Shown piece by piece: positions 1 to 64,000 of a stretch of DNA of 64,000 nucleotides; the stretch's first letter is position 1, and each line of letters opens with the position of its first letter. The stretch is from an uncultured Opitutales bacterium. Lineage in GTDB: Bacteria > Verrucomicrobiota > Verrucomicrobiia > Opitutales > Intestinicryptomonadaceae. The notes under the pieces are model-generated. The model had not been told where the DNA came from and did not search any database. It saw only the letters and a program-made list of their open reading frames with translations. The DNA is taken from NCBI GenBank assembly GCA_944389885.1, contig CALXNZ010000002.1:186001-250000 (forward strand), given 5' to 3'. A program made the position numbers and the translations under genes.

Positions 1-512
1 TTTACTTCTAACGTCTCCGCGGAATCCGATCCCTGCCAGGCATAGATTCCGCCTGCATACAACCGGAATGCGGCAGTGCCGAATCCCTGCGGATCGACCT
101 CCACAACGCATCCGGCGCTTGACGGGCAAAGAGCTACCCCAATCTTATAAGAGCCGTCTGCGGCAACGTTGCTTACTTTGCCGGAATCGGCCGTATATAG
201 AGAATCCCCCGCTTCGATTGTAGTAGCGCTCACGCACATAAGAGTGCTGCCGCTGCATCCGCCCAATATTACCGGAAGACGTTCTCCTTCGGCGCCGCAA
301 TCGTCGCATACGCCTACGGGTTTGCTCGTTGCGCCGGCTATGACTATTTCATTTTGAAGGGAACCGACAGCCACAATGAGATGCGGGGTATCTATAGACT
401 CTCCCGCGGTCATTGTGACGCTGCCGGCATGTGTGCCTTCGGCAATATTGCTGAAGGTGTTTTTTCGGATACATTTAAGAATCCGTCCGAACAATGTTTT
501 TACATTTACCAT
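1..512 (-). CDS. Phage capsid-decoration-like protein, partial (C-terminus outside window)
   Basis: An open frame reads leftward from an ATG at 512 and is still open at base 1, so at least 170 residues are visible and the C-terminus is missing. The start is well supported: an AAGGAG ribosome site overlaps the stop of the upstream protease gene and lies four bases before the ATG. After a basic N-terminus (MVNVKTLFGRILKC) the protein is rich in Gly, Ala, Ser, Thr and Val, in short beta-strand-like segments with alternating polar residues. That composition, and the position directly after a Mu gpI-type protease, suggest a DUF2190-like capsid cement or decoration protein. In many Mu-like head modules such a protein precedes the major capsid gene. 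The family assignment is inference from composition and context; no catalytic motif is present. Confidence 0.5.
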   Translation of the reverse strand, partial: MVNVKTLFGRILKCIRKNTFSNIAEGTHAGSVTMTAGESIDTPHLIVAVGSLQNEIVIAGATSKPVGVCDDCGAEGERLPVILGGCSGSTLMCVSATTIEAGDSLYTADSGKVSNVAADGSYKIGVALCPSSAGCVVEVDPQGFGTAAFRLYAGGIYAWQGSDSAETLEV

Positions 513-513
513 A

Positions 514-1272
514 TCACTCCTTGTTTTTGTTAGTTCCACCCGCGACAGTAGCGGGAGAAATTTTACCGAATTGGCGGCGAACCGCCGCAAAGCTGCTCGT
601 GTAGGGTTCGCCGAATTTCCTGCTGCGCTCCAAAGCCAGCCTGCTCAAATTAAATTTTCCCGGGCGTTCGGTTGCGCGGGTTTCCGCCCGCGCGGCAACG
701 CGAGACGCCACCACTGCCGACGAAATCCTAATTTCGGCTTCATTTGCGCAATCCGCACAAGCCTTTGCCCTATCCAATACTTTAGAGAATCGCCCCACCG
801 TCTCCGATATTCTCGCCGCGGCGGCATCTATGCGGCCACGCTGGCACTTATAAACTCGTATCACTTCTCCGCTTCCCTTTATGTTGGGATTGCGCGTCAC
901 CCCCACCGATATTAGCTTGACTGGCCTGTATTCGCCGTCCGGCAATCTCTCCATCTGCCATCTGGGAGACAGCGCCGTACCGTCCGAACGCAGGAAACTG
1001 TCTCTTATTTTGGGGTCGTAATACTCCGCGATTATCGCGATGCCTCCCTCTGTTCCGCAGATGCCCTTTACACGGCCAACAGCCTTACAAGGCATTGAGG
1101 GATTGTCGTCGGGATGTCCAACATATATTGGCACTCGCCTCCCGAACATTTTCCCGAAGGCCTTTCCCATTCTATTTGCGGCCTCGGCATCAACCATCTG
1201 CATTCCCTGCGGATGCTTCCATCTCCCGTAAGGAGTCAGAACCTGAAGGAGCCTATTAGAGTTCTCCGCCAT
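514..1272 (-). CDS. Mu gpI-like prophage protease/scaffold
   Basis: 252 residues. The N-terminal half resembles Mu-like prophage I protein: an early PYGRWKHPQGMQ segment, VPIYVGHPDD, a GRVKG stretch, then a segment reading PRWQMERLPDG followed by PVKLISVGVTRNPNIKG, which matches the family pattern of a conserved Leu/Ser/Val strand ahead of Thr-Asn-x-Pro-x-I. The known role of gpI is to cut and help scaffold the prohead, with the C-terminal part acting as scaffold. Here the C-terminal half is Ala/Arg-rich and likely helical, as expected for a scaffold. It is shorter than Mu gpI (about 360 residues). The start overlaps the end of the portal gene by 17 bases, so the two are probably translationally coupled, and the next gene follows within two bases. 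Confidence 0.7.
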   Translation of the reverse strand: MAENSNRLLQVLTPYGRWKHPQGMQMVDAEAANRMGKAFGKMFGRRVPIYVGHPDDNPSMPCKAVGRVKGICGTEGGIAIIAEYYDPKIRDSFLRSDGTALSPRWQMERLPDGEYRPVKLISVGVTRNPNIKGSGEVIRVYKCQRGRIDAAAARISETVGRFSKVLDRAKACADCANEAEIRISSAVVASRVAARAETRATERPGKFNLSRLALERSRKFGEPYTSSFAAVRRQFGKISPATVAGGTNKNKE

Positions 1273-2449
1273 CGGGCCTGTCCTTTCCTTTAGTTAGCGG
1301 ATAGGCGAATTTCTCCGCCAGAGCCACTGCGTCTGGTTTCAGGCCCAATTTATAAAGCCTCTCGATAATTTCCAATTCGCACTTGTGTTCCTCGTAATCG
1401 GGAAGTTTTAATCTGAAACGCGCAAGCGGAATATCGTCGCCAAGCCCCAGACGTATCACTTGGGGATCGACCCAGCGGTTCAGAGTATCGCTTATATTTG
1501 CGGCGTCGTCCTCTTCTAAAATAGTTTCTTCATATGCCTGCACGCTTGCACCGACCTTTCCGGAAGCGCTCATAGATGACAAGTCGCTGCCCCTCCACAA
1601 AGTGCACAAAAGCCTGTCAATGCGCTCAACCAGCGCAGGATAAGGCAGCTCTCCGCGCGTGGAGACATCTATGGCCTCTATATCCGTACCCTGCGACAGC
1701 ACCGCGTGAAATTCCGCTCCGAAATCCCTGACAGCCTCGCATGCGGCCTCCCACTGCGGGGAATCCGGATATGCGTCGGTCTTGGCCTTGATTCCGGGCA
1801 TTCCGTTGCGCTCGCAATAAACAAGCCAGTCCCTCAAAGGAAGTTGCTTGAAAAGATACGCTATTGACGACGCCACCATAAGGCCGTCCCCACAACACAC
1901 CATCCACGATTCCGCATCCAATCCCCTGCCGGGAGTAAGCTGACCTTCTTTATCCAAAAGCCGCAAAACGCCTTCGGTATTTTCAAACAGCCACAGCGGA
2001 TATTGGCAAAAAAGACCCCTCACGCGCCCTCTATCCTCAAGGAATTCAAGCTTGTGGACAGAGTATCTATATCCGACGGAATCCATCATCTGTGAAATCA
2101 GCAAACGCAGGCCCCCGCGTTTATTTGCGTCCGCGAAAGAAGTGCACTCAAGTGTAGAATAAAAATCGCGCAGAACTTTTCTATGTTCGCGGGCCCTGTC
2201 GGAATCCTCGAGAAGGATAATTTCATGCTCGAGCCTGGCCACTGACTTTTTTCGCTTTAGAGACAATCCGCTTATTATGTCGTCCCTGTTTATGATGGCT
2301 TCAAACATTCTCGCGGCGGGGCCGAGCCTTCCCTCCTCAAATGAATCTAATGCCCTTGAGAGGGTTTCAGGGCGCAATCCGCGGACAGGATTGAATCTCG
2401 AGCGCGGCGGGCGCGTCGATGCGGTTGGTGCTTGAAATTTGGCGTTCAT
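1256..2449 (-). CDS. DUF935 / Mu gp29-like portal protein
   Basis: 397 residues when started at the ATG at 2449. An upstream in-frame ATG at 2485 would add twelve residues that do not look like the family. It matches DUF935 (Mu gp29-like portal proteins): an early NPVRGLRPETLSRALDSFEEG block, FEAIINRDDIISGLSLKRKKSV, GYRYSVHKLEF, a central RDWLVYCERNGMPG block and a late segment around LGLGDDIPLARFRL. Gp29-type portals form the dodecameric vertex through which DNA is packaged. Terminase genes would be expected upstream, but upstream lies only a 330-base non-coding stretch and then a host sugar gene. The gpF/gp30-like head morphogenesis gene usually found between portal and protease is also missing. 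The module is therefore truncated, domesticated, or arranged unusually. Confidence 0.75.
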   Translation of the reverse strand: MNAKFQAPTASTRPPRSRFNPVRGLRPETLSRALDSFEEGRLGPAARMFEAIINRDDIISGLSLKRKKSVARLEHEIILLEDSDRAREHRKVLRDFYSTLECTSFADANKRGGLRLLISQMMDSVGYRYSVHKLEFLEDRGRVRGLFCQYPLWLFENTEGVLRLLDKEGQLTPGRGLDAESWMVCCGDGLMVASSIAYLFKQLPLRDWLVYCERNGMPGIKAKTDAYPDSPQWEAACEAVRDFGAEFHAVLSQGTDIEAIDVSTRGELPYPALVERIDRLLCTLWRGSDLSSMSASGKVGASVQAYEETILEEDDAANISDTLNRWVDPQVIRLGLGDDIPLARFRLKLPDYEEHKCELEIIERLYKLGLKPDAVALAEKFAYPLTKGKDRPDGGEL

Positions 2450-2725
2450 GCCGCCCACTATACCACAAGCCAGGGAACGCCGCAAAATTACTTTTGATAT
2501 TTTTGATTAAACTATAATATTTGATATTTTTGATTTGCAAGAAGGGCCGCGCCGGATTCCCGATTCAAGCCATATCAAAGTTCCGCCGCCGCATATGCGG
2601 GCCAAACCGGCATTGGAGTAGATTGCTTTCTCTAAACGCCAAAACTGCGGGGATATTATAAGACAAGCCGCATATTCCAAAGCGGCGCAAGCCAATGCCC
2701 CGTTTAGGCTGGCAATGCGCGATGC
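2450..2725. other. Non-coding stretch upstream of the phage module
   Basis: No convincing gene lies between the portal start and the host terminator. The part next to the portal gene is AT-rich and holds the paired 16-base repeat listed separately, with a TATTATAGT-like stretch between the copies that could serve as a leftward promoter. The rest (about 2540-2725) has mixed composition with no recognisable feature. Confidence 0.5.
2493..2535. repeat. Two direct copies of a 16-bp sequence (operator-like)
   Basis: The sequence TTTGATATTTTTGATT occurs at 2493-2508 and again, identically, at 2520-2535, with starts 27 bases apart. Read on the minus strand, the copies flank TATTATAGTTT and lie just upstream of the portal gene. 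Spaced identical repeats around a -10-like element are typical of repressor or activator sites. A phage-end binding site is another possibility. Confidence 0.45.
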
Positions 2726-2757
2726 AAAAAAAACGCCGCGCAAAATCTTGCGCGGCG
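2726..2757 (-). terminator. Rho-independent terminator of the galactose operon
   Basis: On the minus strand a nine-base-pair GC-rich stem (CGCCGCGCA paired with TGCGCGGCG, six-base loop) is followed by eight T residues. It lies 23 bases past the stop of the UDPGP gene, the last gene of the operon. Confidence 0.85.
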
Positions 2758-2779
2758 ACAACGGTTCAAAAGTTAAACA

Positions 2780-4204
2780 TTAAGCTATATACAACCCGTC
2801 GGAAATCTTAGGCTTTGTATTCAAGGCTTTCCAACGCTCGACAAAATCCGAAACATTGGAAGCGAATAGCGGAGATACTTCCACGTTTATTGATGGAACC
2901 CCATCCGAATCAACCTCGATATTTTCGCCCGCGGCTTTGAGCCACCTCGCGAACTGGGCCTTCTGGTGTTTTTTGCATGTTTGCGGAGAATCCAATCCCT
3001 CGGCATTTTTAACCGGAGAGAATTCGTCGGCTCTGGCGCCCTCTATTATTACGGGAGATTTAGCCATTGGTAGGGCATCGAACACAAACATTTCAAATTT
3101 TACGCCGTTTGGTTTTTCGGGTTTTACAAGTTTGCCGTCAGAATCCAAATAAGGTATTTTCTTATCGGCGCGGTGGAATGGAAGTTTCATAGTAGAGCTT
3201 CCGCCGCCAAGTTTGGATACAAATGCCGTATCGAGAATATGAATGGCCACGCTTCCGGCGACAAATTTAAGAGAACCGTCGGCATTGCGCATTTCCTGAT
3301 ATTCCTTTGGCAGGTCCGAATACTCCACCACGCAGTACTTGCCGTCTAAGACGCAGAAATGCCCGACTTTTTCCGATGGATACGCCTTAGGTATCATCTT
3401 AGACGACATTTCCGATTTGCCCAATATATGGAACCCCAAGAAGTAAGGGTCTATTATATCGACCAAGGGGTTGTCTACCTGAAAATAGCTGATACAGTCT
3501 ATTCCGCGCCTATCAAGTTCAGCGATTGCCCCGCTGCGGCACATCGCTCTAAGGCAGCCACCGTGGCCGTCGGGAGTCATGACTATTTTACCTTTATCCT
3601 CAAGGATGAATTTCCCCTCTGAATCTACGGCGGGCATGAGTCCCTGGGTAAAGAATATGACATTGTCTCTATTTAGGCCGAAGAAGGAATTTTCCTCAAA
3701 GTACGCCCGTGTAGCGGCATCGTTTATATGGCTTGTCATAATCAGCCACGGAATGCGCACGCCGTATTTGCGTGACGCCGACAGTATCTTTTCGGCGAAC
3801 ACGTTAAAGAGACTTTTATTCATTACCGGAGTAATTTTATAGAGCCCTTTAGGCGCGTTAAATCCGAGTCTTGTACCTTGTCCGCCGGCAACTACAAAAG
3901 CCGCAAGTCTTCCTGCGCGAATCGCCTCCTCTCCGACTTCTTTCGCCTTTCGCCACTCCTCGTCTAAGGCTCTATTTTGAGGCAAAGGTTTAAACGGTGC
4001 GGGCTCCAATTTTGAGAAATCCAACGCAATTTTTGAATTACCTTTAAGCAGAGTCGCCTTAAGTTCGTCTATTTCCCTGAGATCAATCTGTTCAAGCTGT
4101 TTAAGAAATGTATTTTTTTCGGCTTCGTCGAGTTCGTTAAAATATTTGAATACATGCCCTTGTCCGGCCGATTCAAAATTTTGTCTTAAGAGTTCGAGTT
4201 CCAT
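2780..4204 (-). CDS. UDPGP family UTP:sugar-1-phosphate uridylyltransferase
   Basis: 474 residues. This is the eukaryotic-type UDPGP/UAP1 fold, not bacterial GalU. It carries the nucleotide-binding loop VVAGGQGTRLGFNAPKGLY near residues 103-121, a UAP-like TPDGHGGCLRAM segment near 209, and the FQVDNPLVDIIDPYFLG block that contacts the sugar. The family transfers UMP from UTP to a sugar 1-phosphate. It is the last gene of a transporter-galK-galE operon, six bases after galE. No galT is present, so the likely job is to make UDP-galactose directly from galactose 1-phosphate (Isselbacher route), possibly also UDP-glucose. UDP-N-acetylglucosamine pyrophosphorylase is the alternative from sequence alone; context favours hexoses. 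A strong terminator follows. Confidence 0.8.
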   Translation of the reverse strand: MELELLRQNFESAGQGHVFKYFNELDEAEKNTFLKQLEQIDLREIDELKATLLKGNSKIALDFSKLEPAPFKPLPQNRALDEEWRKAKEVGEEAIRAGRLAAFVVAGGQGTRLGFNAPKGLYKITPVMNKSLFNVFAEKILSASRKYGVRIPWLIMTSHINDAATRAYFEENSFFGLNRDNVIFFTQGLMPAVDSEGKFILEDKGKIVMTPDGHGGCLRAMCRSGAIAELDRRGIDCISYFQVDNPLVDIIDPYFLGFHILGKSEMSSKMIPKAYPSEKVGHFCVLDGKYCVVEYSDLPKEYQEMRNADGSLKFVAGSVAIHILDTAFVSKLGGGSSTMKLPFHRADKKIPYLDSDGKLVKPEKPNGVKFEMFVFDALPMAKSPVIIEGARADEFSPVKNAEGLDSPQTCKKHQKAQFARWLKAAGENIEVDSDGVPSINVEVSPLFASNVSDFVERWKALNTKPKISDGLYIA

Positions 4205-4210
4205 AGCGTC

Positions 4211-5200
4211 CTAATCCTTGAATCCTTCCGGATTATTTTTATGCCATTTCCAAGCTGTGGCAATAATATCGCGGACATTGGTATATTTAATTTTCCAAGC
4301 CAATTCAGTCTTTGCCTTTGTGGAATCAGCAAACAGGGCATCAGGGTCTCCGGGGCGGCGCGGAGCTATCTCGTAGGGGACTTTGAGCCCGCTGACATCT
4401 TCCACACCTTTTATTATTTCGAGAACGGAATTTGGGGTTCCGGTTCCGAGGTTGTAGTGGAGGAACATTCCGTCTCCATTTAATTTATCGAAAGCGGCTA
4501 TATGGGCCCTGCTGAGGTCGTCAACATGCACATAATCGCGCAGGCAAGTTCCGTCGGGAGTTTTATAGTCTTCGCCGAAGATTTTGAGAGACGGGCCTTT
4601 TCCCATGGCGGCAAAGATTGCCAATGGTATGAGATGAGTTTCAGGTTTGTGGTCTTCGCCTATGCTGCCGTCTTCCGCCGCTCCGCTGGCGTTGAAGTAG
4701 CGGAATGCCACGGAGTTTAATCCGTAGGCGCGCGCGCAGTTTTTAAGGAAATTCTCTACGTCAAGTTTGGTCTGCCCGTAAGGATTTATTGGATGCTGGG
4801 GCATATCTTCCACCAGCGGCAATTTTGCGGGGATTCCGAATGTCGCGCAAGTGGAGGAGAATACGAATTTTTTGACTCCATGATTCAGCATTGTCTCCAC
4901 CAAAGAAACGACTCCGCAGACATTGTTGCGATAATATTTAATAGGGTCGCGCACAGATTCCCCGACGTTAATATAGGCGGCGAAATGCATTACCAGGTCT
5001 ATTTTTTCATCGTCGAGAATTTTGCCGACCAACACGGGATCGTCGAGATTTCCGCAGTAGAATTTCACGGACGGCAGCAGAGCTCCCTTATGCCCGTAAA
5101 CAAGGTTGTCCAATACGACGGGATTGTGTCCGGCTTCGATTAGCTGCCTTACGCAATGGCTGCCGATATATCCCGCACCTCCTATTACCAGTACATTCAT
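4211..5200 (-). CDS. galE: UDP-glucose 4-epimerase
   Basis: 329 residues, the usual GalE length. It is an extended short-chain dehydrogenase with the NAD-binding GGAGYIGSH at residues 7-15, a substrate serine/threonine region SSTCATFG, the catalytic YGQTK pair (Tyr and Lys), NPYGQTKLDVE after it, and the RYFNASGA and LRDYVHVDDL blocks typical of GalE. It interconverts UDP-galactose and UDP-glucose in the cytoplasm. It lies 39 bases after galK and six bases before the UDPGP gene on the same strand, so all are presumably on one transcript. No unusual residues are seen. Confidence 0.93.
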   Translation of the reverse strand: MNVLVIGGAGYIGSHCVRQLIEAGHNPVVLDNLVYGHKGALLPSVKFYCGNLDDPVLVGKILDDEKIDLVMHFAAYINVGESVRDPIKYYRNNVCGVVSLVETMLNHGVKKFVFSSTCATFGIPAKLPLVEDMPQHPINPYGQTKLDVENFLKNCARAYGLNSVAFRYFNASGAAEDGSIGEDHKPETHLIPLAIFAAMGKGPSLKIFGEDYKTPDGTCLRDYVHVDDLSRAHIAAFDKLNGDGMFLHYNLGTGTPNSVLEIIKGVEDVSGLKVPYEIAPRRPGDPDALFADSTKAKTELAWKIKYTNVRDIIATAWKWHKNNPEGFKD

Positions 5201-5239
5201 TTTACGATAATCTGTTAGGTTAAATTTTAGGCATAAAAC

Positions 5240-6400
5240 CTATATATGCTTTATTACTTTTGCGCCATCTCCCGATGCGCATGTAAAAATCATAGGGCGC
5301 TTTCCGAAGCGCGCCTCGTAAATGTCGGCTACTTTTTCGGCGTCGTTTTGCGAGAACGAGGAATCCGCGAGAGCCACGACGGCACCGCCGAATCCTCCGC
5401 CGCTAAGCCTTGCTCCAAAAATGCCGTTCATCGGAGTGACGGTATCCACCAAGAAGTCCAATTCCTCGCATGAATTCTCGAATAGCGTTCTCGAGCTTTC
5501 ATGCGATAGGTTGAGTTGTTTTCCCACTCCCGCTATATCGCCCGATTCAAGCAATTCGCGCACTTTAAGGACGCGGGCATTTTCCTCAATAACATGTTTT
5601 GCGCGCTTGTAAGACGCCTCCGGCATTTTGGATTTAGCCGCCTCCAAATCTGCGGAAGTAAATTCGCGCAGCAGGCGTTCCGGACCGCCGTTTGACAATA
5701 TTTTAGCCGCGTCCATGCACTCGTTGTGCCTGGCGGCGTAAAGCCCGTCGACAAGCGCATGTTTTTTTGTGGAGTTAAACAGCCAGAACTTGCAATTATG
5801 AGGCAGCGGATAATTGGAGAATTCCTCTTTTAGGCAATCTATAAAGACGAGGGCATCTTTTTTGCCGAAGCCCGAAACTCCTTGGTCGAGAATGCCGCAA
5901 GGCATGCCCACAAATTCGTTTTCGTCTTTTCTACCCGCCCGCACCACGGTTTTTAGGTCAGGTTTAAATCCGTACAGTTCGGCGAAGGCGAACCCGCTGG
6001 AGAGTTCTATTGCCGCCGAGCTGCTAAGTCCGGCCCCGGCAGGGAGAGAGCTGGCGTCGAACATATTTAGGCCGCAATCGGGTTTCATGCCGGCCTCGCA
6101 CATGAATTTAAACATTCCCAGAGGATAGTTCACCCAATTATACTTGCGTGGCCGCGGGGATAGATCGTCCATATCCACCAGCACTTTTTCTCCCGCTTTC
6201 AGGTTTGTAAAACAGAGCTTTCTATCCGGGCGTTTTGCGACCGCGCACATTACGACTTTATCTATGGCCACTCCCATAGTATAGCCGCCGTTATAGTCGG
6301 TATGGTTGCCTATAAACTCTATTCTGCCCGGAGCCTGAGCCACAACTTGCGGTTCCACTCCATAGGCATTTTTAAAATTTTCCGTTATTTCTTTTAACAT
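5240..6400 (-). CDS. galK: Galactokinase (GHMP kinase)
   Basis: 386 residues. The three GHMP motifs are present: the N-terminal galactokinase signature (residues 25-39), the ATP-binding SSLPAGAGLSSSAA near residue 118, and a late GARLSGGGFGGAVVAL segment. The MPCGILDQ segment holds the catalytic Asp. GalK phosphorylates galactose at C1 with ATP. The signature reads GRIEFIGNHTDYNGG; Asn and Glu are swapped compared with the E. coli form (GRVNLIGEHTDYN), so the Glu that contacts the sugar C6 hydroxyl in studied galactokinases is Asn here. The gene sits between the Na+/galactose-type symporter (51-base gap) and galE (39-base gap). Substrate is inferred from operon context; a related aldohexose is possible. 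Confidence 0.88.
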   Translation of the reverse strand: MLKEITENFKNAYGVEPQVVAQAPGRIEFIGNHTDYNGGYTMGVAIDKVVMCAVAKRPDRKLCFTNLKAGEKVLVDMDDLSPRPRKYNWVNYPLGMFKFMCEAGMKPDCGLNMFDASSLPAGAGLSSSAAIELSSGFAFAELYGFKPDLKTVVRAGRKDENEFVGMPCGILDQGVSGFGKKDALVFIDCLKEEFSNYPLPHNCKFWLFNSTKKHALVDGLYAARHNECMDAAKILSNGGPERLLREFTSADLEAAKSKMPEASYKRAKHVIEENARVLKVRELLESGDIAGVGKQLNLSHESSRTLFENSCEELDFLVDTVTPMNGIFGARLSGGGFGGAVVALADSSFSQNDAEKVADIYEARFGKRPMIFTCASGDGAKVIKHI

Positions 6401-6451
6401 AATCTAATTCGCATTCCGCGTTTTTGCGCGGAATGCCGTTGGGAATCGGAT

Positions 6452-8494
6452 TTAGAAGAATAGTCCAGAGAATGTGATATACAGGGCGGCGCATATTATG
6501 AGAATGCCCGCTCCGGCAAATTTAGCGCCTTTTGACGACTCGAGATTCATGGACTCGTTAACCGGCATAACCACGTCTTGTTTTAGCGGCTTTACCAGAG
6601 TCAACAGCAGCATTACCAATAGCGAGCACCCAAATGTTATAGCCATTCTATTGAGGAAGGCAATATTACCGGCAAAGAACAGCAACAATCCGTAGACTAT
6701 CGGAGAAGTCAGGATGCCGAGAGCGCCTGAAAATCTTGGGGCGCGTTTTGAGGCCATGCCGAATATAAATACCGCGAGTATTCCGGGAGAAAGGAACCCT
6801 TGGAATTCCTGTATGAATGTAAACACGCCGCCAAGATTCGGATTTGCCAGGCATGGAGCCACCATACAGCCTATTATGGCGAACACGACAACGCAGAGCC
6901 TGCCTACCATAACCAGAAGTTTATCGGAAGCGTCCGGAGCTATGAATTTTTTGAATATATCTATAGAGAAGATTGTCGAAGCTGCATTAAGCATGGCAGC
7001 CAAAGAGCTCACAACCGCTCCGAGCAGGGACGCAAATATGAATCCGCGCAAGCCGTATCCATCGGGGAGGACTTTGCTTATAAGCAATCCGAATGCGGAG
7101 TCGTATTTATATCCGAATAGATGTTTTACCACAGCCCCGTCTGCGAGCTTGTCGGAGGAAGCGTTCCATGCATCGACGAGCGGCACGAGATCAGGGTTGA
7201 GAGATGCCCAACCTTTATCGTAGGCAAAAGAGGTCTTTTTCAGTGTTCCGTCAGCTTTCGCCTTAAGATAATTGGCATGGAGTTCTTTGGCGGCATTAAC
7301 TGTAAATATCGGTTTTTTAGAGCCGTCCTTGGCGCCCGTCTGATAAGAGAACATTTTTACAATATCTTCCGCCACAAATGGCTGTTTTGATTTATCCAAG
7401 GAGTCGAAATAAATAATAGAGTAATTTTTAGCATTTTCTGTCAGGATTTTGACATCGCGCTGGGCGGCTGCGCTTTGATCTTGCGCAAAGAGGTTGAAAG
7501 CCAATATGCCAGGGAATACGATTATGAAAGGTATTATAAGTTTCAATCCGGCCGCCAGCATGATACCTTTTTGACCTTCCGCCAAGCTTGAAGCGCCGAG
7601 TGTGCGTTGAATTATATATTGGTTAAAGCCCCAATAATAGAAATTTGGTATCCAGAGGCCGATGATAAGGGCAGTCCATGGAACTTCAGGGTGATCCGCC
7701 GGAAGGAACATTGTGAGTTTATCAGAATTGAGAGTAAAGAATTTCTTGATGAAACCCGCATCGGAAAGGCTATTTAATGTTTCCGGAGATATCGATGCAG
7801 TAGTAGTTATTTCAGCCAAGGGAGCACTCGCAAAAGCTTTGAACGAGAAGTACGCTATTATGCCCCCGCCAATTATGAGAGCCGAACCTTGCAGTAAATC
7901 GGCCCACGCGCACGCCTTGAGGCCGCCGGCAAATACGTAAAGAGCCGCTATAATTCCGATAATCCAGCAACCCAGAGTGATGTTAAATTCAAACGGCATA
8001 TCCGCTGAATTTCCAAAGACTGTATCTGCTACAGTGGCGCCTGAGTATATGACAGCCGTGATATTTACACAGACAAGCACCACAACCATCATTACCGACA
8101 TAACCGTACGCGATATACCGTCAAATCTGTATTCGAGAAATTGCGGCACCGTGTACATTCCGCTCTTAAGGAACTGAGGCAAGAACAAGAAAGCCACGAA
8201 TACGAGTGTAATCGCGGCCATCCATTCATAGCTGGCGATAGCCAATCCGGACAATCCCGATGCGCTACCGCTCATGCCCACGAATTGTTCCGTAGAGATA
8301 TTAGCGGCTATGAGAGAGATACCTATAAGCCACCATGTAAGGCCGCGTCCGGCGAGGAAGTAATCTTCGCTGCCGTTTTCGCCCCTGCTCTTTATAAGAC
8401 CCACTGCTACAACCAGAGCGATGAATACAACAAATACTAATATGTCCAAACTCATAATGAGAGAAACATTGTCAATTTCGCCGGTTTTGTCCAT
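6452..8494 (-). CDS. Sodium/galactose (glucose) symporter, SSS family
   Basis: 680 residues with about 14 membrane spans, clearly homologous to the Vibrio sodium/galactose transporter. Residues known to bind galactose there are conserved: Gln in AANISTEQFVG (Q70), Glu in ASYEWM (E90), Asn and the gate Tyr in NFYYWGFNQY (N284, Y287), Lys in AAGLKLIIPF (K318), and Gln in FIQEFQGFLSPG. It would import galactose with Na+ across the inner membrane. It is the first gene of the galactose operon. It is unusually long because of a roughly 130-residue loop at about 338-470, where the Vibrio protein has only some 45 residues. An internal ATG at residue 14 is an alternative start that also leaves an intact first helix. 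Confidence 0.88.
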   Translation of the reverse strand: MDKTGEIDNVSLIMSLDILVFVVFIALVVAVGLIKSRGENGSEDYFLAGRGLTWWLIGISLIAANISTEQFVGMSGSASGLSGLAIASYEWMAAITLVFVAFLFLPQFLKSGMYTVPQFLEYRFDGISRTVMSVMMVVVLVCVNITAVIYSGATVADTVFGNSADMPFEFNITLGCWIIGIIAALYVFAGGLKACAWADLLQGSALIIGGGIIAYFSFKAFASAPLAEITTTASISPETLNSLSDAGFIKKFFTLNSDKLTMFLPADHPEVPWTALIIGLWIPNFYYWGFNQYIIQRTLGASSLAEGQKGIMLAAGLKLIIPFIIVFPGILAFNLFAQDQSAAAQRDVKILTENAKNYSIIYFDSLDKSKQPFVAEDIVKMFSYQTGAKDGSKKPIFTVNAAKELHANYLKAKADGTLKKTSFAYDKGWASLNPDLVPLVDAWNASSDKLADGAVVKHLFGYKYDSAFGLLISKVLPDGYGLRGFIFASLLGAVVSSLAAMLNAASTIFSIDIFKKFIAPDASDKLLVMVGRLCVVVFAIIGCMVAPCLANPNLGGVFTFIQEFQGFLSPGILAVFIFGMASKRAPRFSGALGILTSPIVYGLLLFFAGNIAFLNRMAITFGCSLLVMLLLTLVKPLKQDVVMPVNESMNLESSKGAKFAGAGILIICAALYITFSGLFF

Positions 8495-8626
8495 TCTTTA
8501 TTTTATCCCATAATTTCCGCCTGAAAGGGGCAAAAATATATAAAATCGTCGATAAATCGCCAACGGGGTAAAAATAGGATTGATAAATTCCGAAGTAATT
8601 TGCGATAATTGCCGCTTAAAAGTGAT

Positions 8627-8701
8627 GCTCTCGTAGTTCAATGGATAGAATGATGGTTTCCGGTACCACTGATGCGGGTTCGACTCCCGCCGAGAGTGCC
8701 A
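8627..8701 (+). tRNA. tRNA-Arg (anticodon CCG)
   Basis: A 75-base cloverleaf with acceptor stem GCTCTCG/CGAGAGT (first pair G-U), anticodon stem-loop TGGT-TTCCGGT-ACCA giving anticodon CCG, T-arm GCGGG-TTCGACT-CCCGC, discriminator G and a genomically encoded CCA. It reads the Arg codon CGG. It stands alone between the galactose operon and a secreted enzyme gene. tRNA genes are common integration sites, but no att-like duplication was noticed nearby. Confidence 0.92.
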
Positions 8702-8920
8702 CTTGAGATTTCAGGGGACTTGCGCGCCATAATTGGCTATGAACCAAAACTTTGTTAAGGCAACCAAACTTCTGACATAATAGTAATCCCCGTTAAATAG
8801 GGCAAGCCGGAAGGCGCATAAATTGTTGACATACATGCGCGCTGGCAAGGGACCGTTTATCGCGATGCAGATGCAGAGAAATTTGTTGCCTTATTGGACT
8901 TCTGTTTTAATATAGTTTTT

Positions 8921-10111
8921 ATGAGGCGGACATACTTTTCTTTTCTCTTATTTTTTTGTTTTTTATTCACAGTGCATGCCGAAGACGGTTTTGACGTTGC
9001 CGCGATAGTATGGCCGGCATACCACCCGGAGCCTCGATGGAAAGAGCTTGGGATATTTGAGCATGGCACGGGGGAATGGCAAAATGTCTATCAGGCGGAA
9101 TCTAAGCGCGATGGGCACATGCAGCCCATAATTCCATTGTGGGGATACGGGGACGAATCCGACCCAATAGTAGTAGCCAGACGCATAGACGCCGCTCTCG
9201 CCGCCGGGATAAATGTATTCATGTACGACTGGTATTGGTACTGCGGCCGTCCGTTTCTCGAAGGCGCGTTAAACGACGGATTTTTAAAGGCTCCGAACAA
9301 TAAACGGGCGAAATTTTTTATAATGTGGGCCAATCATGACGTAAACGGCCTGTGGGATAAAAAGGTGGGTACGCGAAGCGGCAAGCATAATATAAGATGG
9401 AGCGCAGATGTTTCATACGAAGAGTTTACCCAAAAGATAGTTCCGCGCTGGATAAAATATTTTCGCGAGCCCAACTATTACAAGATTGCCGGCAAGCCTG
9501 TTCTTGCAATATTTGAGTTAAAGAATATGATAAGAGGCATGGGGGGCGATCCCGAAAAGGCAAGAGATGCTTTTGAATACTTGAGAAAAGAGTGCGTAAA
9601 GGCCGGGTTTTCCGGGCTGCATTTGATGTCGATGCATTGGGGGGGATCGTCTGCGGCAAAGATAAGCGGCTCGGAAAATCCCACGCCCAAGCAGGTAGCC
9701 GAATACTACGGATTTGATTCCATGACAACCTATAATTGGAACGGGAGCCGCGAAGGCGGATACGAGAAGTGGGGGGAGAACAGTATGTCTTTATGGGACT
9801 CCTACAAAAAAGATTTTGGCACGTTTTTTCCGATAGTATCAACCGGGTGGGACAATAATCCGCGCTATCCGGCGGACGAATTCACCCCCGTAGTAGAGGG
9901 AAAATCGCCCGAAGCCTACGAGCGCATGTTGAGGAAGGCTAAGAGCTGGGCTGAGAGGAATATTCCCGCCGGTTCTCCTAAGCTGTTAATAATAAACGCA
10001 TGGAACGAATGGACTGAAGGCGAGTACCTTGAGCCCGACGAGCGGTTTGGCTACGGATTTCTAAATGCCACCGCCCGAGTATTTGGCGCGCACGGACAAT
10101 CAAAATTTTGA
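8921..10111 (+). CDS. Secreted WbsX / GH99-like domain protein
   Basis: 396 residues from the ATG at 8921, chosen because it begins a clean signal peptide (MRRTYFSFLLFFCFLFTVHA). The mature protein matches the WbsX family (GH99-like): AAIVWPAYHPEP at the start, GINVFMYDWYWYCG, KPVLAIFELKNM, and the hallmark AWNEWTEGEYLEPDERFGYG near the end. Cytoplasmic relatives in polysaccharide clusters are annotated as glycosyltransferases, but the secretion signal here argues for a hydrolase or glycan-binding role in the periplasm or outside the cell. It is followed at 128 bases by a GT2 glycosyltransferase on the same strand; the gap is too long to be sure of an operon. The exact substrate cannot be read from the sequence. 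Confidence 0.75.
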   Translation: MRRTYFSFLLFFCFLFTVHAEDGFDVAAIVWPAYHPEPRWKELGIFEHGTGEWQNVYQAESKRDGHMQPIIPLWGYGDESDPIVVARRIDAALAAGINVFMYDWYWYCGRPFLEGALNDGFLKAPNNKRAKFFIMWANHDVNGLWDKKVGTRSGKHNIRWSADVSYEEFTQKIVPRWIKYFREPNYYKIAGKPVLAIFELKNMIRGMGGDPEKARDAFEYLRKECVKAGFSGLHLMSMHWGGSSAAKISGSENPTPKQVAEYYGFDSMTTYNWNGSREGGYEKWGENSMSLWDSYKKDFGTFFPIVSTGWDNNPRYPADEFTPVVEGKSPEAYERMLRKAKSWAERNIPAGSPKLLIINAWNEWTEGEYLEPDERFGYGFLNATARVFGAHGQSKF

Positions 10112-10239
10112 TAAATCCAACATTTTATTATTTATAATTATTTTAAAAAAAATAAATAACAGCAAGATTTCGGCTTAGAGAAAAAAGTTGCAAAATTAAG
10201 AGTTTGCGACGCTAATGCATAATATAAAACCGCTGAGAC

Positions 10240-11010
10240 ATGAAGATTTCGATAGTAACGGTGACATATAACAGCGCCGCAACCATTAAAGACACGATAG
10301 AAAGCGTACTCTCCCAATCCCACAAGGATTTTGAGCATATTATAATAGACGGCGTTTCAAAAGACGGGACGATGGAAATCGTAAAGAAATTTGAGCCATT
10401 CTACGACGGGAAATTGCGCTATATAAGCGAACCGGATACGGGGATATACAACGCGATGAACAAGGGGCTCAAAATGGCGGAAGGAGAAGTGCTTGGCACT
10501 TTAAACTCGGACGATATACTTGCGGATTCTTCAGCGTTGTCACTCATAAGCCAGGAGCTCGAGGACAAAGATACAGATTGTGTATTTGGCAGGCTTTACC
10601 TCGTAAGGCCTGACGACATGACAAAAGTGCTGCGCGAGAATAATTGCGGGCCATATAAAGAGGGGGCTTTTTTTAAGGGCTGGCATCCTCCGCATCCGAC
10701 ATTCTACGCGAAATCCGAATGTTACCGCAGGCTTGGATATTTTAACGAGAGCCTGAAAATAGCATCGGACTTTGACTTGCTTTTACGATTTTTAGAGAAG
10801 AACCATCTGAAAAGTAAATTTATAGACCATGTATTGGTAAGGCAGAGGGCCGGAGGGGCGAGCACAAGTTTTTCAGGGCATGTAAAGGGAAATTTAGAGG
10901 TATTAAGGGCATTCAAACTAAACGGTTTTAAAGTCCCGGCGATGTGCATACCCGGGAAAGTGTTGCCCAAAGTAAAAGACGCCATAAAGCGCAAAATCGG
11001 GCTAAGATAA
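10240..11010 (+). CDS. GT2 family glycosyltransferase (WcaA-like)
   Basis: 256 residues, GT-A fold. The nucleotide-sugar site is complete: ISIVTVTYNSAATIKDTIESVLSQ at the start, IIIDGVSKDGT, and the metal-binding Asp pair in TLNSDDIL near residue 90, followed by HPTFYAKSE and SDFDLLLRF, typical of the PGL/p-HBAD5 and colanic-acid GT2 subgroup. It has no transmembrane span and so is presumably cytoplasmic, adding one sugar to a lipid-linked or surface glycan. Its stop codon is one base from the stop of the convergent SDR gene. There is no other glycosyltransferase cluster in the window, so acceptor and product stay unknown. Confidence 0.85.
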   Translation: MKISIVTVTYNSAATIKDTIESVLSQSHKDFEHIIIDGVSKDGTMEIVKKFEPFYDGKLRYISEPDTGIYNAMNKGLKMAEGEVLGTLNSDDILADSSALSLISQELEDKDTDCVFGRLYLVRPDDMTKVLRENNCGPYKEGAFFKGWHPPHPTFYAKSECYRRLGYFNESLKIASDFDLLLRFLEKNHLKSKFIDHVLVRQRAGGASTSFSGHVKGNLEVLRAFKLNGFKVPAMCIPGKVLPKVKDAIKRKIGLR

Positions 11011-11011
11011 A

Positions 11012-11737
11012 CTACAGGGTTCCAGAGTCCACAAATATATTTTGCCCCGTAATCGACTTGGAAGAGTCGCCGAGCAAGAACACGACGGTTTTTGCCACTG
11101 AAGCAGTGTCGGCAGGGATTTTCAGCGAGGTTCTATTGAATATTTTTTCTTTTTGTTCTTCAGGGAGAGATGCGCTCATATCTGTCTCCATAAATCCTGC
11201 GACCACGCAATTCGAGCGTATTTTGCGGATTCCCCATTCCCTTGCGGTATTTTTTGAGAACGCCTCGATTGCACCCTTTGTGGAGGCGTACATGGCCAAT
11301 CCCTTATATCCGGTATGGGCGCTTACAGACGATATATGCACTATACTCCCCGAGGAATTATGGAGAATAAAATTGCGGATAGAATACTTTGTGCAGACCA
11401 TTGCCGAAAATACATTAACCTTATACAATTCCGAAAGTTTCTCGTAATTGAGGTTTGATATGATGTCGTCGTAGGCAATAGCCGCATTGTCCACGAATCC
11501 GTGCAATGGAGTTTTAAGGCCTATGAAGTCTTTAAACACGGCGTCTTTGATTGAATCCACACGCGACAAGTCGAAACTGAGAAACTTTACTGACGACGGA
11601 TATTTCTCTATGAGGGAATCGAGGGCCTTAGAGGAATTTCTTGCCACGCCGTAAACGAAATCTCCGCCTTCCACAATCTCTTCGGTTATTTTCAAGCCGA
11701 GTCCCCTCGACACTCCCGTCACCAAATAATTCTTCAT
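11012..11737 (-). CDS. Short-chain dehydrogenase/reductase (FabG-like)
   Basis: 241 residues, classical SDR. Visible are the coenzyme loop TGVSRGLG at residues 7-14, DNAA in place of the usual NNAG, the catalytic Ser in HISSVSAH, the YASTK Tyr-Lys pair, and a C-terminal GQNIFVDSGTL close to the FabG ending. It would reduce or oxidise a carbonyl with NAD(P)H. It starts within the last four bases (ATGA overlap) of the AMP-ligase gene, so the two are translationally coupled. Such ligase-reductase pairs are seen in surface polysaccharide clusters, where they may prepare acyl decorations; this role is inference. Confidence 0.82.
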   Translation of the reverse strand: MKNYLVTGVSRGLGLKITEEIVEGGDFVYGVARNSSKALDSLIEKYPSSVKFLSFDLSRVDSIKDAVFKDFIGLKTPLHGFVDNAAIAYDDIISNLNYEKLSELYKVNVFSAMVCTKYSIRNFILHNSSGSIVHISSVSAHTGYKGLAMYASTKGAIEAFSKNTAREWGIRKIRSNCVVAGFMETDMSASLPEEQKEKIFNRTSLKIPADTASVAKTVVFLLGDSSKSITGQNIFVDSGTL

Positions 11738-12966
11738 AATTTTCTACTTATTTTGCCTGTTCGCGTTAATTCAATGGAATCCACGAAATTGAATATTCGC
11801 GGTATTTTGAAATTTTGGAGTGAATTTTTTAGCGCCATTCTAAGGGACGCCTCATCTAACGATTTATCGTTTGAGACGATGTCGGCGCAAAGGATTTCCC
11901 CCAATAGCCGGTTTTTTTTCCCGTAAACCCTCGCTTCGGCTATTCCGGATATAGAGCGGAGAGCAGCTTCAACTTCGAGAGGGTTCACTTTGTATCCGCC
12001 GGAATTCACGATTCCGTCGAGGCGGGATACGAATCTGAAAAGCCCATTCTCCGCGAGCTCCACCATATCTCCCGTGCGGAACCACGGGTTCCCAGTTGCC
12101 GACAATGACTCACCGAGTAAAGATTTATGGATTAAGAGCTCTCCGGCTTCTATCTTAATCGCGTCTTTCATTTCCGGCGGGATTTTGAAAAATTCCCCCT
12201 CCGAAACTAAAAGCGAGCCTGCTTCAGTGGAGGCATAGATGTTCGCCGTTTTCGCCCGCACAAACATTTTTTTTAAATTTGCAATGGTTTTGGCGTCAAA
12301 CGCTTCCCCGCCCGAAGTAATCCTGACAACAGATTCCAAAGGTTTCGACGGCGGAAGCAGCCCCCTAAAAAATGTAGGAGTCGCCGATATGTGGGTTATA
12401 TTCAAGGCCTCGACTGCCCTGAGAACATCGTCGCGCGGGAGTCCGAATACGTTGACGATTGTATTGGCGTTCATAAGGGCCTGAAAGAATACCTGTATTC
12501 CGGCCATATGTGCGGGGGCGTACGCAAACGCCCACACATCTTCAGAATGAACCGGGGCAATTTTCACGGACCGGGCCAGAGAGCGGAAATTGTGGCAAAT
12601 CATTTTAGGCAGTCCCGCTGTTCCCGAAGTGAAGAGTCCTATGGAGAAGTTTTTTGCCGCTTTAAGTTTTCCCAAAATGTCTTCCATGCCAGACAAGTTT
12701 GAAATATCGGCGCCGCAAGGCTCTTCGAGGTTGCCCTGCAAAAAAGAATCCGATTTGCCCTTGATATTTTCCGGAGCTTTGTCCGCAAGTACGATGCTTC
12801 CCCCCGAAAGCGCTGCGAGAACTATCTGTTTGAAATAATCATAAGGGAAGTCGGAATAAAAAACCTTTCTAAAATATTTCGCCGACTTGATGTCGTCGAT
12901 AAAGTCCGCATAAGATATTTTAATCTTCTTTGCCGGATCCGCGAAAAATGTTTTATTAAGGTTCAT
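11734..12966 (-). CDS. AMP-forming acyl-CoA synthetase-like enzyme (ANL superfamily)
   Basis: 410 residues from the ATG at 12966. The open frame extends further upstream to 13170, but that would run over the divergent parA start and adds a hydrophobic stretch not typical of the family. Motifs: the P-loop-like FTSGTAGLPKMI (A3), ATPTFFRG, the A5 region ANIYASTEAGS, A7 WFRTGDM, A8 RLDGIVNSGGYKVNPLEVE and the C-terminal Lys in RTGKISRKL (A10). The enzyme activates a carboxylic acid as an adenylate and usually passes it to CoA. It is shorter than typical acyl-CoA ligases (500 or more) and near MenE length. No shine-dalgarno site precedes the start, so that assignment is the weak point. Confidence 0.75.
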   Translation of the reverse strand: MNLNKTFFADPAKKIKISYADFIDDIKSAKYFRKVFYSDFPYDYFKQIVLAALSGGSIVLADKAPENIKGKSDSFLQGNLEEPCGADISNLSGMEDILGKLKAAKNFSIGLFTSGTAGLPKMICHNFRSLARSVKIAPVHSEDVWAFAYAPAHMAGIQVFFQALMNANTIVNVFGLPRDDVLRAVEALNITHISATPTFFRGLLPPSKPLESVVRITSGGEAFDAKTIANLKKMFVRAKTANIYASTEAGSLLVSEGEFFKIPPEMKDAIKIEAGELLIHKSLLGESLSATGNPWFRTGDMVELAENGLFRFVSRLDGIVNSGGYKVNPLEVEAALRSISGIAEARVYGKKNRLLGEILCADIVSNDKSLDEASLRMALKNSLQNFKIPRIFNFVDSIELTRTGKISRKL

Positions 12967-13141
12967 TGAAATTGATGCGAATTTCGTGTATTTTTGCTTA
13001 TTATTTTCCGTAAGAAATTCCGTCAACAGTTTTATGCTGATATTGCAATAGGGTGGATAAAAAGTTTCCAAGAGAATAAAAAGACTGGAAAAAGGGGAAT
13101 AATGGGATATATAAGGAGCGTAAAATAAGAGGAAATACGGA

Positions 13142-13918
13142 ATGCCTGCTAAAGTTTTCGCCATAGCCAATCAAAAAGGCGGGGTCGGGAAAACGACCAC
13201 TGCCGTTAACCTGTCGGCGGGTCTTGCCAGACGCAAGAAGCGCACGCTGTTGATAGACATGGATCAACAGGCGAGCGCCACGAGCGCCTTAGGCTACGAG
13301 CGCAAGAGGGGCGCAAGCCTATACGATGTTCTGCACGGTGAATGTTTGGCGCGCGACAAAGTAATTAAGACGGAGCGCAAAGACCTCTGGCTGATTCCCT
13401 CCGAAACGGACTTGTCGGCCATAGAGGTGGAGTTGTCTGGAAGCGAGAACTATCTGATACGGCTGAGAGAGTGCATCGCCCCTCTAAGGGATTCCGGAGA
13501 TTTTGACGCGATAGTGATAGACGCTCCTCCGTCGCTTGGATTGCTGTCCATGAATTCCCTGGCCGCCGCCGACTACCTTTTGATAGCGCTGCAGTGCGAG
13601 TATATGGCTATGGAGGGCCTGGGGCAAATTATGAGCGTTGTGGACCAGTTGAGGGAAGCCGGCGTAAGCAACACGCTGGAGCTTGGCGGAGTTGTCATGA
13701 CGATGTTTGACTCGCGTACGAATCTATCGAAGCAGGTTGCCGAAGAAGTCAGGAGCTACCTGAAAGATAAGGTATTCAAGACGATGATACCCCGGACGGT
13801 AAGATTGGCCGAAGCTCCGAGCTTTGGGAAGACCATATTTGAATACGCGCGATGGAACGAGGGCGCGTTTGCCTACGACAAACTCGCAAAGGAAGTCGAC
13901 AAGCGTTTCTTACAATAG
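13142..13918 (+). CDS. parA: ParA/Soj family chromosome-partitioning ATPase
   Basis: 258 residues. The deviant Walker [18 protein letters not shown] lies at residues 10-26, Walker A' is [12 protein letters not shown], and Walker B is [13 protein letters not shown]. The late [17 protein letters not shown] block is the typical Soj ending. The family binds DNA as an ATP dimer and moves origins with ParB. Start is supported by AGAGGA eight bases upstream. No parB is adjacent; instead rnc starts two bases after the stop, so parA here heads a parA-rnc-mfd-surA transcript. parB may lie elsewhere. Confidence 0.9.
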
Positions 13919-13920
13919 CA

Positions 13921-14772
13921 ATGGAGCTAAAAAAGTACATCAAGAGGATGTTTAAACCCTCTGTGACCAAGCGCGCCAAAGCGATGAAGAGGGCCAGAAA
14001 AGCGCGCATTGGGATGCTGGGAGACATACATCTGCGCGGGGATTACCAAAAGCTCGAGAAGAATTTGGGATACGAATTTTCCGACATGGAACTTCTGAAG
14101 GAATCGCTAACCCACCCTGGTCTTGTGGGTGTTTCAAAAGTGAAGGTGAAGTCGAACCAGAGGTTGGAATTTCTTGGAGACGCCATACTGCAGGCGATAA
14201 TCACCGAAACCGTATTCAGAAAATTTTCCGACGTTGATGAGGGAGAGCTCACAAAGATACGCATAGCATTCACCCAGGGAAGTTTTTTATCGCAATTATC
14301 GTCGGACTTGGAGATTCCCAAATTTTTGATTTTGCCGAAGGGTGCGGAGAACATAAGGGAAATTCCATCGGCTGCGGAAGACGCAATAGAAGCCGTGATA
14401 GGCGCGATTTATTTGGACTCCAACTTCGAGACGGCAAAGAGCGCGGTTTTAAGTTGGTACAAACGCAAGTTTGAGAACGCGCCCGAACTAATAGACTCCC
14501 AGAATCCGAAGGGGCATCTGCAAGAGATGGCTGCACGCAAAGGCCAGAAGGTTGAATACGCCCTGCTCTCCGCCGACGGCCCCGACCATATGAAGACATT
14601 TGAAGTGGAAGTGCGGATAGGCGGCATACCTTACGGTAGGGCGAGCGCCAACTCCAAGAAATCCGCGGAATCGAAAGCGGCCAAGGCCGCGATAAGGGAT
14701 TACGGAAAAGCCGCACTTTCCGGGGTGCCCACACCCAAGATTTCCTCTGGCAAGAGGGGCGGGAAATCCTAA
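13921..14772 (+). CDS. rnc: Ribonuclease III
   Basis: 283 residues from the ATG at 13921, two bases after the parA stop; an earlier in-frame ATG lies inside parA and is unlikely. After a basic N-terminal extension of about 45 residues, the catalytic domain carries the signature NQRLEFLGDAILQ (metal-binding Glu and Asp) and the second acidic block AAEDAIEAVIGAIYLD. The double-stranded-RNA-binding domain follows (NPKGHLQEMAARKG to SAESKAAKAA). RNase III cuts double-stranded RNA in rRNA processing and mRNA decay. The protein is somewhat longer than the E. coli enzyme (226) because of the basic head and a Lys/Gly-rich tail. Confidence 0.93.
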   Translation: MELKKYIKRMFKPSVTKRAKAMKRARKARIGMLGDIHLRGDYQKLEKNLGYEFSDMELLKESLTHPGLVGVSKVKVKSNQRLEFLGDAILQAIITETVFRKFSDVDEGELTKIRIAFTQGSFLSQLSSDLEIPKFLILPKGAENIREIPSAAEDAIEAVIGAIYLDSNFETAKSAVLSWYKRKFENAPELIDSQNPKGHLQEMAARKGQKVEYALLSADGPDHMKTFEVEVRIGGIPYGRASANSKKSAESKAAKAAIRDYGKAALSGVPTPKISSGKRGGKS

Positions 14773-14805
14773 CAGGCAATCCTAAATCCGGCTGGACAAA
14801 GCAAA

Positions 14806-17800
14806 ATGAGAGCTCTTCGGCCCAAAGAATCAAGAAGCGTGTTTTATCCCGATATTACCGATGCCGCATGGGGGGTTTGCGTTTCGGACATAATTGCGGA
14901 ATCGCCGCGCAAATTGACGATAATATGCCTCGACAGCATAGGGGCATGCGAGAGTTTTTACGGCAGGCTCGAATATTTTTTAAGGTTTGCTGGAATAAAC
15001 GCCCGTGTAAAGTTTTTGCCTGAGAGCGGAGGTGAATCAGCTTCCGCGGCATTCGACGCTCTGTGCGAGCGCACCGGAACTTTGAACGCCATAGTTTCAT
15101 GCGCCAAGGCCGAAACTTCTGACATGTTGGCGGTAATCTGCACGCCCGAATCGATTTTTGAGCCTGCCGGAAGTCCTTCCGGGTCGCGTTTTATAGAATT
15201 GAGGGTCGGGCAAAAGATAAAATTCGACGAATTAAAGGCGCTGCTTTCGGAATATGGATACTACAACGAGACTGTCTGCGAGACAGTTGGACAATTTGCG
15301 GTTAGGGGCGAGATAATAGACGTATATCCCATAGCTGCTGCTGCTCCGTGCCGAATCGATTTCTTTGGGGACGAGATAGAATCGATAAGGAATTTTGACC
15401 CCGACACCCAACTCACCGACGCGAAGATAGAGCGGATACGCATAGACGCGGTTGCCGAAGGCGGCGCCGATTCCGGCTATACCGCCTACGATTACATAGC
15501 GATGTCTCCTTCCGCAAACTGGATATTTCTGGAGCCTGACTCCCTGTGTTCCAAATATTTTGAATACTTTAGCGCACCCGAGAACCTATGCGCGCCTTTG
15601 AAAAGTTTTGCGCGGGCGTTTTCAAGAGGCGAAGATTTTTTTTGGGGGATATCCTCGCTCCAGCTGCGCGGGAGTGTTTTTGAGGACATTCCGCAGGGGT
15701 CGCCCGGCTACATTGCGTCGCCGTTTGATTATAGGCAAGGAAGCGCCGAAACGGATATAGGCTTTGAAAGGTTTAATATTGAGAGGGAATCGCGCATAGA
15801 GCTGCTGAAGAAGATATCCGGATTGTCAAGCGGCGGCGCGCAGATAGCCATAGGTTGCGACTCTTCCGCCGACGAAAAATCCGTCAGGAGAATATTTTCC
15901 GACGAGAAGCTCAAATGCGATTTTACAGCGGTCGGCGGCGGATTTGGAGCGGGATTTCTACTGTCAGATCTCCCCAGGGATTCGCGATGGACTCCTTTTC
16001 GAAGAGGAGCCAGGAGAGCTTTATTTGCGAGTTGTTCGCAGTTGTTCGGCAGGCGTACAAAGATAAACTTATCCCCGCGCCGAAGGGTTCACTCGCGCAA
16101 GGCGCAAGTCGACCAGCTGTTGGACTTTTCGGAATTGAGCGAGGGCGACTACGTGGTGCACCTGGGACACGGGATATGCCGATACCACGGCGTGCAGAAA
16201 CTTCCCACTGACAGCGGAGGCACGCGCGAGGCTCTAAAGCTTGAGTTTGAGGACGGCGCAACGCTCTTTCTTCCGCTGCACAGCGCCCACTTAATAAGCC
16301 GATACATAGGTTTGGACAAGCGCCATCCCAAGCTTTCAAAACTCGATTCCAAGGGGTGGGCAAAGACCAAGAGCGCCGCGGAGCTTGCCACGCTCGACTA
16401 CGCTGCGGAACTCTTGGAGATGGAATCGAAGCGCGAGGTAAGCGAGGGATTTGCATTTGCGCCCGATGACGACTGGCAGCGCGAATTTGACGATTCTTTT
16501 CAATACGTTGAAACGCCCGATCAGATAAGGGCGATAAACGAGATAAAATCGGACATGGAATCGAATCGCCCAATGGAGAGGCTCCTATGCGCCGACGTTG
16601 GATTCGGCAAGACGGAAGTCGCCATGAGGGCGGCATTCAAGGCGGCGATGAGCGGCAAGCAGACGGCGGTTTTATGCCCAACCACAATACTTGCGCAGCA
16701 GCATTTTAGGACATTTCGGGAGAGAATGGCGGGCTATCCGATAGTAATAGAGATGTTGTCGCGTTTTAGGACAGCCGGGGAATCGGCCGAGATACGCCGC
16801 CAACTTGAGCAGGGCAAGATAGACATACTGATAGGGACGCACGCCATACTTTCCGACAAGATTCATTTTTCGGATCTCGGATTGCTTGTGATAGACGAGG
16901 AACACAGATTTGGCGTCAGGCACAAGGAAAAGATAAAGAAGTTGAAGTCGTCGGTCGACGTACTTTCCATGAGCGCAACTCCGATTCCCCGAACTCTTTA
17001 TTTTGCGATGATGGGAGCGAAAAAGATAAGCCTTATGGAGACTCCTCCCAAGAATCGCTTTCCGGTTGAGACAACCGTGCGCGAGTATTCCGACGAAGCC
17101 GTAAGGAGGGCGGTAGAAACGGAGATTTCGCGCGGGGGTCAAGTATTCTATCTGCACAACAGGGTTAAGACGATAGACGCGAGGGCTGAAGCGTTGCGGG
17201 CAATGTTTCCGAACCTGAGAATTGCGGTTGGGCACGGCAGAATGGACGAGGCCCGGCTCGAGAAGTTGATGGCCGAATTTGTGGACGGCAAATTCGACAT
17301 TCTTGTCTGCACCACAATAATAGAGTCCGGTTTGGACATACCCAACTGCAACACGATAATAATAGAGGGGGCCGACAGATTTGGTTTGGCGCAGTTATAC
17401 CAGTTGAGGGGACGAGTCGGGAGGTTTACGCGCAGGGCGTATGCGTGGTTGTTTTTGCACAGGCATGCCGCGCTTGTCGAGAGTGCAAGAAAGAGGCTTG
17501 GAGCCATACGCCAATACAACAAGCCTGGGGCGGGATTTAGGATAGCCACCCGCGACCTTCAGCTGCGCGGTTGCGGCAATTTATTGGGGGCCAAGCAAAG
17601 CGGCCACATAGCCGGAGTGGGATTCGATTTATACTGCGCTTTGCTGAAGCGGAGCATATCGTTGTTGAAGGGCGAGGACGCCTCGAAGGTAATATACTCG
17701 AAAGTGGCCCCAGATTTTGTGGAATTGGGGGATTCGGACAAAATGCGCACCGACGTATCGCAAGCCGAGAACTATTATCAAGAGATACGCATGAGGGAAG

Positions 17801-18198
17801 CCGCTGCTGGTTCCACAAAGACATTGCGGGCTTTTATATCGTCTGAATACATTCCCCAGGCGCAATTGCGCATAGACACATACCGCAAGATAGCCATGGC
17901 GGATTCCGAAAAGGAATTGGACAGGCTTGAGGCGGAGACGTCCGACAGGTTCGGGAAGATACCCGCCGAAGCGCTCACCTGTTTTAAGCTTGCAAGGATA
18001 AGGATATTGGCGCAGTTGAGCGGGATAGTGTCGGTTGAGACCGAAGGCGACGTTCTCAAATTGAGACTGTACGGGGCGGGCACGAACTATTTCAGGATAA
18101 ACGGACATTTTCCTCGCTTGACGAAACGCGATTCGCTCGCCAAACTTTCAGAGATTGAAAATTTTTTAAGGAACGTTTTGCCCAGTTTGAGGAAATAA
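14806..18198 (+). CDS. mfd: Transcription-repair coupling factor Mfd
   Basis: 1130 residues. The N-terminal UvrB-like part is weakly conserved; the RNA-polymerase-interacting domain contains GDYVVHLGHGICRYHGV; the translocase motor has Walker A DVGFGKTEVAMRAAF, CPTTILAQQHF, Walker B VIDEEHRFGVRHKEK, SMSATPIPRTL, ESGLDIPNCNTIII and QLRGRVGR; the C-terminal TRCF domain ends with SEYIPQAQLRIDTYRKIA. Mfd removes stalled RNA polymerase and recruits UvrA. It follows rnc by 33 bases and precedes the SurA-like gene by three. One oddity: between about 15975 and 16033 the translated frame reads RDSRWTPFRRGARRALF, whereas the next frame gives QGFAMDSF...SFICE, which fits the family better (see findings). 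Confidence 0.95.
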   Translation: MRALRPKESRSVFYPDITDAAWGVCVSDIIAESPRKLTIICLDSIGACESFYGRLEYFLRFAGINARVKFLPESGGESASAAFDALCERTGTLNAIVSCAKAETSDMLAVICTPESIFEPAGSPSGSRFIELRVGQKIKFDELKALLSEYGYYNETVCETVGQFAVRGEIIDVYPIAAAAPCRIDFFGDEIESIRNFDPDTQLTDAKIERIRIDAVAEGGADSGYTAYDYIAMSPSANWIFLEPDSLCSKYFEYFSAPENLCAPLKSFARAFSRGEDFFWGISSLQLRGSVFEDIPQGSPGYIASPFDYRQGSAETDIGFERFNIERESRIELLKKISGLSSGGAQIAIGCDSSADEKSVRRIFSDEKLKCDFTAVGGGFGAGFLLSDLPRDSRWTPFRRGARRALFASCSQLFGRRTKINLSPRRRVHSRKAQVDQLLDFSELSEGDYVVHLGHGICRYHGVQKLPTDSGGTREALKLEFEDGATLFLPLHSAHLISRYIGLDKRHPKLSKLDSKGWAKTKSAAELATLDYAAELLEMESKREVSEGFAFAPDDDWQREFDDSFQYVETPDQIRAINEIKSDMESNRPMERLLCADVGFGKTEVAMRAAFKAAMSGKQTAVLCPTTILAQQHFRTFRERMAGYPIVIEMLSRFRTAGESAEIRRQLEQGKIDILIGTHAILSDKIHFSDLGLLVIDEEHRFGVRHKEKIKKLKSSVDVLSMSATPIPRTLYFAMMGAKKISLMETPPKNRFPVETTVREYSDEAVRRAVETEISRGGQVFYLHNRVKTIDARAEALRAMFPNLRIAVGHGRMDEARLEKLMAEFVDGKFDILVCTTIIESGLDIPNCNTIIIEGADRFGLAQLYQLRGRVGRFTRRAYAWLFLHRHAALVESARKRLGAIRQYNKPGAGFRIATRDLQLRGCGNLLGAKQSGHIAGVGFDLYCALLKRSISLLKGEDASKVIYSKVAPDFVELGDSDKMRTDVSQAENYYQEIRMREAAAGSTKTLRAFISSEYIPQAQLRIDTYRKIAMADSEKELDRLEAETSDRFGKIPAEALTCFKLARIRILAQLSGIVSVETEGDVLKLRLYGAGTNYFRINGHFPRLTKRDSLAKLSEIENFLRNVLPSLRK

Positions 18199-18201
18199 GA
18201 G

Positions 18202-19203
18202 ATGAGATTGTACGCCTGCGCATTTTTACTGATTTTATCAATCCTACAACCGTGTGTCGGCCAGGGGCTTTTAGACAATTCTCCCGCCGCGTTATCGCGG
18301 CAGGACGCCGGCTCGAACAACATAATAGCCATAGTGGAAGACAGGGTAATTACGCGCGAGGAAGTCATGCGCGAGGTTGCCCCCTTCATTCCGCAGATTC
18401 GTTCGGCGTCGCACTCGGAGTTTGAGTTCAACAAGCGTCTAAACGGCTATGTGAATGAAATCGTCCAGAATATGGTGGATCGCGAGCTGATAGTCAAAGA
18501 CTTCAAGGACAAGGGCATGAGCATTCCCGAATCATACCTTGAGTCTAATTTCGAGGATTATTTGAAGAGGGAATTCAACGGCGACAGGGCAGAATTTTTA
18601 AAATACCTGCAATCGCAGGGCAAAACGATAAAACAGTTCAAAGAGGACCAGGAGAAAGACATAATAGTTGGCTACATGCAAAACCAGAAGCGGCAGTCCG
18701 TAGCCGAAATAAGCCCGCAAAAGATAAAGGAGTATTACGAAGCCAACAAGAACAAATGGTTTTCGCCGGCATCGGCGCATGTAAGCATGATAACATTGAA
18801 GCCGTCGATGTATTCGAGCCTTGAAGAGAACAAGAAGCTCGCTTCCGACATAGCAGACCGCGCTCGCAAGGGTGAAGATTTTGCCGAACTGGCCAAGAAG
18901 TACAGCAAGGACGACAGCTCCGCAAAGGGTGGGGATTGGGGCTGGTATAAGAAAGGCGAGTTAAATCCGCAACTGGACAAGTTAGTATTCGCCCTTGAAA
19001 AGGGCGGGATTACCGATCCTGTAGTGATAGGAGATATGATATTTATTCTCAAACTTGAGGACAAGAAACCCGAGGGCGTGCAATCCATAGACGACGTGCG
19101 CGAGCAAATAGAATGGACCATAAGCGACATGAACGCCAAGGCCGCCAACCAGAAGTGGCTCGAGGGGTTGAGGCGCAAGGCGTTTGTAAAATACTTCCAA
19201 TAA
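18202..19203 (+). CDS. SurA-like periplasmic peptidyl-prolyl isomerase
   Basis: 333 residues with a signal peptide (MRLYACAFLLILSILQPCVG). A SurA-type chaperone N-domain (residues about 40-165, starting IIAIVEDRVITREEV) is followed by one parvulin domain (about 175-290) with the typical AHVSMITLK, GEDFAELAKKYSKDDSSAKGGDWGWYKKGEL and a closing DMIFILKLEDK. SurA proteins escort outer-membrane beta-barrels across the periplasm, and parvulin catalyses proline isomerisation. Classical SurA has two parvulin domains; only one is seen here. It is the last gene of the parA-rnc-mfd run and overlaps nothing; three GC-rich hairpins follow its stop. Confidence 0.88.
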   Translation: MRLYACAFLLILSILQPCVGQGLLDNSPAALSRQDAGSNNIIAIVEDRVITREEVMREVAPFIPQIRSASHSEFEFNKRLNGYVNEIVQNMVDRELIVKDFKDKGMSIPESYLESNFEDYLKREFNGDRAEFLKYLQSQGKTIKQFKEDQEKDIIVGYMQNQKRQSVAEISPQKIKEYYEANKNKWFSPASAHVSMITLKPSMYSSLEENKKLASDIADRARKGEDFAELAKKYSKDDSSAKGGDWGWYKKGELNPQLDKLVFALEKGGITDPVVIGDMIFILKLEDKKPEGVQSIDDVREQIEWTISDMNAKAANQKWLEGLRRKAFVKYFQ

Positions 19204-19271
19204 CCGCGCACTGCAATTTTCCGCGGCGCACAATATTATTAGCTTACCCCGTTCACCAAGTTGCGCAACTG

Positions 19272-19383
19272 CCGCCCCGCTCTCGGGCGGGATATTAACG
19301 CGCATATGGCATACGGGCGCCTGCCGCCCATGAAAGGCGCGGGGCGAATGCCGATTACCCTCGGACGAGGCCGCCATGCGGCC
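19272..19383. repeat. Three short GC-rich hairpins between convergent genes
   Basis: Stems CCGCCC/GGGCGG (19272-19290), GGGCG/CGCCC (19315-19329) and GGCCGC/GCGGCC around CAT (19369-19383) lie within 112 bases between the SurA-like gene and the convergent glutaminase-like gene. None is followed by a T run on either strand, so they are not classical terminators. They could be part of a small structured RNA or a REP-like element. Confidence 0.4.
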
Positions 19384-19389
19384 AATGTC

Positions 19390-21408
19390 CTACTTATCGA
19401 GCAGCTTTATAAAATAGCCGCCCACTACGCTACGTGCTATAAAGCCGCGATATTTTGGCTTATCTGTAAAATACCAATCGCTCATGGGAACTCTGTCGAC
19501 AGTTTCATTATAGAATTTCCACAGGGGTTCCACAAATTTCTCAAAAGTGTTTTTATTTCCTGCGAGAGTCGCAGTCCATATTATCCAATCCGACTTGCTA
19601 TAGGTCTGGCGATTGTCGAGAGGCAGCCCATAAATATTTTGTTTTTTGAGATAGTAGGCAATTTCCTTGCCGATAATTTTTTGGGGGAATATATTTAAGC
19701 CCAGTAGTCTATCCCATACCATATTGTATTTTTGGCTCCATGTACCCGGTTTATCGAAAGTGAGTTTGTAATGGTCGCCATCGTTCGCCATTTTTTCCCA
19801 TTTTTCAGACATAACTTTGGCTATATAAAAATATTTTTTTGATATGCCGTCAAGCCCCAGCATAGACGCGAGTTTGGCATAAGAAGCTATGCCCAATATA
19901 GCTTTCACGGAAAGATTGGCATTATGGGCAAAATGTCCGGCAAAATCGTCCGTACAGAGTTGTTCCGCCGGATCCAATCCGAACTGCACAAGATAGTCCG
20001 CCCAAGCCGAAAGGGCATTCCAATGCAATTTAGCGTATTCTGCATTGCCCTCCGCATTTGCAATGGCAGCACATATTATCAGCATGTTTCCGGCTTCTTC
20101 AACAGGCATATCCTTAGGATAAGTCTGCCCTTCTGCTATGGGATAAGTTCCCACGTCGTGCGCAGGGAATGGCTTTCCCCATCTTCCGCTTTCGGAATAG
20201 TCGAATATGAAATTTACAAGGGCTTTCACGAGTTCCGGATTATATCTTAAAAACAGTGGAATCGAAGGATATGTGACATCAACAGTCCCGATAGAGCCGT
20301 TGCTGAAATTTTCCTTAGAAAAGAACATAAGGTTTCCGTTGGGAGCCAATACAAGCTTATGCGCAGAAATGGCTTGCCTGTAGGCCACGGCGCAAAGTTG
20401 CGCATATTTTTCGCCGCCCGCCCGCATTGCTTCAGAATACAAGCTTTTGTCGAAGCGCCTGCATTCCCTCATCAGAGAGTCAAATTCACCTGCGGCGGAC
20501 GCAAGTGCGGACTCTATTGTTTTCTGGCCGCTTCTATTCCAATATGGGCGAAGATTTTTGCCGAAATAACGTATTGAATACACGTCATCGTATCCGAGCA
20601 TTGCGAACGATTGAGCCGAATTGACACTGCCGAGGTTGTCGCATATTGCAACAGATCCATTATCTACAAATTGTGAATCTGTTTCAAAAGGCTTGTGCGA
20701 AAGAAAGATGTCGCGGAGTTTTTCCGGGCTTGCCGCGGCAACCGACGCAGTATCCTTATTAGATGCGAGGCAGAACCAGCCCCAATCTATGCGCACATTA
20801 TCGCCTTTGCGGCCGAGTATTTTTTGGTCAACACTTCCGATCTTAGCGATTGAAAGTCCGGCTTCCTTTGAAACCGCCGCCCTGCTCTTTTGCTCCGGAG
20901 TATTCAAGGCCCAATTTGGAGCGGCCTCTATATAAACTCTTACATCGTGCTTACAGCCGTCCGAAGATTCCACCTCGTATGAGATATAGTTGACCGGCCT
21001 CGACAACAATTCGAGATTGTCAAGCATAAGCGGCGCTGCGAACACAAGTTTCAAGCTAATTTTTCCCCCACAATTAAAGGAGTAAATTGTGCGGGTAGCC
21101 TGAACATTAACCGATGTTTGAAGAGCTTTTTCAGCGAACCTCGCATCGTTTGTCGCGCCCATAAAGCGATATGGTTTTCCATCAACCTCTATTATTCCCA
21201 AAAGAGGAAAATCCTTTCCGGTCCAATGCGTCACAGAAGAGTCCGCGAGATTGTCGGTGCGCGACCACGCACTCGTAAACGGATCTATGCTTATTAGCGG
21301 ATACGCGCTTGGGCGCAAAGTATTGATAAAATCATTTTCGGCATATATCGAAGATATAGACAGAAAAAATATAGCAGTCGTTTTAATTAGAATTTGAACA
21401 AATTTCAT
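19390..21408 (-). CDS. Secreted glutaminase-A-like protein (DUF4964/DUF5127/DUF4965/DUF1793)
   Basis: 672 residues with a signal peptide ending near SSIYA. The start LRPSAYPLISIDPFTSAWSR with DSSVTHWTGK is the signature of the DUF4964/DUF5127 N-terminal part of fungal GtaA-like proteins. The second half (alpha/alpha barrel) has AYRQAISAHKL, DVTYPSIPLFLRYNPELVKALV, FPAHDVGTYPIAEGQ, MPVEEAGNML, CTDDFAGHFAHNANLS and KYNMVWDRLLGL, all typical of DUF4965/DUF1793. The fungal namesake is called a glutaminase; bacterial members near glycoside hydrolases are often suspected to be glycosidases, so the substrate is open. It stands alone with a long AT-rich upstream region. Confidence 0.85.
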   Translation of the reverse strand: MKFVQILIKTTAIFFLSISSIYAENDFINTLRPSAYPLISIDPFTSAWSRTDNLADSSVTHWTGKDFPLLGIIEVDGKPYRFMGATNDARFAEKALQTSVNVQATRTIYSFNCGGKISLKLVFAAPLMLDNLELLSRPVNYISYEVESSDGCKHDVRVYIEAAPNWALNTPEQKSRAAVSKEAGLSIAKIGSVDQKILGRKGDNVRIDWGWFCLASNKDTASVAAASPEKLRDIFLSHKPFETDSQFVDNGSVAICDNLGSVNSAQSFAMLGYDDVYSIRYFGKNLRPYWNRSGQKTIESALASAAGEFDSLMRECRRFDKSLYSEAMRAGGEKYAQLCAVAYRQAISAHKLVLAPNGNLMFFSKENFSNGSIGTVDVTYPSIPLFLRYNPELVKALVNFIFDYSESGRWGKPFPAHDVGTYPIAEGQTYPKDMPVEEAGNMLIICAAIANAEGNAEYAKLHWNALSAWADYLVQFGLDPAEQLCTDDFAGHFAHNANLSVKAILGIASYAKLASMLGLDGISKKYFYIAKVMSEKWEKMANDGDHYKLTFDKPGTWSQKYNMVWDRLLGLNIFPQKIIGKEIAYYLKKQNIYGLPLDNRQTYSKSDWIIWTATLAGNKNTFEKFVEPLWKFYNETVDRVPMSDWYFTDKPKYRGFIARSVVGGYFIKLLDK

Positions 21409-21814
21409 GAATTTAATTCAAATTAAATGCGAGGGCACTTTCAATCTCAATTATTAGATTTTTGGCGCCTGTCAACAACACGGGAGGCGAAATATTATAT
21501 TTTTTGTAATTATATTACTATTAAGATAATAGGTCAGATGACAAAAAATTATCTCGCCTGTATGCCATATTTATTTTATCGCATTCAGAGCAAATATTTT
21601 GGTAAGAGGCGAAAAACATAAAAACAAAAACCTAATGTATTAAGAAAGATGTTTTTTTATAGAGTTTAAATAAAATGAGTAAAAATAATATAGAAATTGC
21701 GCAAAAACTCCTATATCACTCTAAAAAAACGGTTTAGTTTAACGTTTAATAAAGAGAATTAAGCTAAAATAATAAGATATGTCGATAAAAGGAGTAAAAA
21801 TCAAGAATGGAGAC
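21409..21814. other. AT-rich intergenic region with an operator-like palindrome
   Basis: No gene is seen between the hisS stop and the start of the glutaminase-like gene. It should hold the leftward hisS terminator signals, though no clear hairpin was found, and the promoter of the glutaminase-like gene. The near-palindrome TTTAACGTTTAA at 21738-21749 shares its TAACGTT core with sites at 40371 and 44996. Confidence 0.4.
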
Positions 21815-23131
21815 TCAGCGATTGAGAATTGACTTAATTGTGCTGGATATTGAATCAAACGGAACTAAAGATTCGAGTCCTGTTTTAAGATTTTTCAATT
21901 TTGCGGTATTTGATAACAATTCGTCATCGCCTATCACCAGAGCCAGATTCGCCCCCACTGCGTCCGCCTGTTTAAACTGTTTACCGAACCCCGACAATTT
22001 AAATGGATAATCCACAGTTATACCCTCGGCCCTGAGATCCGACGCAATAGACACCGCCTTATTCCTTGAGGCTTCTGAACCTATTACTACAAATACCTCC
22101 GGAGATAGTGGCAGCGATTTCTGTTTTCCCACGAGTTCCAATAGGTCGGATACGGTGACATCGCCCATGCCGAAACCCACGGCGGGCATATCTTGATAAC
22201 CAAGCTTTTTCACAAGGGCGTCATATCTGCCGCCGCCTGCGAGAGCTCTGCCCGAACCCACAGTTTGAAAGGCTTCAAAGACAAAACCCGTATAGTATGC
22301 CAAACCGCGAACTATGCCCAAGTCGGGGCTGACAAATTTCGCCAAGCCCATTGAATCGAGTATATTTAAAAGTTTCCGCCAATCGGCAAGCCGAAGTTCG
22401 GCTTTTTGAGATGCCGCGCTTGAAAAATTTGCGGATATATCCTCTATACTCTTTAATTTTATAAAATTTCTAATTTTTGAAGCCAGAGAAGCTGCTGGTA
22501 TGGAAGTACCCGATATTGCAGATGACAGTATTTCGTCGAATACCTCACTTGGAACTTTAGCTATTTTATCTACTGCCGAAAGCGCCGGAATTATAGCTGA
22601 TTCTGGCAAACCGCAATCCTCGAGGAAAGCGGCCCAAATATTTCTATCGCCGAGTCGCAGTTGAAATTCGTTTTCGGAAAGCCCCAAAGCCCTCAAAGAT
22701 TCTATGAGCAAAGCGATAATTTCGGCATCCGCGTAAATAGAATCTTCGCCTAAAATATCGGCATTATATTGAAAGAATGCCCTGAGCCTACCCTTTTGTT
22801 GGCGTTCGTATCGAAAGTTTTCGCCTATTGCAAACCATTTCACGGGTTTGCGTATGCCGGAAGCTTTTTCACCGACCATTCTGGCCAGAGACGGAGTCAT
22901 TTCCGGGCGGAGAGCCACAGCGCGGCCACCTTTATCTACGAATTCAAAAAGCTGCGATTTTATCTCTTCGCCGCTTTTCTCGGTGAACAGGTCGAGAGAT
23001 TCCAGAATGGGTGGGTCAAACTCCCGGAAGGCGAAAGACTTTGCAGCCCTTCGCCAAACGTCGAATATATAATCGCGTTTCGAGCAATCTTCTGGAGAAA
23101 ACGCTCTAAAACCGGGAAGTGTTTTGAACAT
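21815..23131 (-). CDS. hisS: Histidine--tRNA ligase
   Basis: 438 residues, class II synthetase. Motif 1 is followed by FVDKGGRAVALRPEMTPSLARM, motif 2 is GENFRYERQQKGRLRAFFQYNADILG, the His-specific stretch is LAYYTGFVFEAF, and motif 3 is GGGRYDALVKKLG followed by PAVGFGMG. A short anticodon-binding domain makes up the C-terminal 90 residues (PEVFVVIGSEASRNKAV onward). The enzyme charges tRNA-His. It starts three bases after the HU/IHF-like gene, so the two share a transcript. No unusual features. Confidence 0.93.
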   Translation of the reverse strand: MFKTLPGFRAFSPEDCSKRDYIFDVWRRAAKSFAFREFDPPILESLDLFTEKSGEEIKSQLFEFVDKGGRAVALRPEMTPSLARMVGEKASGIRKPVKWFAIGENFRYERQQKGRLRAFFQYNADILGEDSIYADAEIIALLIESLRALGLSENEFQLRLGDRNIWAAFLEDCGLPESAIIPALSAVDKIAKVPSEVFDEILSSAISGTSIPAASLASKIRNFIKLKSIEDISANFSSAASQKAELRLADWRKLLNILDSMGLAKFVSPDLGIVRGLAYYTGFVFEAFQTVGSGRALAGGGRYDALVKKLGYQDMPAVGFGMGDVTVSDLLELVGKQKSLPLSPEVFVVIGSEASRNKAVSIASDLRAEGITVDYPFKLSGFGKQFKQADAVGANLALVIGDDELLSNTAKLKNLKTGLESLVPFDSISSTIKSILNR

Positions 23132-23134
23132 TTT

Positions 23135-23488
23135 TTACTTTCTTGCCCTGGCCTGCTTGCTTTTTTCCACGAGAGACAGGTCGAGTTTTTTAAGAGCCGC
23201 TTTTAATTCTTTACCGGCCTTAAACTTTACGATAGCGCGTTTTGGGATAACTACATCTTTGTCTGGTTTTGTGGGATTTCTTCCTACTCTTGGCTTGCGT
23301 ACTTGCACCTCGAGAACGCCGAAATTTCTAAGTTCCACATTACGGCCTTGCGCAAGGGAAACAAGGAGGATGTCGAGTATGCGGTGTACAATGTCTTTTA
23401 CATCGTTTTGCAATATTTCACCTTGCTGGCATTCTTTTTTTTCTTTGTAAATCTGTTGAACAATTTCCCTTTTTGTGAGATTTTGCAT
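23135..23488 (-). CDS. HU/IHF family DNA-binding protein
   Basis: 117 residues. Matches the HU/IHF fold: N-terminal LTKREIVQQIYKE, the dimer core DIVHRILDILLVSLAQGRNVELRNFGVLEV, the DNA-binding beta arm RKPRVGRNPTKPDKDVVIPKRAIVKFKAGKELK, then a Lys/Arg-rich tail. It bends DNA and contributes to nucleoid structure. It is longer than HU (about 90) owing to an insertion near residues 20-28 and the basic tail. A TATAAT at 23506-23511 on the minus strand and AGGAA nine bases before the ATG support the start. Being cotranscribed with hisS is unusual outside this lineage. Confidence 0.9.
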   Translation of the reverse strand: MQNLTKREIVQQIYKEKKECQQGEILQNDVKDIVHRILDILLVSLAQGRNVELRNFGVLEVQVRKPRVGRNPTKPDKDVVIPKRAIVKFKAGKELKAALKKLDLSLVEKSKQARARK

Positions 23489-23893
23489 GATTAATATTCC
23501 TATTAATTATAGTTAGTTTGTTACTAAGATTTTTCAAAAATCGAAATATATTTTAGAAAGATATAACCGAATTTCTCGAAAAAACTTAGTGGTTAAGCAA
23601 AAAAACATTTTATTTTTTGTCAACATTAAAACTGATTTGCCAAATATTCTGCACAAAACACTTGTGAAAAAATTCCACTTTATTGCATTAAACGGCTCAA
23701 ATTTACGCCTCAATTTGCTCAAATTTTGACCTGCTCGCATCAATTTTTTGAAAGAGAATCTATTTCTGACAAAGTCAAATGCAAAAAAAGCGCCTAAGCT
23801 TATGATAGTTAAATGATAGAATTGTGTTTAAAAATTTTAAGAGACGCTTGCGTTTTTACGAAGTTTTAAAAATATAGAGAAAAATAAAAAAAG
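23489..23893. promoter_or_regulatory. Divergent AT-rich control region (HU/hisS and clpX-like)
   Basis: 405 bases without a gene between two divergent transcripts. On the minus strand there is TATAAT at 23506-23511, 18 bases before the HU-like ATG, and a TTGACA at 23618-23623 lacking a good partner. Three near-direct copies of CTCAAATTT lie at 23696-23704, 23709-23716 (CTCAATTT) and 23718-23726. The plus-strand promoter for the ClpX-like gene is not evident. Confidence 0.4.
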
Positions 23894-25501
23894 ATGGATA
23901 CGGAAAAAGACAGAAAAGAAGAAGAAAAGAAGGAAAGCGCCCCGCAAAACCCGCTGGAAGATTTGCGCAGGAATCTCGAAGGATTATTCGGCACAAAAAA
24001 TGTGCGCTTTGAATTTCCCAACGCCCCTATGGGGGAGGCTCCGGAACCGCAGGAGAAAGACAACTCAGACGAGGTCTTAAAGCGCATAAGGGAATTTTCC
24101 ATGAAGCCGCGCGAGATACGCGACTACCTCAACCGTTTTGTGATAAAGCAGGACGAAGCCAAAAAAGTGCTTTCGGTTGCAATCTGCGACCATTACAACC
24201 ATATTCGCCGCTGTCTGGAAAATCCCGAAGCCGAAAGCGGCGAATACGCCAAGCAAAACATTTTAATATTGGGGCCGACCGGCGTCGGCAAGACCTATCT
24301 TATGCGCACGATAGCCAAATTGATAGGGGTTCCTTTTGTAAAGGCCGACGCCACTAAATTTTCGGAGACGGGATATGTGGGGGCCGACGTCGAAGATCTT
24401 GTCAGGGACTTAGTTAAGACCGCCGACGGCAATGTTGACGTGGCCCAATACGGAATAATATACATAGACGAGATAGACAAGATAGCCGGCCGGGGAGACG
24501 TAGGGGGCCGCGACGTTTCCGGCAGGGGAGTACAGATAAACCTATTAAAACTCATGGAGGACTCGAACGTGAACGTGGTGAGTCCGCAAGACATGATGGG
24601 GCAGATGCAAATGGCGATGAATGCGCGGCGCGGCAAGAAGCAGAAGCGGACTATAAGCACGCGGCACATACTCTTTATAGTCAGCGGGGCATTCGACAAG
24701 CTTGGCGAGGATATTCAGAAGCGTATGAATAAAAATCCGATAGGTTTTACCGACGACGCCGGAGAGCGCGAGGACAGAGAGCCTTCGGACTTTTTAAAGT
24801 TTGCCGAGACGTCCGATTTCACCAAGTACGGATTTGAAGCCGAATTCATAGGGCGCCTGCCCGTGCGGGTGGCGTGCGAATCCTTAAAGGCCGACGATCT
24901 CGCCGATATTTTAGTGTCGTCGGAGGGTTCAATTTTGCGCCAATACCGCGATGATTTTGCCGGCTACGGCATAGGTTTCAACATTACCCCGGAGGCTGTA
25001 AAGAAGATATCGGAGCTCGCCTATTTGGAAAAGACCGGAGCGCGCGGCTTGATGACGGTGATGGAGCGCACTTTGCGAGACTTCAAATTTGAATTGCCGT
25101 CTTCGGGGATAAAGAGTTTTGAACTGGACACGCAGACCGTGGACTCCCCGAAAGAGTCGTTGAAGAAGACGCTCTCCGAGAATATAGGATTGCGCCACAG
25201 CGCAATGCTTGAAGATCTAACGCGTTTCCGCGAGGAATTTCTGGCGCGCACCGGCTATGCGCTCAATCTCGACGACAAAGCAAAATCCGCGATAATAGGT
25301 AAAGCCGTCGAGGAAGACAAGAGCCTTATGACCGTATGCGAAAACGTGTTTAAAGATTTCGAGCACGGGCTTGCGATAGTTTCGCGGAACACCGGCAAGA
25401 GCGAATTCGACATTACCGAACAGGCCATAACCGACACCGACAAATTCCTGTCGGATCTCGTGGTAAAGTCTTTTAAGGAAAAGGAAGCAGATGGACACTG
25501 A
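23894..25501 (+). CDS. ClpX-like AAA+ unfoldase without the zinc-binding domain
   Basis: 535 residues. The AAA+ core (about 75-400) is ClpX-like: ILGPTGVGKT (Walker A), GYVGADVEDL (pore loop), IIYIDEIDKIAGRGD (Walker B), LLKLMED, FGFEAEFIGRLPV-type sensor block, and the sensor-2 KTGARGLMTVMERTL. An IGF tripeptide (NPIGFTDD) sits where ClpX carries its ClpP-docking loop. The N-terminal 75 residues are charged and contain no cysteine, so the C4 zinc domain of ClpX is absent. The stretch normally holding the RKH pore loop is replaced by a longer Met/Lys/Arg-rich insertion, and about 100 extra residues follow the core. It may be an adaptor-independent ClpX paralogue working with ClpP or alone. 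The next gene overlaps by 11 bases. Confidence 0.82.
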   Translation: MDTEKDRKEEEKKESAPQNPLEDLRRNLEGLFGTKNVRFEFPNAPMGEAPEPQEKDNSDEVLKRIREFSMKPREIRDYLNRFVIKQDEAKKVLSVAICDHYNHIRRCLENPEAESGEYAKQNILILGPTGVGKTYLMRTIAKLIGVPFVKADATKFSETGYVGADVEDLVRDLVKTADGNVDVAQYGIIYIDEIDKIAGRGDVGGRDVSGRGVQINLLKLMEDSNVNVVSPQDMMGQMQMAMNARRGKKQKRTISTRHILFIVSGAFDKLGEDIQKRMNKNPIGFTDDAGEREDREPSDFLKFAETSDFTKYGFEAEFIGRLPVRVACESLKADDLADILVSSEGSILRQYRDDFAGYGIGFNITPEAVKKISELAYLEKTGARGLMTVMERTLRDFKFELPSSGIKSFELDTQTVDSPKESLKKTLSENIGLRHSAMLEDLTRFREEFLARTGYALNLDDKAKSAIIGKAVEEDKSLMTVCENVFKDFEHGLAIVSRNTGKSEFDITEQAITDTDKFLSDLVVKSFKEKEADGH

Positions 25502-26243
25502 GCCTTCCGCAGATCCCAAATTGAGGGATTCGGAATCCGTAAGCGGAATGTTTGCCCGAATAGCGCCGTCTTACGACAGGATAAACCGGGCGATGTGTTT
25601 TGGATTGGACGTTCTCTGGCGCAAGAAGCTTGTAAGGAGCGTCAAAGAATGCGTTGGTTCGAACGGAATCGAGATACTCGACTGCGCCTGCGGGAGCGGG
25701 GACGTATGCTTGGAACTTTCGCGGTCAATTCCCGGCGCCTCGATAATCGGAATAGATTTCTGTCCTCAAATGTTGGCTGCCGCCAAGGAGAAAGCGGCAA
25801 AATATGCGCCGAATTCCAAAATTGAGTTTCTGAATGGGGACTGCTGCGCCCTTCCCTTTGAGGACTCGCGCTTCGACGCCGCCACCATTGCTTTCGGGTT
25901 TAGGAACTTTAATGACAGGCGCAAATGCCTTGAGGAGATCGCGAGAGTTTTGAAGCCCGACGGCTTGCTTGCGATTCTGGAAGTGGCGAGGGCTGGCGGG
26001 ATTTTCGCTTTCTTCCAAAGAGTTTTCATGTGCGGCGCGGTTCCCGCAATAGCCAAGATTTTTGGAGGCAGGCGCGAAGACTACAAATATCTTGCGCACA
26101 CCACAATGGACTATCCGCACAATCCCGAAGTTATGCGGATTTTGGAATCCGCGGGATTTTCAATGGTAAAGATAGCGCCCATGGCTTTTGGAATGGTGGC
26201 CTTAAACACGGCGCAAAAGAAACGGGAAGACGACAGTGAATAG
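25491..26243 (+). CDS. menG: Demethylmenaquinone/ubiquinone methyltransferase
   Basis: 250 residues, class I SAM-dependent methyltransferase of the UbiE/MenG group. Diagnostic blocks are SGMFARIAPSYDRINRAMCFGLDVLWRKKLV at the start (UbiE signature 1), the SAM loop ILDCACGSGDVCLEL, DFCPQMLAAA, and FGFRNFNDRRKCLEEIARVLKPDG (signature 2). It would methylate the quinone ring in the last step of menaquinone synthesis; MenG rather than UbiE is inferred from an anaerobic lifestyle. The start overlaps the ClpX-like gene by 11 bases and the stop overlaps the RluA-like gene by 8, indicating coupled translation. Confidence 0.87.
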   Translation: MDTEPSADPKLRDSESVSGMFARIAPSYDRINRAMCFGLDVLWRKKLVRSVKECVGSNGIEILDCACGSGDVCLELSRSIPGASIIGIDFCPQMLAAAKEKAAKYAPNSKIEFLNGDCCALPFEDSRFDAATIAFGFRNFNDRRKCLEEIARVLKPDGLLAILEVARAGGIFAFFQRVFMCGAVPAIAKIFGGRREDYKYLAHTTMDYPHNPEVMRILESAGFSMVKIAPMAFGMVALNTAQKKREDDSE

Positions 26244-27027
26244 GGAAAAATATTTCGGGAAAGACGCGCCGCTCGTAGATTTGGCTGAATTTCCGTCGTG
26301 GATAATATACGAGGACGAACATTTCCTTGTTTTAAACAAGCCTGGCTGGCTGGTCTGCCATCCGTCGAAGAACGGGCCGCTCTCGAGTTTGGTGGGAGCG
26401 GCGAGGGAATACCTGGGGCTCGATTCCGTGCATCTTGTAAACCGTTTGGACAGGGAGACGAGCGGGGTGACCGTCATAGCCAAAGACAGGGATAGCGCTT
26501 CAACGGCGCAAAAGGCGCTCGACGCCGGCAAGGTGCGAAAGAGCTATATGGCATTGCTGAGGGGAAGAATGGAGGGGACCAGAACAATATCCCAACCGCT
26601 TGCCGACGACAAAGACTCGATAGTATCGATAAAGACATGCTGCGCCATGCGCAAACCGAGCGCCAAGAACGCTATAACGATATTCACGCCTGTTGCATAT
26701 TCCGAGAGCGGGGAATTTGAGCCCGCGACCCTCGCGCGCGTGGAAATTTTAACCGGGCGCAAACATCAAATAAGGGCGCATGCCCTTTGGGCCGGACATC
26801 AAATTGTCGGCGACAAGCTGTACGGGCCGGACGAGGGCCTTTATCTGGATTTCATAGAGCGCGGATACGATGAGGAAATGTCGAAGATACTCCCCATGGC
26901 GCGGCAGGGATTGCACGCCTATGAAATGGATTTCGGCCAAGTTCTTGGCGGATTAAAATTCAGGGCGAGCCTGCCGGAAGATTTTCTCGATTTCATGCGG
27001 ACGCGGAAGATTGCATTTGATGAATAG
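26236..27027 (+). CDS. RluA family RNA pseudouridine synthase
   Basis: 263 residues. The catalytic segment is VHLVNRLDRETSGV, whose second Asp in RLDRETSG is the nucleophile of RluA-type enzymes. Also seen are the N-terminal LVLNKPGWLVCHPS, KSYMALLRG, and the GRKHQIRAHALWAGHQIVGDKLYG block that binds RNA. There is no S4 domain. It converts uridine to pseudouridine in rRNA or tRNA; which position cannot be told. The start overlaps menG by eight bases. Confidence 0.87.
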   Translation: MNREKYFGKDAPLVDLAEFPSWIIYEDEHFLVLNKPGWLVCHPSKNGPLSSLVGAAREYLGLDSVHLVNRLDRETSGVTVIAKDRDSASTAQKALDAGKVRKSYMALLRGRMEGTRTISQPLADDKDSIVSIKTCCAMRKPSAKNAITIFTPVAYSESGEFEPATLARVEILTGRKHQIRAHALWAGHQIVGDKLYGPDEGLYLDFIERGYDEEMSKILPMARQGLHAYEMDFGQVLGGLKFRASLPEDFLDFMRTRKIAFDE

Positions 27028-27107
27028 TAAAATATGTTGCATAAAAAAATCCAAAAAATTTGACAAAGAGGCAAAAGACTACTTATTTCAAACTTTTAAA
27101 AGCCTAT

Positions 27108-28106
27108 ATGCAAAAGCCAAAATATATATTCACACTGCTGCTGTTATGCGCATGCGCATTTGCGTACGCGGCAAAATTTAAGGTAAGAGTAGAAGTCTGC
27201 GTTGGACTCCGCACGGAAGACAAATTCTATTTCGAGATGGACGAAGGCGAAATCCAACAAAAAGGATACGACGGTAAAATGCTTGCCAAGCGCTATCGCG
27301 GGCACGGATTTCCACATCGCACAATAAAGTTTCAGGAATCCGAGGAGGAGATAGAGAAGCAAAAGGCCGAAATAGCCAAGCGCACACCCGCCGAAGAGGC
27401 GGACGCCAAACTGTTCGAGCTAAACAGGAAAATAAGGGAATTCGACAGGCGAATAGAGAGCGCGAAGTCAATGTCTGACAGCATTGTTCAGAAGCGGGAT
27501 ATCCTCGCAAAAATAATAGAGAAAGACGGCAAGAATCCCCGCGCCTTAAAGAAATCATTCGACGATTTTCTTGAGAAATATGAAAAGAAAGAGGCCACCG
27601 ACGAGAATTACGAGCGCCTTATGCGCCGCATTCCAAGAGACACCGGAGACGTGGAGGAAATAGACGTCGGCTCATATTTCGACATAAAAATATTAAAGGC
27701 GTTTGAGAAAGGCGTGACGGCGGATGTAAACATGTCGTATTCGCGCATGAACTCGTGGTTTTATTCGGACGGAAACAACAACGACAACACCATAACAAAA
27801 CAGCCCATATACGAGAAGTTCGAAAAGCTCGACGTAAAAGAACTGCCTTTGGAATTTGGCAAGTCCTACTGTTTTCAATTTGGGCGCCCAGACCAGAAGA
27901 CGGCGCGCTCCTTGAAGGAAGCCGAATCTCGCACGCAGCTATTTGGAGAGAGCCGGGAAACCCTCAAGGTTGAGGAGACCGCCGAAGCTCCGGCACAGAC
28001 ATCGCCTCTGGACGCGCAGGGACCGCTTTCCGAAATCAAAAAAAAGTTTAAGTCTGACGAAGGAAAGACGATCCGCTTTATAATAAAGGTCACCAAGATT
28101 TCATAA
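27108..28106 (+). CDS. Secreted coiled-coil protein of unknown function
   Basis: 332 residues from the ATG at 27108, chosen because it opens a good signal peptide (MQKPKYIFTLLLLCACAFAYA); a TTG 48 bases upstream keeps the frame but puts extra charged residues in front. The mature protein is highly charged. A helical, coiled-coil-prone part with many Glu, Lys and Arg covers roughly residues 80-180, followed by a beta-rich part with SYFDIKILKAFEKG, a PLEFGKSYCFQFGRPDQ segment, and a Pro/Ala-rich linker near the end. I do not recognise a family. It lies between the RluA-like gene (80 bases) and rubredoxin (71 bases) on the same strand, with no clear functional link. Confidence 0.65.
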   Translation: MQKPKYIFTLLLLCACAFAYAAKFKVRVEVCVGLRTEDKFYFEMDEGEIQQKGYDGKMLAKRYRGHGFPHRTIKFQESEEEIEKQKAEIAKRTPAEEADAKLFELNRKIREFDRRIESAKSMSDSIVQKRDILAKIIEKDGKNPRALKKSFDDFLEKYEKKEATDENYERLMRRIPRDTGDVEEIDVGSYFDIKILKAFEKGVTADVNMSYSRMNSWFYSDGNNNDNTITKQPIYEKFEKLDVKELPLEFGKSYCFQFGRPDQKTARSLKEAESRTQLFGESRETLKVEETAEAPAQTSPLDAQGPLSEIKKKFKSDEGKTIRFIIKVTKIS

Positions 28107-28177
28107 GATTTGCCGCAGGGAGCTTTTAGGAAGGCTCTCCGCAAGAATAAAAATCCGAACAGACAAAAGGATAGACG

Positions 28178-28342
28178 ATGAAAAAGTACAAATGCAAAGT
28201 TTGCGGTTATGTTTACGATCCTGAAGCGGGCGATCCCGACAACGGAGTTGACGCCGGAACGCCATTTGAATCGATTCCGGAGGATTGGGTATGCCCTCTG
28301 TGCGGCGTAGGCAAAGAGGAATTTGAGGAAACTCAAGAGTAG
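28178..28342 (+). CDS. Rubredoxin
   Basis: 54 residues, the standard rubredoxin size. Both iron-binding knuckles are intact: CKVCG at residues 6-10 and CPLCG at 39-43, with [21 protein letters not shown] and the aromatic core residue of DW before the second knuckle. Rubredoxin carries one electron at a single Fe(Cys)4 centre. An AAAGGA eight bases before the ATG supports the start. It lies 14 bases upstream of a flavodiiron protein and is most likely its electron donor in reducing O2 or NO. Confidence 0.95.
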
Positions 28343-28356
28343 AAAGCTCGTCCACT

Positions 28357-29535
28357 ATGACGGAGATCGCCAACGGCGTATTCTATTGTGGAATTCACGA
28401 TAGAGACAGAAAGGTTTTTGACCAGCTTGTTCCCCTTCCGCAAGGGACAACTTACAATTCATATTTAGTGTCGGGAACAGGGAAGACCGCCTTAATAGAC
28501 ACCATGTACGAAAAATTCGGCGGAGAGTATCTCGACATGATTAGAAAATCCGGATTCCGGATAGACTACATAATATCAAACCACGCCGAACCCGACCACA
28601 GCGGAATGATTCCCCGCCTTTTGGAGGAATTTCCGGACGCCGAAGTGCTATGTTCTGCTAAATGCGCAGAGAATTTGACAAACATGCTCCATGTTTCTCC
28701 GGAACGGATAAGAACAGTCGCCGACGCTGATAAACTTGAGCTTGGGGGAAAGACTTTGCGTTTTATATCCGCTCCGTGGGTGCATTGGCCCGACACCATG
28801 TTTACGTACCTTGAGGAGGAAAAATTCCTGTTCAGCTGCGATTATTTTGGTGCGCATTACACGGATTTTGAATTGTACGCCGACGAGTCCCCGGAACTTG
28901 CAAATGCCGCCAAGAGGTATTACTCCGAGATAATGATGCCTTTCCGGAGCTTCTGCCGCAAATATTTGGTTAAGGTGGAGGAGTTGTCGCCGTCTATGAT
29001 TTTGCCGAGCCACGGGCCCGTTTATAGGAATCCGTCTTTCATTGAGAATTTGTACGATGAATGGACTTCGGAAAGCGTATCGCGCAAAATTCTCTTGCCC
29101 TATGTGTCGATGTACGACAATTCCCGCATTATGTGCGAATACCTTGCCGGCGGGCTCAGGAAGAGAGGGGTTCAAGTTGCGACCGCCGATCTGATGGAGG
29201 CCGACGAAGGCGAGCTTGCCATGGAGTTAATAGACGCTGCGGGAATTGTATTTGGCACGTCAATGGTGCTCACCGGGCCGCATCCGAAAACTGTTTACGC
29301 GGCCTATTTGACAAACATATTGCGGCCTAAGATAAAATTTTACGCATTGGTGGGGTCATTTGGATGGGCCGGAAACCTGAGCGCTCCCGTGGACGCGTGC
29401 TTTACCCTGACAAAGCCCGAAAAACTTGCGCCTGTCATAGCTAAAGGCAAACCCACAAGCAGCGATTTTGCCAAATTGGATATATTGGTTGACGAGATAA
29501 CATCAAGGCTCGACTCACTTGCGAAAGCCCCGTAA
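28357..29535 (+). CDS. Flavodiiron protein (FprA-like O2/NO reductase)
   Basis: 392 residues. The metallo-beta-lactamase-like diiron domain carries the H-x-E-x-D-H ligands in NHAEPDHSG (H76, E78, D80, H81), a further His in PWVHWPD, Asp in SCDYFGAH and His in PSHGPVY. A flavodoxin-like FMN domain starts near residue 250 (LPYVSMYDNSRIM), and the later GSFGWAGN segment also contacts FMN. The enzyme reduces O2 to water or NO to N2O in the cytoplasm of anaerobes. The adjacent rubredoxin is its probable donor. No C-terminal rubredoxin or flavin reductase domain is fused. Confidence 0.93.
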   Translation: MTEIANGVFYCGIHDRDRKVFDQLVPLPQGTTYNSYLVSGTGKTALIDTMYEKFGGEYLDMIRKSGFRIDYIISNHAEPDHSGMIPRLLEEFPDAEVLCSAKCAENLTNMLHVSPERIRTVADADKLELGGKTLRFISAPWVHWPDTMFTYLEEEKFLFSCDYFGAHYTDFELYADESPELANAAKRYYSEIMMPFRSFCRKYLVKVEELSPSMILPSHGPVYRNPSFIENLYDEWTSESVSRKILLPYVSMYDNSRIMCEYLAGGLRKRGVQVATADLMEADEGELAMELIDAAGIVFGTSMVLTGPHPKTVYAAYLTNILRPKIKFYALVGSFGWAGNLSAPVDACFTLTKPEKLAPVIAKGKPTSSDFAKLDILVDEITSRLDSLAKAP

Positions 29536-29586
29536 GATTTTCCAAACACAAACCACGAAGCCGCCTAATAATAGGGATTGTGATCT

Positions 29587-31458
29587 CTACTCGTAAAATA
29601 TGTCCATAGCGCACGACTTGCAATCAAAACGCAAGCGCAGATTTGCGGATTCAGATTTAAGGAACAAGGGTTCTTTTATTGACGGCGGAAATTTTCCAAG
29701 AGTTTTGCAAATTCCAAGTTCTCTCAATATGCAGAGCCGCGTTCGCATAACGCGGCGGCCGCGCATATCAAGACACCCGCTTTCCGGGGAGTATTCGGTT
29801 ATATTAACACTAACGTCCGAATAAAATTCGCGGGCAAGGGAATTCAGACAATTTGCGCGATAATCGCAAGGGAGGGCGGCTGCAAAGTGTTTTGCGGCCT
29901 CCATATCCGGCTTGCGCGGGACAAAGCTTCTTCTCGAAATATCGTATTCCCTCAATATTTTTGATTCCAATTTTTCCGCAAGATTTCTTCTAATGGAGTT
30001 AATATCGGATATCTTTAGATACGGAATAGATTCGTCCGGAATTTCGATGTCAATTTTTGTGCACTTGAATGGAGTGGAACCGAGTTTTGAGAGATTTGCC
30101 GAGATTGCCGAGCGCGCAGTTTGCGGGTTGTCGGCCTTAATAAGGGCGCCGCAAGATAAAAGTATTTCCGAAAATATTTCGGGAGCGTCCGCCTGACTCA
30201 TTTCAAAGCGCAGAGAGTCCGAAAGCCTGCGCAGAGAGATGGATACTTCAATTTTTCTCGCGGGAGCGAGTTTTGCGAGTTTCTCAAATTCCGCGCTTTT
30301 ATTGCGCCAAATGCGGGTTCCTTTAGGTAGGCGCATTGCGGGGTATCCCACGAGTACACGCGCCCCATTCACGCCCGACACTCCGGCTCCGAAAATGCGC
30401 GGAGGAGTTTGCGGAGTTTCAAATACGAGGCCGTCTCCGTTTTTTAATATTTTGGAAGCGTTGTTGAAATAGAAAGCGCCCGGTTCGGATTTTTCAACGA
30501 TACCGATAAATTCGCCGCGCGAGTTTGGGGCGGAAAAATTCGCGGTACCCGATTCAACTCCATGAAGGTGGTATTCGCAAAATTCCCTGCTGAAAGTTTT
30601 AACGGGATCCGGCTCAAAGTTGAGTATAGACTGTCCGTTAGAAAGCCGCTTGAGATTGCGCGAGGAAATTTGAGAATCAATAATTTTTCTATAATAAGCG
30701 GTTATATTTTTAACGTAAGAGGCATCTTTTAGGCGTCCTTCTATTTTAAATATTCGCACGCCCGCATCCAACATTTCCCCGATGGAAGCAGAGCGGTTCA
30801 TATCGCGCAGGCTAAGGTAATGGGCGTCTGGGGCAATAGATTTTCCCGACGAGTCTTGGAGAGAATAAAGCATTCTGCACGGCTGCGCGCACGCGCCTCT
30901 ATTCCCGCTGCGCCCGCCTATTGCCCAACTGAGATAGCATTGTCCGCTATATGAGACGCATAGAGCCCCATGGACAAAACATTCGATATTGCACGAAACG
31001 GCGTTTGCTATTTCCGATATTTCCCCGAGAGACAGTTCCCTTGCCAGAACGATAGTCTCGAACCCGCACGCCTCCAAGAATTTAGCTTTTTCAACATTTG
31101 AGATATGGCATTGAGTGCTCGCATGAAGGCGAAGAGGAGGAAGCTTCATTTTTAAGAATGCCATATCCTGAACGATAATCGAATCCACTCCCGCCTCGTA
31201 AAGCCTCCATGCCATAGTTTCGGCACGCCGCAATTCGGAGTCTTTTAGTATCGTATTGCATGCCGCGCAAACTCTCGCCCCGTAAAGGTGGGCTATTTTA
31301 CAAACTTCAGCAATATCCTCGATGGGATTAGACGCGTCCTCGCGCGCGCCGAATTCGGGAGCGCCAATATATACAGCGTCCGCGCCTGCAAGGATAGCGG
31401 CTTCCGCTATTTCACGATTGCGGGCCGGGGCGAGCAGTTGGACATAACCAGTTGGCAT
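29587..31458 (-). CDS. Peptidase U32 family protein (RlhA/TrhP-like)
   Basis: 623 residues. N-terminal barrel begins VQLLAPARNREIAEAAILAGADAVYIGAPEFGAR; the U32 signature is ECFVHGALCVSYSGQCYLS, followed by the cysteines of GNRGACAQPCR, which in related RlhA/TrhP proteins are linked to an iron-sulfur centre. Recent work on the family points to prephenate-dependent hydroxylation of rRNA or tRNA instead of proteolysis; which of the two applies is not clear here. C-terminal cysteines CLDMRGRRVMRTRLCILREL and CKSC may complete a cluster. The CPBP gene upstream overlaps it by one base (TAATG), suggesting coupled expression. Confidence 0.87.
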   Translation of the reverse strand: MPTGYVQLLAPARNREIAEAAILAGADAVYIGAPEFGAREDASNPIEDIAEVCKIAHLYGARVCAACNTILKDSELRRAETMAWRLYEAGVDSIIVQDMAFLKMKLPPLRLHASTQCHISNVEKAKFLEACGFETIVLARELSLGEISEIANAVSCNIECFVHGALCVSYSGQCYLSWAIGGRSGNRGACAQPCRMLYSLQDSSGKSIAPDAHYLSLRDMNRSASIGEMLDAGVRIFKIEGRLKDASYVKNITAYYRKIIDSQISSRNLKRLSNGQSILNFEPDPVKTFSREFCEYHLHGVESGTANFSAPNSRGEFIGIVEKSEPGAFYFNNASKILKNGDGLVFETPQTPPRIFGAGVSGVNGARVLVGYPAMRLPKGTRIWRNKSAEFEKLAKLAPARKIEVSISLRRLSDSLRFEMSQADAPEIFSEILLSCGALIKADNPQTARSAISANLSKLGSTPFKCTKIDIEIPDESIPYLKISDINSIRRNLAEKLESKILREYDISRRSFVPRKPDMEAAKHFAAALPCDYRANCLNSLAREFYSDVSVNITEYSPESGCLDMRGRRVMRTRLCILRELGICKTLGKFPPSIKEPLFLKSESANLRLRFDCKSCAMDIFYE

Positions 31459-32411
31459 TAAACTTTTTTCCCGGAGCGCTTAAAAGCGAAAATACAGAAT
31501 AAAGCCACAAGGATTATAAGAGCCAGATATCCGTTTGTCATACCGGCGTTGCCAAATATATGCCGCAAAGGATCGTCGGAATAAATAGTAAAATATTTTC
31601 TATAGTTTTGTATGCAGAAGACAATTCCCGCATGAAGGGCCATTGGCGCCATGAGGCTTTTGGTGCGCAGATATATTGCGCACAGCAACATTCCAAACAT
31701 AAAGAGAGATAGGAATGGCACGAGATTGAAGGTGGAAGCTATCGCGACAGTATCGTAATAGGCCAGAGAAAATCCGATATCCCACGGAGGATAGGATGCG
31801 AACGACGGTATATTATCCCAAATGCTGTCCGGAATTTTAAAATGCTTATATGCGAAGAAGAGCGACGAAAGAATCATAGCGCTCCACACGCCCCACGCCG
31901 TATAAATAGAGCGCATGATAAGCCCCCTGAATACGAGTTCTTCGAGGAATCCCAATATAAGGCCGCTGGCGAGTCCTGAGAAGAGGGTTTTTATCGCTAA
32001 TTTTGCCGTGAAGTTGCCGTCATAGACAACCTTTGTAAATATAAGCTGCATTAGAAATATGAATGCGCTAAGTCCTATGCCATACAGGAAAAATCTGAGA
32101 AACATTCTTGCGTGGGAACGATCAAACGAGATTCCGAGATTGCGCAGGGAGAAGAGCCCGCATTTTGCCAATACCCATGGCAATCCCAATATAATGGGAA
32201 TCCAACGCAGGCGGTCGAAGAATACGTCTATTTCGTATCCGAGCATCCATTTAGTAAGGCTGAGAGAAAAATGCGAATCCAGGTACTGTACGGCCCAATA
32301 TACCGGAGCGGTTGCCGCTGCGGCGAAGAATGTCGCCCCCAGATAAACAAAAAGAAACAGGCCTATACCTTTGAGCGAACTCTCGCTTGCTGAGAGCCCG
32401 AAAAGCATCAT
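31458..32411 (-). CDS. CPBP family intramembrane metalloprotease
   Basis: 317 residues from the ATG at 32411, preferred over the ATG at 32432 because AGGGA lies seven bases ahead of it. About eight membrane segments. The CPBP (Abi/Rce1-type) active site is recognisable: EELVFRG (tandem Glu and Arg) in one helix, FAYKHFK (His) in the next, and LHAGIVFCIQN (His and Asn) later. Such proteases cleave within the membrane; roles range from prenyl-protein processing to bacteriocin immunity. Its substrate is not evident. The stop overlaps the U32 start by one base. Confidence 0.85.
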   Translation of the reverse strand: MMLFGLSASESSLKGIGLFLFVYLGATFFAAAATAPVYWAVQYLDSHFSLSLTKWMLGYEIDVFFDRLRWIPIILGLPWVLAKCGLFSLRNLGISFDRSHARMFLRFFLYGIGLSAFIFLMQLIFTKVVYDGNFTAKLAIKTLFSGLASGLILGFLEELVFRGLIMRSIYTAWGVWSAMILSSLFFAYKHFKIPDSIWDNIPSFASYPPWDIGFSLAYYDTVAIASTFNLVPFLSLFMFGMLLCAIYLRTKSLMAPMALHAGIVFCIQNYRKYFTIYSDDPLRHIFGNAGMTNGYLALIILVALFCIFAFKRSGKKV

Positions 32412-32485
32412 TGAATTTTCCCTTTTTAACATAAGAGCCTGATATATACATGATCTTTCATTTTTAAAGTTTTTTAATATTTTTT

Positions 32486-32514
32486 TTGACGCAAAAAATA
32501 GACTCGGGTATCTT
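32486..32514 (+). promoter_or_regulatory. Putative promoter of the GH106-glpK-glpF operon
   Basis: TTGACG at 32486-32491 and TATCTT at 32509-32514 are separated by 17 bases. The expected transcription start would fall at about 32521, next to the second in-frame ATG (32522), so a leaderless or very short-leader mRNA is possible. Confidence 0.4.
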
Positions 32515-32515
32515 T

Positions 32516-35500
32516 ATGCGCATGAGGAGTATTTTTTATTGTTTTCTGATTTGCATCTGCGCATTTGCGCAAGGTAAGGAATTTAAAGGGGAGAGTGCAG
32601 GACTTGTTAAGAGATTCCAAAATCCCCCTGAAGAGAGCAAGGCTTTCACATGGTGGCACTGGATGAACGACAATGTCTCCGAAGACGGTATTGTAAAGGA
32701 TCTCGAAGCCATGAAATACAATGGATTAGGAGGGTTTCACTTGTTTAGCGCAGCCCCCCGATCCACTGCAAGAGGGAAGGTCCACTACCTGTCCGACGAA
32801 TGGTGGGACGCCATAGAACTGACTGCGAGAACTGCCGACCGTCTCGGGCTTGATTTCACATTCCACAACTGCGCCGGCTTTGCCACGAGCGCCGGGCCAT
32901 GGGTAAAGCCGGAAGACGCTATGAAGCAAGTTGTCTGGACGCAGACATACGCCAAGGGGAAATCGCCAATAAAGCTCGAAAGATTTACGGTAGAGAACAA
33001 CAAGGTATCGCCGATGGTATATACTGTAAACAACAGCCAACCCGAGCCCCACCCGAAGAAGGCTGAATGGCAGAATAAATACTATAAAGACATCGCCGTA
33101 ATAGCCTTTCCAACCCCGAAAGACGAACAGGATGGCAAGCCGCATTTGCTAAAAGACTGGGATATCAAGGCAAACTTTGGGAACGGCAAGGCTTACTATG
33201 AGAACCATAAGCGCGACTTAGACAAGCGCGTCGCCCCCTATCCAATCGCGTTTTCTGAAATAATAGACCTGACTAAGAAACTCTCCCCTGACGGAACGCT
33301 CGATTGGACTCCTCCGGACGCACGCCAATGGACGATATTGCGTTTCGGATACACGATAACCGGCATGCAAAACCACCCTGCCCCGATTGGAGGCAGGGGT
33401 TTGGAATGTGACAAGTTCAGCCGGGAAGCTGTACAGGCGCATTTTAGGGACGGCGTATTGCCTGTAATAGAGAGGGCGAATTCCGGCGGAAAGAAGCGTC
33501 TGGACACGATTTTGATAGACAGCTACGAAGCCCACGAACAGAATTGGACAGCCGCCATGCCCGAAGAATTCAAATCGCGGCGCGGTTACGATATGGTGAA
33601 ATACCTTCCAGCCCTCACGGGAAGGATAATAGAGAGCAGCGAATTTACCGAAAGGTTTCTTTTCGATTTTAGGCGCACCTGCGCCGACTTGATAGCCGAC
33701 TACCACTACGGCGAATTCCGCAGACTTTGCCATGAGCACGGCTTGAAGCTTGCCGTAGAGGGATACGGCAATACGAACGCCATGGACACACTCCAATGCT
33801 CGATGCGCGGCGACCTGCCTATGGGAGAATTTTGGGCGGGAAGGACAGGCGGAGGCTCCGACTTGTCTATAAAACTTGCCCAGAGCGCGGCGGAATTTAT
33901 GGATGAAAGCATAGTTGGAGTGGAAGCCTTTACAGCCGCGCGCGGCCAGGATACATTTGAAGACAGCCCGGCCTCGATAAAGGAACAGGGTGACATGTTT
34001 TTCACTCAAGGAATGAATAGGGTGATATTCCATACCTTTGCCCACCAGCCGTTTTGCGACGATTTAAAGCCGGGAATGAGCATGTGGCATTGGGGCTCCC
34101 AAATGCACAGGAACAACACGTGGTGGGACGAATCGAAAGCGTGGCTGCAATACTTGTCGCGCGTGCAAACGGTATTGCAGGAGGGAAAACTTGTCGGCGA
34201 CGTAGCTCTATTTTACGGAGAGGACGCTCCCGTGGACACCTGCGCCGACAATTACAAGGCGCGGACAAAATACGCGCCGAAAGGCGGATATAATCCCGCA
34301 TTCAAGATCGAGGACAAATGGCTTACCCCTATTCCCGACGGCAGGGATTACTATTTTGTGAGCGCCGAAGTTTTATCTGATTTTGATTTTGAATCGGGAT
34401 ATATAACCCACAAGAAATCCGGCTCTAAATGCGCGATACTCGTCATGAGGGATATTGAGCATATAAGTCCGGCCCTTTTGGAGCGGGTTGCCTCGATTGT
34501 CGAAAAAGGCGGCTGCATAATAATGGATCGCCCGGCGAGAGCCTCGGGGCTTACGGATTATCCCGCCTCCGATGCAAGAGTGCGGGAACTCTCGTCCAAG
34601 ATGTGGGCGAAGGTGGATAAGGACAGCATAGCTTCATACGGAGCCGGAAAAATATTTCCCCATTCATTCGGACTCGAAAATGCCTTAAACAAAATAGGAT
34701 TCAAGAAAGACTTTTCCGGGCCTGAAGGTGGCGGAATTATATTGCGCTATACACACCGCAGGACAAAAGACGCCGACATATACTTTGTGACAAACATCGG
34801 AACATCAAAGTCCGAAGGTGAATTTACATTCCGCGTATCCGGCAAAACTCCGCAGATGTGGAATCCGATGAACGGCAGTATTTCCAAAAACATTGTGTGG
34901 GAGGATTCTGGAAACGGTCTCACAAAAGTCCGCACAAAGCTTGAAGGAGGGGAGTCCCGCTTCTTTATATTTACGAATGAGACCTCGAATCTCCCCCGGA
35001 TAGTTTCACTCGATGCCGCGCTCAGCCCTATTGAGGGAGCTAAAAAATTCGAGGTATCGGCCCGCGGCAAGGGGAGTTTTACCGCAAAGACCGCCGACGG
35101 AAAATCATTGAAATTGGAGGCGAAGAAAGCGCCGCCTCCAGTTCTCGACCTATCGAAAGATTGGACTCTATCATTCCCGGTCGAACGCGGAGTTCGCCAA
35201 AACATAAAACTTAAAAATCTTATTTCATGGGACAAATTCGACGCATTTGACGAAAAGCATTTCTCGGGAACCGCCACTTATTTCAAGGAATTCGACATAC
35301 CAGAAGATATGGTTCAAAAAGGGATAGGGCTTGAATTGGATCTCGGAGAAGTTGCCATAATAGCGCATATATGGTTAAACGGCGAGGACATCGGAACCTT
35401 GTGGAGGCCGCCATTTAAGGCAGATATAACAAAATACGCCAAGGCCGGCAAAAACAAGCTGTTGATAAGGGTCACCAACACTTTCACAAACAGGCTTGTC

Positions 35501-35710
35501 GGAGACGCGTCCCTGCCTGATAACTGCCCCGACCGCGACTCAAAAATTCCCGATTGGGCATATGACCCCACCCTTCCCCGGCCGGAAACCGAGCGCAAGA
35601 CATTCAGCTCTTTCGATTACATAAATAAAGGCAGACCCACGGTAAAATCGGGGCTCTTGGGAGATGTAAAAATAAAGCCTTTCTTAATACTTGAAGTGCC
35701 GAAACCTTAG
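32516..35710 (+). CDS. Secreted GH106-like glycoside hydrolase (alpha-L-rhamnosidase family)
   Basis: 1064 residues from the ATG at 32516 (a second ATG at 32522 is equally good), both giving a signal peptide ending near CAFAQG. The catalytic part matches GH106: [66 protein letters not shown], and VEGYGNTNA; the C-terminal part has a jelly-roll domain with [30 protein letters not shown]106 enzymes remove terminal alpha-L-rhamnose with a catalytic Glu in a (beta/alpha)8 barrel. It is likely periplasmic or outer surface. glpK begins 11 bases after its stop. Whether rhamnose is the actual sugar cannot be told, as GH106 is broad. Confidence 0.87.
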
Positions 35711-35721
35711 AGAGGAAAAAT

Positions 35722-37212
35722 ATGCCCAAATACATACTCGCGCTCGACGCCGGAACTACAAGTTGCCGTGCAATTCTATTCGACAGGGAGTCGAATATAC
35801 GCTCAGTGGCTCAAAAGGAATTTCGCCAGTTTTTCCCAAAAGCCGGCTGGGTTGAGCACAATGCCGACGAGATTTGGTCAACCCAGATAAGCGTCGCGGT
35901 TGAGGCGATGGCGCGCGTCGGGGCGACTCCTGCCGACATATCTTCGATAGGAATAACGAACCAGAGGGAGACGACTGTCGTATGGGATAAATCCACAGGC
36001 GAGCCTGTCTGCAATGCCATAGTATGGCAGTGCCGGAGAACCGCCAAGCTTTGCGACCGTCTAAAATCGGACGGTTTATCCGAATTTTTTCGCAAGCGCA
36101 CCGGGCTGGTGTTGGACGCATATTTTTCGGCCACCAAGCTAAAATGGATACTCGACAATGTAAAGGGAGCAAGAAAGAGGGCCGAATCCGGAGAATTGCT
36201 GTTTGGGACGATAGACACTTGGCTTATATGGAAACTGACGAGAGGGGCGGTACACATAACCGACTATTCAAACGCCTCCCGCACGATGATGTTCAATATA
36301 AACAAGCTGGATTGGGACGATGAAATTTTGAAATTGCTTGGTATTCCCAGGCAGATGTTGCCGAAAGCAATGCCTTCAAGCTACATTTACGGCGAGAGTT
36401 CCCCGCAATTTTTCGGGGAGCCAATAAGCATAGGCGGAGCTGCCGGGGATCAGCAATCCGCGCTTTTCGGGCAAAAATGCTTTGATGCGGGAGACGCCAA
36501 AAACACATACGGAACCGGTTGTTTCCTGCTCATGAACACCGGAGAGAAACCGGTATATTCAAAGAACGGACTTGTCACTACGATAGCCTGGGGGCTTGAC
36601 GGAAAGGTCAACTACGCTCTTGAGGGATCCATATTTGTAGCGGGAGCGGCAATACAATGGTTGCGCGACGAGCTTAGGTTGTTCGACGAATCTCCGGATT
36701 CCGAATATCTGGCCTGCAAAGTCAAGGACACAAACGGCTGCTATGTAGTGCCGGCCTTTACAGGTCTTGGGGCTCCGTATTGGGACCAGTATGCCCGCGG
36801 AGTGATAGTCGGACTCACTCGCGGCGTAAATAAATACCATATAATACGCGCCACGTTGGAGTCGCTGGCATTTCAGGTGTACGATGTAATAGGAGCGATG
36901 AGAGCCGATTCAAAGCTGAAATTGCCGGCCTTAAAAGTTGATGGAGGGGCCAGCAGAAACGATTTTCTAATGCAATTCCAGTCGGATATTATAGAAGTTC
37001 CCGTAAAGAGGCCTGCATGCACGGAGAGCACGGCGGCAGGAGCGGCTTATCTGGCCGGCTTGGCTTCGGGATTTTGGAAAGGGAAATCTGACCTTTTGAA
37101 AAACGACAATCCCGATAAAATATTTAAGCCTTCAATGCAAAAATCCGAAAGAACCGCCTTGCTTAAGGGTTGGAAAAACGCCGTAAGACGTTCTATGGGA
37201 TGGGGGAAATAA
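35722..37212 (+). CDS. glpK: Glycerol kinase
   Basis: 496 residues, the family length. FGGY kinase with [15 protein letters not shown] at the start (phosphate loop), a glycerol-binding segment [51 protein letters not shown] and [17 protein letters not shown], all diagnostic of GlpK. It phosphorylates glycerol taken up by GlpF. An AGAGGA site precedes the ATG. It is sandwiched between a secreted GH106 enzyme (11 bases) and glpF (5 bases), so all three probably share a transcript. No glycerol-3-phosphate dehydrogenase is in view. Confidence 0.95.
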
Positions 37213-37217
37213 TCGCC

Positions 37218-37937
37218 ATGTTAATATTTATTTCTGAATTTTTGGGAACGGCCCTACTAATTTTGCTCGGCTGCGGGGTTGTCGCCAATGTGCGGCTTGA
37301 GAAGTCCGGCATGAAGGGAGCGGGAGCGCTGCAAATAGCTGTGGGTTGGGGATTGGCTGTGCTTTTGCCGGTATTTATTTTCGGTTCGTCGTCCGGGGCG
37401 CATTTGAATCCGGCTCTCTCGATAGCGCTCGCGGCTGATGGGAGCATAACTTGGAATGCGCTTCCACTATATGTATGCGGACAGATGCTTGGCGGATTTG
37501 CCGGCGCCGTTTGCGTATGGCTTCTTTTCAGGCGGCATTTTGAAGCCACAAGCGACGCCGACACAAAGCTTGGCGTATTCTGCACAGCCCCTTCAATACC
37601 CGATTTCTCCTCAAATATGTTGAGCGAAATAATAGGAACTTTCGTTCTCGTATTCGCCATAAAGGGACTTGCCAATGTGGATTGCGGGGCGTCCGGCACC
37701 GACAAGATCTTCGTGTTCGCGGCGATAGTATCCATAGGCGTGTCTCTCGGCGGCCTGACGGGGTACGCGATAAATCCGGCAAGAGACATATCTCCGCGCT
37801 TTGCGCACGCCATTCTCCCTATACCCGGCAAGCGCAACTCCAACTGGAGATATGCCATAGTTCCGCTACTTGGTCCAATAATAGGGGCATTGTTGGCGGT
37901 ATTGGTTTACCATATGATTCCGTGGCAAGTGAAATAA
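37218..37937 (+). CDS. glpF: Glycerol uptake facilitator (aquaglyceroporin)
   Basis: 239 residues from the ATG at 37218, five bases after the glpK stop; an earlier in-frame ATG lies inside glpK. Six membrane spans with the two pore motifs AHLNPALS and GYAINPARD; the Asp after the second NPAR is the mark of glycerol-conducting channels as against water-only ones. It allows glycerol diffusion across the inner membrane, with GlpK trapping it as glycerol 3-phosphate. Confidence 0.93.
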   Translation: MLIFISEFLGTALLILLGCGVVANVRLEKSGMKGAGALQIAVGWGLAVLLPVFIFGSSSGAHLNPALSIALAADGSITWNALPLYVCGQMLGGFAGAVCVWLLFRRHFEATSDADTKLGVFCTAPSIPDFSSNMLSEIIGTFVLVFAIKGLANVDCGASGTDKIFVFAAIVSIGVSLGGLTGYAINPARDISPRFAHAILPIPGKRNSNWRYAIVPLLGPIIGALLAVLVYHMIPWQVK

Positions 37938-38121
37938 GGCCTACGGTTTTTCCCTATTTGAAATATTGGACATTACAAAAAGTTGGTGCAGGAAAAATTT
38001 TCCCGACAGCTATATTTTTTCACACCCAACTGGTGGAAAAATAAATGTAAAAATTGTCCTTGATAAAAACAAGTTCCGCCGCGTTGCCGCATAAGGCAAA
38101 CAAAGCGACGGATATTTAATT

Positions 38122-40344
38122 TTATTTCTTATTAGAATTCCCAACGGTATCTATGTTTGAATAGAATCCCGGGCCGCCTCCGCCCACATAACCGTCGCTT
38201 CTGCCGTTTTCGGACACGCTGACCCAGAAAGAGTAGAATTTTCCATTATCCATTTTAAATCTAAGTCTCACCGGGCGATTTGCAAAGCGGGCCAGATCGT
38301 CGGGGGCGCCTTTCCATGTAATGCGGGCGGCGGTTGAATCTCCCGTTGCCGGTATGCAATTCTTAAATGAGAAAGGCTCTATGACTTTCCCGTCCATGTC
38401 CAAGACTTCCGCATAAAGAGCGCCTTTTGGGGCGTCGATATTTGCGAATAGATAAGAGCCCGAGAATAATACAGGTTCTGTAAGCACCAGAGCGGATTTG
38501 TCTTTAGATTTTGAATTCAGCGACGCAAATCCGTCGCGGCGCATAACCGCCACTCCCATTGCGCTGTTGTCGTACATGCCCGACAACATTGAGCTTTTAC
38601 CTGTAGTTTGGGGATTAAAAACGTTATCCTTATTGCCGCCAAAGGCAATGTAGTAAATGTAAAGCTTATCGTCGAGCACAGTGCAGACGCCGCCGACGCT
38701 TTGCACATATCCGTTGTCCCATTTGGAGAAAGTTCTCGAAGAATCTATAGCCGGTCTTCTATCAGGCCTGGACCAATGAAATCCGTCTCTTGAATAGGCG
38801 AACGACAGCGAAGTAAATTTGGGGTGTCCGCGTTCCGCGCAAGTATCGTTTTCGGGGCCCCAAAGTATTTCAAACATTCCGAGCATAAGGCTTTCATAGG
38901 CTACTGCGTTGAAATTGTAGAGTTGCGGTTTGATGGAATCCTTTATCTCGTCGCGTTTTATATCCAGCATATCGGTTCCCAACCAATAGACCGGTTCTTC
39001 AGGCTGCCACTTGGCTCCTTCGATAAAATCATTTGCCTCAAAATACGCGCGCGCCCTTCCGGCAGTGCTATGTGGGATTCCCCATCTAAGGCTGAATACC
39101 CATTTTTTGCGGAACGGATTGTAAAACATAGTTGAGCGATCCCCCATAGCGCCGCTGCGGACAGGTTCACCCCAATGTTTTCCGTCGGGGCTCACCCAGA
39201 CTTTTCCCCTGCACCAAAAATCTCCGCCGCCTCTGTTGAACATCTTGTATCTTTGGGCGGGATTGGGACATTGATAATCCAAGACGACACCGCCCGAATC
39301 TGGGTGCATGCTGTCCGGCATTACTTGGTTAGGTTCATCAAAAATCCCCAGATTTGGGCGCTCCCAATTCAATCCGTCCCGGCTCGTAGCGTAGGCGTAT
39401 GTTCCGCACCAACCGCATTCATACCAAACTTCAAACATCTGGGAATCCGGATTCCACCAAACCCCGCCGTCCTTTGGGGCCGCCCCCGACATCTTGTTTA
39501 TTCCGAATTTGCCTTTTTCGAGCGGAGTTTCAGCTTTGAGCACGGGATTGCCTTCGTATTTTTTCGGCAGATGAAATTCCCTAACAAAATCGCTGCCGTC
39601 TGCGATTAGGAAGTCGTCAACAAACAGCTGCCGCCCGACGCTGATATTTATTACCGGGGGTTTCTTTTCAAGATACGGCACAGGCATTGGAGTTTTGCCG
39701 TCGGGCCACCATTTGCCACTTTTATTTGGGGCGTACTTTGGGGGCCATTCGCGCGGAATTACAATGCCGTTGTACAATACCTCTCCGTTTTCCGCCGGGC
39801 TATCTTCTATTATGCCGGCGATAAAGCACCAGGGGCGCGGTATTTTAAATTTATCTCCCTTCTTAACTGCGCGTTTGAAAAGGGCAGATATATTTTCCTC
39901 TTTAGTGTCAAAAAAGCGGAAAGTCTCCACGTTGGGAACCCTCTCGAATCCGATTTTTTTAAGATTCGAGGTTCTATCGCATTTTGAATTGCACGGCGCA
40001 ACCGCATACAGCTCGCCGTCCGACAAAACCTCGTATGTCAATTCTTCTTGAACGGGGAGCAGATAATATTTACAGCCGAACAATTCCTCGGGAATCCCCA
40101 ATTTATCTTTCTTGGACAAACGCCCATTCTTGTAATACCACCCCCTATTTGTGCAAAGTATGCTGCTATCCAGAGTGGTAAAATCTTTGTATGTGAATAT
40201 GCCGGTTAGAGGGTTAGGATAATTTTCAACCCTCACCCTCGCTCCTTTTATCCGAGGAGTTTCAAGAGGCATACCGAAAGACGAACAAAATGCAAAAAGA
40301 GCTGTCGCAATGATGGATAATTTACTTATGCTTCTCATATTCAT
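38122..40344 (-). CDS. Secreted five-bladed beta-propeller glycosidase-like protein
   Basis: 740 residues with a signal peptide ending near SSFG. A short N-terminal beta domain (to about 240) is followed by GRQLFVDDFLIADGSDFVREFH, then repeated propeller-type segments such as DGGVWWNPDSQMFEVWYECG, YATSRDGLNWERPNLG, WVSPDGKHWGEPV, FSLRWGIPHS and AYSRDGFHWSRPDRRP, each pairing Asp-Gly with Trp as in GH32/GH43-like folds. Such proteins are common in Verrucomicrobia and Planctomycetes and are generally called family 32-like hydrolases; the activity is not established. Divergent to the GH110 gene with a 141-base shared control region that holds an operator-like site. Confidence 0.65.
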   Translation of the reverse strand: MNMRSISKLSIIATALFAFCSSFGMPLETPRIKGARVRVENYPNPLTGIFTYKDFTTLDSSILCTNRGWYYKNGRLSKKDKLGIPEELFGCKYYLLPVQEELTYEVLSDGELYAVAPCNSKCDRTSNLKKIGFERVPNVETFRFFDTKEENISALFKRAVKKGDKFKIPRPWCFIAGIIEDSPAENGEVLYNGIVIPREWPPKYAPNKSGKWWPDGKTPMPVPYLEKKPPVINISVGRQLFVDDFLIADGSDFVREFHLPKKYEGNPVLKAETPLEKGKFGINKMSGAAPKDGGVWWNPDSQMFEVWYECGWCGTYAYATSRDGLNWERPNLGIFDEPNQVMPDSMHPDSGGVVLDYQCPNPAQRYKMFNRGGGDFWCRGKVWVSPDGKHWGEPVRSGAMGDRSTMFYNPFRKKWVFSLRWGIPHSTAGRARAYFEANDFIEGAKWQPEEPVYWLGTDMLDIKRDEIKDSIKPQLYNFNAVAYESLMLGMFEILWGPENDTCAERGHPKFTSLSFAYSRDGFHWSRPDRRPAIDSSRTFSKWDNGYVQSVGGVCTVLDDKLYIYYIAFGGNKDNVFNPQTTGKSSMLSGMYDNSAMGVAVMRRDGFASLNSKSKDKSALVLTEPVLFSGSYLFANIDAPKGALYAEVLDMDGKVIEPFSFKNCIPATGDSTAARITWKGAPDDLARFANRPVRLRFKMDNGKFYSFWVSVSENGRSDGYVGGGGPGFYSNIDTVGNSNKK

Positions 40345-40370
40345 GATAGTTAAGGGTGTTTGTTTAGTTG

Positions 40371-40389
40371 TGCTATAACGTTTTAAGCA
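40371..40389. promoter_or_regulatory. Operator-like near-palindrome between divergent glycosidase genes
   Basis: TGCTATAACGTTTTAAGCA is an imperfect palindrome around AACGTT, with outer TGCT and AGCA arms. Its left half, TGCTATAACGT, recurs upstream of the PEP-CTERM gene at 45046 (44995-45005). The central CG resembles LacI-family operators. It lies 26 bases before the leftward start and about 97 before the GH110 start, so it could control both. Confidence 0.4.
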
Positions 40390-40485
40390 AAGTGTATCAT
40401 ATGTTATCTAACATTGTAAAGCATAAAATTTTCAGAATTGAAAAAACGCTTGTAAGCGCAAATGCGTAAATATAAGAGAACATCT

Positions 40486-42210
40486 ATGAAAAAGCTTTTA
40501 GTAATATTATTAGTTGCATTTGCGAATTTCTCCTTTGGCAAGACGGAGATAAATGTGGCGGATTACGGTGTAAAAGGCGACGGATCCGACTCTACCGCGG
40601 CAGTGCAAAAGGTTCTTGCCGCAGCCAAAAGCGCAGGAGGAGACGTCGTTATAAAATTTCCCAAGGGCAGGTACGATTTTGCGCCTAACTACGCTCCCGA
40701 AGAGTATCTTTTTATAAGCAACAACGACGAGGGCTTGAAGCGCATAGTATTCAATTTGAACGGCTACGAGAACATAACCATAGATGGGCAAGGTTCGGAT
40801 TTCATTTTCCACGGATTCGTAAATCCCTTTAGCGTCAAGAACTCAAAGAACATAAATTTTAAGAATTTCAGCGTCGATGTATTTCGTCCGTTTCACAATG
40901 AGGGCATAGTTTTGGAGAGTTCCCCTGGTAGCATAGTCGTGGAAATACCCGAAGAATACCCGTTTGAGGTGCAAGAGGGAATACTCAAATTCATAGGCAA
41001 GCCAGATCCCTTGCTCTGGGACGATCCTAAAAAAGTGGACATACCTTATCGTTCGCTATTGGAATTCGACACCAAGAGGCGCGAGACCGCCTATCTTGCG
41101 CGGGACTATTGGCTGAACAAGGGCTGCCCCGCGGAAAAGCTCGACGGCCGCAAAGTTCGCATAAGGCACAGTTTGGCAAAATTCACTCCGGGCAATACGG
41201 TTGTATTCCAGTACCAATACCGCAACCACCCTACATTTGCCGTATCGAAATCTGAAAACGTAAACTTTGACAATGTAACGATATACGGGGCCGGCGGCAT
41301 GGGGATACTCGGGCAAAACTCCAGGGACATACGCGTGCGCAACTGCAAGGTGACGCCTTCGGGGAATCGAATGATAAGCTGCACTGCCGATGCCACCCAT
41401 TTTGTCAACTGCGAGGGAGAAATCGTATTGGATTCCAATCTCTTTGAGAATCAAATGGACGACGCCACAAACATACACGGCATTTACGAGCAGATAGTAT
41501 CCATAGACGGCGACACCGCCGTGACGCGTTTGGTACACCCGCAACAACATGGATTTGAAACTTTTGAGGCGGGACAGAAAGTTGAATTTGTCGGGGGGAG
41601 GAGCATGAAAACCCTTGCCGAAGGTAAAATAACCTCTGTTGAGAGGATTAACAACGAGCTTAAGAGACTGAAATTCGCCGAGCCCGTCTCGGATTCCGTA
41701 AAGCCAAACGACGCCATCGCAGTGATACGCGACTATCCTGAAATAAAGATAACCAACAATACGATACGCCGCAATAGGGCCCGCGGCATGCTGTTAAATT
41801 GCCGCGGCAAGACATTAGTTGAAAACAACTTATTTCAGGCGCCGGGGGCGGCTCTGCTATTTGAGGGCGACTCCTGCTACTGGTTTGAGCAGGGAGGCGT
41901 TCGCGACTGCACTATACGCGGAAACACATTTGACAACTGCCGTTTCGGGGTTTGGGGCAAGGCTATAATAGATGTTGCCGCCGGAATAAAGGAGGATTTT
42001 GAGACCAGTCGCTACAATCGCAATATTTTGATAGAGAACAACACTTTCAACGTATTCGACGACACTCCGCTTTTGAATATATACTGCGTTGACGGCCTCG
42101 TATGGCGGAACAACAAGGTCAACAAGACTTCAGAATACCCGGCGCGAGACATAAAAAAGCCGGAGCCTTTTATAATAAAACACAGCGACAACATAAAGAT
42201 AGACAATTAA
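40486..42210 (+). CDS. Secreted GH110 alpha-1,3-galactosidase
   Basis: 574 residues from the ATG at 40486, which opens the signal peptide MKKLLVILLVAFANFSFG. Right-handed beta-helix of the GH110 family: an early NVADYGVKGDGSDST, IKFPKGRYDFAP, YLFISNNDEGLKRIVFNL, NITIDGQGSDFIFHG, and the hallmark NQMDDATNIHGIY (Asp325-Asp326), the acidic pair implicated in catalysis in characterised members. GH110 enzymes remove terminal alpha-1,3-galactose from blood group B or linear alpha-gal glycans by inversion. The released galactose could feed the GalK/UDPGP/GalE operon, though the two loci are 32 kb apart. It is divergent from the propeller protein, with a possible shared operator. Confidence 0.87.
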   Translation: MKKLLVILLVAFANFSFGKTEINVADYGVKGDGSDSTAAVQKVLAAAKSAGGDVVIKFPKGRYDFAPNYAPEEYLFISNNDEGLKRIVFNLNGYENITIDGQGSDFIFHGFVNPFSVKNSKNINFKNFSVDVFRPFHNEGIVLESSPGSIVVEIPEEYPFEVQEGILKFIGKPDPLLWDDPKKVDIPYRSLLEFDTKRRETAYLARDYWLNKGCPAEKLDGRKVRIRHSLAKFTPGNTVVFQYQYRNHPTFAVSKSENVNFDNVTIYGAGGMGILGQNSRDIRVRNCKVTPSGNRMISCTADATHFVNCEGEIVLDSNLFENQMDDATNIHGIYEQIVSIDGDTAVTRLVHPQQHGFETFEAGQKVEFVGGRSMKTLAEGKITSVERINNELKRLKFAEPVSDSVKPNDAIAVIRDYPEIKITNNTIRRNRARGMLLNCRGKTLVENNLFQAPGAALLFEGDSCYWFEQGGVRDCTIRGNTFDNCRFGVWGKAIIDVAAGIKEDFETSRYNRNILIENNTFNVFDDTPLLNIYCVDGLVWRNNKVNKTSEYPARDIKKPEPFIIKHSDNIKIDN

Positions 42211-42231
42211 TAACCGACAGCTAAGACAATT

Positions 42232-42268
42232 TCCCGCAGCCTCAAACGCAATAGAGAATCCTGCGGGA
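42232..42268. terminator. Bidirectional hairpin between convergent genes
   Basis: TCCCGCAG (42232-42239) pairs with CTGCGGGA (42261-42268) around a 21-base loop. The flanking CAAT and GTTG extend the stem with a bulge. T-rich tracts after it are weak on both strands, so termination efficiency is uncertain. Confidence 0.45.
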
Positions 42269-42286
42269 GTTGTTCTTATATTCGAT

Positions 42287-42823
42287 TTATTCCATAACTT
42301 TCTGAAGCCTGAGGAATTCTTCGCAGCCGGGAATCGGTTTGCCATACTGGCTTTTGGGAATACGAACATCTGGATGATGTTTGTTAAAGAACTCCACGAC
42401 GCGAAATCCGCATTTGTTGACGTAAAAGTGAATATTTCTTTTATCGGAATACGGCGTGAAGGTTTCCCATACAGCGGTATTTGGATATTTCTTTTCAATG
42501 GCCTTCCATGCGGCCAGCCCAATTCCGCAATCGTGGCGCGAGGAGGATACGAAAAATAAATCCAAGAAATTGTATCTGGACTTTTCATCGATTTTAAGAA
42601 CAGCTCCTCCAACTTTGATATCGTCTAAAAGTATGTGATATACTACGGAGTTTGGAGAGTCAAAAGATTCCCATAAATCGACGTCGGAAGGGATTGGACC
42701 GCCGTTCCACGGCCCGAAATTTTTCACCAGAGCAGCCACAAAAGCAGATTGCAGATCTCTTGCAAAATCTGGTAAATCCTCTTTCTTCGCCTCTTGTAAA
42801 TTTATATAGGGCTCTTTTCTCAT
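42287..42823 (-). CDS. GNAT family N-acetyltransferase
   Basis: 178 residues from the ATG at 42823; the open frame runs upstream to 42973 but that part is AT-rich and unlike the family. The fold is recognisable from the N-terminal NLQEAKKEDLPDFARDLQSAF, a central strand DIKVGGAVLKIDEKSRYNFLDLFFV, the acetyl-CoA loop region SSSRHDCGIGLAAWKAIEKKYP (a degenerate Q/R-x-x-G-x-G/A), and the NIHFYVNKCGFRVVEFFNKH ending. It would acetylate an amine using acetyl-CoA; the substrate is unknown. It is a lone gene, convergent with the GH110 gene. Confidence 0.78.
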   Translation of the reverse strand: MRKEPYINLQEAKKEDLPDFARDLQSAFVAALVKNFGPWNGGPIPSDVDLWESFDSPNSVVYHILLDDIKVGGAVLKIDEKSRYNFLDLFFVSSSRHDCGIGLAAWKAIEKKYPNTAVWETFTPYSDKRNIHFYVNKCGFRVVEFFNKHHPDVRIPKSQYGKPIPGCEEFLRLQKVME

Positions 42824-43183
42824 AATAATATATGCTTTATTTGCATAACGTACAAAAGCATATTTTAAAGTCAAACTGTGAATATTATGGAAATAACTAT
42901 TTTGAGAGAAAGTAATAGTAAAAACTCTATTTAGAATATATCCATGCCATATTGGAACAAATGGCTGATACAATCTGCACAGATAAGACTTTAGGAAAAA
43001 CGCTTTTAATTTATATAAATAATTCTGAGAATGGAAGTAAGGCAGTTTATATAATCATTATAAATTTTAAGCACAATTGGGTTTATTACGAGAAATTTGC
43101 ATTTTTGCTCAATAAACCTATAAAATAATGTTGAAAACAACAAAAAAGCGATATAAATATAAACTAAATTTAGAAGGGCGTAT
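42824..43183. other. AT-rich divergent intergenic region
   Basis: 360 bases without a convincing gene between the acetyltransferase and the first PEP-CTERM gene. TATAAA-like stretches at about 43151-43165 and AGAAGGG seven bases before the ATG at 43184 mark the PEP-CTERM promoter end. No palindrome of note was seen. Confidence 0.4.
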
Positions 43184-44614
43184 ATGAAACCAGAAAAAAT
43201 TGCAGGAGTGATTTTTTTATTAAGCGTTGGAGTTGCAAGCGCGGCAGACTTTTATTTTACTCGCGGGCCAAAGACACTTGAAGAAGGCCAGAGTTATAGC
43301 CGCGATTGGGAAAACATAATAAATTGGAGCATGACAAGCCCTACTACGGCCAACGAGTTGTACAATGTTTCTCCATGGGATAGGCTGCCCACTTCATCGG
43401 ATAGAGTTTATTTTAAGGATAACGCGCGTTTTAACGGGCCAACTGACCTTGCATCAAGCGGCATAGTCAAAATATCTACTCCGGTGTACGCTTCATATAT
43501 ATTTCACGGCGGCGGGTTCTCTACACCCGGCATAACGGCTCTTACAGAAGACGCGTCAATCAACCTTACTGTGGACGCATCAAACAAGAGCTCCTATAAT
43601 TCCGGGATAGGCAATGTTGTTATAGACAACAACCAGTGGGACGAGAACTTTGTCATAAGCGCCAATATTAACATATCCGGAGGCACAAGCGGCATAGCTA
43701 CCATATACAATTCGTCTGCAAGATCAAATGGATCCACCGACGAAAAAGACAAGAAAAACATGGTTTTCAGCGAAGGCTACACAATCACCATGCTTCCAAA
43801 TGAGGAGGGCAAATCCAATCTCCTTTATATATATAATGCGAATGCACGCTCTTTAAACGGGCAGGCATGCAGAACCGGAGACATAATAATAAACTCAAAA
43901 ATTGTGACGTCCAATTATGTGCGCCTGATGGGCGATGGAACCGCAGTAGATGGATATACGCCCGGTGTAATACGTTTCTCCGGATCGCAGAGCCATGAGA
44001 TAGGGAATGTTAACGGATTTATTCTTGCAAGCGGCATCGTAGTGGAAACCGGCATGACAAACGGCGCCCAGCTTTGCGATAAAAATGTTCAAATTACGAA
44101 CGGCTCCACATTACGGCTCCTCGCCTCCGACCAGCTCACGGATAAGTGCGGGCTTCAATTTAAAACTCCGCGAACCTCAGATCCCACTCTTATGGGCGGA
44201 ACTTTTGAGATGAACGGATTCAGCGAGCGCATAGGCACCCTCACCTTCTATGGCGACCAAGCAACTCAAGTAAACGGAACAATAGACTTTGGTGAAAATT
44301 CCATAGAGCAAGTTTTCCGCGCAGAGGGAATGTCTGTCGGCGGCGGACAGATGATAAAAGAAGGCTCCTATCTTTACATCTTGAACTATGTTCTCGGCGA
44401 GGATCACATTTACTTCGACATAAAATTGTCAGACTCGAACAAAGACATGTTCGTTTTTGAAGGATACGAAGACGGCTATGAACTGAGCGAAACCTTTATA
44501 GATTCGCTCAATACTTGGGAATACTCATTGGTTGCGATTCCCGAACCGTCCATATTTGCGTCGGTGTTAGGAATAATAGCCATTTCCGCAGTATGCCTAA
44601 GACGTCGGCGCTAA
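43184..44614 (+). CDS. PEP-CTERM anchored surface protein (paralogue A)
   Basis: 476 residues. Signal peptide MKPEKIAGVIFLLSVGVASA, a long beta-strand-rich body with many Asn, Gly, Ser and Thr, and a C-terminal sorting tail: IPEPSIFASVLG, a hydrophobic stretch, then RRRR at the very end. PEP-CTERM tails are recognised and cut by exosortase, which anchors or releases the protein at the surface. The body (DFYFTRGPK, DWENIINWS, GTIDFGENS, YILNYVLGEDHIYF) is shared with the gene at 45046, so they are tandem paralogues. An AGAAGGG site precedes the start and a terminator follows. The function of the body is unknown. Confidence 0.83.
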   Translation: MKPEKIAGVIFLLSVGVASAADFYFTRGPKTLEEGQSYSRDWENIINWSMTSPTTANELYNVSPWDRLPTSSDRVYFKDNARFNGPTDLASSGIVKISTPVYASYIFHGGGFSTPGITALTEDASINLTVDASNKSSYNSGIGNVVIDNNQWDENFVISANINISGGTSGIATIYNSSARSNGSTDEKDKKNMVFSEGYTITMLPNEEGKSNLLYIYNANARSLNGQACRTGDIIINSKIVTSNYVRLMGDGTAVDGYTPGVIRFSGSQSHEIGNVNGFILASGIVVETGMTNGAQLCDKNVQITNGSTLRLLASDQLTDKCGLQFKTPRTSDPTLMGGTFEMNGFSERIGTLTFYGDQATQVNGTIDFGENSIEQVFRAEGMSVGGGQMIKEGSYLYILNYVLGEDHIYFDIKLSDSNKDMFVFEGYEDGYELSETFIDSLNTWEYSLVAIPEPSIFASVLGIIAISAVCLRRRR

Positions 44615-44637
44615 TAAATATACAACATCTTATAAAA

Positions 44638-44671
44638 AACGCGAGTTGCCAAATAGGCGCTCGCGTTTTTT
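44638..44671 (+). terminator. Rho-independent terminator after PEP-CTERM paralogue A
   Basis: AACGCGAG (44638-44645) pairs with CTCGCGTT (44660-44667), followed by a run of T residues, 23 bases after the stop codon. Confidence 0.8.
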
Positions 44672-44975
44672 ATTTACAAAGTTCCCTTAACAAAACCTAT
44701 AAGCAATCTATTTGCCGCATGATTGGCAAATCCCGATTTGTTGGCACATGCCATTTGGGGTAATGATAGATAATATTTTCGTTTTTACACTGAATATCAA
44801 ATTAAAGCCATCATATTTATCCAAGAGGCGGCTGCCGTTCAAAATAGAATAATCAAGGTTTATTGGAAATCTTAAACATTTTTACAAAAAAGCTCCGACA
44901 TTGCGCGGATTTACAGCTTCCGGATTTCGATAGAGTGTTATGGCAAACAAATTTTTAAAATATTGTTAAAAAAAC
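44672..44975. other. AT-rich intergenic stretch
   Basis: About 300 bases with no gene, repeat or stable hairpin that I can support, between the terminator of paralogue A and the promoter of paralogue B. Confidence 0.4.
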
Positions 44976-45011
44976 TTGACTAAAACAGAGACGTTGCTAT
45001 AACGTATTAGC
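44976..45011 (+). promoter_or_regulatory. Promoter with overlapping operator-like palindrome
   Basis: TTGACT (44976-44981) and TATAAC (44998-45003), 16 bases apart, form a plausible promoter. The palindrome GCTATAACGTATTAGC (44996-45011) overlaps the -10 box, the position expected of a repressor site. It shares TGCTATAACGT with the site at 40371. Confidence 0.5.
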
Positions 45012-45045
45012 TATAAGGTGCGTTGTAATGAAAAAAGGAAAAGAT

Positions 45046-46395
45046 ATGAAGACAAAAATTATTTGCATGATTTCATTCATATTTGCCGCCGCAAGCTACG
45101 GCGGAAATTATTATTTCACGAAAGGTTTTGAGGATCAGGCAACTTATACTCGAAATTTTTCGGATTTGAATAATTGGGCGGTTTCGGAAGTACAGTATGA
45201 CAATGATTATTATAACTCCGATGCCATAAAATCCTCCACATTGCCTGGCGTGGGAGATGTCATAGTGCTTGGAAGAGATTCCAATTATAACGGGCCGACA
45301 TACGAAGCCGGTGTGACAGACATTTTATACATAGATACTGACGTTTTAGTGGGAGGCATAAACCAGAATACTGGATCCCCCTATACCAAGACTACTGTTG
45401 TAATGGCAAAAGACGGCGGGACTCTGACATTTGATTCAACAAAGAATACCCAGATATTAAACAAGAGTTTCGATAGCGAGGATTTTAGGCTGGCTATGGA
45501 TTTCAGCGTCAATTATGGGAACAACGCCGGTTTTACAAACAGCTCGAAGAACGATTTGTACATAGGCGCCGCGAACGGTTCAAGCGTTGCGGAACTTAAG
45601 ACTTCCGACGGCACTGCAAACGGCAGCATAAAGGAATGGCAATTCAATGTCACCGGCAGCGGAAATATTATAGTGAATGCCAAGCTTGCGTCTATAAAAA
45701 GCACAACAGTATTTATAAACGGAGGAGGAACCGGCAAAACAATCTTTCAAGGCAATGCAGCCTCAGACATAAATACGATAACACTTGCCACCGAAGCGAT
45801 TGTAGCGTTTGACATGAGAGATGCCATGGTGACATCAATGGGTACATTCACATTCGAAATTACATTGCGCCAAAATTCGCGGCTTGAATTTTGCGGGAAT
45901 AACCAAGTTCCATTGCTAACCGAAATTAGGCTAAAAAACCACCCTTCATCTTCCAATGCTGGAGTAATAGCCTTACAGGGTTTTGATTTAGAAGTATCTA
46001 AGATAAATTACTGGCTCGACCAATATGGATACGTCACTGGGACTCTGGACTTCGGTGAAAATTCCAACGCCCAGAACCTAATAATTGGGAACGGGATAGT
46101 CTTATCGGGAACAAAAATGGGAGAATTCGACAGTTCAAAGACGGAGCTTCACATAGCAAATTATGTAAAGGGCGAAGATAAGATTATGATGGGCACGAAA
46201 CTTGACTCGGAACTGGAAAGCACTCTTATATTCGACGGAATAGGAGACAAGGGCATAGACTGGGAATTGGTGTCCTTCATGAACGATTACGGAATGTGGG
46301 AATACTCTTACAATATCATACCGGAATCTTCGTATTTTGCGGCGATATTTGGGGTTGGCGCGCTGCTCTATGGATTGCGGCGCCGCAGAAAATAA
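45046..46395 (+). CDS. PEP-CTERM-type surface protein (paralogue B)
   Basis: 449 residues from the ATG at 45046, preferred over the ATG at 45028 because an AAAGGA ribosome site precedes it and the signal peptide then begins MKTKIICMISFIFAAASYG. The body is beta-rich and similar to the gene at 43184 (YYFTKGFED, DLNNWA, GTLDFGENS, LHIANYVKGEDKIMM). The C-terminus reads IPESSYFAAIFGVGALLYGLRRRRK: a PEP-CTERM tail in which Pro-Glu-Pro has become Pro-Glu-Ser. Either the exosortase tolerates this or sorting is impaired. A strong terminator follows. Confidence 0.82.
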   Translation: MKTKIICMISFIFAAASYGGNYYFTKGFEDQATYTRNFSDLNNWAVSEVQYDNDYYNSDAIKSSTLPGVGDVIVLGRDSNYNGPTYEAGVTDILYIDTDVLVGGINQNTGSPYTKTTVVMAKDGGTLTFDSTKNTQILNKSFDSEDFRLAMDFSVNYGNNAGFTNSSKNDLYIGAANGSSVAELKTSDGTANGSIKEWQFNVTGSGNIIVNAKLASIKSTTVFINGGGTGKTIFQGNAASDINTITLATEAIVAFDMRDAMVTSMGTFTFEITLRQNSRLEFCGNNQVPLLTEIRLKNHPSSSNAGVIALQGFDLEVSKINYWLDQYGYVTGTLDFGENSNAQNLIIGNGIVLSGTKMGEFDSSKTELHIANYVKGEDKIMMGTKLDSELESTLIFDGIGDKGIDWELVSFMNDYGMWEYSYNIIPESSYFAAIFGVGALLYGLRRRRK

Positions 46396-46412
46396 GGAAT
46401 TAAAATTCTTTT

Positions 46413-46444
46413 AACCCGAAGCAAAAACTTCGGGTTTTTTATTT
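46413..46444 (+). terminator. Rho-independent terminator after PEP-CTERM paralogue B
   Basis: AACCCGAAG (46413-46421) pairs with CTTCGGGTT (46428-46436) around CAAAAA, followed by a T run. Confidence 0.88.
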
Positions 46445-46478
46445 GAGATTTGCCGACAAAGCCCAAATATACCGTCAA

Positions 46479-47258
46479 ATGAAAATAATTTTCATGGGGA
46501 CGGGAACTTCGCAAGGTGTTCCCGTAATAGCGTCGCGCAATAAGAGCCTCGATTTGAAAAATCCGAGGAATTGGCGCACGCGCACTTGCACCCATATAGA
46601 GATTGCCGGCCATCACATACAGATAGACGCCGGGCAAGAATTCAGGATACAATGCCTGCAAAATAAAATCGAATGGATAGACTTGTTTATTTTGACGCAC
46701 GGGCACGCCGACCACATACTGGGCATGGACGATCTCAGGAGGTTTTGCGACATTATTCCCGGGAATAAGTTGGACGTTATATCGAGCCGCGAAGGCATGG
46801 AGCGCATAAGCCAGATATTTCCCTACGCGCTGCACGATATTCCCGACAAGCCGGGATACCCATGTTTTTCACTGTCCGAAGCCAAGCCCGAACAGGAGCT
46901 TTTTGGGGGGAAAGTATTGCTAAAGACCGAACTTTTGCCGCATGGCCCCATAGAGACGCTCGGACTGGTATTTGAAGCTGAGGGCAAAAAGCTCGCGTAT
47001 TTTTCCGACTGCAAGACATTAACTCCGCGGGCAATGGATATGGCGGCAAAGGCAGACCTGCTTGCCATAGACGGTTTGAGGCTCCGCGACCATCCGTCGC
47101 ATATGTCGCTATTTACCGCTATGGGATTTGCAAAACAGTTAGAGGCAAAACAGACCTACATAATCCATACAACTTCGGAAATAGACTACTCAATTTGGGA
47201 ACCCAAGATGCCGGAAAACTGTCATTTGGCATACGACGGATTAAGCGTGCAAATTTGA
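46479..47258 (+). CDS. Metallo-beta-lactamase-fold hydrolase (PhnP-like)
   Basis: 259 residues from the ATG at 46479; a TTG further upstream overlaps the terminator. It opens MKIIFMGTGTSQGVPVIAS, carries the metal-binding THGHADHILGMDDL (H-x-H-x-D-H), a later HGPIETLGLVFE, the Asp in YFSDCKTL, and a final His in IIHTTSEIDY. This pattern matches PhnP/phosphoribosyl cyclic phosphodiesterases and related RNase-Z-like hydrolases. It probably hydrolyses a cyclic phosphodiester in the cytoplasm, but no other phn genes are near, so the substrate is unknown. Confidence 0.83.
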   Translation: MKIIFMGTGTSQGVPVIASRNKSLDLKNPRNWRTRTCTHIEIAGHHIQIDAGQEFRIQCLQNKIEWIDLFILTHGHADHILGMDDLRRFCDIIPGNKLDVISSREGMERISQIFPYALHDIPDKPGYPCFSLSEAKPEQELFGGKVLLKTELLPHGPIETLGLVFEAEGKKLAYFSDCKTLTPRAMDMAAKADLLAIDGLRLRDHPSHMSLFTAMGFAKQLEAKQTYIIHTTSEIDYSIWEPKMPENCHLAYDGLSVQI

Positions 47259-47302
47259 AATTGCAAATACAATAAAACAAATAGAGAATTAACGGCAAAG
47301 GA

Positions 47303-47968
47303 ATGACAATGCAAAAAGAATCAGGAAAAAATGTCGCAATAATTCTGTCGGGTTGCGGAGTATTCGACGGCTCCGAAATACACGAGGCCGTTATAGCGAT
47401 TCTCTCTGCACGCAAGGCGGGAGCGTCGGTAAAATTTTTTGCTCCCGACATTCCGCAGGCAGACGTCGTAAACCATCTTTCGGGGAATGCGGAGCCCCTG
47501 CCCCGGGAAGTTTTATCCGAGAGCGCCAGAATAGCCAGGGGAAAGATATCGCCCCTGTTCGAACTAAACGCGAAGAAGTTTGACGCCATAATATTTCCCG
47601 GAGGTTTTGGAGCCGCAAAAAATCTGAGCAGTTTTGCAATGGACGGCACTTCTTGCTCTGTCAACGCCGATGTTGAGAAAGCAATAAAAGACGCCTTGTC
47701 GGCAAAAGTCGCGCTTGGGTTCATATGCATATCTCCAGTAATTGCCGCAAAGGTTATAGGCAACGGAGTGGAACTGACAATAGGGCGCGATCCGTCAACT
47801 GCATCTGCGATAAACGCGATGGGAGCCCGCCACTTGGAATGCGGTGTGGAGGGATTTATAAAAGACGCAAAATTAAACGTATATTCAACGCCCGCATACA
47901 TGCTTGCCCAAGACATATTGCAAGTCGAGGCTGGAATATCGTCAATGGTAAGCGCCATGCTTCTGTAA
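47303..47968 (+). CDS. elbB: ElbB / ES1 family DJ-1-like protein
   Basis: 221 residues. Class I glutaminase-like (DJ-1) fold: NVAIILSGCGVFDGSEIHEAV at the start, FFAPDIPQADVVNHLSG, DAIIFPGGFGAAKNLSSFA in the middle, GFICISPVIAAKV with the nucleophile-elbow Cys, and a late EAGISSMVSAMLL. ElbB proteins have weak glyoxalase activity in vitro and were once linked to isoprenoid synthesis; the physiological role is uncertain. It sits 44 bases after the PhnP-like gene and 19 before the LptA-like gene, on the same strand. Confidence 0.88.
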   Translation: MTMQKESGKNVAIILSGCGVFDGSEIHEAVIAILSARKAGASVKFFAPDIPQADVVNHLSGNAEPLPREVLSESARIARGKISPLFELNAKKFDAIIFPGGFGAAKNLSSFAMDGTSCSVNADVEKAIKDALSAKVALGFICISPVIAAKVIGNGVELTIGRDPSTASAINAMGARHLECGVEGFIKDAKLNVYSTPAYMLAQDILQVEAGISSMVSAMLL

Positions 47969-47987
47969 AGCCAAACCATATACTATC

Positions 47988-50171
47988 TTGATAAAATTTA
48001 GAAAATACCTTGCCGCATTCGCGCTATTCTTAGCGAGCCCGTTGCTATTGTGCGCCCGCCAGACAACAATGCTGCCCGGGAGCGTAAAAAACTTTGAATT
48101 GCCGAATTTTGACGACAAAAGCGGCCTAAAGGAATGGGAACTTTTCGGGGATCTCGCCACATATATAAACGATAGGCGCATAGACGTCGAAAATATCAAA
48201 CTGGATATATTCGACAAGGATAACACTGCCGCTCCGCGGGCGGTCATAACGAGTCCGAAAGCGCAAGTGGATCCGTCCGACGGAAAGGTATTCGGAGATT
48301 CCGAAATATTCGTTAAAGGAGAAGATTTTAATCTCGACGGGAAAGTATGGAGATGGGACTCCCGCAAGAAATTCATGGAGATACTCGACAGCGTAAAGAT
48401 AGATTTTCGCGGCCAGGGATCAAGCGGGGCAACCAAGGCAGAATCGGATACGGGAAGCCTCGACCACGGGGGCAAGAGAAACATATTCACCTTGAGCAAG
48501 AACGTGCGCGTAAAGGGGGACGACCTCGATTTAAAATGCCAAAAAATAACACTCACAACCGGAGAGGATAAGAAGGGTCGTTTTGAGAGCATGGACGCCG
48601 AAAAAGACGTGTTCATAAGAAGAGACGGCAGGGACGCCGAAGCCCAATCGGCAATCTTTACTCCTGCAAAGGAGCTAATGGTATTAAAGGGGAACCCAAA
48701 GATAACCGATGTAAAGAGCGGCTGTGTTCTTCTCGGAGACACCATAATGCTGGATAAGAAGAATCGCCGCGTGGAATCCATTGCCTCCCCCGACAAAAAG
48801 CTCCGGGCCACCGCCGTACTCCTGCATAAGGACGAACGCGGCAAGGAACAGTCGATGCTAATATCGGCGGACTCCATAAAGATGGAGTCGGCCGAAAAGA
48901 ACGATAAGTTTACTTTTTCCGGAGACGTAAAAATAACCGCTCCCGATTTCACTGCAAAATGCATGCAAATGACTGCGCTATCCCTAAATGCCGATTCTTC
49001 AAATCCTAAGATACAAATTATAACCGGCTCTGGAAATGTCAGGCTTGCGAATGAGAGCGGAAACGCCCGCGCCGACAATTTTGAAATCATACCCGACAAA
49101 GACGAAATACTCCTCATAGACAACTGCGAACTTACCGACCCGAAAAAATCAAGCCGCCTCAAGAGCCATGTAATGATATTCAAGCGCAAGAAGAACAACG
49201 GCATTGCGCTTTCAAATCCGAAAGAGAAAAATTCCTTTGTAAACCTATTTGTCGATGACGGAGCCGACATAAGCGCATACGCAGACACGTCCGGAGTTAG
49301 CGCAAAAAAAGGCGGCACCACAATAAAGTCGCGCAAGCTGAACTTTGCCAGAGAGGGCGAGGACATGGCATTCACATTTTTCGACGACGTTTCAATAAAT
49401 TCCGGGGACATAGACGCCAAATGCCAGAAGATGACGGTATTTACCGGGCCGGATTCCGGCGGCAAATCCGCCGTCCAGAAGATAACCGCCGACAGACAAG
49501 TTCAGATAAGCCAAAGCGAATATACCGCGAATGCGGAAACGGCTGTAATTTATCCCAAGCTCAAAACAGAGAATAGCGACACCAAGAAGCCCCACAAATT
49601 TGTCGAGCTCGGAATAGCCGGAGACAATCCGGGATTGCGGCCACAAGTGACGCTTCCCCCTTTGGGAAACATAGGCTTGAACGATCCTGCCGCGGCGAAA
49701 GCGGCCTCCAAAAAGAATACCGTAATCACCAGCGACAAACAATGGTTGGCATCTGCTCCCGACGCCGACAGGTACTATTTTGAGGGCGACGTCCGCGTGG
49801 ACGGCACGGACATGAACGCCGAATGCGGGAGGATAGAAGTTGTGATGAAGCCGTCAAAGGGTTCCAAGAAGAAGCGCATAACGCAGATTATAATGACGGA
49901 CTCCGTGAAGCTCACACAGGGCCTAAAAGAGGCGGAATGCGGCAGGGCCGACATATATGCCGACGAGGAAATGATAGTGCTCTCGCAAGATCCTGTTGTA
50001 TTCAATCGTGAAGACAATACCCGAGCCAGCGGATTTAAGATGGTGTACAATCGCGGCAAGGGGGGCATAAGCATAGAGGGATCGGCGCCCAAACAGAACG
50101 AGCTCGACGACGAAGCTCCGAAGCGTCCGACTCTCGTGTTGCCGTCATTGGAGCGCGTGAAGGCCAAATAA
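47988..50171 (+). CDS. Multi-domain LptC/LptA (OstA)-like LPS transport protein
   Basis: 727 residues. TTG is the only start that keeps the signal peptide (MIKFRKYLAAFALFLASPLLLC), and no in-frame ATG lies nearby. After an LptC-like first part (ELFGDLATYINDRRIDVENIKLD, then AVITSPKAQVDPSDG), the motif AKCQKMT-like recurs four times: DLKCQKITLTTG (181-192), FTAKCMQMTALS (321-332), IDAKCQKMTVFTG (475-487) and MNAECGRIEVVM (609-620). Between them, short strands such as FSGDVKIT and YFEGDVRVDG are typical of OstA/LptA. LptA forms the periplasmic bridge for lipopolysaccharide from inner to outer membrane. Here several OstA units seem fused in one chain of about four times the normal LptA length. 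No lptB, lptFG or lptD is adjacent. Confidence 0.75.
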   Translation: MIKFRKYLAAFALFLASPLLLCARQTTMLPGSVKNFELPNFDDKSGLKEWELFGDLATYINDRRIDVENIKLDIFDKDNTAAPRAVITSPKAQVDPSDGKVFGDSEIFVKGEDFNLDGKVWRWDSRKKFMEILDSVKIDFRGQGSSGATKAESDTGSLDHGGKRNIFTLSKNVRVKGDDLDLKCQKITLTTGEDKKGRFESMDAEKDVFIRRDGRDAEAQSAIFTPAKELMVLKGNPKITDVKSGCVLLGDTIMLDKKNRRVESIASPDKKLRATAVLLHKDERGKEQSMLISADSIKMESAEKNDKFTFSGDVKITAPDFTAKCMQMTALSLNADSSNPKIQIITGSGNVRLANESGNARADNFEIIPDKDEILLIDNCELTDPKKSSRLKSHVMIFKRKKNNGIALSNPKEKNSFVNLFVDDGADISAYADTSGVSAKKGGTTIKSRKLNFAREGEDMAFTFFDDVSINSGDIDAKCQKMTVFTGPDSGGKSAVQKITADRQVQISQSEYTANAETAVIYPKLKTENSDTKKPHKFVELGIAGDNPGLRPQVTLPPLGNIGLNDPAAAKAASKKNTVITSDKQWLASAPDADRYYFEGDVRVDGTDMNAECGRIEVVMKPSKGSKKKRITQIIMTDSVKLTQGLKEAECGRADIYADEEMIVLSQDPVVFNREDNTRASGFKMVYNRGKGGISIEGSAPKQNELDDEAPKRPTLVLPSLERVKAK

Positions 50172-50250
50172 GTCGTCTATTTACACCTCTCTTATATATG
50201 CGTGCTAACAGTAAAAGGGCGCGGAGAATATCGGCGCAGTCTTAGGGCGC

Positions 50251-50277
50251 AAAAAAAGGCCTCCTTAGGAGGAGGCC
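50251..50277 (-). terminator. Rho-independent terminator of the broken PEP-CTERM gene
   Basis: On the minus strand GGCCTCCT pairs with AGGAGGCC around a four-base loop, followed by seven T residues. Just past the stop codon at 50289. Confidence 0.88.
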
Positions 50278-50288
50278 AAAGTATTTTT

Positions 50289-52343
50289 CTATTTGTGCCT
50301 GCGGTATAAGGCAAAGCCCATAGTGAGCATTCCAAACAGAAGCGCAAAACATGAGGGCTCAGGAATGAGATGCAGGACTTCAAACGAGTCGTTTGAATAA
50401 TTTGCGGCAAAAGTCTGCCCGCTCGAATTTGTTAATGTGAGGCCGCTTTCCCCTTCGATTGCGCTTAGAACAATCGACTTGCCGTCACCGAAAATTTCGC
50501 CCAAATCGAAATTGAGGACTGAACCTTCGTCAAAATCTTTGTCATTAAAGATAATGTTTAGCTCGCCAAAGCTGCTGCCGTCCACCAAAGAAATCTGGGA
50601 CAAGGAATCAACCCGCAATACTGATACGTCAAATGCCTTCTCAAGAGCGACATTTGTATTCTCATTTTCAACAAGGAGTTCGTCGAATTTATTTATAGAC
50701 CCCTGAAAAGCTCCGACGAAGGCATTTTCCGAGTCTCCAAATGCAACTTTTGATTTTCCGCCTATAATAGCTCCGTTTTCTCCTCCTCCATACACGGTAC
50801 CCGTAAAGTTTATATCTGAGGAATTTCCTATGAACTTTACTTTGGAATCTTCCTCTATCTTCGAGCCTGCGCCGAATCCTCCGGCATAAATATCGCCGCC
50901 TATTTCCCCTTTTGAGATTGTGATATTAGCGCTGTGAATCGAGCCTTCAGCGGTTTTTCCCTCAATATTATTCTCGATGTAGCTACCCGCCAAAATATTC
51001 CCCGACACACTGCCGCCGTTCATCACGATATTAGTACTGCCAGATATATTTGCTTCGGCTGAATCTCCGCTATATGCCATATAAACTACGGATCCGCCAA
51101 ATACGTCTCCGTCCACAAATGCATTATCGGAGATTTCAACAGTCGTATTGCCGTAAATGTTGGCATTAGAGCCGCCTCTATACTGGTCGCTATCTGTACG
51201 CGAGCCGCCAAACACATAACCGGTGACAGTTCCTCCTGTAAGTTTGACGCTTGTATCGCCTTTAACGGTAGCTTGAAAGGTTGAAGTATCGGCGTCCCAC
51301 CCATAAGAGCCTCCAAATACTTGTCCTGATATAGTACCCCCTGATATCTCTACAGACGAGTTGCCCTCGATAACAGTAGCGCCATTAGATTGCGAAAGCG
51401 AGCCGCCAAATATCCAAGCGTTTATATTGCCAGATTTTATGATAACTTTTGAATTATCCACAGTGGATACGACCCCCGGCACAACTCCAGAACTATTTGA
51501 ACCTCCAAATATTTGCGAGTCAGCAATTGTAGCTCCATCGATAGTGATAGACGAGCCTCCTGTGACGGAAGTGCTGCTGCCGTATCCGGAAGAGCCTCCT
51601 GCCAAATCCCCTGCTTTCACATTCACGCCCGATCCGAGATAGAGAGACGAACCTCCTTCTACAGTCGCCTTCCCCGTGCCGTATGAAAGAGCGCCTCCGG
51701 CAACTATGTAATCTCCTCCGCCTACTATTTCCGCCTTATTTATTACAAGCGATGACCCATTCTTAGTATTGAGATTTGCACCGTTTTTAACAAAACCGCT
51801 CGCGAATATATTTGATGTATAGGTGCCGTCATTCAGGGTGAGCTTTGTAGAATCCTGATATATGGTTACATTTGCGGTTTCCGAATAAGCCCCTCCGAGA
51901 GTTAGGGTGTTTGAGAAATTAACATTGCCGTTAATGGTGGTATTCACATTACCGATGTAAGTATCCGAGCGTGCAAAAGAACCCGCCGTATAACGTTAAA
52001 GCGTTATGTCTCCGGAAATAACTGCGGTAAGATTTCCATAATATGAATTAGCCCCGGCAACGCCATTTTCCCCGAGATAAATTCTCGCGCTGCTCGTGCT
52101 TGTGAGATTTTGGAAATCCACATATAAATCTTTGGCCTCTTCCGCAGAGTTCGTCGACTGATAGAAGTAGTTATAGACCCCACCCAAGTCTCCGGACACC
52201 GCATAACCGTCATAAGATTCAGAAAGCGGCGGAAGGATGGAAGTAGAAGACGCCGTCCACTCTATGGATTCCAAATTCATATCTTGCGCTATTGCCGCCC
52301 CGGCAAAAACTGCAGATAATGTTGCTGATGAAAATAAATATTT
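50289..52343 (-). pseudogene. PEP-CTERM beta-helix protein broken by in-frame stop codons
   Basis: One reading frame runs from a signal-peptide-like KYLFSSATLSAVFAGAAIA (ending about 52290) to a perfect PEP-CTERM tail (IPEPSCFALLFGMLTMGFALYRRHK), but it is broken twice. A TAA at 52344-52346 lies where the start codon should be, and a TAA at 51996-51998 splits it into a 94-codon and a 552-codon part in the same frame. The body consists of repeats of the type VFGGS...NGATVIEGNSSVEISGGTISG, i.e. Gly/Ser-rich beta-helix rungs like adhesins. Both parts look otherwise intact, so decay is recent, or the second stop is read through. The second TAA sits within the inverted repeat ATAACG-N6-CGTTAT (51990-52007). 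The rest carries a normal terminator. Confidence 0.72.
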
Positions 52344-52573
52344 TTATGACACCATATTCATAAGAATTGAAGCATAAATAAGTAAAGCTAATATTCTTGA
52401 TGTCAATAGATTTTCTTATCGCCATATAATCTACTTATGGCTACCGCCATTGATAAATATAATGCTGTATTCAAAGATGTCGCAGAGTTTGCCAAAAGAC
52501 AGCTATAAAATGCAAACTCAAATAGGCTTATCCATGTAGACGCCTAAGGCATTTGACAAAATATTCTAAAAAC

Positions 52574-53113
52574 TCAAAGCATTGAATTTATTTCATCAAA
52601 GATACTTGCAACATCTTTTTCGTCTTTCGCCGAAGACATTACTCCCATTTTGCCTACGACAGAATTTCTATCGGGGCTCCAAACTCCCGCAACCTTAAAT
52701 AGATCTCCGTTTCTGATCCCAAATTCGTAATTTACGCCGTCTAACCCACGATGTGATGTTCCTGCACTCTTGCGCCCTATTTCTTTTTCAAGAACGCTTA
52801 GCAATCCTTCAGCCAACCCTGCGCTTATGGGCAAAGATTTTTGAGTTTCAAGAGTATTTGACTTATAGTTATAAACTATAAATTTTAGAAAAAAATCTTT
52901 CCCGTTTGCGGAACATACCGCGACATATCTGGGATTCCCCGGTCCGCCCGCATTTCCAAAATACCCAAAACACGTTTTATCATTTTTCAGATAATCTATT
53001 TTATTATATGATATGAACTTATCAAAAAGAGTATCCCTTTGCTGTATAATTCCAAAACACAATTTTCCATGAATTGGAATAAACATTATAATAAATGCGA
53101 GCAGAATCCTCAT
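52574..53113 (-). CDS. Small secreted protein of unknown function
   Basis: 179 residues with a signal peptide (MRILLAFIIMFIPIHGKLCFG). The mature part has strands such as NPRYVAVCSANGKDFFLKFIVYNY and a helical region around LPISAGLAEGLLSVLEKEIG, then VNYEFGIRNGDLFKVAGVWSPD, and ends with a charged helix DEKDVASIFDEIN. I do not recognise a family. It is 137 bases after the secretin-tail gene on the same strand, and about 230 bases before the broken PEP-CTERM gene. AT-richness and rare codons suggest a fast-evolving or acquired gene. Its role is unknown. Confidence 0.55.
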   Translation of the reverse strand: MRILLAFIIMFIPIHGKLCFGIIQQRDTLFDKFISYNKIDYLKNDKTCFGYFGNAGGPGNPRYVAVCSANGKDFFLKFIVYNYKSNTLETQKSLPISAGLAEGLLSVLEKEIGRKSAGTSHRGLDGVNYEFGIRNGDLFKVAGVWSPDRNSVVGKMGVMSSAKDEKDVASIFDEINSML

Positions 53114-53250
53114 GCGGGCTACATATTATAGCCAAATTAAGATGTCAATATTAACCCAAGCAACAGCACCAATCCCATAACGCATTGCTAAAGGGATTTT
53201 ATAAATACAACTCTATACTAAGGGAAAAAACGCCGCCCTTATTTATATCG

Positions 53251-53955
53251 CTATTCTTTTGTTATCTCAATCGCGCAGATAGCCCTTATCGATTTAGATT
53301 TTCCCTCAGTCCGAAAAAATCTTCCGATAAGCGGCACATCTCCCCAAAAAGGCACCTTGTCATACACATTCGCAATACATTCTTCCAGGATTATATAAGT
53401 TGTACCTAATTTTATTTTATTTGAGAAGTTGAGAATGACGTCATCGCTATATACTATGCTTACTTCATCTTCCGAGAAGAAATTCGCGGAGCGTTGAAAC
53501 GCATAAAACTTTTCTTTTATGAATAGAGAAAGATTGATGTAGTTGGAATTTTCGCCGGCTATTTTTATATTATAAATACGACCTACATCGCGTTTGTCTC
53601 TTTCTATAGCGCGGATGTATAACTCAAATTCATCGGAGTTTTTTTTAACCGTATCATAGGGAGCAGGCTTATATAATTTTTTTATCTCTAAAGCTACATC
53701 TGGTTCGATTTTACGTTTTATCGGGGTCCCCAAATTCTCCCATTTCTTTGAACCCAATAAATAAACATTCTTATTCTGTGAATTGCTTGAAACCTTAATT
53801 ATATCTACCCCTTCTACGACTTCTCCGCGGTGAAAAGCATTAATCAATCCCAAGATACGAGGAGTGTCTGGTTTATCATAGAATGAAACAATATAATCAA
53901 GGGCAAGCGCCTCTATATTGAAAGAAACAAACAATATAAAAACAATATACTTCAT
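53251..53955 (-). CDS. Secreted protein with a secretin-like C-terminal segment
   Basis: 234 residues with a signal peptide (MKYIVFILFVSFNIEALA). The N-terminal 170 residues are not recognisable. The last 50 read LGTTYIILEECIAN, then KVPFWGDVPLIGRFFRTEGKSKS, then AICAIEITKE. This resembles the conserved end of the secretin channel domain of type II/III secretion and pilus secretins (VPxLGDIPxLGxLFR followed by a hydrophobic strand). A true secretin needs about 250 residues for this domain, so a channel is unlikely; it could be a decayed secretin, a dominant accessory, or chance similarity in a short block. No other secretion-system gene is near. Confidence 0.55.
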   Translation of the reverse strand: MKYIVFILFVSFNIEALALDYIVSFYDKPDTPRILGLINAFHRGEVVEGVDIIKVSSNSQNKNVYLLGSKKWENLGTPIKRKIEPDVALEIKKLYKPAPYDTVKKNSDEFELYIRAIERDKRDVGRIYNIKIAGENSNYINLSLFIKEKFYAFQRSANFFSEDEVSIVYSDDVILNFSNKIKLGTTYIILEECIANVYDKVPFWGDVPLIGRFFRTEGKSKSIRAICAIEITKE

Positions 53956-54079
53956 ACCGGTTATTTATATAAATGCTATTAAAGACAGCAAACAATTATT
54001 GCCATGCCGATACGGGCATTGGACTAAAGCGTATTAAGATATTCAATATACGGCTTGTCATTGCTTAGTTTTATTCTTC

Positions 54080-54108
54080 AAAAAAAACTGCGCCCTAAAA
54101 GCGGGCGC
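54080..54108 (-). terminator. Rho-independent terminator after a PEP-CTERM gene
   Basis: On the minus strand GCGCCC pairs with GGGCGC around GCTTTTA, followed by an AG and a run of eight T residues, 25 bases past the stop at 54133. Confidence 0.82.
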
Positions 54109-54132
54109 TATCAAACACCTATACATTTCGAG

Positions 54133-55554
54133 TTAACGTCTCCTTGAATTTTTCCTCAGAACTACGGCCGCCGCAACAAGCCCAAACAAGGCCGACATAA
54201 GAGCAGGCTCCGGAATTGCGAGACTTGAATTCACCCAATATCCGCCGTCTTCGGCTTCAACCAGATATGTATTGGAATAACCGGCGAGATTTTCATCTTT
54301 AAAGGTAATGCTGTTAGTCATCATATTGTCATCTTCATCGTACAATATGTTTAGATCCCCGATTTCAGATATTTTGAAGGTGAAATTTACAAGATCTTCT
54401 ATTTCCACATACACATATTTCTGCCCGGAATCCACGCTTGAAAATTTTCCTACATTTAAAGTATTTCCGTTGAGGGTCAGGTTCATATACGAGCCGTTTT
54501 CAAACTCAAATCCTCCAAAGTTTTGAGACGCATTTAGAATTAAGCTTACATCTGCCGATTTTATTCCAGCATCAATAAAAGTTCCTACATTTATGATGGA
54601 AACTGACTGTGAACTTTGGCCGCGCGAGCAAAATATATCGGAGCTATTCAGCGTTATACTTGTTGTAAGTCCGTTTCCGGATTGACCGCCTATATACAAT
54701 TTGCTTGCCGTAAATACCGACGCTTCTTTGGAGTTAAAAGTTATATTCACATTGCGTATCATTGAATACCCCGATGAGTTTGTAGAAATGATACTTGCAT
54801 TTTCTCCGACCTCAATAGTTCCAGTTGTTTGATTTCTTCTACCGAGGGTAAAGTTAAAACAATCGCTTGAAGTATCCAAACCGTATCTGGAACTTACGAT
54901 AACATTGCCGTCGATACTACCGTTTACCATCATAAGAGCACCGGCTGAAACATTACTACCCGTGGCTATGTTTAATACAGACGCATTTCCCCATACATTT
55001 AAGGTGGAGCTTCCTTTAAAGTCTGCGTTTATGTTGACAATCCATTTGTTTCCTATCGACAGTTGACCGTTTGGGACAACATCTTTATTAAATGTGATAG
55101 TTCCGCCTTTACTATCTCTAAGGCCAAATTGAACAAGTTTTACATCTGTATTGAAAACCCATGTTCCATATTCCATAAAACGCTCGCCTGGTTTCGAGGA
55201 ATTAATTTCCACATTGCCCAAGCCGTTGAATTCCATATAAGAATTTTCAGAACCTGCAAGAGTGACATCCGCATCTTTTGTTGACGCAATATAAAGGGTT
55301 TTCCCTTCATCTATATTCACCGTGGCTTTATTTATAGTGCTTGCGTTTATTGTAGAAGTCCAAGCGTTGACGTCCACATCAAGGGTAAGATTGTCGGAGT
55401 CGAATTCCAAAACGCCCAATGGAGAATCTGAAGAAGTGCCTTCTACAGTGCCCGTATCCCAAGTAGCCGAACTCGACCAATTACCGCTTTGCTGAACGCC
55501 GCCGTAAGAAGATAAGGCAAATATCGCAAGAATGTATGGTATTATTTTTCTCAT
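54133..55554 (-). CDS. PEP-CTERM protein with autotransporter-like beta strands
   Basis: 473 residues. Signal peptide MRKIIPYILAIFALSSYG, then SGNWSSSATWDTGTV, the typical opening of autotransporter-associated beta-strand proteins, many short strands rich in Asn, Gly, Ser and Thr, and a PEP-CTERM tail at the end: IPEPALMSALFGLVAAAVVLRKNSRRR. It would be secreted, then cut and anchored by exosortase. No active site is visible, so a structural or adhesive role in the surface or extracellular matrix is likely (inference). No ribosome site is visible before the ATG. A strong terminator follows. Confidence 0.82.
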   Translation of the reverse strand: MRKIIPYILAIFALSSYGGVQQSGNWSSSATWDTGTVEGTSSDSPLGVLEFDSDNLTLDVDVNAWTSTINASTINKATVNIDEGKTLYIASTKDADVTLAGSENSYMEFNGLGNVEINSSKPGERFMEYGTWVFNTDVKLVQFGLRDSKGGTITFNKDVVPNGQLSIGNKWIVNINADFKGSSTLNVWGNASVLNIATGSNVSAGALMMVNGSIDGNVIVSSRYGLDTSSDCFNFTLGRRNQTTGTIEVGENASIISTNSSGYSMIRNVNITFNSKEASVFTASKLYIGGQSGNGLTTSITLNSSDIFCSRGQSSQSVSIINVGTFIDAGIKSADVSLILNASQNFGGFEFENGSYMNLTLNGNTLNVGKFSSVDSGQKYVYVEIEDLVNFTFKISEIGDLNILYDEDDNMMTNSITFKDENLAGYSNTYLVEAEDGGYWVNSSLAIPEPALMSALFGLVAAAVVLRKNSRRR

Positions 55555-55754
55555 AATATTTTTCAGGGTAAATGACGGTTAAACTCAAATCGTTTACTGT
55601 TTAAATAAAAAAAGCAAAAATTTCAAGTTAAAAATTTTACATCTTCGTAATTAACAAGTAAGCTATGGTAAATTGTTAAAGAATCAAACGCTTGCGAAGA
55701 AAAAATACGCAATCGTTTGAGCGTTTTAGGGGATTTTCAGCTAATGCTGCAGAA

Positions 55755-55789
55755 TAAAAAAAGGGCGCAGAATCATATTCTGCGCCCTT
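55755..55789 (-). terminator. Rho-independent terminator after the DUF1080 lipoprotein
   Basis: On the minus strand AAGGGCGCAGAAT pairs with ATTCTGCGCCCTT around a three-base loop, followed by a T run. It is 15 bases past the stop at 55804. Confidence 0.9.
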
Positions 55790-55803
55790 TAACAAAATAG
55801 ATT

Positions 55804-56472
55804 TTACTTTATGGGACGAATCTTTACGTTGCGGAAATCGCAAGCCGCCTTGCCATGCTTTCCCTGCAATCCCACTTTTCCTTTTGTGGCCATTTCGCAT
55901 TTTTTCTGCTTTGTGAGCCATTCGGGAATAACCGTTCCGTCGGGACCTTTTTTATTGTCGGTCCACTTCGACATATCCATAGAAGAAACATGTTTGCCGT
56001 CGAGGTATGTATCTATTTGTTGCCCCTTGCAACGCACCAACATTTTATGCCATTGCCCGGTAAGGCCTCCCGTGGGGAACTTTGGCGCCACATGCCCAAA
56101 TACGGCTCCGCACTGCCAAGCGGGACGATTCTTGTACGCGTCGGCATCGCTATCGGATATTTGGATTTCAATAGAATTCGGAATCCAATTTTTTGTGTCC
56201 GTGCAATATACAACTATGCCGCTATTGGCGTTGGGCTCCATTTTGAATTCAAGCTCGACCTCGAAGTTTTCGTAATCGGCTTTTGAAAATATGATAGAAT
56301 CCTTGTTTGCCTGCAAATCGCCGTCGGCATTGCGCGACCAAACTCCCTGTTCGTATTCGGCATTCGAGAGATCCTTGTTGAACAGATCGCTCCACCCGCC
56401 GTCTCCATTCGAAGAACCGCAACCGGAAAGCATGGCCAAGGCCGCTATAGATGCTATTATTGTACTTTTCAT
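55804..56472 (-). CDS. DUF1080 (3-keto-disaccharide hydrolase-like) lipoprotein
   Basis: 222 residues with a lipoprotein signal (MKSTIIASIAALAMLSGCGSS; LSGC lipobox, lipidated Cys18). The mature protein is a concanavalin-like beta-sandwich of the DUF1080 type: GWSDLFNKDLSNAEYEQGVWS, FEVELEFKMEPNANSGIVVYC, SIEIQISDSD, TGQWHKMLVRCKGQQIDTYLDGKHV and a KGKVGLQGKHGKAACDFRNVKIRPIK end. Some members hydrolyse 3-keto-glycosides; others may only bind sugars. It would sit on a membrane facing the periplasm or the surface. It is single, with its own terminator. Confidence 0.85.
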   Translation of the reverse strand: MKSTIIASIAALAMLSGCGSSNGDGGWSDLFNKDLSNAEYEQGVWSRNADGDLQANKDSIIFSKADYENFEVELEFKMEPNANSGIVVYCTDTKNWIPNSIEIQISDSDADAYKNRPAWQCGAVFGHVAPKFPTGGLTGQWHKMLVRCKGQQIDTYLDGKHVSSMDMSKWTDNKKGPDGTVIPEWLTKQKKCEMATKGKVGLQGKHGKAACDFRNVKIRPIK

Positions 56473-56516
56473 AACTTCTCCCTTTCTTTTTTATGTCTTT
56501 TTACGAAAAACTAACA

Positions 56517-57098
56517 TCAAACTTTAGATTCTGCAGACTTTTTAGATTTTTTTTGTTTCCAATCGTCTATGAGAACTGAAATTACGTAGAGGCCGACACC
56601 TATGCAAATTCCGCAGTCGGCCACATTAAAAGCTGGCCACCTATAATTTATTAAAGGTATATGCACGTCGATGAAGTCGATTACATGCCCATATGAAATT
56701 CTGTCGATAAGGTTTCCCAACACGCCGCCTGCAAACATTCCGAGCGAGACTTGCCCCACGATAGAATCAAATCCGAAATATTTTCTAAAAAGCCACAATC
56801 CCGCAAGGGCTAGTATTGCAATAGAGGTTAAGAGATATGTGCGTCCTGAGAGTATTCCCCAAGCCGCGCCCTCGTTTGTGATATGTACAATGTACAATAG
56901 GTTGTCAATTACCGAAATAGGCTCGTTTTCACCGCCAAAATGGTAAGTCGGATTTCCGCGAGTCCATGGTATTTTCTCCATTACCAGATACTTGGAGAGC
57001 CTATCCAAGAAAAGTATTATCGACGCAGCCAGCAAGAAGCGCAAGGCTGCAGAAAGAGCCTGCGATTTTTTCCCAACTTTTGAGAAATCCAATCCCAT
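56517..57098 (-). CDS. lspA: Lipoprotein signal peptidase (signal peptidase II)
   Basis: 193 residues from the ATG at 57098; a TTG at 57149 overlapping the upstream stop would add 17 residues. Four membrane helices. Active-site blocks: VHITNEGAAWGIL, GGVLGNLIDRISYGHVIDFIDVHI (first catalytic Asp), and WPAFNVADCGICIGVGLY (second Asp). LspA cuts lipoprotein signal peptides after diacylglycerol addition, such as the one on the DUF1080 protein next door. It is the third gene of the ileS - DksA-like - lspA block, an ileS-lspA order also seen in many Gram-negatives. The C-terminal tail is Lys-rich. Confidence 0.93.
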   Translation of the reverse strand: MGLDFSKVGKKSQALSAALRFLLAASIILFLDRLSKYLVMEKIPWTRGNPTYHFGGENEPISVIDNLLYIVHITNEGAAWGILSGRTYLLTSIAILALAGLWLFRKYFGFDSIVGQVSLGMFAGGVLGNLIDRISYGHVIDFIDVHIPLINYRWPAFNVADCGICIGVGLYVISVLIDDWKQKKSKKSAESKV

Positions 57099-57145
57099 AA
57101 ATATTTTTGGACGGCAAAATTTTGTCTTAAGGCTGCGGAGGGAAA

Positions 57146-58387
57146 TCAATTTCCGGCATCTTCGCCATTTTCCGCACCGCTTTCGAGAATTTCGCCAAAA
57201 CTTGCCCGCTGAGACGTCTTCAATTTTTTAAGTTCCCGTTCTTTTATCTCCTGTCCTTCTTTCGTGCAACGGGTAAAGGGAACCGACAGCAAACGGCTTT
57301 CCGGAATGGGCTTGCCGGTGACCTCGCAAATTCCGTAAGTGCCGTTTTTTATACGCTCTATAGCCGCGTCTATTTCCGCGATTATCTCTTTTTCGGAGGA
57401 CAAGAAGCTGAATGCCATATCCCTGTCATAGCTTTCAGAACCGGCGTCCGCCATATGCTGTCCATAGGAAGACAAATCTCCCGAATCCTCCTTTGTAGAG
57501 CGCTTCAAAACCTCCTCGGCGCGATTGGAAACTCCTTGGGAATAGCGTTTTCTCAAATCCACGAGTATATTGTAGAATTTCTTCCACTTTCGCGGAACAT
57601 CTTTACTTTCAAGCTTCTCGCGCGAAGACACTTCCACAGGGTTGAATCCGAGTATATCGCTTATGCTTGCAACGCCCAAAACCTTTTTTGAAGGCGCGGG
57701 AGCTTTAGGTACAGGCGCGACGGATTTCCGCCCCTCTTGAATCCCCTTGCCAGACTTTGGCAACGCCCCATCTTGTTCGTTATTAGACGAAGCTCTACTT
57801 GCAAAGAATATATCCAAGTCCTCTATGGAGAAATAGATATTATCAGAATGTCTTACATGGGAATTTCCCGCTATGACAATATCTTCTTTTTGAGAAACAT
57901 TTGGCTGTTGTTTATCCGGTTTCGCAAGAGTCTTTTTTTGGTTTTTTTTAGGCGAGGGAATTGCGGATTTCCCTCCGTCCTGTTTTTTGCCCGAAATTTT
58001 CTTAGAATCTTTTTGGGGAACGCTTTGTTTTTTCCCCGAAGTTTTTACCGGAACGGGTTTTTTTACAGGTTTTTTTAAAGTATTTTTTTTCAATTTTGAA
58101 GCAGGCGTTTTTTTGGACGCCCCTTTCTTTTGTGGGATTGAAGCCTTGGAAGTCGGCTTTTTAGGCGAAAGCTTTTTAGGGGCCGGCTTCGACGGTGGTT
58201 TTTTAGAATTTTTTACGGTGAGCGCCTTTTTTGAAGCCGCCGTCGCAGTTGCCGGCTTTTTTTTCTGGGCGGACGCCGGCGCCTTTTTGGCAATCGAAAG
58301 TTTTTTTGCCTGCGATATTTTCTGAGGCTTAGCAGGCTTTTTCACAGCCTTATTTTTATTATTTTTTACGACGGTTTTTTTGGCCAT
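57146..58387 (-). CDS. TraR/DksA-like protein with a long histone-H1-like N-terminus
   Basis: 413 residues. About the first 165 are Lys/Pro/Ala/Ser-rich with repeated Lys-Lys-Pro units (KPAPKKLSPKKPTSK), like H1-type nucleoid proteins. A middle linker (170-290) holds KEDIVIAGNSHVRHSDNIYFSIEDLDIFF. The C-terminal 120 residues match TraR/DksA: SSYGQHMADAGSESYDRDMAFSFLSSEKEIIAEIDAAIERIKNGTYGICEVTGKPIPESRLLSVPFTRCTKEGQ. DksA proteins enter the RNA polymerase secondary channel. Of the four zinc Cys only two remain (CEVTG and RCTKEG), so the zinc site is probably lost. It sits seven bases after ileS and overlaps lspA at the TTG start. It may link chromatin and polymerase; this is inference. Confidence 0.82.
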   Translation of the reverse strand: MAKKTVVKNNKNKAVKKPAKPQKISQAKKLSIAKKAPASAQKKKPATATAASKKALTVKNSKKPPSKPAPKKLSPKKPTSKASIPQKKGASKKTPASKLKKNTLKKPVKKPVPVKTSGKKQSVPQKDSKKISGKKQDGGKSAIPSPKKNQKKTLAKPDKQQPNVSQKEDIVIAGNSHVRHSDNIYFSIEDLDIFFASRASSNNEQDGALPKSGKGIQEGRKSVAPVPKAPAPSKKVLGVASISDILGFNPVEVSSREKLESKDVPRKWKKFYNILVDLRKRYSQGVSNRAEEVLKRSTKEDSGDLSSYGQHMADAGSESYDRDMAFSFLSSEKEIIAEIDAAIERIKNGTYGICEVTGKPIPESRLLSVPFTRCTKEGQEIKERELKKLKTSQRASFGEILESGAENGEDAGN

Positions 58388-58393
58388 AGATGC

Positions 58394-61189
58394 TTATTTT
58401 CCCGTTGCAGCCATAGCTTCACGACAACGCGGGCACAAGCCGTCGGAATCCAGGTTGCGCACTATGCGCCAACACCTGATACAACGTTCGCCCTCCGCCT
58501 TATCGGCGCGCACGGCTATTGTTTCGAACTTTCCCTCCGTCACTTTCGCGGAGGAGACTATAAATATTTCTGCGAGAGAATTTTCAAATTCCCTCAACAC
58601 TGCTGCGTCAGAGGTATTCTCGCCCACCAAGACTTCGACTTCGGCTTCGAGACTTTTTCCTATCGTCTTGTTTTGTCTAAGTTTTTCGAGTTCCTCGTTG
58701 ACCTTGTCTCGAATCTCCAATATGCGCTCCATTTTTGCGTAATTGGCCTCGTCTTTCATTTCGGGGAGGATATTGGGCCAATCTTGCAGATGCACAGAAT
58801 CCTCGGAAAATTCCGCTCCGTGCCTGAAAGAATAGGCTTCGTCCGCAGTGAAAGTAAGTATGGGGGCGCAGACTTTCATGAGAATATCGCTTATGATATT
58901 CATGGCCGTCTGGGAAGACCTGCGCAAAAATGAATCTGCAGCGAGGGTATAGAGCCTATCTTTTAATATGTCGTGGTAAATGCGCGACAAAGTGACCCCG
59001 CAGAAATTGTCTATCAACTTGTAAACTTTGTGGAATTCGTATTCCCCATAACTCTTATCGGCCTCTTCGGCAAAAATCGCGGCTTTATGGAGGGCCCATT
59101 TGTCTATCGGGTCAAGTTTTGACAGCTCCACCGCATCGGTTTCTGGATTGAAATCCCCAAGATTGCCGAGCTGGTACATCAAGGTATTGCGGACGCTTCT
59201 ATAAGCGTTTGCGACATGCCCCATAATGCCGTCGGATATAGGCATGTCATTTTGGTAGTCAACGGAGCTTATCCACATTCTGACGATATCCGCCCCCCAC
59301 TTTCCGACATACATATCCGATGTCTGGGGTTTTCCGTCGCTCTTTGATATTTTTCGCCTTTGTTCGTCAACTATAAAGCCGTGGGTTATGACTTTTTTAT
59401 ATGGGGCTTTGCCTTTTGTGGCGATTGCCGTCCAAAGCGAGCTTTGGAACCAGCCTCTGTGCTGGTCGGAACCTTCAAAATAAAGATCCGCCGGCCACTT
59501 TAGATCGGGGTTGCGCGCCAATACCGCCAAATGGCTTGAACCCGAATCTATCCATACGTCGAGGGTATCCCTGCCCTTGCGCAATTCAGAAACCGCCGGC
59601 CAATCCTCCGGAAGTTTTACGCCTTCGAGAATTTCAGATTCCGTTGCCGAATACCAGAAGTTGGATCCCAATTTTTCGACCTTGTCGGCTATGGCTTCAG
59701 CCACGCCCGCATCGAGATACGCTTTGCCGTTTTTAATCGAATAAAACGCCGGTATTGGGACGCCCCACGACCTCTGTCTGGAGATGCACCAGTCGGGGCG
59801 CGATTCAACCGCTCCGCGTATGCGGTTTTCTCCGCGCTCCGGAACCCATTTCACATCAGATATTGCCGCCAGCGCGTCGGCGCGCAGATTATCTTTGTCG
59901 AGAGCCACAAACCACTGGTCCATGGCGCGGAAAATCACCGGGGTCTTAGACCTCCAACAATGGGGGTATTGGTGTGAAATCTTAGCTATTTTCAGGAGGG
60001 CGCCGCTCTTGTCGAGCATATCTAAGACTTTACCGTTTGCCGCGCTCCTTCCATTGGAATCTTCGAGAACGCTGATGCCCACAAGTTCGGGCGGAACTTG
60101 TCCGTCATCGACATATTTTCCCTCGTCGTCGAGCGGCGAATATATGTCGAGGCCGTGTTCTATGCCAACTTGATAGTCCTCGAGCCCGTGGCCGGGGGCG
60201 ATATGCACTACTCCCGTACCGGAATCCGTAGTGACATAGCGGGCGCAATAAACTGTGCTATAACGATCTATTAGCGGATGTTTGGCGCGCACGCCCTCAA
60301 GTTGTTCGCCTTTTGCCAAATGGGATATTTTTGCGTCGGAGAGTTCGCAAGCGGATATAAAATCCTGAGCGAGTGGTTCAGCCACTATAAAAGTTCTGTC
60401 TCCGCATGAAACGGTCGAATATTCTATATCGGGATTTACCGCCAAGGCCAAATTTGAAGGTATGGTCCACGGAGTCGTAGTCCACACCACAATTTCCGCA
60501 TTTGAAAGGCCAAGTTTTGCATTGGAATCCGAATCGAGCTTAAAGGCGACCCATATTGAGGAGCTCGTATGGTCTTTATATTCTATTTCGGCCTCCGCCA
60601 ATGCGGTTGCACAGGGTATGGACCAATACACCGGCTTTTTGCTTCTATACACGAGGCCGCGCCTTACGAATGTCGCGAAGGTGCGCAATATATCGGCTTC
60701 GTAGGCTGGACTTTTGGTTTTATATTCATGCTCCCAATCGGCCAAGACTCCCAAGCGTATGAATTGCGCGCGCTGTTTTTCTATATAGCGCGAAGAGAAA
60801 TCGGCGCATTCGGCGCGCAATTCCGCCACGCCAAGCTCGCGTTTCTGTTCGCGGAGAGCTTTCGACACCTTATGCTCTATGGGCAAGCCATGGCAATCCC
60901 AGCCGGGGACATAGGGCGTGGCATAGCCCTTCATGGACTTGTATCTCAATATGACGTCTTTGAGAATTTTATTGAGGGCGGTTCCTATATGCACGTCGCC
61001 GTTAGTAAACGGCGGGCCGTCGTGTAAAACGAATTTTTCCCTACCGGCATTCTTTTTTTGTATTCTGCCGTAAAGATCAGATTTTTTCCAATGCTCTATA
61101 CGCTTTGGCTCGCGTTTTACCAAATCTCCCCTCATTGGGAAATTTGTTTTTGGAAGGTTAATACTGCTTTTAAAATCAATTTCGGACAT
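58394..61189 (-). CDS. ileS: Isoleucine--tRNA ligase
   Basis: 931 residues, class Ia. HIGH-type motif reads HIGT (residues 67-70 in FTNGDVHIGTALNKILKD), the CP1 editing domain has GTGVVHIAPGHGLEDYQ, the KMSKS motif is RKISKSDGKPQ, and the C-terminal zinc finger is CIRCWRIVRN with LCPRCREAM. It charges tRNA-Ile and edits Val-AMP. It leads the block with the DksA-like gene (six bases) and lspA. The final Thr in HIGT, where most have His, is a known minor variant in related enzymes but worth noting. Demand for IleS accuracy is of interest because ATA is the main Ile codon here. Confidence 0.95.
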   Translation of the reverse strand: MSEIDFKSSINLPKTNFPMRGDLVKREPKRIEHWKKSDLYGRIQKKNAGREKFVLHDGPPFTNGDVHIGTALNKILKDVILRYKSMKGYATPYVPGWDCHGLPIEHKVSKALREQKRELGVAELRAECADFSSRYIEKQRAQFIRLGVLADWEHEYKTKSPAYEADILRTFATFVRRGLVYRSKKPVYWSIPCATALAEAEIEYKDHTSSSIWVAFKLDSDSNAKLGLSNAEIVVWTTTPWTIPSNLALAVNPDIEYSTVSCGDRTFIVAEPLAQDFISACELSDAKISHLAKGEQLEGVRAKHPLIDRYSTVYCARYVTTDSGTGVVHIAPGHGLEDYQVGIEHGLDIYSPLDDEGKYVDDGQVPPELVGISVLEDSNGRSAANGKVLDMLDKSGALLKIAKISHQYPHCWRSKTPVIFRAMDQWFVALDKDNLRADALAAISDVKWVPERGENRIRGAVESRPDWCISRQRSWGVPIPAFYSIKNGKAYLDAGVAEAIADKVEKLGSNFWYSATESEILEGVKLPEDWPAVSELRKGRDTLDVWIDSGSSHLAVLARNPDLKWPADLYFEGSDQHRGWFQSSLWTAIATKGKAPYKKVITHGFIVDEQRRKISKSDGKPQTSDMYVGKWGADIVRMWISSVDYQNDMPISDGIMGHVANAYRSVRNTLMYQLGNLGDFNPETDAVELSKLDPIDKWALHKAAIFAEEADKSYGEYEFHKVYKLIDNFCGVTLSRIYHDILKDRLYTLAADSFLRRSSQTAMNIISDILMKVCAPILTFTADEAYSFRHGAEFSEDSVHLQDWPNILPEMKDEANYAKMERILEIRDKVNEELEKLRQNKTIGKSLEAEVEVLVGENTSDAAVLREFENSLAEIFIVSSAKVTEGKFETIAVRADKAEGERCIRCWRIVRNLDSDGLCPRCREAMAATGK

Positions 61190-61255
61190 TTTTTCTTGCG
61201 CCTCTTTCCAAGCGGGAAAAATTTTTTTTTATTTTTTATATGGGATTTACCATAC

Positions 61256-61744
61256 TTAGAATGGGAACATGTGGTCCCAAATACTATCGTTTTTAGCGGG
61301 AGTCCCGGAAGCCTGCGATTCGGACTTATGCTGTTCGACTTTCTGCGGGACAGACGCTTCGGCTTCCTCTGCCGCCTTCGCCGCGGATTCCGCAGAAATC
61401 TCTACGCGGGCCGGGGACGACGCCTGCGATTTATCTTCCGATTTCGGCGCGGACTTTGCCTGAGCCTGAGGAGCCGACGTTTTGCCCATGCTTCTCTGAA
61501 GTTTGCGCAGCTGGCTTTTCAAGGCCCTATTTTCCTCGCGCAGCTTTGATAAGATAGCCATATCGTCTTTTATTTGTTTTACATACTTTGCGTTGGCAGA
61601 CTGCAACTGTACTTCAAGAGAATTTATTTTTTCTTTGAGTTGGACAATCTCTGCCTGCAAATCGGCCGACGACGGTTTAGTATCGGCGGAGAATCCGATT
61701 TGTGTGGAGATAGCGAAAGTTAATAATATGAAAAATTTTCTCAT
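61256..61744 (-). CDS. Small secreted coiled-coil protein of unknown function
   Basis: 162 residues with a signal peptide (MRKFFILLTFAISTQIGFSA). Residues 27-90 form a heptad-rich coiled coil (LQAEIVQLKEKINSLEVQLQ, ILSKLREENRALKSQLRKL), followed by an Ala/Ser/Lys/Glu-rich low-complexity tail and a conserved-looking end DSIWDHMFPF. It would be periplasmic and likely oligomeric. It lies 66 bases upstream of ileS on the same strand. No family is recognised; a YbgF/CpoB-like trimer head without the TPR domain is one possibility. Confidence 0.65.
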   Translation of the reverse strand: MRKFFILLTFAISTQIGFSADTKPSSADLQAEIVQLKEKINSLEVQLQSANAKYVKQIKDDMAILSKLREENRALKSQLRKLQRSMGKTSAPQAQAKSAPKSEDKSQASSPARVEISAESAAKAAEEAEASVPQKVEQHKSESQASGTPAKNDSIWDHMFPF

Positions 61745-61925
61745 TAGCGGTTAATTCAAACAAAGACGGAGTTTTTTGCAAACACTAAATTGAGGCCTTG
61801 GCACCTTATTCCGGCAGTATAAAATGAGACCCCTTCAATGCGCGAATCCATATTCCGGCCAAGCCCGCATAAAATTTCGCCAACACAATAAACCATATTC
61901 AGTAAAGCTGGTTTCTCTACCGTTT

Positions 61926-61962
61926 AAAAAAAAAAGCGGGAGAAGATTTCACCTCCTCCGGC
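61926..61962 (-). terminator. Rho-independent terminator of a lost PEP-CTERM gene
   Basis: On the minus strand GCCGGAGGAG pairs with CTTCTCCCGC (one mismatch, one wobble), seven-base loop, followed by ten T residues. It lies 26 bases past the stop of the PEP-CTERM tail fragment at 61989. Confidence 0.8.
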
Positions 61963-61988
61963 TTTCTTAATAGTGCAAAAGGTATGGG

Positions 61989-62072
61989 CTACCGCTTGGA
62001 TTTTACTCTGAGGCAATAAGCCATTGCCAAAAGTCCAAAAATTCCGGCAAATGCCGCGGGTTCGGGGCTCGC
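61989..62072 (-). pseudogene. Orphan PEP-CTERM tail (C-terminal fragment only)
   Basis: Reading leftward, the frame gives ASPEPAAFAGIFGLLAMAYC, then Leu-Arg-Val-Lys-Ser-Lys-Arg and a TAG at 61989-61991. That is a standard PEP-CTERM tail: Pro-Glu-Pro, hydrophobic helix, basic end. Immediately upstream in frame is a TAG at 62073-62075, and further upstream the sequence belongs to an esterase gene on the opposite strand. The rest of the PEP-CTERM gene is therefore missing at the junction near 62056-62072. Its terminator remains intact. The break is either a deletion/recombination scar or a wrong assembly join. Confidence 0.75.
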
Positions 62073-62718
62073 CTACGAGCTATGCGGTGTTGAAATCGCA
62101 AGGTGGTTCGCGGAAAACGGAATAAGCGCGGCCGTATTGAAATACCGCGTTCCCAACCTGCGCGATGAAGCCCTTATGGATATGCGCAGAGCGGTGCGCT
62201 ATATCCGCGCCAACGCCAGAGAATTGGGCATAGATCCGAATAGGGTAGGCGTAATGGGATTCTCCGCCGGCGCGAATCTTGCCGCGCGGACGAGCTGTCT
62301 CTACGGCGATGAGAACTACCCTCCGCGCGACGGAGTAGATAAAGAATCAGCCCGTCCCGATTTCTCGATAATAATATACCCCGCCTATCTTGACGAACCC
62401 ACATTCCAGAAGTGGTGGGGAAATAAGAAAGACAAGGTATCCACGGATTACAATAGAGACTTCGCATTGGCGCCGGAAATAAAAATCCACAAGGGGATAC
62501 CTCCCACATTCATCATGCAACCGCTCGACGACGCTAATTGGAGCGAATCTTCGATAGCTTATTTTCTGTCCCTGCGCAAGGCCGGCGTCCCGGTAAATTT
62601 GCATATTTACGAAAGCGGCGGACACGGCTTCGGAATTCGCCACAGCGGCTCGGCGTCGGATTCTTGGGAGGACGTTCTGGCCCATTGGCTCAAATTCAAA
62701 AAGATAATGCCCAAGTAA
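62056..62718 (+). pseudogene. Truncated BD-FAE-type alpha/beta hydrolase (N-terminus missing)
   Basis: Homology starts abruptly at about 62056 with GSGLAYELCGVEIARWF, continuing AENGISAAVLKYRVPNL; in intact acetylxylan/feruloyl-esterase-like proteins this region follows a signal peptide and an HGGGY-type oxyanion-hole block, both lost here. The rest is intact: the nucleophile elbow GVMGFSAGANLA, the Asp of FIMQPLDDANWSE and the His of YESGGHGFGIRH. The frame is closed by a TAA at 62017. The first ATG inside is at 62137 and would give a 193-residue product lacking the first strands, unlikely to be active. It meets the opposed PEP-CTERM tail in a tail-to-middle join. Confidence 0.75.
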
Positions 62719-62741
62719 TGCGCCTTTCCGAAAACGCATTA
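62716..62741. terminator. Inverted repeat joining two convergent stop codons
   Basis: TAATGCG (62716-62722) and CGCATTA (62735-62741) pair around a 12-base loop. The outer three bases are the stop codons of the hydrolase fragment (TAA at 62716) and of the convergent MFS gene. T-rich tracts are weak, so it is only a possible bidirectional terminator. Confidence 0.4.
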
Positions 62742-63980
62742 CTTTTGAGCGGCGCGCTTGGATCTGCGCGGATCAGGTATTGTCAGGGCGAATAGGGAAT
62801 TTGCCGCAGCCATCAAGGCCGCAAAAGTAAATAGAAAAGCCACGCCGTAATTCATCCACACCCAACCTCCGAGCGGGGCAACGCATATCGACACCATGTG
62901 GTTTATCGAAATTCCGGAAGAGAGCGAAGCCGTGAGTTCGTCCCTGTTAGCGGCCACGTCTTTTGCGTACATTCCGGTCGCCATTGAAGTCGTGCTTATA
63001 GTGGAGTCGCAGAGAAAATTCAGATACAGAAACGGCACCGCGAGATACGGCGGAAATATGTCTCCGGCGTAGCCGTATCCAAGGCATACAAAAAATAGTA
63101 TCACGGTATCGTAGATCATCACATTGCGGTATCCGAACTTGTCGGCGATTTTTCCGATTAACGGGCCGGCAAAGATGTTTACGGCCGCGCACACTCCGTA
63201 CAGCATGGCGATTTCCCCGGTGGATACGCCGTATTCCATGATTAGGACGTATGGGGCAAAAGTCAGGAAGATTTGCTTTCTTGCCCCGTAGAAGAGTTCA
63301 AGCCCGTAAAATTTTCCGAAACGCCTATTGAAATATAGTCGGGGCCTCTTTGACGCGAAACGCGGGGCGTTTTTTGTGGTCGAGCATATCAAGCTCGCCG
63401 CCAAGAGTACAAAAATCAGGACGAATACGACATCGTAAAGCAGGCGCCTATCCTCGACGCCAAAGAGCCCCGTGCCAGTCCAAAAGATAGCGGCTACTAT
63501 GACACTTCCGGCCACAGTTCCCAAATTCATCGCGCTTGCGAGGAATCCCAGAGAATGGCCTTCCCTGCCCCTCTTTGCCATATGCATTGCTATGGAGCTG
63601 CGAACCGGCATTACGACGTGCTCGCCCGTGCTCCATATCATTATAATTACAGTTGCTATCCTTATGTCGGAGGGGAACAAGAGAAAGGCAATTCCCGCCA
63701 TAGAAACGAGTATGCCCAGGCGCATTATAGACCATTCCGTCGCCCTGCTCAAGAACGCCAGAATGAATACCAACATGAAGCCGGGGAGCTCCCTAAAAAA
63801 TTCTATCCAACCCCTTTGGAATTCATTTGCCGACAGCACTTCAGCCAGAAAGTTGTTTATGGACGCCGCAAAACATCCCACCCCTATGCCCCAAATTACT
63901 ATGCTTAGAAAAAAAGCGCCCGCCCCCGACTGCTCCTTGAAATTTCGCGAAGAAAACCTTTGTTTCAGATAGTGAAGCAT
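62739..63980 (-). CDS. MFS family transporter
   Basis: 413 residues with about 12 membrane spans. The first half opens FFLSIVIWGIGVGCFAASINNFLAEVL, with EFFRELPGFMLVFILAFLSRATEWSIMRLG; a central loop with Lys and Arg near residue 210 separates it from the second half (LFYGARKQIFLTFAPYVLI, AMLYGVCAAVNIFAGPLIGKIADKFGYRNVM). The RDELTASLSSGISINHM segment after helix 10 is unusual and also appears in MFS proteins of this lineage. Substrate cannot be assigned. It converges with the truncated hydrolase and is 20 bases from the window edge; the start at 63980 is the only plausible ATG. Confidence 0.83.
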   Translation of the reverse strand: MLHYLKQRFSSRNFKEQSGAGAFFLSIVIWGIGVGCFAASINNFLAEVLSANEFQRGWIEFFRELPGFMLVFILAFLSRATEWSIMRLGILVSMAGIAFLLFPSDIRIATVIIMIWSTGEHVVMPVRSSIAMHMAKRGREGHSLGFLASAMNLGTVAGSVIVAAIFWTGTGLFGVEDRRLLYDVVFVLIFVLLAASLICSTTKNAPRFASKRPRLYFNRRFGKFYGLELFYGARKQIFLTFAPYVLIMEYGVSTGEIAMLYGVCAAVNIFAGPLIGKIADKFGYRNVMIYDTVILFFVCLGYGYAGDIFPPYLAVPFLYLNFLCDSTISTTSMATGMYAKDVAANRDELTASLSSGISINHMVSICVAPLGGWVWMNYGVAFLFTFAALMAAANSLFALTIPDPRRSKRAAQK

Positions 63981-64000
63981 AAAAGCCCTTATAGCCTTTG

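Follow-up and report, generated by a model that had tools for sequence, protein, structure and literature searches.

At a single position in the genome of an uncultured gut bacterium of the Opitutales, the C-terminal tail of a minus-strand PEP-CTERM gene meets a plus-strand esterase gene that has lost its 5' part (Table 1). We regard this scar as probably the product of one illegitimate deletion between divergently oriented PEP-CTERM and esterase genes, which left two pseudogene remnants. The window, i.e., the whole stretch of 64,000 nucleotides analyzed here, lies on contig C2, which is 260064 bp long, and spans its bases 186001-250000; the genome comprises 2.2 Mb in 27 contigs and is 95.9% complete. 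The genus of the source genome was represented by 14 genomes in the comparison set.

Table 1. Features at and around the scar (positions in the window).
Feature	Position	Strand	Basis
Gene X, small coiled-coil protein of the secreted type; intact neighbour upstream of ileS	61256..61744	-	Same X-ileS order within the genus
Hairpin (61959-61939) with T run, terminator behind the stop codon of the PEP-CTERM tail	61927..61959	-	Fold and terminator scan
Orphan PEP-CTERM tail, 25 codons (PEPAAFAGIFGLLAMAYCLRVKSKR) and stop	61989..62066	-	Own-tail profile
Junction interval TTCGGGG, 0-7 bp microhomology; may have been present in both parent genes	62061..62067		Ile in 30/30 tails, Tyr in 18/18 esterases
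5'-truncated alpha/beta-hydrolase esterase remnant, 218 codons and stop; PGGGY loop and N-terminus lost	62062..62718	+	Protein and profile matches
Longest ORF in the remnant that opens with a recognised start codon (TTG), 193 aa; putative	62137..62718	+	ORF list
Inverted repeat AAGTAATGCG/CGCATTACTT, between the convergent esterase remnant and MFS gene	62713..62744		Repeat search
MFS transporter gene, directly behind ribF	62739..63980	-	Protein search

The PEP-CTERM tail was searched for with a profile built from 30 tails read from the source genome, out of 35 matches of a Pfam search. Among the 1953 six-frame segments of the window, the scar tail received an E-value of 5.7e-7, level with four other PEP-CTERM genes of the window, while that of the next segment was 1.4. 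The genome-wide version of the profile (alignment A3) contained 29 rows, one tail with QEP instead of PEP being left out, and yielded 54 matches at E-values up to 10; 50 of them were below 0.1, including the scar tail (E 2.8e-5). The scar tail lies in a frame of 27 aa, versus 177-1338 aa in the other 49 PEP-CTERM matches, and is the only orphan tail among the 50. Its scores against the curated models were marginal, with E-values of 0.06 (Pfam) and 0.028 (NCBIfam), both below the cut-offs, and it was not among the matches of the genome-wide Pfam search, unlike in the search with the own-tail profile.

The minus-strand frame at the scar reads HSS*ASPEPAAFAGIFGLLAMAYCLRVKSKR*, in which the Ala-Ser ahead of the PEP piece reads as esterase DNA. 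Since a TAG is in frame at 62075-62073, the tail is unreadable from upstream. A sequence-only reading of the same DNA had described the last 26 codons of a PEP-CTERM gene with its own terminator. The profile recovered this tail, albeit with 25 codons counted from the first Pro (61992-62066; stop codon at 61989-61991, minus strand), and the terminator held. The hairpin after the stop codon folds with a z-score of -3.5, none of 200 shuffles being as good, and 22 of the 30 source-genome tails are followed within 50 nt by a hairpin predicted at -12 kcal/mol or better. As the terminator scan returned 4 sites against 3.0 expected, the call is based on place and fold instead of count.

The source genome also has the exosortase of a PEP-CTERM system, represented by a match to Exosortase_EpsH (E 2.2e-40) at L079:18488-19492, which is likely the sorting enzyme for its PEP-CTERM proteins. 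The EpsI-like and exosortase genes together occupy L079:17733-19492 on contig C2, outside the window and approximately 10 kb to the right of the scar. In a member of another genus of the family (G015, contig C282; L123:3574-7171), two esterases of the kind described below lie immediately ahead of EpsI and exosortase genes, all on one strand.

On the plus strand, the frame from 62059 matched Abhydrolase_3 with an E-value of 2.5e-17. The remnant retains the Ser of GFSAG (62263-62265) and the His of GHG (62623-62625), which correspond to the GxSxG nucleophile elbow and the catalytic His of such esterases. What is absent is the complete start of the fold with the glycine-rich PGGGY loop, presumably the oxyanion loop. 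In the 18 full-length relatives, PGGGY follows about 75-160 residues, and both this stretch and the motif are missing in the remnant, which is without the first ~86 residues of the full-length esterases; the proposed loss of the N-terminus was thus borne out. The match to the BD-FAE profile starts at position 40 in the remnant versus positions 1, 6, and 7 in the three intact relatives scanned. The nearest protein was a full-length esterase of another genome (G007) at 56% identity. The placement of the remnant in the tree was without support (62/63), and an origin from a G007-type copy is therefore only a lead. The remnant is not an identified PaeX, as its PaeX score of 121.7 bits is to be compared with a cut-off of 550. 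A look for intact versions of both genes elsewhere in the genome had been suggested as a check: two intact esterase paralogs do exist on contig C3 (47% and 45% identity to the remnant), adjoining MBL-fold and ribD genes, a site of the esterase array in many relatives too. No second DNA copy of the scar region or of either half was found in the genome.

The esterase fragment could in principle be a still working gene that starts anew at the TTG at 62137 or a later ATG, a reading to which we give hardly any credence. It accounts for the 218 codons free of stops, for a codon-position G+C resembling that of the neighbours, and for the kept Ser and His motifs. Against these stand the loss of the PGGGY loop, of the initial portion of the fold, and of the signal-peptide-like N-terminus, and a change from E to C along with other losses at invariant columns. 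A plus-strand promoter-like site was also absent just upstream, a weak test, and the promoter scan (3 sites observed, 2.0 expected) carries no weight. The open frame itself is weak evidence for function or for recency, because the chance that a frame stays free of stops after 25 neutral amino-acid changes was approximately 0.33 in a simulation without indels.

Of 39 columns that are invariant in the other 18 esterases, 6 are changed in the remnant (5 of 38 once the junction codon is set aside), while each of the others departs at 0-4 of 39-43; at the 80%-conserved columns, the corresponding figures are 18 of 77 versus 2-12 of 77-82. The end branch of the remnant in the tree is 1.05 in contrast to a median of 0.5. 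Furthermore, unique changes numbered 32-47 in the remnant and 10-19 in G007, being higher in the remnant for all 17 outgroups, with p<0.05 in 16 of these mutually non-independent comparisons. The remnant thus looks relaxed rather than fresh, and the earlier suggestion that each half is well preserved and the event recent is not supported, the esterase piece being fast-evolving and having lost family-invariant residues. The remnant may have been fast-evolving already before the truncation.

The join was bounded by residues that are invariant in each family. All of the 30 tails read from the source genome (out of ~49 tails in long frames in all) have Ile before the PEP position, where the scar has Ser (62069-62067); PEP-CTERM DNA therefore ends at 62066, or at 62067 by a shared base. 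On the other side, the scar has Gly (GGT, 62059-62061) where all of the 18 full-length esterases have Tyr (TAT/TAC), so that esterase DNA starts at 62062, or at 62061 by a shared base. With these two boundaries, which assume zero substitutions at the two boundary codons since the join, the shared stretch is TTCGGGG and at most 7 bp long. The overlap could also be 0, because the esterase columns inside TTCGGGG vary (Ser in 8/18, Gly in 3/18). The break formerly placed near 62056-62072 is real, but the overlap of about 15 bases assigned to it shrinks to 0-7 bp, the rest being unconserved in one or the other family. The same approach can serve to delimit microhomology at other joins for which an ancestral sequence is lacking.

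Within 74 kb of contig C2, the longest direct repeat of the junction region was 11 bp and the longest inverted one was 12 bp. Since no long repeat resides at the junction, neither a homologous nor a site-specific event is suggested. An invertible element (inverton) was considered as well and rejected, as bounding inverted repeats are absent, with that 12-bp match the longest inverted one.

An assembly misjoin between two sites of the same genome, the other half of the original suggestion of a recombination scar or misjoin, appears improbable. In favour of a misjoin, contig C2 ends only 12 kb away from the join, and the junction was seen in no other genome searched (its 37-mer had no match in viral contigs). 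Nevertheless, assemblers normally need overlaps far longer than 7 bp, and a join at 0-7 bp without Ns falls far below the usual assembly overlaps. Both flanks carry genes of the source genome's genus, including ribF, truB, infB, and nusA on the right, with ribF having a single match in the genome. Neither the contig ends nor any other place in the assembly contains the esterase 5' part, and G+C stays at 0.47-0.52 around the join with no jump. The scar half of the suggestion is what these data support.

The two pieces meet 5' side to 5' side. They had been called fused head-on, implying two distant genes, whereas the same product would result if DNA were deleted between two divergent neighbours. 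A single such deletion fits the arrangement, because each gene lost exactly its side facing the other. At the ancestral locus, a minus-strand PEP-CTERM gene would have had on its right a plus-strand gene for a complete secreted esterase, the two being transcribed divergently. A single illegitimate (non-homologous) deletion, its ends joined with 0-7 bp of microhomology within 62061-62067, would have taken the PEP-CTERM gene's 5' part, all the intervening DNA, and the front of the esterase gene from the signal peptide through PGGGY. The leftovers would be the 25-codon tail with its terminator and the 218-codon esterase fragment, each deprived of promoter, start, and export signal, and both presumably dead.

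We searched the assembly for a stray esterase 5' part with a profile of the segment ending in PGGGY, and only the two intact paralogs matched (E 1e-18 and 6e-17). The absence of the 5' part favours a deletion over a balanced inversion, which would leave it elsewhere, although the ~4% of the genome outside the assembly could hold the lost 5' parts. Among 27 esterase loci of relatives, none had a divergent PEP-CTERM/esterase pair as direct neighbours; the text pattern for PEP-CTERM in this check also flagged a few false ends, which were dismissed by eye. At one locus (L085), a plus-strand esterase is separated by two genes and approximately 3.2 kb from a minus-strand PEP-CTERM gene on its left. 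Because the intact ancestral pair is absent from the 27 loci, the deletion is the simplest account of the scar and not a demonstrated one.

The order of genes on both flanks of the scar differs among relatives, and the locus is a place of changing gene order. The X-ileS order was kept in all of the 7 relatives fetched, and the gene content upstream of X differed in all of the 6 relatives whose contigs extend far enough. On the other side, neither an MFS nor an esterase gene was found behind ribF at any of 12 ribF loci of relatives. The search of 17 genomes for the MFS gene found matches only in the source genome and in one genome of another family (31%), and none in the other members of the genus searched; with this distribution, the gene may have been acquired. 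One member of the same genus (G010; one contig, rated 95% complete) had zero candidates for the esterase, MFS, and RibF alike, and its sequence is perhaps misfiled.

The neighbourhood can also be read as the outcome of a larger rearrangement, in which two genes that had not been neighbours were brought together by an inversion, a translocation, or the insertion of a segment carrying the esterase fragment and possibly also the MFS gene. We consider this possible, albeit unlikely. Esterases of this family usually reside in an array by the MBL-fold gene and ribD, as on contig C3 here, instead of near ileS, and both the adjacent MFS gene, for which the remaining genus members searched had no match, and the variable gene order around ileS and ribF are consistent with such a rearrangement. 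On the other hand, a balanced inversion should have left the esterase 5' part elsewhere in the assembly, the junction bears no repeats, and more steps are needed than for one deletion. Thus, we prefer the single deletion between divergent genes.

We find it very doubtful that the scar, with its break at the PEP codons, is one case of a wider process, in which the dozens of PEP-CTERM tails dispersed over the genome, with their P-E-P codons and often a terminator, would provide short anchor sites for illegitimate recombination. Breaks would then favour PEP codons, and genes for surface proteins would be shuffled or lost. The locus shows how one site decayed and is of little importance beyond good bookkeeping: the esterase ORF here is to be annotated as a pseudogene fragment, and the short orphan PEP-CTERM tail is no gene.

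The scar can be compared with three known systems. The PEP-CTERM sorting domain (PF07589, TIGR02595) is defined, in outline, by a near-invariant PEP, a hydrophobic helix after it, and basic residues clustered at the very C-terminus (Haft et al., 2006; PMC1569441). The scar tail likewise has the PEP motif, a hydrophobic stretch, and a basic C-terminal end, but it differs in being a tail of 25 codons only, with Ser in place of the source genome's Ile and an in-frame stop just upstream, attached to neither a protein body nor a signal peptide. Compared with the Abhydrolase_3/BD-FAE carbohydrate esterases (nearest named NCBIfam models PaeX and AxeA1; PDB 6a6o), the remnant shares GFSAG and GHG and is at most 56% identical to full-length relatives of the genus, yet it is without the N-terminal ~86 residues including the PGGGY loop. 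Our literature search returned no paper on such scars in this bacterial group, and the scar is an ordinary pseudogene scar, a piece of ordinary genome decay. Pseudogene pairs that remain after a deletion between adjacent genes at short or no homology are of a known kind. No feature sets the scar apart from them, and it shares with them a sharp join, 0-7 bp in common between the two sides, and the truncation of both genes on their facing sides.
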